Shown here in pieces: positions 1-35,115 of a DNA stretch of 35,115 bases. The translations under genes and the position numbers were made by a program. Position 1 is the first letter of the stretch; each line of letters begins with the position of its first letter. The notes under the pieces were generated by a model. It did no database searches, had not been told where the DNA came from, and saw only the letters and a list, made by a program, of their open reading frames with translations. The DNA is from Candidatus Thermoplasmatota archaeon (GTDB lineage: Archaea > Thermoplasmatota > Thermoplasmata > UBA10834). The stretch covers positions 1 through 35,115 of the forward strand of contig JAHIZT010000116.1 in NCBI GenBank assembly GCA_018814355.1. The letters are read 5' to 3'.

Positions 1-2
1 AT

Positions 3-83
3 ACTCGCAAACGTGTTCAGAAAGAGAAGATCCGGCAGGTGAGGTGGACCGACAGAATCTCGCCTGTCCAGAAGGCCTTCTGA
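3..83 (+). CDS. possible C-terminal end of an upstream gene (partial)
   Basis: The third frame is open from the left edge to a TGA at 81-83 and encodes about 26 residues, strongly basic, ending in SPVQKAF. A TATA-like box for the next gene follows at once, which fits a gene ending here. Twenty-six open codons can occur by chance, so this is only a candidate and the product cannot be named. Confidence 0.35.
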   Translation, partial: TRKRVQKEKIRQVRWTDRISPVQKAF

Positions 84-88
84 ACAAG

Positions 89-97
89 CTTTATCTA
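89..97 (+). promoter_or_regulatory. TATA-like box of valS
   Basis: The sequence ctttatcta is centred about 30 bases before the ATG at 123. At the usual archaeal TATA-to-start distance, transcription would begin within a few bases of the start codon, giving a leaderless or nearly leaderless mRNA. Confidence 0.5.
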
Positions 98-122
98 TGC
101 TGACTGGTTTGTCCGGAAAGTC

Positions 123-2738
123 ATGGCTCAATATGATTGGCACGAGGCCGAGCCCAAGTGGCAGGCCAAGTGGAAGGAGTGGGAGATCCACAGGTTCGAC
201 CCCTCGTCCAAAAGGGAGACCTTCAGCATCGACAACCCGCCCAGGTACGCCTCGGGGGCGCTCCATCTAGGCCACGCATATGGCTACACAGTCATCGACT
301 TCGCAGCCCGGTACAAGCGGCTCAAGGGATACAATGTCTTCTTCCCTCTCTGTTTCGACGTGAACGGCACGCCGGTGGAGGTCCGAGTCGAGAAGGTCAT
401 GGGGATCAAAGCCTCCGATGTCCCGCGCCAAGAATTCATCAGGATGTGCAGCGAGTTCGCTGAGAAGTACATTGGCGAGATGACCAAGCAGTTCGAGATC
501 CTCGGCGAGAGCATGGACCCGTCCATCTACTACCAGACGGACGCGGTCTATTACCGGAAGCTGACCCAGATATCGTTCATCAGGATGTTCAAGAAGGGCC
601 TGGTCTACAAAGGGCACTTCCCCATCAACTGGTGCACGCGCTGCGGCACCGCGCTCGCGGATGCCGAGGTGAACCACGAGCCCAGGAAGACAAAGCTGAA
701 CTACATCAGATTCCACGAGACCGGCACAGGCGAGGAGGTTCTGATTGCGACCTCAAGGCCGGAACTACTGTGCACATGTCTCCTAGTGGCAGTCCACCCG
801 GAAGATGCTAATAAGTCCTCCCTTCTCGGCAAGGAGCTTCGCGTGCCAATGTTCGATAGGAAGGTGAAGGTCATCTCCGATCCGAAGGTCGATCCCGCCT
901 TCGGCACTGGAATCGTGATGATATGCTCCATCGGCGACAAGGACGACCTCGAGTGGATCATGAAGTACGGTCTTCAACTCGAGAAAGGGATTGATGAGGC
1001 CGGCAAGATGACCTCTCTGTGTGGGAAATATGCAGGGATGACAGTCTCTGAGGCAAGGAAGGCCGTCATCGAAGACTTGAAGAGCGCAGGCCTTCTCGTG
1101 AAGCAAGAGGACCTTGACCAGAATGTCGGCGTGTGCTGGAGATGCAACACCACGATCGAATTCCTGAAGGTGCCACAATGGTTCATCAGGAGCGTCCAGT
1201 TCAAGGACCAGGTGCTCGACATGGTCGACAGAATCGTCTGGAAGCCCGAGTTCATGAAGATACGCATCAGAGATTGGGTGAACTCGTTGGCCTGGGATTG
1301 GGTCGTATCGAGGCAGAGGTACTTCGCCACCGCGATCCCCCTTTGGGAGTGCGACAAGTGCGGCAGAGTCCTCCTGGCAGATGAACGGGACTGCTATGTC
1401 GATCCAACGGTCATCCATCCGAAGGCGGAGAAGTGCGAGACCTGCGGAGGGCGATATGTGGGTTCAACTGACGTATTCGACACCTGGATGGACTCCAGCA
1501 TATCACCATTGTACAACACCTTCTGGGAGCGGGATGAGAAGCTCTTCAAGAAGCTATATCCGATGACGGTGAGGACGCAGAGCCATGACATAATCAGGAC
1601 ATGGGCATACTACACGATCCTCAGGGAGATGCTCTTGACCGGGGAGAAGCCCTGGGACGAGGTGATGATCCACGGCTTCATAATGGCGCCCGACGGGAGA
1701 CCGATGCATGCGTCCACGGGAAACGTGATCGACCCGATGCCCATTCTGGAGAAGTACGGAGGGGACGCCATGCGTTACTACGCGTCGACTTGCGCGCTGG
1801 GCATGGATCACGCATTCAAAGAGCAGGAGCTTGTGCGGGGCACCAGGCTGGCAACGAAGACGTGGAACGTGATGCGGCTGGTCGGCTCCGCGTGCAAGGC
1901 GAGACCGAGTCGCCCTGGAAATAGCCATCCGATGGATTTGTGGATACTGAGCAGATTCGGGGAGCTGGTGCGCGAGATGGAACGCTGCAACGACGAGTAC
2001 CAGTTCGACCGTTCCATGGCCATGCTCCAGGATTTCCTGTGGCATGAGTTCGCGGACCACTACATCGAGCTGGTTAAGCACAGGGCCTATTCGGATAAGG
2101 ACGATGGCGCCAGGTATGCGCTGTACATCGTTGGCCTAGGCCTCTTGAAGATGATATCCGTGTTCCTTCCGCACGTCGCCGAGGACGCATATCAGACGGT
2201 GTTCAAGGAGCACGAGAAGTCCATCAGCATTCACGTGTCCGAATGGCCTACTGCTCCTGAGCGTGATGAGCAGGCCGAGAAAAAGGGCGAATTGATCAAG
2301 GAGATCGTCGCTTCAGTCCGTGCCTGGAAGTCTTCCAAGGGGATGTCTTTGAACTCGGAGATATCCAGGGTTGAGATCGTCGGTCCGGAAGCCGATCGAC
2401 TCGTGGCCGGCTCTGAGGACGATATCAAGGAGACTCTCAAATCGAGGGAGTTCGAGACGAGAAAGGACATCTCACTCAAGGAGTCGGTCGCGCGAATCAA
2501 ACCAGTTCACTCCAGGCTCGGGCCGGCCTTCAGGAAGGACGCCAAGGAGATCGTTGAGAAGCTGTCCTCGGTCTCGGGGACCGAGATCGGCCCGTCTGGA
2601 ATCGAGATGAAGATGACCGATGGGCGCACAATCGTGATCGCTCCGGAGTACTTCGAGATTGAGAAGAAAATCACCTCAGACAAGGGCGCATTGGAGCATA
2701 TCTCGGCCGGCGGATTGTCCATCATGGTCTATCAATGA
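123..2738 (+). CDS. valS: valine--tRNA ligase, archaeal type
   Basis: Class I aminoacyl-tRNA synthetase of 871 residues that charges tRNA-Val with valine in the cytosol. The HIGH motif is HLGH (residues 48-51). A CP1 editing region follows, with an IATSRPELL stretch where other ValRS have ATTRPET. Zinc-ribbon-like cysteine pairs occur in the insertions (CTRC, CWRC, CDKC with CETC). The DWVVSRQRYFATAIPLW block is typical of ValRS/IleRS, and the C-terminal third is the helical anticodon-binding domain. Odd point: where KMSKS is expected (residues 527-534) the sequence is PMHASTGN, so both lysines are absent while the following GNVIDP is normal. The ATG at 123 gives the expected N-terminus (DWHEAEPKWQ) and has a TATA-like box at the right distance. 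Full length and intact. Assignment as ValRS rather than IleRS is by overall resemblance. Confidence 0.95.
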   Translation: MAQYDWHEAEPKWQAKWKEWEIHRFDPSSKRETFSIDNPPRYASGALHLGHAYGYTVIDFAARYKRLKGYNVFFPLCFDVNGTPVEVRVEKVMGIKASDVPRQEFIRMCSEFAEKYIGEMTKQFEILGESMDPSIYYQTDAVYYRKLTQISFIRMFKKGLVYKGHFPINWCTRCGTALADAEVNHEPRKTKLNYIRFHETGTGEEVLIATSRPELLCTCLLVAVHPEDANKSSLLGKELRVPMFDRKVKVISDPKVDPAFGTGIVMICSIGDKDDLEWIMKYGLQLEKGIDEAGKMTSLCGKYAGMTVSEARKAVIEDLKSAGLLVKQEDLDQNVGVCWRCNTTIEFLKVPQWFIRSVQFKDQVLDMVDRIVWKPEFMKIRIRDWVNSLAWDWVVSRQRYFATAIPLWECDKCGRVLLADERDCYVDPTVIHPKAEKCETCGGRYVGSTDVFDTWMDSSISPLYNTFWERDEKLFKKLYPMTVRTQSHDIIRTWAYYTILREMLLTGEKPWDEVMIHGFIMAPDGRPMHASTGNVIDPMPILEKYGGDAMRYYASTCALGMDHAFKEQELVRGTRLATKTWNVMRLVGSACKARPSRPGNSHPMDLWILSRFGELVREMERCNDEYQFDRSMAMLQDFLWHEFADHYIELVKHRAYSDKDDGARYALYIVGLGLLKMISVFLPHVAEDAYQTVFKEHEKSISIHVSEWPTAPERDEQAEKKGELIKEIVASVRAWKSSKGMSLNSEISRVEIVGPEADRLVAGSEDDIKETLKSREFETRKDISLKESVARIKPVHSRLGPAFRKDAKEIVEKLSSVSGTEIGPSGIEMKMTDGRTIVIAPEYFEIEKKITSDKGALEHISAGGLSIMVYQ

Positions 2739-2772
2739 GCCGCATCCAGCTTCTCGGACATTTCTCGACAGG

Positions 2773-2780
2773 TTATAATA
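2773..2780 (+). promoter_or_regulatory. TATA box of the MIP18/SufT-like gene
   Basis: ttataata lies 26-33 bases before the ATG at 2806. It implies a start of transcription close to 2803-2806 and argues against the in-frame TTG at 2794. Confidence 0.6.
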
Positions 2781-2805
2781 CTGAGAGCACGATTTGCAGG
2801 TTGAA

Positions 2806-3084
2806 ATGGATAAGAAGGATGTCGTCGTGGAGGTTCTCCGCGGAGTCATGGATACACATACCGGTGTCAGCGTCTACGACATGGGCCTGATCTCCGATAT
2901 TGTTGTGAGAGATGACTCGGTCGATTTGACGTTCATGCCCACGAGCCCCTTCTGCCCAGTGGGCATCGAGCTCGCAAAAGCAATCCGGGACAGTATCCTG
3001 ACGATCGAAGGCGTCAAGAGCTGCAACGTCAAGGTGGTCGGTCACATCAGGGCCGAACAGATCAACCAGGCTCTCAGCGCCTAG
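2806..3084 (+). CDS. MIP18/DUF59 family protein (SufT-like), Fe-S cluster assembly
   Basis: A 92-residue protein of the MIP18 (DUF59) family, whose members help mature iron-sulfur proteins; the founding partners are SufT/PaaD in bacteria and CIA2 in eukaryotes. It shows the family features: an N-terminal helix, the VYDMGLI turn, and a TSPFCPVG segment carrying the single conserved cysteine thought to bind cluster or metal, then a VKSCNVKVVG strand. Start ATG 2806 is preferred over TTG 2794 because the strong TATA box at 2773-2780 places transcription start at the ATG. The gene is monocistronic and its 3' end overlaps the convergent helicase gene by 11 bases. The specific client is unknown. 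Confidence 0.85.
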   Translation: MDKKDVVVEVLRGVMDTHTGVSVYDMGLISDIVVRDDSVDLTFMPTSPFCPVGIELAKAIRDSILTIEGVKSCNVKVVGHIRAEQINQALSA

Positions 3085-4486
3085 GCTGGTTCCTGACCAG
3101 GTCGATCCTCACCCGCTTGTTCTGGAACGAGTACTGCTCAAGCCCATTCATTGCCCTGAACGCCACGCTCTTGTGTATCTCGATTCTGCTAGTGTCGTTC
3201 CCAACCTCGATCCTGCCAATCAGATGCTCTATGATGCCCGTCTTCCGCTCGATGAACCTGAGAAGGTCAAGCATCCCAATCCCGTCCTTCTTTCCCACAT
3301 TGATCACGAACGGCACCATGCCGAAATGGTCCGCGTACTCCTCGATGTCCAGCTGTTTCTTGACCGTGTCCCTGCCCTTGCCATTTGGGACCTCATGCTC
3401 TTCTAGCTTCGTCCTGCCGAAGCTTTCGATGGCCTTGACCAGGTGCTGCTCTTCCTTGGAGACGAATGTGATGGCCCGTCCAGTCTTCCCGGCTCTCGCT
3501 GTCCTCCCGATCCTGTGCACATAGTCCTCGGGATTCTCTGGGATGTCGTAGTTGAAAACATGGGTCACATCATCGATGTCCAGTCCCCTGGCCGCCACAT
3601 CAGTTGCGATCAGGATGTTCAGCTTTCCGGACCTGAACTTGGTCATCACCTTGTCTCTGGCAGACTGCGTGAGATCACCGTGAATCGCGTCGGCCGAGTA
3701 CCCGTACGCCCTCAGCTTACCGGCGAGCATGTCCACCATGCGTTTGGTCGAACAGAACACCATCGCGAGCTGCGGCTTCTCGCTATCGAGGATTCTGCAA
3801 AGCGCCCAGAGCTTGTTCTTCCTGCCCACACTGATGTAGACCTGCTCTGCCTGAGGTACTGTCAGAGACTCCCCGCTGATGGCCACCTCCTTCGGCTTGC
3901 GCATGTACCTTTGGGCCAGGCCCTTGATGGTGTCTGGGAGAGTCGCTGAGAAGAGCATTGTCTGCCTGTTCTTGGGCACGCTCTGGAGAATCCATTCGAT
4001 GTCGTCTATGAACCCCATATCGAGCATCCGATCCGCTTCGTCAAGTACCAGGAATCGTACTCCCTCGAACGAGAGCTCGCCCCTCCTCATCAGGTCCATC
4101 AATCTTCCGGGTGTGCCGACGACGATCTCCACCCCTCTCCGGATCTTGTCTGTCTGGACGTTGATCGACTGACCTCCGTAAATGGGAACTGATTTGACGC
4201 CGGAGTACTTTGCAAGATCGTCGAAGTCCCCGGCCACTTGGATGGCCAACTCCCTGGTAGGGGTGAGGGCCAGGCACTGGATCTTCTTGTTCTTGTGAAG
4301 CTTCTCAATGATTGGTATCGCAAACGCCCCAGTCTTACCTGTACCAGTCTGCGCCTGCGCCATCAGGTCATTGCCAGCCCTCGCCAACGGGATGACCTGT
4401 TCTTGCACAGGTGTCGGTTCATCCCACTCGAGATCCTTCATGGCTCTTAGGATCTCCTGGTTTGTCACGATCGTGCTGAATTGCAT
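3074..4486 (-). CDS. DEAD-box ATP-dependent RNA helicase with C-terminal RNA-binding domain
   Basis: A 470-residue RNA helicase. The motifs appear in canonical order: Q motif (PTPVQ, 25-29), motif I AQTGTGKT (45-52), PTRELA (76-81), TPGR (125-128), DEAD (149-152), SAT (180-182), ARGLD (299-303) and HRIGRTARAG (324-333). After a linker, residues about 394-466 form a small alpha/beta domain (DGIGMLDLLRFIERKTGI ... RVRIDLVRNQ) resembling the RRM-like tail of DbpA/CsdA-type helicases, so a role in rRNA or structured-RNA remodelling is likely. All ATPase residues are present. A TATA-like box at 4538-4547 gives a leader of about 30 bases. The last 11 bases overlap the convergent MIP18-like gene. 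A name such as deaD is possible, but the family is too broad to be certain. Confidence 0.95.
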   Translation of the reverse strand: MQFSTIVTNQEILRAMKDLEWDEPTPVQEQVIPLARAGNDLMAQAQTGTGKTGAFAIPIIEKLHKNKKIQCLALTPTRELAIQVAGDFDDLAKYSGVKSVPIYGGQSINVQTDKIRRGVEIVVGTPGRLMDLMRRGELSFEGVRFLVLDEADRMLDMGFIDDIEWILQSVPKNRQTMLFSATLPDTIKGLAQRYMRKPKEVAISGESLTVPQAEQVYISVGRKNKLWALCRILDSEKPQLAMVFCSTKRMVDMLAGKLRAYGYSADAIHGDLTQSARDKVMTKFRSGKLNILIATDVAARGLDIDDVTHVFNYDIPENPEDYVHRIGRTARAGKTGRAITFVSKEEQHLVKAIESFGRTKLEEHEVPNGKGRDTVKKQLDIEEYADHFGMVPFVINVGKKDGIGMLDLLRFIERKTGIIEHLIGRIEVGNDTSRIEIHKSVAFRAMNGLEQYSFQNKRVRIDLVRNQPRR

Positions 4487-4537
4487 CCTTCTCAGTCTTC
4501 CTTCGCTCTATTGCCGCGCAAGTTAGTCTTGAAGCAG

Positions 4538-4547
4538 TATTTTAAAC
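4538..4547. promoter_or_regulatory. TATA-like box, possibly bidirectional (helicase / methyltransferase)
   Basis: tattttaaac contains the palindrome tttaaa, so it can be read on either strand. On the minus strand it lies about 55 bases before the helicase ATG; on the plus strand it is the only AT-rich box before the methyltransferase ATG at 4600. Each direction would have a leader of about 30 bases. Confidence 0.45.
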
Positions 4548-4599
4548 CATGCGGGGATGATACCTGTGGTCAGGGTCTTGCGTGGGAGACAGAGACTAG

Positions 4600-5238
4600 A
4601 TGATGGCCAGAGCGAGGGAGGCTTGGCAGAGACTGTACTCCAAGCACGGACTCCAGTACGGTGGGACAGGAGACATTGGTCCTCTTGAGCCGCACCTCAA
4701 GACGGGCATGGTCGTCTTGGACGCCGGCTGCGGGGATGGCAAGACGACCGAGATGTTATCCAAGATGTGCGATGTCGTTGGATGCGATTTCTCCAAGGAA
4801 GCGCTCTTGTCGCTCAGATCCCAGCGAGATGTCGAGGATACAGTAGATCTGGTAGAATGCAACATACGTCATCTTCCATTTGACCATGAAAAGTTCGATG
4901 CTGCAACTTGCGTTCACACATTGTCTCATATGGTCGAGGCAGACCGGTCTCGGGCCGCGAACGAGATCGTTCGAGTCCTGAAACCCGGGGGTCATTTTTT
5001 CATAGAAGGGTTTGGCAAAGGCGACATCCGGTTCGGAGAGGGTGAGGAAGTGGAGGACTCATCCTTCCTTCGGGGGAATGGCATCATCACTCACTACTTC
5101 CAGGAAGGCGAGATACCTGCTCTATTCGAAGACTCTGAACTCGTGACGGAAGTGGGATCCTTGAGAAGAGTCTCTTTCGGTGCCACAGCAGGAAGGCGAG
5201 ACATTCGCCGGGTCCTGATGCGAAAACCTGACAAGTGA
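4600..5238 (+). CDS. class I SAM-dependent methyltransferase
   Basis: A 212-residue cytosolic protein with a Rossmann-type methyltransferase fold. Motif I is VLDAGCGDGKTTEML (about residues 39-53), followed by an acidic strand end (VVGCDFS), a motif like NIRHLPF at the fourth strand, FDAATCVHTLSHM, and the post-motif RVLKPGGHFFIEGF. This is the methyltransferase 11/25 type that acts on many small molecules or proteins, and the substrate cannot be told from sequence. Two adjacent ATG codons (4600 and 4603) are possible starts. It is a single gene between the helicase and the tRNA, with its own or a shared promoter. Confidence 0.85.
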   Translation: MMARAREAWQRLYSKHGLQYGGTGDIGPLEPHLKTGMVVLDAGCGDGKTTEMLSKMCDVVGCDFSKEALLSLRSQRDVEDTVDLVECNIRHLPFDHEKFDAATCVHTLSHMVEADRSRAANEIVRVLKPGGHFFIEGFGKGDIRFGEGEEVEDSSFLRGNGIITHYFQEGEIPALFEDSELVTEVGSLRRVSFGATAGRRDIRRVLMRKPDK

Positions 5239-5263
5239 ATAGAAGAGATTGAAGTGAGGCGAG

Positions 5264-5337
5264 TGCGGCTGCCGGGATTTGAACCCGAGTTTTGAACTTG
5301 GCAAGCTCAAGTGATAACCAGGCTACACTACAGCCGC
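5264..5337 (-). tRNA. tRNA-Gly (anticodon GCC)
   Basis: Read on the minus strand, the acceptor arms GCGGCTG/CAGCCGC pair over 7 bp with discriminator A. The D arm is GTG..CAC with loop containing GCCTGGTTA. The anticodon stem TGAGC/GTTCA closes the 7-base loop TTGCCAA, giving anticodon GCC (plus-strand positions 5300-5302). The T arm is TCGGG-TTCAAAT-CCCGG. There is no intron and the 3' CCA is not encoded. A TATA box lies 28-36 bases upstream, overlapping the end of folC. Confidence 0.95.
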
Positions 5338-5364
5338 ATCGTGTCAGGTCCAATACACAGCCGT

Positions 5365-5373
5365 AATTTATAC
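5365..5373 (-). promoter_or_regulatory. TATA box of tRNA-Gly
   Basis: gtataaatt on the minus strand, 28-36 bases before the mature 5' end of the tRNA. It overlaps the stop codon of folC (5368-5370), so the tRNA promoter sits inside the end of the preceding gene. Confidence 0.6.
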
Positions 5374-6690
5374 CTTGTGCGGGGCGTGCCTTCTTCCCTT
5401 CTCACTGGACTGCCACCAAGAAAGAGCCTCTCCCACAAGGTAAAGAGAGCCGATCACGCACATCCCTGTGCCAACTATCTCCGCAATGCCGCGCTCAAAG
5501 GCCTCATTCGGCTCCTCGACCGTCTCACTCGGTCCTCCGAATTCCTCACTGACGATGCTCTGGAGTGCCCTCACGCTGAACGCCCTCTTGTACTTCACCT
5601 GGGTGCAGATTATCTTCGCTGCCGAGGGTGCGAGCGCTTTCACTATGCCTCGTACGTCCTTGTCGTCCATGCAGCCAAGCACATAAGTGAGCGGCATCGT
5701 CTTCAGATGCATCAACACACTGACGGTTGTCGCGACTCCATCTGGATTGTGACTGCCGTCGAGAACCACGAGCGGATCTCTCGAGACGATGTCCAATCTC
5801 CCGGACAACCTCGCGGAAAGGAGCCCCTTCTTGATATCATCGTCAGCCACGAATATACTCCTCTTCGCGAGTTCCTCCGCTATCGCGATGGCGCATGCGG
5901 CGTTCTCTGCTTGGTATGCTCCCAGCATATGCGTTCTCAGCCCGGTCAACCTTCGTCCTCCAGCATAGTCGAACTTCGTCCCGTTCAGAGACTGTCGAAC
6001 GTTGTTGACATCGAAGTCCTTGCCTATCCTCTTGAGCGTCGCCCCTTTCCTCTTGCAGGCGCTCTCGATTACAGAAAGCGCCTCCTGGTTGCGCTCACAT
6101 GTGACGACTCTGATGTCAGTCTTGATAATTCCTGCCTTTTCCCTAGCTATGTCCGGAATCGTGCTACCCAGGTAGTTGGTGTGCTCTAGACCGATCCGTG
6201 TTATCGCTGCCACCTCTGGGCCTATGACATTCGTCGCATCTAGGCGCCCGCCCATGCCCACCTCGGCAACGACAATGTCCACTTTCTTCTCGCTGAAATG
6301 CTTGAACGCCATGCCGGTTGTGAACTCGAAGAAGGTGAGCTGTTTCTCCTTGTCCTCACTGACCATCTCCTCCATCACTTGTTTTAGCTGCATGCCTATG
6401 CGAAGGACATCCTCCTCTGGGATTTCCTTTCCACCGACAATGATTCGCTCCCGGAAGTTCACGAGGTGGGGTGATGTGTAGAGCCCCACCCGGAAACCGT
6501 GTTTACTCAGTATCTCGGATGCAAACTCGCAAACAGACCCTTTGCCGTTCGTTCCCGTTACGTGAACCGACTTGAAATCCAGGTGAGGCTTGCCGATCTT
6601 GGACAGGAATTCCGTGACGTTCTCGAGTCCGAGCTTAATGCCGAATCTCTCGAGTCTGAACATCCAATCAGTGAATTCTCTGTAATCCAT
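5368..6690 (-). CDS. folC: folylpolyglutamate synthase / dihydrofolate synthase
   Basis: A Mur-ligase-family enzyme of 440 residues that adds glutamate to dihydropteroate or folates using ATP. The N-terminus (MDYREFTDWMFRLERFG) is typical of FolC. The ATP-binding loop HVTGTNGKGS is followed by TSPHLVNFRERI, the Mg-binding and carbamylated-lysine region (GMGGRLDATNVI, ITRIGLEHTNYLG, IAREKAGI) and the C-terminal ligase domain (VLDGSHNPDGV). An in-frame extension to 6780 would overlap the upstream gene and carries no family similarity. The ATG at 6690 (or 6702) fits both FolC length and a weak TATA-like cttaag at 6715-6720. It probably follows the asparagine-synthase-like gene after a 56-base gap. 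It implies folate-type rather than only methanopterin-type cofactors, though substrate choice cannot be seen. Confidence 0.92.
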   Translation of the reverse strand: MDYREFTDWMFRLERFGIKLGLENVTEFLSKIGKPHLDFKSVHVTGTNGKGSVCEFASEILSKHGFRVGLYTSPHLVNFRERIIVGGKEIPEEDVLRIGMQLKQVMEEMVSEDKEKQLTFFEFTTGMAFKHFSEKKVDIVVAEVGMGGRLDATNVIGPEVAAITRIGLEHTNYLGSTIPDIAREKAGIIKTDIRVVTCERNQEALSVIESACKRKGATLKRIGKDFDVNNVRQSLNGTKFDYAGGRRLTGLRTHMLGAYQAENAACAIAIAEELAKRSIFVADDDIKKGLLSARLSGRLDIVSRDPLVVLDGSHNPDGVATTVSVLMHLKTMPLTYVLGCMDDKDVRGIVKALAPSAAKIICTQVKYKRAFSVRALQSIVSEEFGGPSETVEEPNEAFERGIAEIVGTGMCVIGSLYLVGEALSWWQSSEKGRRHAPHKV

Positions 6691-6746
6691 CACTGGGGAC
6701 ATTTGCTGTCGATTCTTAAGGGCTTTGGAGACCAACCCGTCAGTCG

Positions 6747-7526
6747 TTAATCTTGCGATATCCTTGCGGTCCACTCGCATAGTTCGAGCCGTTCTCTGCG
6801 TGAAATCCGCTCCATCGCTTTTAGTATCCCAGAGCTGTACTGAGCGGCCTTCTTCGGTCTGTCATGTGAATGAAGGCCCATCATCCTGGCAGCCTCCCTC
6901 AGAACAAGCTTCCTGCCAGAATAGTTCACCTTCTCCTCAAGAGGCGTCTGCTCAGCAAATGAGACGACCTCCTTCGAGGCAAATGGAAACCCAATCCTTT
7001 TCCTTCTGGCAATTGCGAGTGCTTCCAGCAGTCGCGCTTCCTGCTGCATCTTCTCGAGGTCTACGGCCATCATTGAGCGAGGATCCTCAACGTATGAGTA
7101 TTTCGCATACCCTCCGAACAGTTCATCAGCCCCGTTGCCAGCCAGCACACACGCTTCATCACATCCTTCTAGCACGCACAAAATGGGAATTGAGTATGCT
7201 ATTCTGACAGGATCGGCCGAGCCGAGCAAGCTCGACGCCCTGGCGACCCAACCTACAAGCTCCTTCTCCCTAAGACTGATCACAAGGTGATCTACGCCGT
7301 CCTCTGCCGCATACTCGGTCGCCTTGAGTGAATCGAAAGACCCCTCAATCGCACAGGTGTAGCACCTAACTTCGGTGAACTCCAGGGCAATGGCAACTAT
7401 TATCGAACTGTCTACTCCCCCCGAGTATGCCACAGCGACGGCAGGCTCGCTACCAACTATGTTTCGAGTCGCTCCTTTCAGTCTGTTCAGAAGCCCGGTT
7501 GCGTCCATGGACGCATCAGTGACCAT
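6747..7526 (-). CDS. stand-alone asparagine-synthase-type ATP pyrophosphatase
   Basis: A 259-residue protein that corresponds only to the synthetase half of asparagine synthase B. It has the PP-loop VAYSGGVDSS (about 32-41) that binds ATP pyrophosphate, the second family motif GNGADELFGGYAKY (GDGADELFGGY in AsnB), and C-terminal helices (RKLVLREAARMMGL and PKKAAQYSSGI) that match the end of AsnB proteins. The N-terminal glutaminase domain with its catalytic Cys2 is absent, and no glutaminase gene is adjacent. It should therefore use ammonia, or ligate some other amine or sulfur donor to an adenylated acid. ATG 7526 is used; ATG 7508 is also possible. It sits upstream of folC on the same strand and diverges from the GTPase gene across a 174-base spacer. 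Confidence 0.8.
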   Translation of the reverse strand: MVTDASMDATGLLNRLKGATRNIVGSEPAVAVAYSGGVDSSIIVAIALEFTEVRCYTCAIEGSFDSLKATEYAAEDGVDHLVISLREKELVGWVARASSLLGSADPVRIAYSIPILCVLEGCDEACVLAGNGADELFGGYAKYSYVEDPRSMMAVDLEKMQQEARLLEALAIARRKRIGFPFASKEVVSFAEQTPLEEKVNYSGRKLVLREAARMMGLHSHDRPKKAAQYSSGILKAMERISRRERLELCEWTARISQD

Positions 7527-7601
7527 CTATCAACGACAAAAAGACATCGCAACGGACGGCAGGAGAAATCCAGTCGGTCTCTCAAATAACACTGCTCAAA
7601 G

Positions 7602-7623
7602 TCATCTGGAGACAGCCAGATGA
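7602..7623. promoter_or_regulatory. 22-base palindrome, operator-like
   Basis: Perfect 8-base inverted repeat TCATCTGG - 6 bases - CCAGATGA in the spacer between the divergent asparagine-synthase-like gene and the GTPase gene. It ends 10 bases before the TATA-like box of the GTPase. The symmetry and spacing suit a dimeric regulator that activates or modulates the GTPase promoter; this role is inference. Confidence 0.45.
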
Positions 7624-7632
7624 TTACCAAAG

Positions 7633-7641
7633 GCTTAAAAG
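7633..7641 (+). promoter_or_regulatory. TATA-like box of the GTPase gene, with downstream ribosome-binding site
   Basis: gcttaaaag lies about 64 bases before ATG 7701, giving a leader of roughly 38 bases. The leader contains GGAGGG (7688-7693), seven bases before the ATG. This is the clearest Shine-Dalgarno site in the window and it decides for ATG 7701 over the in-frame GTG at 7686. Confidence 0.5.
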
Positions 7642-7700
7642 CTGTAATTGGTATTTACCTGCAATCCTAGCTTTCGAACCCCCATGTGGAGGGCTCATTG

Positions 7701-8243
7701 ATGGCTGAAGACGACCTGATGAAAGTCAAAGTTTGCTTTATCGGAGATGCCGGCGTAGGCAAAACGAGCCTAATCAAGAGATTCGTGCTTGACGTGTTCG
7801 ACGATAGGTACATAGCCACCATCGGCACGAAGGTAACCAAGAAGATCGTGGACGTCGAGGGCCCCCAGGGCCAAGCCAAGGTAATGATGCTCGTCTGGGA
7901 CATCATGGGTCAGAAGGGGTTCAGAGAGCTTCTGCGTGAGGCCTACTTCTTCGGTGCTCATGGTGCGATAGCCGTGTGCGACCTCACGAATAAAGAGAGT
8001 CTCGAGGAGCTTAGGTACTGGATAAAGGCATTGACAGATGTCGCCGGCGATGTCCCGATAGTCTTCGCGGGGAACAAGGCGGATTTGGAGAACGACCGGG
8101 TCATCAAGGAGCAGGATCTGGAGGAACTGGCTGCCAAGTACAAGGCAAAGGCTCTCCTGACCAGCGCCAAGACCGGTCAGAACGTCGAGAGCGTGTTCAA
8201 GGCCCTTGCGTTGGCCATGTCCGAGAAGATGAAGTCGCAGTAG
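7701..8243 (+). CDS. Ras/Rab-like small GTPase
   Basis: A 180-residue GTPase with all five G boxes: G1 GDAGVGKT (15-22), a switch I threonine near 40-43, G3 WDIMGQ (66-71, eukaryotic WDTAGQ) including the glutamine used for hydrolysis, G4 NKAD (125-128) and G5 TSAK (154-157). The domain layout is Ras/Rab-like rather than translation-factor-like. There is no C-terminal cysteine for lipid attachment and no hydrophobic anchor, so membrane recruitment would need a partner. The strong ribosome-binding site GGAGGG supports the start. Its stop TAG (8241-8243) is followed closely by the gene for a surface protein with a cytosolic longin/roadblock-like tail, a fold that often binds such GTPases. A signalling pair is therefore plausible; this is inference. 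Confidence 0.92.
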   Translation: MAEDDLMKVKVCFIGDAGVGKTSLIKRFVLDVFDDRYIATIGTKVTKKIVDVEGPQGQAKVMMLVWDIMGQKGFRELLREAYFFGAHGAIAVCDLTNKESLEELRYWIKALTDVAGDVPIVFAGNKADLENDRVIKEQDLEELAAKYKAKALLTSAKTGQNVESVFKALALAMSEKMKSQ

Positions 8244-8282
8244 TGCGCCAGACCGTTCCCAACGTTGATAACGAGCAGAGAA

Positions 8283-8292
8283 TGCTTATAAG
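8283..8292 (+). promoter_or_regulatory. TATA-like box before the surface-protein gene
   Basis: tgcttataag, a near-consensus archaeal TATA sequence, about 40 bases after the GTPase stop codon. A second weaker box, ctatttatg, lies at 8304-8312. Either could drive the large surface-protein gene independently of the GTPase. Confidence 0.5.
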
Positions 8293-8311
8293 CCCAGCAT
8301 CGGCTATTTAT

Positions 8312-8326
8312 GCCTCTGCCAGAGGC
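8312..8326. promoter_or_regulatory. short inverted repeat near the surface-protein start
   Basis: GCCTCT-GCC-AGAGGC, a perfect 6-base inverted repeat with a 3-base loop, just downstream of the TATA-like boxes and 9 bases before GTG 8336. It could be an operator or an mRNA hairpin; no function is shown. Confidence 0.3.
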
Positions 8327-8335
8327 GGAATTGAA

Positions 8336-11300
8336 GTGGCCTTCAAAGTGAGCAAGAACCTTATAGCTGAGAGTAGCACCCGGTATCGCAGAAGCATGAG
8401 GCTACTTGCCGGACTCTTCGTCCTTCTCCTGATGGCATCTCCGGCCATCCCCATGTTCTACGACGTTGCGCACGATGTTCAGGCTGCCTCTTTGGATTCA
8501 TGGACCAAGGTGCTGCATCTACACGAGGGGGCCATATACACAACCGGGGACTATGATTGGCTGAACTCCACCGGGCCTTCAAATCCATCCAGCACGGACT
8601 ATGACCGTGACGGTGTTCCTGGAATCTCGATAAAGAAGAACGTCCCGCCGCAAAGGTGGCACCACTGGGTAATGTGGCCGTCTGCGAATTCGGATATCGT
8701 CATAACTGGCGATATTGACGCCAGAATATGGGCCAAGGACAAGGACAACGAGTCAGGGTCTCGGATAAGGGCCATCTTCTGGGATATGGGCCCAGGAGAA
8801 CTGGGCTCCCAGTCAATGTGGTCAGAGATAGGAAATGATACAGTCGACCTGCTCGGGGTCAACTACCCAGAGTACGATCTCAGCCACCTTACCGTGACAG
8901 TGGGTTCATACACGCTTGCTCAGGGTCACTCGCTCGTGCTTTCGATACAGAGGGGCGACTCCTACAACCAGTGGTTGTCCGTGATGTACGACACGAACGA
9001 CCTCGACTCCACGGTCACTCTTAGGACGAATGATTTCGTCTCAGTGGACACTGCCTGGACCGAGGACGCGAACAACCTCTCCAGGAGCACGTTCTCTGAC
9101 CAGGAGAGCGCTGTGGTCGTGGCCAATGTATCAGACCCATTCGGCGCATACGATATCACAAATGCGACAGCTGCCGTTTACTACCAGAGCAATGGGACGG
9201 CGGCTGTTCCATCCGAGGAGATGAGACTGGTGCGGACAGACCCGTCATCTGCGAAAGCTTGGAAACTATTCAATCACACCCTTCCTCTGCTCACTGCGGG
9301 GAACTACACTGTGAATGTCTCGGCCTCGGACCCTGGGGGCAGCCCCTCATGGCTCGCGCTGCCGTTGACGGTCGTCTCCGTCGACCACTTCAACGTGACC
9401 GCCCCAGCGGCGGTCGTCGCAGGCTCCCTATTCTCGATGACCATAACAGCGATGGACTCGTCTGACGCCATTGTCAGCGACTGGGTCGGCGCTGTCCAGT
9501 TGGAGGCCTTCAAAGCCGACATGACTACGCCCGGGAACGGTTCATTGGCAAACCAGTCCGTCTTCATCACGCCAGGTGATTCCGGGCAAATAGCAGTTGC
9601 AGACCAAAGCTATGGTTTCGGCGAGGAGACTATCAGGATCAAGGCTTCCGCGGGGACTCGCTACGGATGGAGCGGACTGATCTCCGTATCAAGCGGCCCT
9701 GTCGTGAATGTCACGCTCGTTCCATCAAGCACACAAACGATTGAATCGGGTTCCTCGCGGGGATTCACGGTAACTGGCAGAGACGCCAATGGTAACATCA
9801 ACACTGCGTGGACGCCGTCATGGACTTCCACGACTGACCTCGGCTCAATCGTCGGGGCAGGATTGTCTGTCGTGTTCATCGCGGACAAGGTCGGGTCAGG
9901 CTGGATTAACTGCTCCAACGCTGTAACAGGTGCAAACAACTCGACGGGGATAATCGTCGTTGCCGGCCTTCTTACTCGAATCGAGGTATCGCCGTCCACG
10001 CTCGTCATCAATGAATCTGAGACTCAGGCAATGACGGCTGTCGGATATGACTCGAAAGGAAACATCGTGAGCATTGCAGACGCTCGGTGGTACACAAACG
10101 TGGGATCTATCTCAGGGGTCGGGCCATCGGCTGTATTCACTGCCGGGTTCATGCCTGAGGTGGGAGCCATTGAGTGCCGCAAGGACAACATCGTTGGGTC
10201 CATCCAAGTCGAGGTCAAGACTGGCAGATGGAGCCCGTCATTGAGCCCTATCCCCATGCAGATTAGGAACGAGGACAGCGGCAGCTGGGAGCTTAGCCTA
10301 AGCGGCATTTGGCATAACCAGAATGGAACCTCGTTGCTCTCCTGGTGGGTCGAAGATGTGAACACGAGACTATACTTCGTGTCCCACGACCCATTGTCTA
10401 ACGCTGTCATGCAGTTCTACACTCAGCCGGATCAATCCGGCGATGACACATTCATTCTATGGGTTGTCAACCCGGACGGATATTGGGCTTATCAAGAAGT
10501 GACCGTCAGAATCATTCCAGTCAACGACAAGCCTGTATTCGTCAACAGCCCTCCCACGGAACTGTATGTCAAGTTCGACACGCCCTATACCTTCGACTAC
10601 AGCTACTTCGTCTCCGATGTGGATAACGCCCAGACCGAACTCTCCCTGAGCGTTACACCGTCGTCCGTCCAGAGTGACATCTTCTTCGATGGAATGATAG
10701 CTACTTTCATCTTCCCAAAGGAGGACGGCAACTCACCCTACTTCAAGATCGTGACGCTGACGGTATCCGACATCTCGGGCGCAAGCTCCGAAATGAGGCT
10801 AGTCGTCCGGGTCACCAACGACAACCCACCCGACATGACTACTAGCCTCCCAGATGTGACCATAAACGAAGGCGCCATGGACTTCTTCGTTTTCGATTTG
10901 GACGACTACTTCTACGACATCGACAGCGCCTTCCTGATCTACACATCCGGCTTCCAGCACATCACGGTGGACATAGACCCGATGACGCACCATGTCAACC
11001 TGTCGGCGCCTGAGGAATGGTCCGGGATCACTCAGGGGATGTTCACTGCCACCGATCCAGTGGGTGCGCTCAAGACGGATACAATAACGGTGACGGTCCT
11101 GCCGGTCAACGATCAACCTCAGGTTAGGAGTCCCGGAACAATCCACGTCAAGTACGATGTCCCATACTTCCTCTACCTCAGCCCTTACGTGACTGATCCC
11201 GACGACACCCTTGATTCTCTCACGTTCGTCTTCAACAACAGTAACGTCACGCACACGTCGACATTTGCGGGCAACCATCGTCTGGAGCTGAACTTCTCTG

Positions 11301-12538
11301 GGCCTGCGTCCGCAGTGCCGTACATGGCATATGTAAAGATGATTGTGAGCGATCCACAGGGGGCCTCAGCGCCATGCGACTTTGAGGTTCTGGTCACGGA
11401 CGATGAACCGCCTTCGGTCACTGTGCCCAACCCAGATCAAGTGTACTATTCGTTCCCCGAGGACACATACCTGAACAACACGATGCGGATGTACGACCTT
11501 TTTGCTGATCCTGATGACGCCTCCATGACCTTCCTGATATCAGGTGCGACGAATGTGCATTTCACGATATCCTCAGATGGCGTGGTCAACCTGACTGCCG
11601 AGGCGAACTGGTCCGGTATGGAGAAGATCGACATCACAGCTATCGATGACCGGGGTGGATGGGCGATGTTACAGGCCTATGTGATGGTGACGGAGGTCAA
11701 CGACGCGCCGTTTATCAAGAAGATTCCGGATGTGATCTCATCTGGTGGCTCGAGGAACTTCCGCATCCCGATATATCAATTCATCTTCGATTCCGACACT
11801 CCCTATTCGAAACTGGTCGTGACGGCGACTCCCCAAGACTCCACTGTGTCTGTCGTAGGCGAATACCTCTACATCAGCCTGCCCTCGGATCAAGATGTGG
11901 TCACGATCCAGATTCAAGCGTCCGACGGGGACTTGCTCTCGAACACCATGACATTCAAGGCCGGTGTGGCAAAGGACATCGCCCAGAAGATAGGTTGGCC
12001 GTACTCCTTCCCGCTCGTGCTCCTCGCAGCAGCCGTCGGTGCCTACTTCGTGTCTATCCGCATCCCGAGGCCCTACGCACTCGATAACCTGTTCTTAATA
12101 CACAACGACGGGAGGTTGGTCGCCCATGTGACCAGGGAAGAGAACATGACGCTGGACAAGGACATAGTGAGCGCCATGTTCACGGCTGTCCAGGAGTTCG
12201 TTCGCGACTCCTTCCAGAAGGGCGAGGTGGGCCTAAAGAAGCTCGAGATAGGCGAGAAGAGCGTCGTCATAGAGAAAGGGCAATCGACGTACCTCGCATT
12301 GATCTACGCGGGCTGGCCGCCTAAGGACACCTTCGACATGCTGTCAATGCTCCTCAGAGACATCGAGGAGCGCTACAAGGGAAGGCTCGAGAAGTGGAAC
12401 GGGACGATGAAGACCGTGAAGGGCGTTGACAAGATGCTTCAGGAGTATATGGCCAACGCCTTCAAGCCCGGGACCTGGCATGAAGAGGAAGAGATTGCCG
12501 AGGCGGAGTGGGTCGACATACTCGACAAAGAAGCCTAG
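8336..12538 (+). CDS. large surface protein: Ig-like and cadherin-like repeats, one TM helix, cytosolic longin/roadblock-like domain
   Basis: About 1,400 residues. A basic N-terminus and hydrophobic core (RLLAGLFVLLLMASPAIPMF, encoded from 8399) form a signal peptide. The ectodomain starts with a beta-rich region, then Ig-like/invasin-like modules (about 9385-10225; paired VTGRDANGNI and AVGYDSKGNI units). Cadherin-like repeats to about 11960 end in VNDKP, TNDNPP, VNDQP, TDDEPP and VNDAP. Many NxS/T sequons suggest N-glycosylation. One membrane helix (about 11995-12060, PLVLLAAAVGAYFV) is followed by about 158 cytosolic residues beginning YALDNLFLIHNDGRLVAHV. That tail has alternating beta strands and helices, is charged at the end, and looks to me like the longin/roadblock folds that bind small GTPases. 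It follows the Ras-like GTPase gene directly. The frame is open back to GTG 8243; GTG 8336 or 8348 fits the promoters, and ATG 8396 is the minimal signal-peptide start. Ligand unknown. Confidence 0.85.
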   Translation: MAFKVSKNLIAESSTRYRRSMRLLAGLFVLLLMASPAIPMFYDVAHDVQAASLDSWTKVLHLHEGAIYTTGDYDWLNSTGPSNPSSTDYDRDGVPGISIKKNVPPQRWHHWVMWPSANSDIVITGDIDARIWAKDKDNESGSRIRAIFWDMGPGELGSQSMWSEIGNDTVDLLGVNYPEYDLSHLTVTVGSYTLAQGHSLVLSIQRGDSYNQWLSVMYDTNDLDSTVTLRTNDFVSVDTAWTEDANNLSRSTFSDQESAVVVANVSDPFGAYDITNATAAVYYQSNGTAAVPSEEMRLVRTDPSSAKAWKLFNHTLPLLTAGNYTVNVSASDPGGSPSWLALPLTVVSVDHFNVTAPAAVVAGSLFSMTITAMDSSDAIVSDWVGAVQLEAFKADMTTPGNGSLANQSVFITPGDSGQIAVADQSYGFGEETIRIKASAGTRYGWSGLISVSSGPVVNVTLVPSSTQTIESGSSRGFTVTGRDANGNINTAWTPSWTSTTDLGSIVGAGLSVVFIADKVGSGWINCSNAVTGANNSTGIIVVAGLLTRIEVSPSTLVINESETQAMTAVGYDSKGNIVSIADARWYTNVGSISGVGPSAVFTAGFMPEVGAIECRKDNIVGSIQVEVKTGRWSPSLSPIPMQIRNEDSGSWELSLSGIWHNQNGTSLLSWWVEDVNTRLYFVSHDPLSNAVMQFYTQPDQSGDDTFILWVVNPDGYWAYQEVTVRIIPVNDKPVFVNSPPTELYVKFDTPYTFDYSYFVSDVDNAQTELSLSVTPSSVQSDIFFDGMIATFIFPKEDGNSPYFKIVTLTVSDISGASSEMRLVVRVTNDNPPDMTTSLPDVTINEGAMDFFVFDLDDYFYDIDSAFLIYTSGFQHITVDIDPMTHHVNLSAPEEWSGITQGMFTATDPVGALKTDTITVTVLPVNDQPQVRSPGTIHVKYDVPYFLYLSPYVTDPDDTLDSLTFVFNNSNVTHTSTFAGNHRLELNFSGPASAVPYMAYVKMIVSDPQGASAPCDFEVLVTDDEPPSVTVPNPDQVYYSFPEDTYLNNTMRMYDLFADPDDASMTFLISGATNVHFTISSDGVVNLTAEANWSGMEKIDITAIDDRGGWAMLQAYVMVTEVNDAPFIKKIPDVISSGGSRNFRIPIYQFIFDSDTPYSKLVVTATPQDSTVSVVGEYLYISLPSDQDVVTIQIQASDGDLLSNTMTFKAGVAKDIAQKIGWPYSFPLVLLAAAVGAYFVSIRIPRPYALDNLFLIHNDGRLVAHVTREENMTLDKDIVSAMFTAVQEFVRDSFQKGEVGLKKLEIGEKSVVIEKGQSTYLALIYAGWPPKDTFDMLSMLLRDIEERYKGRLEKWNGTMKTVKGVDKMLQEYMANAFKPGTWHEEEEIAEAEWVDILDKEA

Positions 12539-14232
12539 GCGTCTTCGTCTCTCGCCTTTCTCATAGCGTATTCGTAGAGAGTCTCCTTCTGTGGGCCGAG
12601 CGTCATCCCGTACTGCTGCTTCAGCTTCAGAGCGACGGATCTGCGCATGAATGCCATAGGCAGACAGCCGGCGTACAGTAGAGCGTCGTGGAAGAACTTC
12701 AACGAGGACTTCGGTCCCATGGTTCGCTCAACGTCCTCTCTTAGCTGCATCAATGCTAGCTTGCCGAGGAAGTATGCTGTGAAGTATGTTGGGGACATCG
12801 CGCACCCCCTTGCCTCCTTCCAAGAGGCACGAGCCTCCATGGCGCACTCCTGCTTCAGCATCTCTGTGGCCTCATCGAGCGTCATTTCCCCCTTCGCAAG
12901 CTTGATTTCGACAATCAAGCGAACGATCCTGAATATGAGGTCGTTATTGGTAGTGAATCTGCCAAGAGGATTGTCGTTGTATCCCAGCGAGATCATCATG
13001 TCCTCCGTGTACAGGCCCCAGCCTTCGCTGAAGTCCGGGGATGCTATGAGAATCCTTATCGGGGACGGATTCGTGTTGGCGCATATTGCCTGGATGTGAT
13101 GGCCAGGATAGCCCTCGTGCACTGTTGTGTTCACGATGCTGGCGCGGCTGTGTTCGCGGAGCAGCTCAGGATTCGTTTCGTCTGGGGTGACCATGAACAT
13201 GCCTGCGCGGCTTCCGTCGAACTTCCCAGGCTCGAACTGTGCGGCGAATGCGCACATCGGTCTCATGAACAAAGGCGTCTCCAGGACCAGGAGCTTCTCA
13301 TTCTCTGGTATCGTGAGGATGTCAATCTTGATTACGAACTCTCTTGCAGCCTTCACGGATTCCCTGTACTCCTTCAGTACTCCCTCGAAGGTCTCTGCAT
13401 GATCGGATTTCACTACATCCATCGCTTCTTCCGGGCTTCCAGAGGGGACGATCTGGGCGGCGATCCTAATCGCGTTCTTCTTTGCCAACCGCAGATAAGT
13501 CTCTCCGATCTCCAATGCCTGATCAGGCGTGAGTCCGTATCCCTTGGTTTCGAAGTAGCGGTGGTATTCGTCCGGTTGAATTGTGTATCTTGAATCCGAA
13601 GAAGGGATTACTTTCTCGGCGAGCCACTTGTTGTGTTCTTCAATGGCCTGTATCGAGACTATGATTGCCCTCTCCAACCGGTTCTTGGTGGTCGAGTCCG
13701 TCCCCTTCGCTTCTGCGAGCGTCTCTATTTTCCGAAGGAGTTCGGGGACCTCTCTTCCGGTCTCGAGCGCAGCCTCATTCCATAGTTTGTAGGGGGACTT
13801 CAATGCATTCCGTGAGCCTCTCAGGAAATCAGGTATTGCCTCCAACCTGTAGATGATGGATTCGAGCCTCTCCTCGAATGACGGGTGGTCGCGCGCAAAG
13901 AGGAAGAAGAGTGAATAGCCGACCTCGCTGCATGCGAAAGACTCCCTTTCGAACAGTCTCAATTCCTCTATCTCGAAAAGCTTCAGTCTCAGGATGTAGA
14001 TCGCAAGATCGCGATCAACGCCTTCCTCCTCGGACAACGATCTCGCTGGGAAGTGGTGCAGTTCGCCCAACAATTCTCTGCATCTCTCGGCTATGTGCTC
14101 TGCAGCCCTACTGCTCGGGTCGCGAAGGACTCGGTCGTGGCTGTGCCATCCTACCTGAGTGGCGAATGATGGGTCCCAGCTAAGGTACTCTTCCATCAGG
14201 GATTTCGCCAACTCCTTGAAGGGTTTGCCCAT
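12535..14232 (-). CDS. DUF885 family protein, probable zinc metallopeptidase
   Basis: A 565-residue protein of the DUF885 family. The hallmark HEGYPGHH (residues 372-379) is a gluzincin-like HExxH variant proposed to bind zinc, and it is followed by the conserved SEGWGLYTEDMM segment. No signal peptide or membrane helix is seen, so it is probably cytosolic. Family members are little studied; some act as dipeptidases or carboxypeptidases, so a peptidase role is inference. The frame extends to ATG 14262, but that codon abuts the TATA box at 14268-14276. ATG 14232 gives a leader of about 14 bases and is preferred. Its stop codon interlocks with that of the convergent surface-protein gene on the palindrome CTAG. 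Confidence 0.88.
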   Translation of the reverse strand: MGKPFKELAKSLMEEYLSWDPSFATQVGWHSHDRVLRDPSSRAAEHIAERCRELLGELHHFPARSLSEEEGVDRDLAIYILRLKLFEIEELRLFERESFACSEVGYSLFFLFARDHPSFEERLESIIYRLEAIPDFLRGSRNALKSPYKLWNEAALETGREVPELLRKIETLAEAKGTDSTTKNRLERAIIVSIQAIEEHNKWLAEKVIPSSDSRYTIQPDEYHRYFETKGYGLTPDQALEIGETYLRLAKKNAIRIAAQIVPSGSPEEAMDVVKSDHAETFEGVLKEYRESVKAAREFVIKIDILTIPENEKLLVLETPLFMRPMCAFAAQFEPGKFDGSRAGMFMVTPDETNPELLREHSRASIVNTTVHEGYPGHHIQAICANTNPSPIRILIASPDFSEGWGLYTEDMMISLGYNDNPLGRFTTNNDLIFRIVRLIVEIKLAKGEMTLDEATEMLKQECAMEARASWKEARGCAMSPTYFTAYFLGKLALMQLREDVERTMGPKSSLKFFHDALLYAGCLPMAFMRRSVALKLKQQYGMTLGPQKETLYEYAMRKARDEDA

Positions 14233-14267
14233 ACTGTTGGACCACGGATGCAGGCTATGCATTTAAG

Positions 14268-14276
14268 CTTATATAC
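14268..14276 (-). promoter_or_regulatory. TATA box of the DUF885 gene
   Basis: gtatataag on the minus strand, centred 40 bases before ATG 14232. It rules out the upstream in-frame ATG 14262. Confidence 0.6.
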
Positions 14277-14339
14277 TCAAGTCCCGCAAGCGAGCCCCTG
14301 GCGGGGCAGCCAGGGTTCAGCAGAAACCTTTCGCAAAGT

Positions 14340-14347
14340 CTTATACC
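14340..14347 (+). promoter_or_regulatory. TATA box of the permease gene
   Basis: cttatacc, 27-34 bases before ATG 14374, placing transcription start within a few bases of the start codon. It argues against the longer in-frame start at 14248. Confidence 0.6.
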
Positions 14348-14373
14348 TTGCACAAATCATCACATCCACCCAG

Positions 14374-16647
14374 ATGCCTAGCACACCCCCTAGCCAGACG
14401 GTTACTGTCACACTCAGGCGCGACCTGGGCCTCCTTGATGTAACGATGATCGGAGTGGGCGCGATGATAGGCACAAGCATCTTCGTGCTCATAGGCATCG
14501 CGACTCTGGAGATCGGAGCTGCTGTGATGATAGCGTTCGCCCTGAACGGCATCATGACGTTGTTCACCGCAGCTACCTATGCGGAGCTTGGGTCTTCGTT
14601 CCCTGAAGCTGGTGGCGGCTATCTCAGGGCCAAGAAGGGCCTTCCCAATCCGGCGGGGTTCATGTCCGGCTGGCTGTCGTGGTTCGGGCACACGGCCGCG
14701 TGCAGCTTCTACTCACTGGGTTTCGGATTTATGATGGTAGAGTTGTCGGACTATTTCAAATTCGATTTCCTTGGTCTATCCGATGATTTGATGATCAAGC
14801 TCTTTGCCGCCTTCGCAATCATGTTCTTCCTAGCAATCAACTACTCAGGAGTCGGTGCCACGGGCAAGATGGGAGACACCGTCACAATCATACAGGTCCT
14901 GATAATCGCTTTCTTCGTCGCGTTCGCCGTCCTCTATGCCCTCGACACGAAGGGGATCCATGTCATGGACAACTTCGAGCCGATCATCCCCGCTGACAAG
15001 AAGTTGACAGATGTTTTCCTCGTGATGGGGTTCACTTTCATCGCTTTCGAGGGTTACGAGATCATTGTGCAGTGTGGCGAAGAGGTCAAGGATCCTAGGA
15101 AGAACATACCCAAGGCAATCTTTATCTCAGTCGGGATTGCCGCTCTCCTGTACATCTCTGTCGCATTCGCCTGCATCTCCAACTTCAATGTCCCCATAGA
15201 GGGCGAGGGCGAGAGTTGGGTCATATACACAGCTACGCAGGTCATCCCTTTCGTGGGGGCGCCTCTACTGATCTTTGGCGGGATTCTGTCCGCAATGGCA
15301 GCGCTTAACGCAACGGTCTTCTCCTCGTCGAGAGTGAGTTTCGCTATGGGCAGGGACGGGTCCTTGCCGCGCGTCTTCGGCCACATCCACCACAGGAGGA
15401 GAGTCCCACACAAGGCCATCGCGATCACCGGTGGGATCATGCTCTTCATGGCCCTAGCCTTCCCCTTGCATGTTGTCGTCGCCTCAACGTCGATAGTGTT
15501 TCTCCTTCTGTTCTGCATTGCTAACATGTCATCCATCGCTCTCAGGAACCGGTTGACAGAGATCGACGTGGGATTCAGAACACCTCTGTTTCCTTTGTTT
15601 CCAGTGATCGGCGTGTTCACGACCCTTATCACCGCGGTCTACCTGTTCAATCTCGTCCCTGAGGGCTGGTACATTGCACTCGTCTGGATCGGCATCGGCC
15701 TGGCCGCCTCTGCCTTCGCGAAGCCCGAGGAGGAATACAAGTCCATAGCCGATCAGAAGAGAGTCCCGCAGAGGCCTCTCACAAAGGAACAGATCGAGCG
15801 ATACAGGGTCCTCCTCGCCTTAGAGAATTTGGGTGACCTCAGGCTAGTTGAGGTGGCTGGCATATTCGCGCGTTATTTCAATGGCGACCTGACCGTTAAC
15901 AAGGTCGTTGAGGTACCAAGGGCGATGCCCCTCGAGGCGATAAGCAAGGAATACATCGATGAGATATCCGGGGGCCTGAGGAAGACGATCAAGGTCGCCC
16001 CCTCGACAGTGATTGTAAGACCTGTGGTGTCCGTTTCGTACGATGTTGCCGGAGCCATATTGGATCAGACGAAACACGAGGCCGCCAATCTGTTGGTTCT
16101 GGGCTGGAAGGGTACCAGATTGCGCGGCAGGACGATCCTTGGGCGAAACCTGGACCGCGTCGTGAGGGAGGCGCCCTGCGACGTCGCGATAATCAAGACC
16201 AAGAGGCTCAGCAAGAACATTGAGAATATCCTCCTGGTCTCAGGCGGCTACATCGAGACCAGAAAGGCGTTGCTCCTCGCGCTTCCCATCGCAAGGGAGT
16301 TCGGAGCGAAGATCGAGATCCTTTCAGTAATCACCGATGACAGACAGGTCGAGCTCATGCGCGGGAACGCCGAGCGGCTGAGCAAGATGGCCGACCGTGT
16401 GAAGGTTCGAAACGAGGTGAAATTCGACCACTCGAAGTCTCTAGTTAGCGCGGTGATGGAACACTCACGTGACGCTGACATCTTGGTGATGGGCGCGGGT
16501 CCGCAATCTGCTCTCGAGAGGACATTGTTCGGGGCTGTCTACGACAGGATAATCCGGTCCTTGACGTCCCCGTGCTCGTGCTCAAGACTGCCAGAGTGGG
16601 GAAGCCGTCGACCTCAAGCGTATCTGCCCCATCGAGGCCGCCCGTAG
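14374..16647 (+). CDS. APC-family amino acid permease with two C-terminal universal stress protein domains; tail frameshifted
   Basis: A 757-residue membrane transporter. The N-terminal two thirds hold about 12 membrane helices with APC features: GLLDVTMIGVGAMIGTSIFVL in helix 1, ELGSSFPEAGGGY, and EEVKDPRKNIPKAI before a later helix. This indicates uptake or exchange of amino acids. From about 15790 come two tandem Usp domains, each with a nucleotide-binding-type GxxG tail: WKGTRLRGRTILGRNLDRVV and GAGPQSALERTLFGAVYDRI. After RIIRSL (to 16563) the frame reads TSPCSCSRLPEW and ends at 16647. The overlapping frame from 16563 reads DVPVLVLKTARVGK, the normal last Usp strand, and ends at 16661. 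A single-base loss, real or sequencing, has therefore probably altered the C-terminus. The transporter itself is unaffected. TATA box 14340-14347 supports the start. Confidence 0.9.
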   Translation: MPSTPPSQTVTVTLRRDLGLLDVTMIGVGAMIGTSIFVLIGIATLEIGAAVMIAFALNGIMTLFTAATYAELGSSFPEAGGGYLRAKKGLPNPAGFMSGWLSWFGHTAACSFYSLGFGFMMVELSDYFKFDFLGLSDDLMIKLFAAFAIMFFLAINYSGVGATGKMGDTVTIIQVLIIAFFVAFAVLYALDTKGIHVMDNFEPIIPADKKLTDVFLVMGFTFIAFEGYEIIVQCGEEVKDPRKNIPKAIFISVGIAALLYISVAFACISNFNVPIEGEGESWVIYTATQVIPFVGAPLLIFGGILSAMAALNATVFSSSRVSFAMGRDGSLPRVFGHIHHRRRVPHKAIAITGGIMLFMALAFPLHVVVASTSIVFLLLFCIANMSSIALRNRLTEIDVGFRTPLFPLFPVIGVFTTLITAVYLFNLVPEGWYIALVWIGIGLAASAFAKPEEEYKSIADQKRVPQRPLTKEQIERYRVLLALENLGDLRLVEVAGIFARYFNGDLTVNKVVEVPRAMPLEAISKEYIDEISGGLRKTIKVAPSTVIVRPVVSVSYDVAGAILDQTKHEAANLLVLGWKGTRLRGRTILGRNLDRVVREAPCDVAIIKTKRLSKNIENILLVSGGYIETRKALLLALPIAREFGAKIEILSVITDDRQVELMRGNAERLSKMADRVKVRNEVKFDHSKSLVSAVMEHSRDADILVMGAGPQSALERTLFGAVYDRIIRSLTSPCSCSRLPEWGSRRPQAYLPHRGRP

Positions 16648-16657
16648 GCGGATTGGA

Positions 16658-17116
16658 TTAGGCCGCGCCTGCTCCACCGAACAACTCCTCAATGACTTTC
16701 CTGGCGGTGCGGGTCAAGTCCATCTTCCTCGCCTCTTCGCGCGTGACCCATTTCATCTCTGTAACTTCTGCGCTCAGCTTCTCCTCCCCTCCTGTCGGCC
16801 TCGCGAGGAAGTCAACCAGTACATAGTGATACATCACTTTCCCGGAATCGTCACGGTCCACCATGTCGAACACGTTGATGAGCTCCAGCACTTCGATCTC
16901 AATGCCAGTTTCTTCTTCCATCTCTCTTGCGCAAGCCTCCGAGAGTTTCTCACCTAGCTCCACGAGTCCTCCGGGGATGCTCCACTTGCCAGCTCCAGGC
17001 TCGAACGCCCGTTTCACCAGGAGAATATTGCCGTTCTTTATCGCGACAGCACCTACTCCCACCAAGGGGGCGCTGGGATACTTGCGCATAGGATTCGCAT
17101 CTTTGTCATCGGTCAT
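16658..17116 (-). CDS. Nudix hydrolase
   Basis: A 152-residue soluble hydrolase that cleaves nucleoside diphosphates linked to another moiety. The Nudix box GX5EX7REUXEEXGU is perfect (from GLVELGEKLSEACAREME to EETGI, about residues 48-70) and is preceded by KWSIPGG. The strand AVAIKNGNILLVKRA is like the ADP-ribose or NTP pyrophosphatases. The substrate cannot be read from sequence. The start is ATG 17116 because it overlaps the TGA of the upstream M28 peptidase as ATGA, a translational coupling arrangement; the frame extends further upstream without support. Its end is 3 bases from a permease frame ending at 16661. Confidence 0.93.
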   Translation of the reverse strand: MTDDKDANPMRKYPSAPLVGVGAVAIKNGNILLVKRAFEPGAGKWSIPGGLVELGEKLSEACAREMEEETGIEIEVLELINVFDMVDRDDSGKVMYHYVLVDFLARPTGGEEKLSAEVTEMKWVTREEARKMDLTRTARKVIEELFGGAGAA

Positions 17117-18222
17117 TCTTGTCCTGCCTTCCTTCTTCGGATGTAGATCCCCGTAATGATGATTGCCCCTAAGACTACTAGTCCCAGCTCGATCCACCAG
17201 CCGAAGTCCTCTCTCGGTAGTGCTTGCGTCACCTGCAATACCCCACCGACCAAGGCCATCGTGGTGTTTTCCATCTGCGATTCGGAAAGCTTGTCTGAGG
17301 TGTCGTCAGATGAGTGGTAGTACGGATTCACGGGGAACTCGCGGGGACCACCGAGTTCCTCGATCAGTAGCATGCTGGGATATCCGGCGATCCAGAACGG
17401 ATAGTGGTCGCTCCAGGTGACGGACGTGTTGAGTTTGATGTCCAGTTGTAGTTCCAGCCCGTGCCTCGACACGGAATCCAATGTAGCTTTCGGCAGAGGC
17501 CCTTCGTTTGAATTCACGACGGCCACAACGTGGTTTCCATTTGCACCTCGATACCCGATCATGTCTATGATCGCGGATCCTGAGTACACGACTCCGCGAT
17601 TCCTCTCCCTCTCCACGAAGTGACTGCTTCCTTTGAGACCGCCTGAGTCGTCATAACCCATCTCCTCGGCTGCAAAGGCTACGAACTTGATGGTGTTTGG
17701 GAAATGCTGGTCTGATAGGACAGTGGCGAGCTCCACAACAGCGGCTACGCCTGATGCGTCGTCATCGGCACCTGGTGCGGACAGGTTCGCCCCCGCGTCG
17801 TAGCTGTCAGCAAGCCTGTTTTCGCTATCGTAATGTGCACCGAACAGTAGCACTCCCTCGGAGTTGGACGTGCCAGGGAGAGTGGCAATCACATTCCTGA
17901 CATGATGCGGCCCCACCAAGAACTCCTGGTATTCGACGTTGAGGCCAAGCTGAGCGAATCGTTCATGCACATATTCTGCTGAATCATTTGATGAGTCCAA
18001 ATAGAACGCTCTGGAGCCGAACCCCTCAAGCTCCTGGATGGTCGCAATCATTCTCTTCCCGGAGACCCGGTCAACAATTTCCTGTCCTGAAGGTGAGACT
18101 TCCAACCCAGCGATCAAAGTCGGCACTACTGAAATAGTAACGAGTGACAAGACAGTCGAGACTGCCATCAGCTGACGTAGATTCCTAGGAGACACATGAG
18201 CCAACGGACCGATTCCAGGCAT
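17113..18222 (-). CDS. membrane-anchored M28 family zinc aminopeptidase
   Basis: A 369-residue peptidase with an N-terminal hydrophobic segment (LMAVSTVLSLVTISVVPTLIAGL), an extracellular-type catalytic domain and a C-terminal membrane helix (ELGLVVLGAIIITGIYI) followed by RRRK. This suggests display on the outer face of the membrane. M28 metal ligands are visible in order: His in FGAHYDS, Asp in PGADDDASG, the catalytic Glu pair in FAAEEMG, Asp in IIDMIGY, and His in YYHSSDD near the end. Members remove N-terminal amino acids from peptides. The in-frame TTG at 18249 is rejected. ATG 18222 lies 25-35 bases from the TATA box 18247-18256. It is co-transcribed and coupled with the Nudix gene, although a functional link is not obvious. 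Confidence 0.92.
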   Translation of the reverse strand: MPGIGPLAHVSPRNLRQLMAVSTVLSLVTISVVPTLIAGLEVSPSGQEIVDRVSGKRMIATIQELEGFGSRAFYLDSSNDSAEYVHERFAQLGLNVEYQEFLVGPHHVRNVIATLPGTSNSEGVLLFGAHYDSENRLADSYDAGANLSAPGADDDASGVAAVVELATVLSDQHFPNTIKFVAFAAEEMGYDDSGGLKGSSHFVERERNRGVVYSGSAIIDMIGYRGANGNHVVAVVNSNEGPLPKATLDSVSRHGLELQLDIKLNTSVTWSDHYPFWIAGYPSMLLIEELGGPREFPVNPYYHSSDDTSDKLSESQMENTTMALVGGVLQVTQALPREDFGWWIELGLVVLGAIIITGIYIRRRKAGQE

Positions 18223-18246
18223 TCCAGGCTTGTCATCAGCAGCGAA

Positions 18247-18256
18247 CAATATAAAG
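18247..18256. promoter_or_regulatory. shared TATA box for divergent peptidase and SprT-like genes
   Basis: caatataaag reads as a TATA-like element on both strands. Its centre is about 29 bases from the M28 peptidase ATG (18222, minus) and about 27 bases from GTG 18278 (plus). One box could serve two leaderless transcripts, or two overlapping promoters could compete. Confidence 0.45.
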
Positions 18257-18277
18257 AGATTCGGCCATACATCGACC

Positions 18278-18994
18278 GTGTCCTTGGGAGATCACTTCCT
18301 GGCGGTCAGCCGGGTTCTTGGAAAGGACCCCGCGAGAGTGACTTTTGCCGAATATCGCGAACTGAAACACACATGGAGTTCTCGCAACGGCGACATCGAG
18401 TTCAAGATAAGCGATTACTTGGACGCCGCTCCCGAAGATGTTCAAAGGTCTCTCGCGTGGTATCTCCTCTGTCGCGCCCACGGGAGGAAGTGTCCCGATT
18501 GCGAGGAGCGACCTTACCTCGCGTATGTGAGGTCAAGGGAGCTCTGGAGCAACAAGCGGGGGATATATCTGAGTCGGGCAAAGAACCTGTCAATCGCCCC
18601 TCGGGGAGATGTGAGAGATCTCAAGAGTGTCTTCGAATACGTCAACTCGTACTACTTCTCCGGACGTCTTAAGGACCCTGATCTGGCATGGGTCGAAGAG
18701 TCTCCTTTGGTGCGTTTCGGTTTCTATTTTGAGCCATTGAACCTGCTGGCTGCGAACAAGGTCCTCGACGCTGAGCGGATACCCAGGTACGTGCTTGAGT
18801 TCGTGATGTACCACGAGCTTCTCCATCATGTTGACGCCGGAAACGGAAGGATGAGACGGCGGGTTCACCACACCAAAGAGTTCAGGCTCCAGGAGAGGGC
18901 TTTTTCGCACTATGAAGAGGCAGAGCACTGGCTTCGAAGAATCGTGTCTGAGACCAGAAGCGAGAAACGCAATGGCCTTGTCCCCCAGGCGTAA
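18278..18994 (+). CDS. SprT-like zinc metalloprotein
   Basis: A 238-residue soluble protein. The core matches SprT/YgjP-like metallopeptidases: VNSYYFSGRLKDP before the active site, then MYHELLHHVDAG with HELLH at residues 179-183, and a downstream VHHTKEF that supplies a third histidine and the family's H-x(3)-F pattern. An N-terminal extension has a CPDC pair preceded by another cysteine, possibly a small metal site. SprT-family proteins include DNA-protein crosslink proteases such as Spartan; whether this one acts on protein is unknown. GTG 18278 is chosen because it lies at leaderless distance from TATA 18247-18256; ATG 18230 would start upstream of that box. Confidence 0.75.
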   Translation: MSLGDHFLAVSRVLGKDPARVTFAEYRELKHTWSSRNGDIEFKISDYLDAAPEDVQRSLAWYLLCRAHGRKCPDCEERPYLAYVRSRELWSNKRGIYLSRAKNLSIAPRGDVRDLKSVFEYVNSYYFSGRLKDPDLAWVEESPLVRFGFYFEPLNLLAANKVLDAERIPRYVLEFVMYHELLHHVDAGNGRMRRRVHHTKEFRLQERAFSHYEEAEHWLRRIVSETRSEKRNGLVPQA

Positions 18995-19210
18995 CAGCGC
19001 GGTTCATGGCATGCCAAGGCACTCTCGCCGCTCTGACCCTCCTGGGGGTTGGTGTTGTGCGTCGCGTTGTCCCCTACACATGCTCCGGTTTCTCACCGAT
19101 GTTCGTAGAGGGACCCATTTCCAACGCACTGTCGCCTGGTGTCGGAACACTGCATCACGTAGGATCAGCAGCATATTCTTCCAGGCGTGAGGCACTAGGT
19201 TCCAGCCTGG

Positions 19211-19218
19211 ATATATCT
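19211..19218 (+). promoter_or_regulatory. TATA-like box of the first toroid protein gene
   Basis: atatatct, 12-19 bases before ATG 19230 and 18-25 before ATG 19236. The spacing is slightly short for the first ATG, so ATG 19236 may be the true start. Confidence 0.4.
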
Positions 19219-19229
19219 CTTTCTGCCGA

Positions 19230-20426
19230 ATGGACATGAAGCATCGGACAAAATGGCTCGGAGGTCGAGGAGCAGATGGAAAAGCTGATTTTGGGATACG
19301 GCGCTATGGGTTCACAACCATGCTTCCGAAAGATATTGAGAATGTAGTAGAAGAGTCGTCTAGGAAGCTGTTTCAGATATCGAAGCCGCCGGTTAGATAC
19401 TACCTTTTGACGGATGTCATGGGCAGGAGCTTAGACGAGCAGCTTGTCCAAGAGACGCTCAAGGAGTGCAGAGAATACCCTTTGAGGAAGAGGTTGCTCG
19501 AGACCCTTCGCTCAGACGGGACCTGGCCGATATCCAAAACCAGAAAAGCAGAGGAGGATGCCGGCCCCGGTCCCCCAGTTGGATGGACATACATCACAAT
19601 GCTCAGGAATCTCTTTGAACTCGGCGAGTACCGCACATCCAGCGATGAAGGATTTGTCTCGGAATCCCTCGAGAGAATACTGAGTTGGCAGACGAAAGAA
19701 GGATGCATATTGGGTCCTACCACGGATCTCTTCCCTCTTCCGCACTACAATGGATACGCGCTCCGAACATTGATGAACTTCGGCATGGAAGACGACCCCC
19801 GGGTCCAGAGACTCATCCGATGGATTTTCAAAACACAACGGTCAGACGGTGGCTGGACGATCCCGTATCTTGAGGACGTCAAGTATCTACCCCAATACAA
19901 GCAAATGCGGATGCCGGCATTCATGGACAAGATAAGGAGCGGTGAGGTACAAAGGCCGGATCCGGATTCATTCGAGGACATACCAAGCTGCATCTGGACG
20001 ACATTGATGGTGGTACGAGGTATGTGCCAGAGCTATTCTCTGCCGGAACGCCCCGAGGTAAGACGCGGTTTTGACATAGTCCTGAACAACTTCTTCAAGA
20101 GAAACTATCATTCGACATTCCTAAGATCTGATAGGAACTGGACCAAGTTGAAGTATCCAACATACTCCGGGAGTGGACTGTGCGCCTTGGACCTACTCAC
20201 GTGGGCGGGTTACGGTGCGGATGATCCCAGGATGGAGAAACCAATCAAGTGGCTGATGAGCGCACGCTCAAACGACGGGTTCTGGAGTCAATCCGATAGA
20301 CCTCATCCGTACAAGGATCAGTGGATCACTGAGATCAGTCTCAGCGTGCTAAGCCGCTACGCGCAGTCCATTAGAGGGGTCCCCTTCGGGATGCGCGCAG
20401 AGCTTCTTCGGTCGCGCCGAGCTTGA
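19230..20426 (+). CDS. alpha/alpha-toroid (prenyltransferase/squalene-cyclase-fold) repeat protein, copy A
   Basis: A 398-residue soluble protein built of helical repeats with QW-like ends: LRSDGTW, LSWQTKEG, KTQRSDGGW and ARSNDGFW. These are the signature of the six-barrel toroid used by squalene-hopene cyclases and protein prenyltransferases. The class II cyclase acid motif DxDD is not seen, and no complete zinc triad of prenyltransferases is obvious, so catalytic activity is uncertain. A paralogue (copy B) lies at 31245-32300 on the other strand, and most of the protein aligns without large gaps. Copy A has about 30 extra N-terminal residues before MLPKDIENVVEESSRKLF, which matches the start of copy B, so ATG 19320 is a possible alternative start. 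The block AEEDAGPGPPVGWTYITM is identical in both. Confidence 0.8.
   Translation: MDMKHRTKWLGGRGADGKADFGIRRYGFTTMLPKDIENVVEESSRKLFQISKPPVRYYLLTDVMGRSLDEQLVQETLKECREYPLRKRLLETLRSDGTWPISKTRKAEEDAGPGPPVGWTYITMLRNLFELGEYRTSSDEGFVSESLERILSWQTKEGCILGPTTDLFPLPHYNGYALRTLMNFGMEDDPRVQRLIRWIFKTQRSDGGWTIPYLEDVKYLPQYKQMRMPAFMDKIRSGEVQRPDPDSFEDIPSCIWTTLMVVRGMCQSYSLPERPEVRRGFDIVLNNFFKRNYHSTFLRSDRNWTKLKYPTYSGSGLCALDLLTWAGYGADDPRMEKPIKWLMSARSNDGFWSQSDRPHPYKDQWITEISLSVLSRYAQSIRGVPFGMRAELLRSRRA
19515..19609 (+). repeat. 95-base block shared with copy B (inverted relative to 32011-32105)
   Basis: Within copy A, 91 of 95 bases equal the reverse complement of 32011-32105. Three of the four differences are silent. 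Sequence on either side diverges sharply, so this is a local tract inside the two paralogous genes. Confidence 0.85.
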
Positions 20427-20456
20427 GCTACATTCAGCTGGCTGTGGCCAATTCCT

Positions 20457-20465
20457 TTTTATATC
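20457..20465 (+). promoter_or_regulatory. TATA box of the DUF72 gene
   Basis: ttttatatc, centred 23-26 bases before the adjacent ATG codons at 20484 and 20487, consistent with a leaderless transcript. Confidence 0.6.
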
Positions 20466-20483
20466 CACAGGACATCCGAAAAC

Positions 20484-21386
20484 ATGATGGCCGCACTGAT
20501 CGGCTGCTCTGGCTGGTCGTACGACGATTGGGTGGGGAGATTCTACCCGAGCGACCTTGCGAAGAAGAAGGGGGAGTGGTTGTCCTATTACTCCAGATTC
20601 TTCTCCACCGTTGAGATAAACTCCACCTTCTACAGGGCACCGAACGAGTTCATGGTCAAGTCCTGGGTCGAGCGAGGGAAGCAGAAACCAGGATTCGAGT
20701 TTTCAGTCAAGCTGCCCCAGATTGTGACCCACGAATCGATACTCAAATCGGACGGTGAGAAGGCGGCCGCGCAGGCCTCCAGCTTCGAGGACATATGTGT
20801 CAGACCACTTCACGAGGCGGGCCTTCTGGGCGGGGTATTGATTCAGCTGACGCCCTACTTCAGGTTCGAAGGGCGGGAGAGCCTGGGGAAATTGAGGGCG
20901 CTTTTCGACATGCTCGAAACGGATGTCTACGACTACGCTGTTGAATTCAGACACAGGAGCTGGCTGAATGAACGTGGCAACGAGCTGTCCGCAGATGCCC
21001 TGGAGACCCTGCAGGAGTACGGAGTGGCAAACACGATCGTCGATGGTCCTGGCTTCCCCGTCACGCGATCTTTGACGGCGAAGCACGCCTATATCAGATT
21101 CCACGGGCGGAACTACGACATCTGGTTCAAGGACGAGACCGAGGACGACTACAGGCTAAACAGATATGACTACCTCTATCCGCACGACCAGCTGGAATCG
21201 TGGAAGCCCAGAATACAGGAAATAGTCTCTAACTCCGAGACAGCTAGGATATATTTCAACAACCACGGCCGGGCCAAGGCGGTCAAGAACGCCTTTCAGG
21301 TGATGGACCTGCTCAGCGTCCCGCATGAGGAACGGGACATAGACATCCAAGACCAGATGACTCTCGGGAAATTCGGCGGGTCTTAG
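20484..21386 (+). CDS. DUF72 family protein (YecE-like)
   Basis: A 300-residue TIM-barrel-type protein of the DUF72/YecE family. Conserved blocks are easy to see: GCSGWSYDDWVGRFYP at the N-terminus, TVEINSTFYR, FEFSVKLPQIVTHE, YAVEFRHRSW, AYIRFHGRN and YFNNHGRAKAVKNAF. The family is widespread in bacteria and archaea, and its biochemical role is not established. ATG 20484 or 20487 follows a TATA box at leaderless distance. Its stop overlaps the last 4 bases of the convergent rad50 gene. Confidence 0.92.
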   Translation: MMAALIGCSGWSYDDWVGRFYPSDLAKKKGEWLSYYSRFFSTVEINSTFYRAPNEFMVKSWVERGKQKPGFEFSVKLPQIVTHESILKSDGEKAAAQASSFEDICVRPLHEAGLLGGVLIQLTPYFRFEGRESLGKLRALFDMLETDVYDYAVEFRHRSWLNERGNELSADALETLQEYGVANTIVDGPGFPVTRSLTAKHAYIRFHGRNYDIWFKDETEDDYRLNRYDYLYPHDQLESWKPRIQEIVSNSETARIYFNNHGRAKAVKNAFQVMDLLSVPHEERDIDIQDQMTLGKFGGS

Positions 21387-23806
21387 CTGGTCAGTTCGGC
21401 CTTGCTGGTGCCGTCTTCCTGTTCCTCGACCCTGATAACATAGTTCATCGAGTCCTTGATGTCCTCGATGTGCGTTATGAGGAATATCTGCCTGAACTGG
21501 GTGGAGAGCCGGGACAGGGCGATCATGACGCTCCTCTTCCTGTTCGGGTCCTGGGAACCGAATATCTCGTCGAGTATGAGGAAGTTGATCGGGGTGGCTC
21601 CGGTTCTGTCTGCGATTATCCTCGAGATGGCCAGTCTGAGGCTCAGGTTGGCCAGGTCCGATTCTCCACCTGAGAACCTGTCTATCGGATACGCGGTTCC
21701 TTGGTCGTCGATCTGCATCTCGTAGTTCTCGTCCAGTTCGACTCTCGTGTACTTCCCCTCAGTCATCGATTCAAGACCCTTGGAGGTCAGCTCCGAGAGC
21801 ACGGGGGCGATTCTCCCGATCAGGTGATCCTTGAAGTTGACCACGACATCCTCGAGCAGCGCAAGCTCCTCCGCCGCCTTTCTGTCCTTCTCGATGGCCT
21901 TCTTGACCCGAGCGATCTCCTCGATATCTTTGCGCGCGCGCTCAAGTTCGGAATGCGCTTTCTCCTTGGAGCTACCAAGCTTCCGGACCAAATCCTTGAT
22001 CGAACTTAGCTTTGCCGTTTTTTCATCAAGTTCCTTTATTGTTGAATCGTACTGGTTCTTCTTCGGTTCAAGTGTTGCGACGATGATCTTGAACTGCTCC
22101 TCCTCACCGAGCCCCTTGTTGATTGCGTTGCGGGCATCCTCAAGGTCGCGCGCGTAGTGTTCAGTCTGAGTCCTGAGGCTCTTGAGCTCTAGGTATTCAT
22201 CGTGAACCTGCTTGAGCCTGACATGCTCCGCTCCGACCTTTGCGTGCTCCTCGTCCGAGAACTTGATTTCGCCGAGCTCGGAAAGAGTCTTCTTCCTCTG
22301 CGCCAGCCTGACCCTGACCTTTCCAAGCTCCGACTCCATTCCTTGAATCGCGGTCTCCAACTGATTCATCTTCTTGAGCTGCTGGTCTAGGTTTAGCCGC
22401 TTCTTCCCAAGAGCCTCTAGCTTGCTCGCCAAGTCTCTCTTCTCAGCTTCTAGTCCATTGATTGATGTCGAGGCTTCCGCGGCGGTTTTCTGAGCCTCTG
22501 AGGAGCTCTCCGCTAGCTTCCCTACGAGGAGGTCGTAGGCGTCCTCGAGCGTGCGCTCACAGGTCGGACATAAGCCTTGCTTGCCGGCCGCCCTAATCTC
22601 CTCAAGCTTCTTCTGGTCTTTGATTGACGCCTCTCGCCTCTCAGCCATCATCGCTCTCAGCTCGCCGATACGTCCCGAGAACTGAGCGGCCTGGGTCTGG
22701 CAGTCGGACTTGGCCTTCTCCACTTCGTCTATCTTGGACACGACATCTTGGAGGCTGCCGACCGTTGGCCTTGTCTTGGCGAGCTCTTCCAGCCGGCGGG
22801 CCTCCTCCTTCTCATCGGAGGCGATCTCCTGCTGTATCATCCGGGCCTTGTCGTTCTTGGCCTTCTCCCGGTCAAGGGCCTCCTTCTTCTGAGAGGTCTC
22901 CTTCCATCTCCGCTCCTCCTTCTCGAGCTCTGGCAATCTCTGGAGTCTCGCGTTCGTTTCAGCAATCCTGATGGAGATGCTCTTCTCCCTCTTCCTCATC
23001 TCTCCTATCTGCATCTGCTTTGCCTTCAGGTCGCTCGCAGATGAGTTGTACGCATCCACGTCCTTCTTGAGTTCGTCCCTTCGTTTCTTGACGGCCTCGA
23101 ACTCGGCCGCTGCCAGCCTTTCCTTCTCTTCGGCTGTCATGAGCTCCTTGGACGCGGACTCGAAGATGTTGTCCAATTCCGGTATCCTCTCAGCCAACAC
23201 CTTCTGCCGTTCTCTGCCGTCCTCGGTCATGAGAGTCTTCTCTGCGCCCTCGATTCTCGAGAGCGCGTCCTTCCTGTCCGCGCGGACCTCGGTTAAGACT
23301 GAATCGACTCCATCGATCCTCAGCATCCTAAGGACCACCTTCTTCCTCTCACCAGCTGCCACGTTCTGGAGGGCGTTGAGCTCCTTCTGTCTGGCGAAGA
23401 CGGATGTGAAGAACGACTTGTGGTCCATGCCGATCAACTTCTCGACCATGTTCCGGACCGGTTTGTCACCCTCGGCAAGTCGCTTCTCCTGGCTCCAGAG
23501 TTCCGCCCGCATCGTAAGGCTCTTCCCGCCCATCTCGCGGACGATCCTGTATTCCTGTCCTCCGAGTTCGAACTCGAGCAAGGCTGAGCAGGTGTCGCTT
23601 TTGCCCGCTCCTGATCTCCGCACGCTCTCTCTGGAGGTTCTGACGACTTCATCCACATTGCCGAAGAGTGCCCATGCGATCGCCTCAATCACGGTCGTCT
23701 TACCAACGCCGTTGAGGCCTAGGATCCCGACAATTCCGTCTGGGAATTGGAGCTTGAGCTCCTTGAACCGCCTGTAGTTCTTGAGCTCGAAGTAAGATAT
23801 CCTCAT
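21383..23806 (-). CDS. rad50: DNA double-strand break repair ATPase Rad50
   Basis: An SMC-like ATPase of 807 residues that partners Mre11 in sensing and processing DNA ends. Walker A GLNGVGKTT is at residues 30-38. Two long coiled-coil arms rich in Lys/Glu/Arg flank the zinc hook CPTC (Cys413 and Cys416) that joins two molecules. The ABC signature FSGGES begins at 711, Walker B NFLILDE is at 741-747, and the C-terminus contains LITHIED. Length is typical of archaeal Rad50. The start ATG overlaps the mre11 stop as ATGA, so the two are translationally coupled in the order mre11-rad50. The 3' end overlaps the DUF72 gene by 4 bases. Confidence 0.97.
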   Translation of the reverse strand: MRISYFELKNYRRFKELKLQFPDGIVGILGLNGVGKTTVIEAIAWALFGNVDEVVRTSRESVRRSGAGKSDTCSALLEFELGGQEYRIVREMGGKSLTMRAELWSQEKRLAEGDKPVRNMVEKLIGMDHKSFFTSVFARQKELNALQNVAAGERKKVVLRMLRIDGVDSVLTEVRADRKDALSRIEGAEKTLMTEDGRERQKVLAERIPELDNIFESASKELMTAEEKERLAAAEFEAVKKRRDELKKDVDAYNSSASDLKAKQMQIGEMRKREKSISIRIAETNARLQRLPELEKEERRWKETSQKKEALDREKAKNDKARMIQQEIASDEKEEARRLEELAKTRPTVGSLQDVVSKIDEVEKAKSDCQTQAAQFSGRIGELRAMMAERREASIKDQKKLEEIRAAGKQGLCPTCERTLEDAYDLLVGKLAESSSEAQKTAAEASTSINGLEAEKRDLASKLEALGKKRLNLDQQLKKMNQLETAIQGMESELGKVRVRLAQRKKTLSELGEIKFSDEEHAKVGAEHVRLKQVHDEYLELKSLRTQTEHYARDLEDARNAINKGLGEEEQFKIIVATLEPKKNQYDSTIKELDEKTAKLSSIKDLVRKLGSSKEKAHSELERARKDIEEIARVKKAIEKDRKAAEELALLEDVVVNFKDHLIGRIAPVLSELTSKGLESMTEGKYTRVELDENYEMQIDDQGTAYPIDRFSGGESDLANLSLRLAISRIIADRTGATPINFLILDEIFGSQDPNRKRSVMIALSRLSTQFRQIFLITHIEDIKDSMNYVIRVEEQEDGTSKAELTS

Positions 23807-24915
23807 TCCTCTCCCTTCGTGAGGTACGGCAAGCCCATCTCCATCAGCCTGCTCTTCTTATCGTCGGACATGTCCAACGAAGTAACGTATTTCTTGAACT
23901 CGTCCATGAGAAGCCCGATCTGGGTGTCCCCTGCCTGCTTCCCGCCCGCAACGTCGATTCTGTCAACTCTGAGATCGAAGTGCAACGCGCTGGTGCCGAG
24001 CTTCCGTATCGTTGGCATGTCAAGAGCGCGATAGGCGTCCGGGGCGACATTCTTGATGACCAGTCTCACGACCTTCTCGTCGATTGACGCGGAGCTGATC
24101 ATGTCCCTCGCCTCCTTGAGGATCTCCGAGGACGTCAGGTTCGCGGCGTCCAAGACATCCATGTCCAGCATGTCCCTGACCTTGAGCTCGTGAAAAGTGA
24201 CCCTATGAGCGTCCAGATCGACCTCGACAATCCCTTTCTTCTGACCCGCCTCGCTGAAGCTCAGCCGCTCGGTCGATCCAGAGTAGCATATCATCTTGCC
24301 CAGTTCCTTGAACTCGTGATAGTGGCCCAGGGCGACGTAGTCCCACCCAGAATCGATGTTGCTGAACGGCACCGTCTGCTCGTTGAACTCATCCATCTTG
24401 TAAGTATCAGAGTCGGCAATGCCAGCGTGGAGAGCTAAGACGCTCAGCTTCGTATCACGCGTTGGCTTCAAACCTGCGGTTGTCTCTGAGAGTGATGGGC
24501 TGACGGAATGGGGGATCGCATAGACGGTCGCGTCCCCTACAGTGATGGCCTTTCCGCCCGGTTCATGCACTGGATGGACATGTTTGAGGTGTTCGAATAT
24601 CCTGAATATGTTGCCTGTCTCTCGTAGCCTGGGTGTCGAGTGATTCCCCGATATCAGTATCGTCTCGATTCCAGCATCGCTCAATCTGATGAGTTGGCGC
24701 AGTGCGAAGTCGATCGCCCGGTTCTGAGGTCTCACAGTGTCGAAGAGGTCCCCAGAATGAATGACGAAGTCTGGCCTGAGCTCTATGATCTTGTCGAACG
24801 CCTCCTGGAACGCATGGTAGAAGTCCGCCTCCCGCTGGTTTATGCCCTCTGCCACGTCCAGCTTCGAGTACGCGCTGTACCCGAGGTGGCTGTCTGAGAT
24901 GTGAACGACTCTCAA
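23803..24915 (-). CDS. mre11: DNA repair nuclease Mre11
   Basis: A 370-residue calcineurin-like phosphoesterase that, with Rad50, cuts and resects DNA ends using Mn2+. The nuclease motifs are intact: DSHLG (Asp8, His10), GDLFD (Asp56), GNHS (Asn91, His92), ALHAG and GHYH. A capping domain and the short C-terminal Rad50-binding segment follow. The start is TTG at 24913-24915: MRVVHISDSHLG is the expected N-terminus, and the codon overlaps the antiporter stop as TTGA. With ATGA at its other end, this is the middle of a tightly coupled antiporter-mre11-rad50 unit. herA and nurA, frequent archaeal neighbours, are not in the window. Confidence 0.96.
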   Translation of the reverse strand: MRVVHISDSHLGYSAYSKLDVAEGINQREADFYHAFQEAFDKIIELRPDFVIHSGDLFDTVRPQNRAIDFALRQLIRLSDAGIETILISGNHSTPRLRETGNIFRIFEHLKHVHPVHEPGGKAITVGDATVYAIPHSVSPSLSETTAGLKPTRDTKLSVLALHAGIADSDTYKMDEFNEQTVPFSNIDSGWDYVALGHYHEFKELGKMICYSGSTERLSFSEAGQKKGIVEVDLDAHRVTFHELKVRDMLDMDVLDAANLTSSEILKEARDMISSASIDEKVVRLVIKNVAPDAYRALDMPTIRKLGTSALHFDLRVDRIDVAGGKQAGDTQIGLLMDEFKKYVTSLDMSDDKKSRLMEMGLPYLTKGEE

Positions 24916-26798
24916 TGCCTGCCACGCTCCGTCGTCGCTATGATGTCCTCGATCTCTGCGAGGTCGGCCGACGAGTCGCTGAACGGGGGGGCTCCCTTGT
25001 GCTCGAAGATCTCAGCCAGCTTCCTGTCTATCGTCTTCACGGAACCCCAGACCGCGATGATGGCCACAGCGATGATGGATACTGCCAGCAAAGCAAATAC
25101 GAGCCCCTGTTGAACCATTGAGTGAACCAGGGGAAAGACCACTACGAATCCGACGATCATGTAGAACGCGAGAAAGATCCACTTCAGGGCTTTGGCGGTG
25201 TCTTGATACCCGATTTTCTCAGCGGATCTCGTGCTGAGCATGGCCTCGCTCGTGGAGACCTCGATGAGTCTTATGGTCCTGCTCCAGATTCCGAACATGG
25301 CCGATTCTACAACTATCAGCGACCCCGTCACTAGTATGAACAGTATGAGATCCTCGTTGCCCCCCACTAGGTAGGCGTAGTCAGAAATGTCCGGGGCGAT
25401 GCCGACGGCCAATGCGACGACCGATACCATGATGATTATGTACACGAACAGTCTAGAAATATCGCCCCTCATCTCGTTTGACAAGCGGAGAGACGATTTC
25501 GAGCGACTGCGCATGTTCCTTACAACGAGGTTGAAATACGACGCCATGAACAGGAACGATCTGGGCACCTTCTCCTCTATTGCCTTGGTCGCCTTGTCCG
25601 AGAACTTCACGCTATACGGGACAACGAGCGCCGAAATCGTTGTGACAAGGACGATAGTCGGATAGAGGTTGATCTCCGTCCTTATGCTTGTCGGGTGTGC
25701 GGTGGTGCCTATCGCGATGGCAGCTATCATCAGCGAGAACTCCCCAATAGCGATCATGCTCAATCCAGCACCTATGGAGTTCCTTGCGCCGAATCCAAAG
25801 ATGAACGTGGATAAGGTGCAGGAGAACATCTTGGCCATGAGGAAGACCGCAGTGATGATAGCCGTTGTGACTAGGAACCTGGGCTGAGTGAAGAGCGCGA
25901 GGTCCACCAACATCCCAACTGTGATGAAGAACATCGCCCCGAACAGATCCCTGATGGGTTCGATCTTTCTGACGACATCGCCCAAGAACTTCGATTCTGA
26001 GACGATTACGCCCATCACGAACGCACCAATGGCCTCCGAGAATCCGATGTAGCTCGCGAAGACAGCCATCGAGAAGCATAGGCCCAGGACGGTCAGCACG
26101 AGTAGCTCGGTGGAGCGCTGCTTGCCCACATAGTCTACCAGGCGGGGCACCACAGCAAGGCCGAAGACTATGGACGCCGCGACGAAAATGCCCATCTTCA
26201 GGGCCAAATCTGCGAGTTGTCCCGGACTGACGCCTCCCTGGGAGATGAGTCCAGAAACCGCTGCGAGGATGAGGACGGCCGCGAAATCCTCAACTACGAG
26301 CAGCCCAACAATCAGCCGTGCACGCTCGTTGTCGAGCCCTCCCCTCTCCCTTAGCGACCTTACGATTATCATCGTTGAGGCTACTGAGAGCATCGCTCCC
26401 AGCAAAGACGCCTCGAGGGAGGTCCATCCTAGCGCTCTGCCAAGCTGGTATCCTATCCCAATCATGAGGATAATCTCAAGGCTCGCAGCAGCAATCATGC
26501 TCACGCCTATCTTCCTGAGACGTTTGAGGCTGAACTCGAGGCCTATCGTGAAAGTAATCAGAATGATTCCCATCTTGGCAAGCATCTGGATGACAGGTTC
26601 GGCCGAGATCACCATGTCGCCGCTGGTGGACGATACCGCGTACTCAGCCGATATCACGAACGGTCCTGCAACCATCCCTGCTACAAGGTATCCGAGGATC
26701 AGAGGTTGCTTCAGGCGGTTGAAAAGGATGACGATGATGGCCGCGACCGCTATTACGACCGCCATGTTGATGAGGAATCCCGTCTGCAGGTCTAGCAT
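24912..26798 (-). CDS. CPA2/Kef-type cation:proton antiporter with extra C-terminal membrane domain
   Basis: A 628-residue membrane protein. Residues about 1-400 form a Na+/H+ exchanger (Kef) domain with some 12 helices. Family stretches are GIILITFTIGLEFSLKRLRKIG, LLVVEDFAAVLILA (the helix with the acidic ion-binding residue), GFSEAIGAFVMGVIVSES and PIRDLFGAMFFITVGMLVD. Usual Kef proteins end in a cytosolic TrkA-N or TrkA-C domain. Here the C-terminal 200 residues instead contain about four more hydrophobic helices (for example LFVYIIIMVSVVALAVGIA and LALFYMIV-like segments) and an acidic tail. It transports monovalent cations against protons; ion choice is unknown. Its TGA overlaps the TTG start of mre11, so it heads that operon. 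No clear TATA box precedes ATG 26798. Confidence 0.9.
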   Translation of the reverse strand: MLDLQTGFLINMAVVIAVAAIIVILFNRLKQPLILGYLVAGMVAGPFVISAEYAVSSTSGDMVISAEPVIQMLAKMGIILITFTIGLEFSLKRLRKIGVSMIAAASLEIILMIGIGYQLGRALGWTSLEASLLGAMLSVASTMIIVRSLRERGGLDNERARLIVGLLVVEDFAAVLILAAVSGLISQGGVSPGQLADLALKMGIFVAASIVFGLAVVPRLVDYVGKQRSTELLVLTVLGLCFSMAVFASYIGFSEAIGAFVMGVIVSESKFLGDVVRKIEPIRDLFGAMFFITVGMLVDLALFTQPRFLVTTAIITAVFLMAKMFSCTLSTFIFGFGARNSIGAGLSMIAIGEFSLMIAAIAIGTTAHPTSIRTEINLYPTIVLVTTISALVVPYSVKFSDKATKAIEEKVPRSFLFMASYFNLVVRNMRSRSKSSLRLSNEMRGDISRLFVYIIIMVSVVALAVGIAPDISDYAYLVGGNEDLILFILVTGSLIVVESAMFGIWSRTIRLIEVSTSEAMLSTRSAEKIGYQDTAKALKWIFLAFYMIVGFVVVFPLVHSMVQQGLVFALLAVSIIAVAIIAVWGSVKTIDRKLAEIFEHKGAPPFSDSSADLAEIEDIIATTERGRH

Positions 26799-26975
26799 TC
26801 TAACTGCACCATTTCTCAGTGGTTCGGCTCAGCCGGCGGAGGCCTGCTCGCAACGCCTCAGAGAGCGGTATGCGAGTCCGTCCAATCGGTCCATGCGGAC
26901 ACTCTGGCTCACGCATGTGCTTCTTGTTACTTAAGGGTGGCTCTCGATGGAAGTTGTACGACTGCACAGTCCCTG

Positions 26976-26986
26976 AAAAATTAAAG
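26976..26986 (+). promoter_or_regulatory. TATA-like box of the FtsZ-like gene
   Basis: aaaaattaaag, centred about 32 bases before ATG 27014. It supports that ATG over longer in-frame starts back to 26819, whose predicted N-terminus has no resemblance to the family. Confidence 0.5.
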
Positions 26987-27013
26987 TGGCTGCAGGGCTA
27001 TCATTGGCTCGGG

Positions 27014-27934
27014 ATGTCAAACTACAGGACCAGGTTTTTCCAGTCGCCAGACGATCAGCCCGTCCGAGCGAAACTATTCGGGATAGGCAGCGCCGGGTGC
27101 AACATCATCGAAGGAGTGGCATATCCAACAGTGGCATTCTCGACTTCGAGTGCCGACCTGGCCAGGTCGCACGCGGAAAGGAAGGTTCTCATAGGACAGG
27201 ACAGGTTGATCGGAGTCTCCGATTCGGATCCAGACATTGTCAGGCGCCTCCCATCTGTAGTCGGTCATGAACTGTTGGACGTGTTCAACAACACGGAGCT
27301 CGCTTTCCTGATGTGCGGCCTAGGCGGAACCACCGGTAGCCTTGGTGCGAAGATGTTCTCTTCTATCGCGAAAGCAAAGGGGGCGATGGGAGTAGTCTTC
27401 GCGGCGACGCCGTTCTCGGCAGAGAGCTTCAGAAGGAGAGAGGTGGCGTCAAAGACATTGAACGACCTTGAAAAGAGCTGTGCGTTATGCGTGGAGTTCG
27501 ACAACGACAAGCTATCTTCCTTGGCGCCGAACCTGCCGCTCTCAAGGGCATTCGGTATCCTGAACGGTATCATGCTGAGGCCAGTGATGGATCTTTCGAA
27601 GACAATGGCTAGGACCGATCTGAGCGTTTTCAAGCAGATCGTCGGGGATGCCACCTATGGGAGATTCGGGCTGGGGCTAGCCCGAGGAGACGATCGTGTC
27701 GAGAGGGTTGTTGATGAGGCGATGAGCTCACCATGGTTCGACTACGACCTGAATGAAGCGACCGCCGCCGTGACCGTCTATTCCGCTGCCGATCCTTGGG
27801 ACAAAGAGATGGACAAGATACTTGCCGGTATTGAGCAGAAGTTGCCCGGAGCAAGGACACTCTGGGGCATGTATGCGGACCCATCCCTTGGCGAAAGAAT
27901 TCGACTTAGCATCTTGCTCTGCAGAAAGAGATGA
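27014..27934 (+). CDS. divergent FtsZ/tubulin-superfamily protein
   Basis: A 306-residue protein that aligns with FtsZ from end to end: KLFGIGSAGCNIIEG (T1 loop, 20-34), a T4-like glycine loop CGLGGTTGSLGAKMF (101-115), GVVFAATPFSAESFRRR with a following LEKSCALCVEFDNDKL, ARGDDRVERVVDEAMSSP, and the C-terminal GMYADPSLGERIRLSILL. The catalytic features are altered. The T4 loop lacks the strict GGGTGTG. The T7 loop, NxDFADV in FtsZ, is RTDLSVF (200-206), keeping one Asp but losing the second and the Asn. The flexible FtsZ tail is absent. It probably binds nucleotide, but its GTPase activity and polymer formation are doubtful. It diverges from the antiporter gene and has no division-gene neighbour. 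It is a paralogue of FtsZ rather than the main FtsZ; CetZ-like identity is less likely. Confidence 0.85.
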   Translation: MSNYRTRFFQSPDDQPVRAKLFGIGSAGCNIIEGVAYPTVAFSTSSADLARSHAERKVLIGQDRLIGVSDSDPDIVRRLPSVVGHELLDVFNNTELAFLMCGLGGTTGSLGAKMFSSIAKAKGAMGVVFAATPFSAESFRRREVASKTLNDLEKSCALCVEFDNDKLSSLAPNLPLSRAFGILNGIMLRPVMDLSKTMARTDLSVFKQIVGDATYGRFGLGLARGDDRVERVVDEAMSSPWFDYDLNEATAAVTVYSAADPWDKEMDKILAGIEQKLPGARTLWGMYADPSLGERIRLSILLCRKR

Positions 27935-27963
27935 CGGGGACGGCTCCTTCCCGTACAGAGAAT

Positions 27964-27985
27964 AAAATATACGAAATTATAATAT
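27964..27985 (+). promoter_or_regulatory. AT-rich promoter region, two TATA-like boxes
   Basis: aaaatatac (27964-27972) and ttataatatt (27978-27987 region) lie in the most AT-rich stretch of the window. The first would start transcription near 27992, the second near 28006-28010. Confidence 0.5.
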
Positions 27986-27991
27986 TAATTA

Positions 27992-29230
27992 TTGAATTTT
28001 ACGGTAGTTTATGAAGGCAACCGGAAACCACTATCTATTGCTAGGCATATTGGGGGGCCTGAGGGCGGAAGAACGAAAGTGGTTCAGCTCGGATGTGGAA
28101 TAACAGGGCTAGTGTGTGCGGAACAACTCGAAAGGAACCCCAAAGTGGTTGAGCTGGTCCTTGCTGATGCAAAGACCGATGCCGCCGAGGCAATGGCCGC
28201 TAGGATCAAGAGCGGAAAGATCTCCACGGCGAAGGTGGACGGGACGGATCCCAGGGATCTTAGAAGGTTATTGAAAGGAAAGGACATAGTCGTGAGCTCA
28301 ATGCCTTGGCAGTTGAACAGACAGGTTCTGGACACTGCCATCGACCTGGGGATAGACTATGTGGATTTCTGCCTTCCTGTGGAATCGATGGAGGACTTCG
28401 AGAAAGTCAGATCAGAGTGCAGGGATGCCGGCATCACGGCTCTCACCTCCACAGGGGAGGATCCTGGCATCTCCGATGTCTTCGCAGTCCACGGAGCAAG
28501 CAAGTTGGACGTGGCTGAAGAGGCGCACGTTAAAGATGGCGATAGTGGTGTCGCGGAGGGCTACGACTTTTTCTCGCTGTGGTCCCCCATAGATCTTCTA
28601 GAGGAAGTGACCGTCCCCGCGGCCGTTTTCAAGAACGGGGAGATGACCTATGTACCTCCGCTAAGTCGCCGGGAGGTCTATGATTTCCCGCCACCCCTTG
28701 GTCCGCTTCCCGTGTACCAAACGAATCATGAGGAGACTTACCTGATGCCGAGGTTCATCAAAGGTCTCAGGCACGCCGATTTCCAGATAGCAATAGACGA
28801 CAACTTCGCGAAGACCGCAAACATGCTCAGGAAGATAGGTCTCCATAGCCTGAAGGAGGTCGATGTCAAGGGCGTCAAAGTGAGACCGTTGGACGTCGTG
28901 GTCGCTCTTATGCCTCGGCCGGTGGACTTGGCCGGGAAGGTCAAGGGGTACGCCTGCATATTGGTCGAAGTCGTCGGGCTAAAGGGACATGAGAGGACGA
29001 AGGTCAAGACCTGGACCATGATGTCCCATGAGAAGGCATTTGAACTCTGCGGAAGCAACGCCACGGGCTACCTTGTCGGAGTGGGCGGAGCTGTCGCGAC
29101 AGAGATGCTGATTGCGGGTGAGGTGCGAGAGAAGGGCCTGGTCGTCCCGGAACAACTGCCTCCAGACAAGTTCATCGCTCGCCTCCCATCGAAGGGTCTC
29201 GTCGTGAAGCAAGAGATTGTCAGAATGTGA
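27992..29230 (+). CDS. saccharopine dehydrogenase-like oxidoreductase
   Basis: Up to 412 residues. The Rossmann motif KVVQLGCGITGLVCAEQL binds NAD(P), and the layout matches the saccharopine dehydrogenase (Lys9/LYS1-like) family: an acidic second strand end (LVLADAKTDAAEAM), the KGKDIVVSSMPWQLNRQVLDTAI segment, GIDYVDFCLPVES, and GITALTSTGEDPGISDVFAVHGA. Such enzymes reduce or oxidise imine-linked amino acids; related archaeal proteins work in lysine or polyamine pathways, but the substrate here is not evident. The start is uncertain. TTG 27992 is the first in-frame start and fits one TATA box. GTG 28079 would begin right at the Rossmann strand, and a 30-codon ORF (ATG 28011 to TAA 28103) overlaps this region in another frame. 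Confidence 0.85.
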   Translation: MNFTVVYEGNRKPLSIARHIGGPEGGRTKVVQLGCGITGLVCAEQLERNPKVVELVLADAKTDAAEAMAARIKSGKISTAKVDGTDPRDLRRLLKGKDIVVSSMPWQLNRQVLDTAIDLGIDYVDFCLPVESMEDFEKVRSECRDAGITALTSTGEDPGISDVFAVHGASKLDVAEEAHVKDGDSGVAEGYDFFSLWSPIDLLEEVTVPAAVFKNGEMTYVPPLSRREVYDFPPPLGPLPVYQTNHEETYLMPRFIKGLRHADFQIAIDDNFAKTANMLRKIGLHSLKEVDVKGVKVRPLDVVVALMPRPVDLAGKVKGYACILVEVVGLKGHERTKVKTWTMMSHEKAFELCGSNATGYLVGVGGAVATEMLIAGEVREKGLVVPEQLPPDKFIARLPSKGLVVKQEIVRM

Positions 29231-29339
29231 TCGAACACTGACTGGGAGAGGCTACTCACTCCATCCCAACCCTACTCTCGCTTCCTGCCTCGACTGCGTG
29301 TTGGAGCCAAGTCCAGATGCTCTTGTTCATCAGGCCGGC

Positions 29340-30134
29340 TCACGTGTGAGGGCTCGTCTTCCCAGCGAACACCCGTAGCGCATCCTCCTCAAGGAAATGG
29401 AGCTTTCCGGGCACGACGATTGTATGTAGGGGAGGTCCGAAGTCGGTGGATAGGAGGTCGCCCAGAATGCCGGCCCTGACCACGCAGTCTCGCGATCCCG
29501 CCCTCGCAACGGCGCATACCAGAGTGCCCTCCGAAATGATTCCACGTCCCACGCGCCTCTCCATGTCCAGAAGCAGATGCAGCCCCTCATTGGCCGTCAT
29601 GTATCGCGAGTTCTCGGCATCAATGTCGAGGAGAACAAGCGTGTGAAGGTCCCTGGACAAGTTCTCATCAATGACATCGTAAGGGCTTGTTGGCGAATAG
29701 CCCTCCTGTGGGAACGGCAGCGTCGTTGTCCTGCCGAACTTGTAGTGCTGCAGGCCGAGGAGTCCAGGAACCGCGGTCAACACCGACGCACCATGAACGA
29801 CATGTGTCTCTATCCCTGCCTCGGCTGCTCTCAAGCGGAGGTCTACGTGTGTCGTGGCAGTCATGGGGTCTCCGACGATGAGCAGGACGACTCTCTTGTT
29901 CTCGCTCGCCTCCAAGATTCTCTTACCGTCCTCGACAGCCGCCCGGTCAAGGAGCTCGATCCTTTTTCCGGACCTCTTTGCGAGTCTGTCTAGTGATCCC
30001 TCGGACAACGCAGATGTGTAGACTTCCGCAAGGACGAGGTCTGCGGAAAGGATCTCCTTTAGGCCCCTCTCGCTGACACCGTCCTCATCATGAAGGCCCA
30101 GGCCTACGAACACCAGCACGCCTTTCCTCGTCAT
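29340..30134 (-). CDS. dphB: diphthine synthase Dph5
   Basis: A 264-residue SAM-dependent methyltransferase of the tetrapyrrole-methylase fold that trimethylates the modified histidine of elongation factor 2 during diphthamide synthesis. Signature stretches are FVGLGLHDEDGVSERG at the N-terminus, LAEVYTSAL, LLIVGDPMTATTHVDLRLRA, VVHGASVLTAVPGLLGLQHYKFG and YSPTSPYDVIDENLSR. Length is that of archaeal Dph5. ATG 30134 begins six codons inside an open TTG (30152) and gives the usual N-terminus. It diverges from trm5, another translation-related methyltransferase. Confidence 0.95.
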   Translation of the reverse strand: MTRKGVLVFVGLGLHDEDGVSERGLKEILSADLVLAEVYTSALSEGSLDRLAKRSGKRIELLDRAAVEDGKRILEASENKRVVLLIVGDPMTATTHVDLRLRAAEAGIETHVVHGASVLTAVPGLLGLQHYKFGRTTTLPFPQEGYSPTSPYDVIDENLSRDLHTLVLLDIDAENSRYMTANEGLHLLLDMERRVGRGIISEGTLVCAVARAGSRDCVVRAGILGDLLSTDFGPPLHTIVVPGKLHFLEEDALRVFAGKTSPHT

Positions 30135-30193
30135 CGGTCTGTGAATCCTCAATCCGAATGAAGTAACCTTCCATGGGCCCGGGCTCCGATTGC

Positions 30194-30202
30194 ATTATCT
30201 AT
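30194..30202 (+). promoter_or_regulatory. TATA-like box of trm5
   Basis: attatctat, 25-33 bases before ATG 30227, fitting a leaderless transcript. Confidence 0.5.
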
Positions 30203-30226
30203 CGAATAGGTTGATTTGCTTGTTCG

Positions 30227-31231
30227 ATGGACTCCCTTTGCCTAGTGGTTCCGAAGAAGAAGGCCGAACCCGTTCGGCGCAGACTCCTCGAGAAGAGCAT
30301 TCTGCGAAGGGATCTTCAGATCCGCTCAGATGCGAAGAACGTCTACCTGCCCATATCACAGAGGATCGACCTCGGATACCCTGTCGAGACGGCGGGTTTC
30401 AAGGAGGTCGAGGAGCAGGTGACCGACTACCGGGTGCTCGTGGACGTTCCAGAGGAGCTCAGACCACTGCTTCCGTCATCCTATGACACGCTCGGTTCCA
30501 TCGCGCTGGTCAAGATGGCCGATGAGGTGGCGCCGTATGCCCCTCAAATCGGCAAAGCCATCATCGCGACTCAGAAGTCAATAAAGACCGTTTGCATGGA
30601 TTCTGGGATCGTGGATGAATTCAGGACCAGGAACGTGAAAATAGTTGCCGGGGATAAGACGACGGAGACCGTCCATAGAGAGTACGGAATGACCTTCAGG
30701 ATGGACGTAGCCAAGGTCTTTTTCTCTCCCAGGCTGGCCACTGAGAGGGAGATCGTCGCCAGACAGGTTGAAGCGGGCGAGGTAGTCATCGACATGTTCG
30801 CGGGCATCGGACCGTTTTCAGTACTAATTGCCAAGACCCGCTCTCCCAAGGTCGTTTACGCCATTGACCTGAACCCGGAGGCGCTCAGATTCATGAAGGA
30901 GAACATCGCGCTCAACAAGGCGGTGGCTGTAACTCCGATCCTGGGCGATGCGAGGGAGGAGATTGCCAAGCTGGAGAAGGCGGACAGGATAATCATGAAT
31001 CTACCGCATGATGCGAGCGGATTCGTCGCTGACGCGCTCAGGGCCCTGAAGCCTGGCGGGTCAATCCATTATTACGAGATCATGGAGGACGCAGCACTAC
31101 AACCGAGACTCGACGAGATCGCAGATACGGCAAGAAGAGAGGGAAGGGTCGTGAAGGAGCTGGCTAGGAGGAAGGTCAAGAGCTACTCCCCAACCATGAC
31201 CTTCTACGGCCTGGATCTGCAGTTCCTCTGA
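30227..31231 (+). CDS. trm5: tRNA (guanine37-N1)-methyltransferase, Trm5 family
   Basis: A 334-residue class I methyltransferase of the Met-10+/Trm5 family, which makes m1G37 (or wyosine precursors) next to the anticodon and so prevents frameshifting. The N-terminal D2-like region contains SSYDTLGSIALVKM. The catalytic domain shows DMFAGIGPFSVLIAK (SAM-binding motif I), VYAIDLNPEALRFMKENI, GDAREEIAKLEKADRIIMNLPHDA (with the NLP motif) and RKVKSYSPTMTFYGLDL at the C-terminus. Archaeal Trm5a, Trm5b and Trm5c subtypes cannot be separated safely here. It ends 13 bases before the convergent toroid gene B. Confidence 0.93.
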   Translation: MDSLCLVVPKKKAEPVRRRLLEKSILRRDLQIRSDAKNVYLPISQRIDLGYPVETAGFKEVEEQVTDYRVLVDVPEELRPLLPSSYDTLGSIALVKMADEVAPYAPQIGKAIIATQKSIKTVCMDSGIVDEFRTRNVKIVAGDKTTETVHREYGMTFRMDVAKVFFSPRLATEREIVARQVEAGEVVIDMFAGIGPFSVLIAKTRSPKVVYAIDLNPEALRFMKENIALNKAVAVTPILGDAREEIAKLEKADRIIMNLPHDASGFVADALRALKPGGSIHYYEIMEDAALQPRLDEIADTARREGRVVKELARRKVKSYSPTMTFYGLDLQFL

Positions 31232-31244
31232 TTTACTCTGCCTT

Positions 31245-32300
31245 CTACCGGTTCTTTGCGTACCTATTTAGGATATCGACTGCGAAGCCAGTGATCCACT
31301 GGTCCTTCTGAGCATGGGGTCTATCAGATTGCCACCAGAAACCATCTGTGTGTCTGACGTTCAGAAGCCATCGAATAGGCTTCTCCATCCGCTCGTCGCT
31401 TGGACCATAGCCGAGGATAGTCAGCAAATACAGAGCGCTGATGCCGTTACCGGGATAGGGCGGGTACTTGAGCTGGGTCCAATTCTTCTCCGAATGATAG
31501 TAAGCCTCGTGCGGGTTCTTCTTGAAGAACCTGTCGAGGAAGAAGTCCGCGCCCTTCAGGAGCTCTCTTCTACGGCGGTACTCGCTGCCCCGGGCAAGAC
31601 CGCGAACAACCATCATGGTTGTCCAGATGCAGCTCGGGACATCCCTGAATCCTCGCGGGTCGGACTTTGGAGTGTCGCCGTTACGCACCAGTTGCATGAA
31701 ATCGTTCACCTTCATGTGCCTGTACTCTGGCAAGTACTTGACATCTTCAAGGTACGGAATCACCCAACCACCGTCATGCCTCTGGATGCTCAGAAGCCAG
31801 TCAGCCAGTTTCTTCACTCTGGGGTCGTCCTCCATTCCATAGATGAGGAGGTTCCTCAAGGCGTATCCGTTGTAGTGGGGGAGCGGAAAGAGGTCGTGTT
31901 TTGGACCCAGGATGTACCCTTCCTTCTTCTGCCAGCTGAGGATCTTCTCGAGGGCAGCGGAGATGTGACCTTCACTCCTGCTCGTATAGCAGTCCTCCAG
32001 CAATTGGAGGTTCCTGAGCATTGTGATGTATGTCCATCCAACCGGAGGACCGGGGCCAGCATCCTCCTCTGCTTTTCTGGCTTTGGATATCGGCCAGGTC
32101 CCGTCCTCCCGCTGAGTCCTAAGGAGTCTCACCTTCGGTGGGTACGTCCGGCACTCAGCGCCGATTCTCTGCACGAGTGGGTCACGTTCATCCTTGCCGA
32201 GCGTGTCCACCAACAACCAGTACTTGACTGGCGGGACAGACACCTGCAGCAGTTTCCTGGCAGATTCCTGAACCACTCTGTCTATCTCGGAAAGCAGCAT
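31245..32300 (-). CDS. alpha/alpha-toroid (prenyltransferase/squalene-cyclase-fold) repeat protein, copy B
   Basis: A 351-residue paralogue of the protein at 19230-20426, collinear through the whole length. Repeat ends are QREDGTW, LSWQKKEG, IQRHDGGW and RHTDGFW, again of the QW type. Invariant blocks between copies include ILSWQ, DLFPLPHYNGYALR, MEDDPRV, IPYLEDVKYLP, PSCIWTT-MVVRG and QSDRPH. No DxDD cyclase acid motif is visible. It lacks the 30-residue N-terminal extension of copy A. ATG 32300 is preceded by a TATA-like box (32331-32338) with a short leader. It is convergent with trm5. Substrate and partners are unknown; the strong conservation of surface-like GPGPP and SDRPH segments argues for a retained function. 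Confidence 0.8.
   Translation of the reverse strand: MLLSEIDRVVQESARKLLQVSVPPVKYWLLVDTLGKDERDPLVQRIGAECRTYPPKVRLLRTQREDGTWPISKARKAEEDAGPGPPVGWTYITMLRNLQLLEDCYTSRSEGHISAALEKILSWQKKEGYILGPKHDLFPLPHYNGYALRNLLIYGMEDDPRVKKLADWLLSIQRHDGGWVIPYLEDVKYLPEYRHMKVNDFMQLVRNGDTPKSDPRGFRDVPSCIWTTMMVVRGLARGSEYRRRRELLKGADFFLDRFFKKNPHEAYYHSEKNWTQLKYPPYPGNGISALYLLTILGYGPSDERMEKPIRWLLNVRHTDGFWWQSDRPHAQKDQWITGFAVDILNRYAKNR
32011..32105 (-). repeat. 95-base block shared with copy A (inverted relative to 19515-19609)
   Basis: Reverse complement matches 19515-19609 at 91 of 95 positions. It encodes the DGTWPISK-to-ITMLR region of the toroid proteins. Confidence 0.85.
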
Positions 32301-32330
32301 GAACGACAGCGGTGATTGTCTCAGCAGGGG

Positions 32331-32338
32331 TTATTCTT
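32331..32338 (-). promoter_or_regulatory. TATA-like box of toroid gene B
   Basis: aagaataa on the minus strand, 31-38 bases before ATG 32300. Confidence 0.4.
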
Positions 32339-32413
32339 TGCTTAGCAGTTTCAGTCGATTCGTCTGAATCTGTCCTCAGACACAGGGCTGACCAGCTGGG
32401 AAATCTCTCCGTC

Positions 32414-32902
32414 TCAATCCTTCTTGGGGGACAATGTGATGCCCCTCTGTCCGTGGTAGTTCCCCGACCGTTCTTTGTAGCTTTTTTTCGGGGGCGAGCG
32501 CAACTCCTCGAACACTACCTGTGCAAACCTCTCGCCAATCGGGACCTCCACCTCGTCCTTCGAGGCGTTGTATGCGGAAAAAGTCAGGTTACCATTGAAT
32601 CCAGCATCGATTCTACCAAAAGAAGACAATATGCCCTTGCGGACCCAAGTGGTCCTGATCCAAATCTCGGCCACCAGAGTGAGCGGCAGAACGAGGTATT
32701 CCTTGGTGCCGATGACGAACCATGAGTCCCCCGGAACCCTGACGGTCCCGTCCTTGAACCTCTTGTCGATGGAGGGTATCCATATCTCCTCGATTGTCAC
32801 ATCATAGCCATTCGGCGTGAGGTTCTTCTCTGTGTATCCCTCAATCTTGAGATCGCCGTCAGAAAGCATGGCTAGGATATCTGTGTCTGAGAGGACTGCC
32901 AT
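32414..32902 (-). CDS. dut: archaeal-type dUTPase (dCTP deaminase-like fold)
   Basis: A 162-residue protein of the dUTPase/dCTP deaminase superfamily that hydrolyses dUTP to dUMP, keeping uracil out of DNA. It shows LTPNGYDVTIEEIWIPS, a VRKGILSSFGRIDAGFNGNLTFSAYNAS core, IGERFAQVVFEEL, and the C-terminal GNYHGQRGITLSPKK that closes over the nucleotide. In dCTP deaminases the core continues TLE with a catalytic Glu; here it reads TFS, so deamination is unlikely and the pure dUTPase branch fits better. ATG 32902 is preceded by AGGTG (32904-32908) that overlaps the stop of the upstream gene, which indicates an operon with it. Confidence 0.85.
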   Translation of the reverse strand: MAVLSDTDILAMLSDGDLKIEGYTEKNLTPNGYDVTIEEIWIPSIDKRFKDGTVRVPGDSWFVIGTKEYLVLPLTLVAEIWIRTTWVRKGILSSFGRIDAGFNGNLTFSAYNASKDEVEVPIGERFAQVVFEELRSPPKKSYKERSGNYHGQRGITLSPKKD

Positions 32903-32907
32903 CGCAC

Positions 32908-33504
32908 CTACACCTTCTTGCGCCCCTTCTTGGACTCAGCGACAGGCGTGCGCTTCGCCTCCTCCTCTTCCTGGCGCTTGATCTCCTCAGCGACCTGCTC
33001 CGCCAGCAATTTGAATCTGGTGAAAGCGGCCTCCCATCTCTCCTCCAGCTCGACCTTGAACGCGTCAGAAAGCGCCTCTGGCCCGGTCAGCTCAATCGAA
33101 CGGAATCCCTTGCTCTCGAGGAGGTCGTTCACGGGTTGCACGGATCTCGATATCCTCTCCCATTTGAACAGCTGGTCTATCCCTTCGAGTTCCTTCACCA
33201 GCTCCCCGAGGAACTCAGTTCCCAGCTTCGCAAGCAGCCGCGTATAGAGGTCCTTGAGCTCATATGCCGAGCCAATCGCCGCCTTCCGCATCGACTCCGC
33301 GTATCTGTCCAGCTCCTCGTCCTTCAGTTGCGCAAGCCTCTTGGGGGATGATGCCATTGAGTCCTTGACCTCTGCCATGATTGCAGGCTCAAGGTCGGTC
33401 TCCACCCCCCTGATGATTACGATTCCATGCCTCGCAAGCGCAGCCTTTGCCTCTGTGAGGTCTTTCAGTAGTACAGGATCGAGCGAGTAGGACATCCGGG
33501 CCAT
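32908..33504 (-). CDS. uncharacterised helical protein between M42 peptidase and dUTPase
   Basis: A 198-residue protein I do not recognise. After a short N-terminus (MARMSYSLDPVLLKDLTEAK) there is one predicted strand (GIVIIRGV), then mostly amphipathic helices rich in Lys and Glu with many Leu/Ala heptad-like spacings, ending in a highly charged, basic tail (KRTPVAESKKGRKKV). There is no signal peptide, membrane helix or cysteine. ATG 33504 lies 7 bases after the M42 stop with GAGGT about 11 bases upstream; ATG 33495 is an alternative. The frame is open further upstream but would overlap the M42 gene. Tight spacing (5 bases to dut) puts it in one operon, the only clue to its role. Confidence 0.75.
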   Translation of the reverse strand: MARMSYSLDPVLLKDLTEAKAALARHGIVIIRGVETDLEPAIMAEVKDSMASSPKRLAQLKDEELDRYAESMRKAAIGSAYELKDLYTRLLAKLGTEFLGELVKELEGIDQLFKWERISRSVQPVNDLLESKGFRSIELTGPEALSDAFKVELEERWEAAFTRFKLLAEQVAEEIKRQEEEEAKRTPVAESKKGRKKV

Positions 33505-33511
33505 CTTCGAC

Positions 33512-34615
33512 TCATACCTCTGTGAAAGCCGCGACGGTCTTCTTGTCAAGCACCTTTATGAGCTCGATAATCAACTTCACGCAGTTCTCAGCATCGGCCA
33601 TGCTGAACAGTCCAACGTGCGAGTGGATGTGCCTCGTCGGGACACCGATGACGATGCTCGGACAGCCCGCATTCGCGATGTGGATCACCCCTGCGTCGGT
33701 GCCTCCTCTTGCGATCTGCGAGAGTTGGTAAGGTATCTTGCGCTTCGTTGCGGTCTTGATGACAAGGTCCACAAGTCCCTGGTTCGGGATCATCGAGCTG
33801 TCATAGGTCGTGACGGAGGGGCCCAACCCCATCTTAGTAGGGGCCTCGTTCGGCTCGATACCTGGAACATCTCCGGAGACGTCGACTTCAAGCGTGAGGC
33901 AGACATCAGGTTTCACAACGAAGGCTGTCGTGCGCGCGCCCCTAAGCCCAACTTCCTCCTGCGTCGTCGCGGCCCCGATCACCGTGTTCGGATGCTTGAT
34001 ATTCTTCTCTGCCAGCATCCTGACAACCTCCACCGCGGTCCATGCACCGATCCTGTCATCGAAGGCCTTTCCGATGGCGATGGTGTCAGATCCCTTCCTC
34101 TTGCCGTCTTTGAAGATCTTCTTATCCATTGTCGAGAAATGCGAATCCGGGATGACCGGGTTTCCGATCCTGACGCCCATGGCCTTCGCCTCGTCCTCGT
34201 TCGAAGCCCCGATGTCGATGAACATCTTCTCTTTCACGACGACCTTCGACCGCTCATCTGCCGGCATCAGGTGAGGCGGCTTCGCTGCGATTACACCGGG
34301 CAGGACGCTCTTGTCGGTCTTCACAAGCACCCTCTGGCCCAGCAGAACCTGATCGAACCAACCACCAAGAGGATTGAACGTGAGGAATCCGTGCTTGTTG
34401 ATGGACGATATTATGAATCCGACCTCGTCGACGTGCCCAGGGAGCAGCACGACCGGGCTGTCAGATGTCCCCCTCTTGCTGAACATCACTGTGCCGAGTT
34501 TGTCTGTATAGACCTTGTCGGAGTACCTCGACACGTATTTCTTGACGATCCTTGCAGGTTCCCTTTCGAACCCTGATGGGCCGAAACTGTTGGTCAGCTC
34601 TTCGAGGAATTTCAT
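33512..34615 (-). CDS. M42 family aminopeptidase (TET-like)
   Basis: A 367-residue co-catalytic zinc aminopeptidase. Such enzymes form large tetrahedral (TET) shells and trim peptides left by the proteasome in archaeal cytosol. Ligands are visible in order: PGHVDEVGF (His, and Asp-linked catalysis), GKAFDDRIGAWTAVE (bridging Asp), TTQEEVGLRGA (catalytic and ligand Glu), LEVDVSGDVPG (Asp) and PTRHIHSHVG (His). ARGGTDAG before the end is typical. The frame is open to 34750, but MKFLEELTNSFGPSGFE at 34615 is the classical M42 N-terminus and has a TATA-like gaatatcg 20-27 bases upstream. First gene of an M42-helical protein-dut operon. Substrate specificity (Glu/Leu/Lys TET type) is not determinable. 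Confidence 0.94.
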   Translation of the reverse strand: MKFLEELTNSFGPSGFEREPARIVKKYVSRYSDKVYTDKLGTVMFSKRGTSDSPVVLLPGHVDEVGFIISSINKHGFLTFNPLGGWFDQVLLGQRVLVKTDKSVLPGVIAAKPPHLMPADERSKVVVKEKMFIDIGASNEDEAKAMGVRIGNPVIPDSHFSTMDKKIFKDGKRKGSDTIAIGKAFDDRIGAWTAVEVVRMLAEKNIKHPNTVIGAATTQEEVGLRGARTTAFVVKPDVCLTLEVDVSGDVPGIEPNEAPTKMGLGPSVTTYDSSMIPNQGLVDLVIKTATKRKIPYQLSQIARGGTDAGVIHIANAGCPSIVIGVPTRHIHSHVGLFSMADAENCVKLIIELIKVLDKKTVAAFTEV

Positions 34616-34798
34616 TGCTTGATGGTCTATCACGATATTCACCTTGTTGCGCGCATCTGGTTGACCATAGATAACCCTTGCTGTCCCTGTGTTCTGTAGC
34701 AAGTCGGGTGATGAGGAGATCGAGGCGGTTACGCCCTGACCTCCCAGCACTGCATGTAATGGCGGAGTCTTGATAGCGGAAACGCGGTGAGTGAGGTG

Positions 34799-35115
34799 AT
34801 GCCAGTCAATGGTGTCGTGTCAAGCCTGGAGTCGTACCTTCGAGTCGACCAAGACTTTCCCAGGCACAGCCGCAGAACGTGCTCGATATGTGGGGGGATA
34901 CAAGATTCCCGAATGGGCACGGAGTTCGTGTGTGGGTGCGGATGGCACCTAGATAGGCACATCAATGCCAGCCTGAACCTGCTGCAGACAGCCGTCTCCA
35001 ACGGGATGGCAGGGGGTCTACGGTTCGACCCCGGCGCGTTCCAGCATGACGTGATGATGATCCTATACGAGCCAGCGATGGCCGCACGGTCGGAGCCGAA
35101 TGGAACGAGTTGCAT
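34799..35115 (+). pseudogene. C-terminal zinc-ribbon part of a TnpB-type (IS200/IS605 OrfB) protein, truncated, runs off the window
   Basis: The frame from ATG 34799 stays open to the right edge. It encodes SRRTCSICGGIQDSRMG, a second metal pair VCGCGWH, then LDRHINASLNLL. This is the TnpB zinc ribbon (CxxC ... CxC) followed by the RuvC-III element D-x-x-x-N-A-x-x-N, with the Asp in LDRHINA. The earlier RuvC-I and RuvC-II parts should precede it by some 200 residues. In this frame there is a TAA at 34757-34759, and no similar sequence appears upstream, where the M42 gene lies. The N-terminus is therefore lost, and this is most likely a decayed insertion-sequence remnant. Its 3' end is outside the window. 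Confidence 0.7.

Follow-up and report, generated by a model that had tools for sequence, protein, structure and literature searches.

A candidate receptor-switch gene pair of a longin-tailed surface protein and a Ras-like GTPase in Thermoplasmatota archaea

Dimers of longin and roadblock domains act mainly as GEFs, and sometimes as GAPs, for Rab/Ras-like GTPases (PMC10933270). In the actinobacterial conservons (Cvn/Mfp) a sensor is linked within one operon to a Ras-like GTPase through a protein of the roadblock/longin superfamily, the four core genes encoding the histidine-kinase-like CvnA, the roadblock protein CvnB, CvnC and the GTPase CvnD (PMC13343842). MglA and MglB of Myxococcus likewise represent an adjacent small GTPase and a regulator of this superfamily, the latter being soluble and of roadblock topology. 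The eukaryotic TRAPP (Bet5/Trs23), Mon1-Ccz1, Fuz-Inturned, Ragulator and SRX-SRβ assemblies share with the proteins described here the longin or related roadblock fold and a Rab/Ras-like partner, in our case a presumed one. These eukaryotic platforms are cytosolic or peripheral complexes; we are aware of no case in which one makes up the tail of a huge adhesin-like protein at the cell surface. Archaeal longins have been discussed mainly for Asgards and, to our knowledge, almost nothing is known of Ras/Rab-like GTPase function in archaea. Asgard archaea possess both Rab-like GTPases and longin folds, the longins being soluble or fused to a GTPase and generally not in operons with GTPases (PMC10933270). 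Rab-like GTPases were reported in Thermoplasmatales and Aciduliprofundum with no mention of a longin partner (PMC4915359), and the Rup family GTPases also without one (PMC4316618).

In this work we present a locus from another archaeal phylum, in which the longin domain is operonic with a GTPase gene and membrane-anchored, as the tail of a surface protein. Two genes lie here where conservons have four, no kinase is present, the longin is the receptor's own tail and G3 of the GTPase has the canonical form. With no cvnA-D four-gene operon, only a two-gene cassette whose neighbours on either side run on the opposite strand (asparagine-synthase-like and DUF885), the locus was not assigned to the conservons, which by analogy may be its nearest functional counterpart. 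Assignment to MglA was also rejected: the GTPase keeps the aspartate of a standard DxxGQ G3 (WDIMGQ), and no MglB gene adjoins it. Our survey of the open-access literature, where nothing joins Thermoplasmatota, small GTPases and longins and the related work concerns Asgards, MglA, Rup and conservons, suggests that such a putative link between a longin-tailed surface receptor and a GTPase was previously unreported in these archaea.

The gene pair and its products

The analysed stretch of DNA (the window, 35,115 nucleotides) belongs to a Thermoplasmatota draft genome of 2.06 Mb and 97% completeness, in which it lies on contig 116. The named MAGs nearest to this genome, PFL9 and UBA9653 among them, are from the Thermoplasmata/Thermoplasmatota. 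The pair comprises the following features.

7704..8243, + strand: Ras/Rab-like small GTPase, 179 aa (Pfam Ras, E = 1.7e-38; best PDB sequence match Rab26; motifs)
8244..8335, + strand: short intergenic gap ahead of the probable receptor start (relatives show homology from codon 8336 onwards)
8336..12538, + strand: giant surface protein crossing the membrane once, about 1400 aa if translated from the probable start (the ORF, open from 8243, has 1431 aa)
8402..8458, + strand: signal-peptide-like hydrophobic segment LLAGLFVLLLMASPAIPMF, aa 54-72 (hydropathy 2.21)
8489..12007, + strand: extracellular region, Ig/cadherin-like (Pfam Big_9, Cadherin_4)
12008..12064, + strand: transmembrane helix FPLVLLAAAVGAYFVSIRI, aa 1256-1274, followed by basic residues on the cytosolic side (hydropathy 1.96)
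12077..12451, + strand: predicted longin domain β1-β2-α1-β3-β4-β5-α2-α3 of the cytosolic tail (AlphaFold2, Foldseek)
12485..12532, + strand: acidic C-terminal helix, low confidence (pLDDT mostly below 60)

The GTPase reading frame spans 7686-8243 on the + strand and is open from GTG 7686, the start codon being probably ATG 7704. All five motifs, G1-G5, are intact and canonical (GDAGVGKTS, TIGT, WDIMGQ, NKAD, SAK), with motif conservation in 48 homologues, and with DxxGQ and NKxD among them the protein falls within the Ras superfamily. Its top match among PDB sequences is Rab26 (E = 2.3e-30) and the closest solved structures are Rabs. Membership in the Rab family was nevertheless rejected due to the absence of C-terminal prenylation cysteine(s), and the protein probably belongs with the archaeal Rab-like/Rup proteins. 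The C-terminal region (ending ...AMSEKMKSQ) contains no Cys and hence no lipidation cysteine, in agreement with the first-pass annotation, which had described a GTPase without membrane anchor.

For the surface protein, GTG 8336 is the likely start, about 92 nt past the GTPase stop, because relatives are homologous only from residue 32 of the reading frame onwards; the corresponding gap in relatives is of similar size, ~90-110 nt. The two genes are directly adjacent, as originally noted, with a probable short spacer rather than an immediate succession. The ectodomain matches Pfam Big_9 (E = 2.1e-7, over the cut-off) and, just under the cut-off, Cadherin_4; together with the one C-terminal transmembrane helix, this bears out the initial view of a giant single-pass protein with an Ig- and cadherin-like exterior. 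The cytosolic tail has the proposed 158 residues, and its correct frame starts at 12062, one nucleotide from the 12061 given before.

The tail is, by predicted structure, a longin domain. An AlphaFold2 model built on the family alignment (pLDDT 82, pTM 0.75) has the topology listed above, and a separately modelled paralogue has the identical order of strands and helices. Foldseek searching of the PDB with this model returned 26 matches at E ≤ 1e-3, longin- or roadblock-superfamily by description; a few of them are large assemblies, in which the matched chain was taken to be the roadblock light chain. The top-fitting matches are longins, namely Sec22b (TM 0.63/0.77), Ykt6 (0.61/0.71), VAMP7, AP sigma and COPI zeta, and the Ragulator and MglB roadblocks fit more poorly. 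Structure prediction and fold search had been set beforehand as a test of the tail, described by eye as longin/roadblock-like, and they returned no unrelated fold. The longin half of that description was upheld. Roadblock/LC7 identity (PF03259) was discarded, because the model lacks an N-terminal helix before β1 and the best fits are longins, the only Robl_LC7 scores being below the cut-off.

At the sequence level the family is elusive. None of 37 members reaches a Pfam or NCBIfam cut-off, the best Pfam scores being weak (Fuz_longin_1, E = 0.021; Robl_LC7, 0.041; Intu_longin_1, 0.066), and searching the PDB sequences with a profile of the tail gave no meaningful match. One distant member scores 7.7e-4 with Robl_LC7 over the tail domain, at 19.6 bits against a cut-off of 23. 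Helix α1 is the most conserved element of the tail, and a W-x-G motif following α2 is invariant in the family.

Conservation and recurrence of the pairing

Whether the pair is adjacent in related genomes had been named as a further test, and the order is kept wherever it can be checked: in 22 of 22 genomes from three archaeal families (the family of the window itself, a single genome from the same order and one more family of the class) the pair is intact or broken only by contig ends. In these relatives the GTPase gene lies directly upstream of a full-length receptor orthologue, 24-57% identical over ~1,400 residues. Four apparent exceptions (G048, G016, G012, G006) are contig breaks and not rearrangements, the receptor beginning right after the GTPase and running into the contig end; genome G009 carries neither of the window-type genes. 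At the greatest distance identity amounts to 57% for the GTPase, 35-38% for the tail and 24-25% for the ectodomain. An arrangement held in 22 genomes by full-length orthologues that have diverged down to 24% identity led us to reject chance adjacency.

The association of longin tails with GTPases recurs independently. The window's genome contains a second, distinct pair (G000:C23), in which a 226-aa longin-tail protein with two transmembrane helices is followed by a 275-aa GTPase, and this short type is kept in nine relatives. The GTPase gene is convergent to the tail gene in DHVE2 archaea and directly downstream of it in G034 and G044. On the GTPase tree the upstream type (support 81/89) and the short type (99/97) each need one origin, and the other arrangements are placed elsewhere.

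Co-occurrence was counted in a sample of 196 Thermoplasmatota genomes. The tail is found in 22 and a close GTPase homologue in 21, both being present in 20 of 23 occurrences, with two genomes having the tail only and one the GTPase only (Fisher p = 4.5e-24, a value that ignores phylogeny). A close homologue means here E < 1e-20, a line drawn after the list was seen; at the search threshold of 1e-10 eight additional, weaker GTPase-only genomes appear. Among 60 nearer genomes, 47 have both, one the tail only, three the GTPase only and nine neither. Physical adjacency shows no more than a mild enrichment in distant families (8 of 68 GTPases vs 2.6 expected), and therefore the partners are often encoded apart; within the window's own genome three of the five longin-tail genes have no neighbouring GTPase.

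A possible receptor-switch mechanism and its competitors

Our main reading, to which we give a probability of roughly 0.6, is a two-gene receptor-switch module: a one-piece receptor or adhesin that spans the membrane once, with a cytosolic longin tail on which the Ras-like GTPase from the preceding gene, having no anchor of its own, would dock. Docking at the membrane is proposed because fold, partner, topology and gene order point to it together. The GTPase would then get to the membrane through the receptor only. Ligand-driven clustering of receptors may bring the tails together and let them dimerise through helix α1, thus building the platform, and engagement or clustering of the ectodomain would alter the nucleotide state or the local concentration of the GTPase, passing the signal on in the outside-in direction. 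The tail probably regulates the GTPase, for which we infer GEF-like exchange as likelier than GAP activity; some longins, such as those of SNAREs and adaptor subunits, do not regulate GTPases. The window pair is not in one frame, and a same-family in-frame pair (L140), read through its stops, served for a pseudo-fusion prediction. As a proxy with unpaired alignment rows it gave fair domains, a pTM of 0.59 and no confident relative orientation.

The signal could also run inside-out, with the GTPase binding the tail as its effector and controlling where the surface protein is placed, how it clusters or which adhesion state it takes, in a manner resembling MglA polarity or Rap1 control of integrins. 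Conservation of the pair and the fold data fit this direction equally well, and in SRX-SRβ a longin does serve as a GTPase effector. GTPases exceed tails in some genomes and tails exceed GTPases in others, which makes neither of them the upstream partner in any simple sense. The great diversity of ectodomains on a constant tail nonetheless looks more like a receptor family, and we consider inside-out control rather unlikely. Less probable still, in our opinion, is that stand-alone roadblock or V4R proteins regulate the GTPase, leaving the tail with an unrelated structural or sorting role and the adjacency as co-expression only. Such proteins are available, two Robl_LC7 and three V4R proteins scoring above the cut-off in the genome, and a V4R-DUF835 gene sits beside one of the GTPase genes. 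The roadblock gene at G000:C25, however, adjoins a V4R gene and not a GTPase, and this explanation also sits poorly with a longin-GTPase pairing found in several gene orders and different GTPase clades and with the near complete co-occurrence of the tail and the GTPase.

Should the receptor-switch reading be true, longin-GTPase coupling at the membrane exists outside the lineage leading to eukaryotes, and it could explain how surface contact is coupled to the cell interior in such archaea. Apart from mechanism, a longin family that neither Pfam nor NCBIfam contains is found on large surface proteins of a non-Asgard phylum, tied to Ras-like GTPases by gene order and co-occurrence, and the pairs offer cognate sets that can be expressed and tested.

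Breadth of the tail family

Throughout the Thermoplasmatota genomes surveyed, up to 25 tail-domain matches and up to 37 GTPase matches were found per genome. The ectodomains are diverse and include integrin-like FG-GAP, PKD, CBM96, concanavalin-like, cadherin-like and DUF11 domains. A transmembrane helix lies just ahead of the tail domain in 74 of the 82 non-redundant single-domain proteins. Tentatively, with odds slightly short of even, the phylum as a whole may use one-component receptors of this kind, in which variable adhesin- or integrin-like ectodomains are joined through one transmembrane helix to a constant longin tail directly activating Ras-like GTPases; this would amount to an archaeal parallel, outside the Asgards, to receptor-to-Ras signalling. 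The family also includes multi-longin proteins, which are mostly without membrane helices.

Proteins with several longin domains

Longin domains recur within one chain in the following proteins:
L098:5994-12509, giant multi-longin protein
L086:4479-8561, giant multi-longin protein
L070:3783-10943, giant multi-longin protein
L150:3370-7968, giant multi-longin protein
L151:3334-5100, membrane protein ending C-terminally in two tandem longin domains (321-451 and 456-585)

Each giant protein carries two or three longin domains, spaced by about 505 residues in L098, L086 and L070 and about 455 in L150, with CARDB (Ig-like) matches in those of the four that were scanned. No membrane helix was predicted in any of the four, which are possibly soluble multi-longin scaffolds. 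The L151 protein, whose gene is convergent with a GTPase gene, is a longin pair occurring naturally within a single chain.

Ectodomains and copies of longin-tail proteins

FG-GAP (integrin-alpha type) and PKD repeats occur in the ectodomain of two longin-tail proteins:
L035:2395-7569
L053:3113-7549

At G000:C7 in the source genome (L036:1765-12277), longin-tail surface proteins of 1654 and 1664 residues are encoded in tandem, with no GTPase nearby; they likely arose by local duplication.

GTPases, V4R and roadblock genes

An extension of about 100 residues, without a Pfam match, is conserved after the GTPase domain in the GTPase of the second, short longin/GTPase pair (L037:7957-8784) and its relatives.

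In the source genome, a V4R-DUF835 protein gene abuts a further Ras-like GTPase gene (L136:3495-4938, G000:C76). Since V4R belongs to the TRAPPC3/Bet3 superfamily, this may be a second kind of GTPase-regulator pairing. At G000:C25 a stand-alone roadblock gene overlaps a V4R gene in a single operon (L161:1423-2182), with no GTPase gene beside it.

Other genes of the window

The window also encodes:
6747-7526, short (259 aa) asparagine-synthase-like protein, gene divergent from the GTPase gene
14248-16647, universal-stress-protein (Usp) domains fused to an amino-acid permease
26819-27934, 371-aa protein of the Tubulin/FtsZ family

Follow-up and report, generated by a model that had tools for sequence, protein, structure and literature searches.

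A conserved Thermoplasmata clade of short FtsZ homologues, predicted to lack the FtsZ-type GTPase site, as candidate regulators of canonical FtsZ

Results

The DNA analysed here (the window, 35,115 nucleotides) is contig C116 in an assembly of 2.06 Mb and 135 contigs; the genome is 97% complete, and its close relatives are uncultured Thermoplasmata/Thermoplasmatota MAGs, for example Euryarchaeota archaeon RBG_13_57_23. An open reading frame on its forward strand (27014–27934) encodes a 306-amino-acid FtsZ homologue that is short, tail-less at both ends and a putative pseudo-GTPase. The frame is open further upstream, and a longer GTG start at 26819 was considered and ruled out: most orthologues begin 21–22 residues ahead of their T1 motif, which is the spacing given by the ATG at 27014 and makes this codon the likely start. 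Divergent from the gene, on the reverse strand, lie genes for a Na+/H+ exchanger family protein (24912–26798; Pfam PF00999), which is found at this place in f1 and several other families, and for two members of a linked repair locus, an Mre11-like calcineurin-type phosphoesterase (23803–24915; PF00149) and a Rad50-like SMC-type ATPase (21383–23806; AAA_23/SMC_N). The conserved downstream neighbours encode a Dph5-like methyltransferase (29340–30152, reverse strand; PF00590) and a Trm5-like tRNA methyltransferase (30227–31231, forward strand; PF02475 and PF18093).

Both Pfam domains of FtsZ were recognised in the window protein above their gathering scores (Tubulin, PF00091, E = 9.1e-13; FtsZ_C, PF12327, E = 2.7e-8), and the NCBIfam ftsZ model TIGR00065 matched residues 9–301 (E = 9.5e-33), in agreement with an initial annotation that had read the protein as homologous to FtsZ over its length. 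This match scores 114 bits and misses the equivalog cut-off of 295 bits. Across 47 members of the clade described below, ftsZ was the sole NCBIfam model matched and TIGR00065 the best match for every one, though only as the nearest family; PF00091 was found in all 47 and PF12327 in 32. Among proteins of solved structure, M. jannaschii FtsZ is the closest in sequence (E = 5.5e-30), and an AlphaFold model of the window protein (mean pLDDT 90.9) superposes on FtsZ structures, including M. jannaschii FtsZ (2vap), with a TM score of 0.83 at 20–26% identity; the protein is thus predicted to have the FtsZ fold in both domains. Its open reading frame, like those of the clade, stops with the final strand of the globular domain, which bears out the earlier reading that the C-terminal tail for membrane adaptors is missing, and the N-terminal extension is also absent.

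When relatives and the class were searched, nearly every genome of the window's family proved to have an orthologue, and homologues turned up in many further families. A 47-sequence profile was applied with a threshold of 250 bits; the highest scores of canonical FtsZs are about 231 bits within the class and 241 bits in the other classes. The profile matched 88 of the 400 class genomes sampled, with one match per genome among the matches listed, in 13 family groups (f1, f2, f7, f15, f19, f20, f23, f24, f27, f29, f30, f32 and f33). Two further short members, in genomes G163 (f30) and G026 (f8), fell in the score margin below 250 bits. Outside the class, the profile gave no comparable match in about 250 genomes of the same phylum. 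Within it, the short FtsZ is missing from many families that have canonical FtsZ, so FtsZ-based division can do without it. Phage proteins gave matches of about 25% identity over most of the query, at least one of them annotated as FtsZ, and none resembles the clade.

In a tree of 111 sequences, a single branch (SH-aLRT 100, length 1.56) split 60 short proteins from 51 canonical ones, the latter including M. jannaschii FtsZ1 and S. aureus FtsZ. An artefact of the changed loops was ruled out, since the clade remained separate with 100/100 support in an 84-sequence tree built without the T2, T3, T4 and T7 columns. The short tail-less FtsZs of Thermoplasmata are therefore a clade of single origin set apart from canonical FtsZ. 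Clustering with a characterised FtsZ that shares the same loops, which would have spoken against the initial annotation, was not found: M. jannaschii FtsZ1, S. aureus FtsZ and the canonical Thermoplasmata FtsZs all stand apart. Pairwise dN/dS lay between 0.07 and 0.14 in five lineages of the clade; these values indicate strong purifying selection and a distinct function under selection, and they exclude decay.

Some short sequences lie further out. Two very divergent short FtsZs, L056:5917–6837 (T4 loop GLGGRTTSVISP) and L064:890–1894 (T4 loop GLGGLSGGWGAV), form long branches of unsure placement in the 111-sequence tree; the former comes from an archaeal MAG (isolate Dive96_bin4.290) that is not among the named relatives. 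In the complete 1,486,778-bp genome G032:C1 (class family f14), a 265-amino-acid reduced relative (L165:6388–7182) with GLGGVLG and SPW motifs adjoins a tRNA-methyltransferase-like gene, and is possibly a far clade member in a culturable organism.

To compare the nucleotide-binding and catalytic loops, 58 clade members were aligned with 43 canonical FtsZs, and alignment positions are given in S. aureus FtsZ numbering; all motifs lie on the forward strand. Three elements of the pocket are retained: firstly, the T1 loop GIGSAGCN (residues 23–30; 27080–27103), with glycines 20 and 23 in 58/58 clade members and Asn25 in 55; secondly, the T5/H5 segment PFSAESFRRR (residues 133–142; 27410–27439), with the equivalents of Glu139 and Arg143 each kept in all 58; thirdly, the T6 motif NDKL (residues 164–167; 27503–27514), with the base-contacting Asn166 equivalent likewise in all 58. 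Phe183 is kept in 57 members. By contrast, the T2 loop STSSAD (residues 43–48; 27140–27157) has lost the Mg2+/K+ residues N44, D46 and Q48, which are S, S and A in the window protein and mostly changed across the clade. The T3 loop GVSDSDPDI (residues 67–75; 27212–27238) has lost its GAG motif and is one residue shorter, with Gly70 and Gly72 both gone; Gly70 is deleted in 58/58 members and Gly72 is absent from the clade's common residues.

The T4 glycine loop reads GLGGTTGS (residues 102–109; 27317–27340), with Thr in place of the third Gly of GGGTG. This is the GLGGTTGSLG of the initial annotation, and G108 is replaced in all 58 members. As a side observation, the replacement is Glu in 31 of the 58, and Glu here could be imagined as a gamma-phosphate mimic, an idea that does not extend to the Thr of the window protein. 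At the T7 site, RTDLSV (residues 200–205; 27611–27628), N208 and D213 are lost and five residues are deleted before the Asp: residues 205–209, Asn208 with them, are deleted throughout the clade, Asp213 is absent from its common residues, and an Asp aligns with D210 in 51/58 members, the window protein among them. The T4 and T7 losses had been named in the initial annotation, down to the missing Asn and second Asp, and both stand; the five-residue shortening of T7 and the loss of T2 and T3 had been missed.

No clade member (0/58) carries GGGTG(T/S)G and NxDxxD loops, and N208, D210, D213, G70, G72 and G108 are intact in 43/43 canonical FtsZs. The T3, T4 and T7 changes are thus present in 58/58 clade members and 0/43 canonical FtsZs, and the losses are not due to chance. 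The clade also has a signature of its own, SPWFD (residues 239–243; 27728–27742), where the canonical sequence is SPLLx; S239, P240 and W241 are invariant across the 47-row clade alignment. In S. aureus FtsZ filaments, the arrangement of Mg2+ and K+ depends on N44/D46 and N208, and the catalytic water is held in place by D210, D213 and G72 (PMC8936486). Judged by this alignment, each of the two sides of the composite active site has lost chemistry and the base- and ribose-side pocket stays; without the T2, T3 and T7 chemistry, we predict that an FtsZ-type GTPase site cannot be completed.

The gene neighbourhood is widely shared. Among 58 loci with context, 39 have mre11/rad50 and/or herA within about 6 kb in divergent orientation, in 10 families (f1, f2, f8, f15, f20, f23, f29, f30, f32 and f33), and Mre11 is the directly adjacent gene in several of them. 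Downstream, dph5, trm5 and a dCTP-deaminase-like gene (dcd) recur in seven families (f1, f2, f20, f29, f30, f32 and f33). The repair linkage has been lost in f7 and f19 and was not seen in f24 and f27. In f7 (L118:2959–5430 and L121:7409–10042), the gene adjoins a large conserved NosD/beta-helix protein instead. The Mre11-Rad50 linkage is common to both main groups of the tree, on either side of the deepest clade split, and is therefore old. This shared neighbourhood firmly supports the orthology of clade members and, together with the T3 and T7 deletions, which are the same in 58/58 members, disfavours convergent loss in several lineages; it supports a functional link to the repair genes weakly, since gene order may simply be conserved.

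The same genome encodes six further FtsZ-superfamily proteins. Five have both GGGTG and NxDxxD, three of them on contig C46, one on C72 and one on C121, and SepF is encoded as well. The initial annotation had proposed looking for a normal ftsZ elsewhere in the genome; there are five intact copies plus SepF, so the cell need not divide with the window protein as its sole FtsZ. The three C46 genes lie within 7 kb (C46:20365–27163), two of them adjacent, and the Thermoplasmata genomes checked have 5–8 FtsZ-superfamily genes each. The sixth protein, a second odd FtsZ (C82:30477–31256; also L005 1387–2214 and L177 4387–5214), has a GTPase domain intact from T1 to T4 (GGGTGTG), and its 276-amino-acid open reading frame ends after H7 with a short tail and lacks both the T7 loop and FtsZ_C; this protein and the window protein look like mirror images of each other. 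The C82 protein has strong matches in about 45 class genomes (families f1, f20, f29, f30 and f32) and weaker ones, of 240–300 amino acids, in f6, f8, f12 and f22. A strict pairing of the clade with this C-domain-less type was rejected: the distributions overlap and neither requires the other.

Discussion

By its fold and FtsZ_C domain, the window protein belongs to the FtsZ branch of the FtsZ/tubulin superfamily. Going by its sequence, it lies outside the cell-division FtsZ equivalog, for which score, T4/T7 loops and tail all fail. With archaeal FtsZ1/FtsZ2, represented by M. jannaschii FtsZ1 (1fsz/2vap/1w5a), the clade shares the two-domain fold and the T1/T5/T6/H7 pocket residues; unlike them, it lacks the T2/T3/T4/T7 catalytic chemistry, the N-terminal extension and the C-terminal tail, and forms a separate clade on a long branch. 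CetZ, defined as lacking the FtsZ_C Pfam domain, is a poor fit for a protein that has this domain and matches NCBIfam ftsZ only, a comparison made by domain content and family models. FtsZl1 and FtsZl2 are divergent families of the FtsZ superfamily, distinct from division FtsZ, and FtsZl1 is defined by an FtsZ-like N-domain, a coiled coil, a helical C-domain and a GGGTG motif (PMC2875224). These families carry coiled-coil or ~300-amino-acid extra C-terminal regions along with GGGTG, whereas the clade keeps the FtsZ C-terminal domain with nothing added; FtsZl1 identity was ruled out for the window protein, a 306-residue protein with FtsZ_C, a changed T4 and neither coiled coil nor helical C-domain.

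The nearest published analogue is N. maritimus Nmar_1262, an archaeal FtsZ homologue that has lost T7 and an intact T4 and forms no polymers in yeast (PMC3684127). Compared by description and motif, both are T4/T7-degraded archaeal FtsZs, but the T4 of Nmar_1262 is AGKAGSA against GLGGxTGS in the clade, and its lineage is thought to divide by Cdv whereas the genome studied here retains intact FtsZs. Two accounts of archaeal FtsZ evolution deal with FtsZ1, FtsZ2, groups resembling CetZ and divergent FtsZs of crenarchaea (PMC9871819, PMC8178401), and the sections consulted do not mention a short FtsZ clade. We found no prior description of the clade in the literature searched.

We propose that the clade is a conserved family of FtsZ-related pseudo-GTPases that acts on canonical FtsZ by capping or sequestering it, a reading to which we give a little less than an even chance; a clade member is probably a controller of FtsZ and not a building block of the division ring. 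FtsZ filaments are taken to elongate at their T7-exposed end (PMC8936486), and SulA, MciZ and MinC bind the T7-side face of FtsZ (PMC11938149). The short FtsZ would dock, through its retained nucleotide-side surface, on this exposed face at the growing end of canonical FtsZ; with its own T7 side truncated, it would accept no further subunit and support no hydrolysis in turn. Canonical FtsZ would thereby be capped or sequestered at the same T7/C-terminal face as by SulA, MciZ and MinC (PMC11938149), whose folds are unrelated to FtsZ, whereas the inhibitor proposed here would derive from FtsZ itself. Conservation across the two faces is mixed: T1, T4, T5, T6 and H6–H7 are conserved and T2, T3, H8, S9 and H10 are not, the conserved T1/T4/T5/T6 share a face with the non-conserved T2/T3, and H10 varies among the canonical FtsZs, too. 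A clean signature of a kept top face and a lost bottom face was looked for and, conservation being mixed, is not used as proof. Thus, where the initial annotation had offered a non-hydrolysing regulator, a capping subunit or a separate family, the separate clade and the predicted absence of an FtsZ-type GTPase site hold, while capping is what we infer. Plant ARC3 offers a parallel to the proposed role: it is an FtsZ-derived regulator of FtsZ assembly, though organellar, larger and with extra repeats.

We considered whether the protein instead co-assembles within FtsZ filaments as a non-hydrolysing subunit that slows turnover or alters curvature. S. aureus FtsZ with engineered T7 replacements stays closed and monomer-like, which favours capping or sequestering, yet in crystals it packs as straight filaments all the same (PMC5414002), so longitudinal contact may still be possible with a short T7; the fold retained on both domains and the kept pocket core (T1, E139, R143, N166 and F183) also fit. 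However, the T2, T3, T7 and S9 contact residues are unconserved, and any one of the substitutions N208L, D210N, D213N and R143Q is already enough to suppress the assembly of S. aureus FtsZ (PMC8936486); we regard co-assembly as rather unlikely. A similarly modest chance falls to a protein that has left division for nucleotide sensing or scaffolding with Mre11-Rad50-HerA-NurA in break repair or chromosome handling. Such a role would account for a divergent mre11/rad50/herA linkage that spans the deepest split of the clade, and for an SPW signature and a pocket core that stay conserved although the polymer chemistry is gone, but it sits poorly with the four families in which this linkage is lost or unseen, and the likewise conserved dph5/trm5/dcd linkage may mean general gene-order conservation.

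That this is an ordinary FtsZ1, FtsZ2 or CetZ, still hydrolysing GTP by a shifted geometry, is very improbable: the water-holding G72 and D213 and the metal-site N44/D46 and N208 are gone from the window protein, and no tree groups it with canonical FtsZ, even if an Asp persists at the D210 position in 51/58 members along with E139, R143 and N166. A functionless, decaying copy might be suspected from the lost catalytic residues and tails, but is barely credible given one such match per genome over 88 genomes (among the matches listed) and no frameshifts in the open reading frames examined; the selection test refutes a pseudogene. Capping or sequestering of canonical FtsZ is thus the best supported of the readings considered, though unproven.

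Conserved pseudo-enzymes usually regulate their active relatives, and here a pseudo-FtsZ is kept in many families of one class, alongside intact FtsZs. More speculatively, the long linkage to mre11-rad50-herA-nurA suggests that it may be used when DNA breaks are processed. On this fuller version, which we consider unlikely, the single-copy, GTPase-less FtsZ would cap or sequester FtsZ during DNA-break processing, as an FtsZ-derived checkpoint and archaeal counterpart of SulA. To our knowledge, the connection between repair and division is poorly known in archaea, and if true this would connect DNA-break repair with division in a way that can be tested. If the protein is a regulator, archaeal division would gain a type of regulator undescribed in the literature searched. 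The clade also tests how much of the FtsZ interface can go while the fold stays under strong selection.
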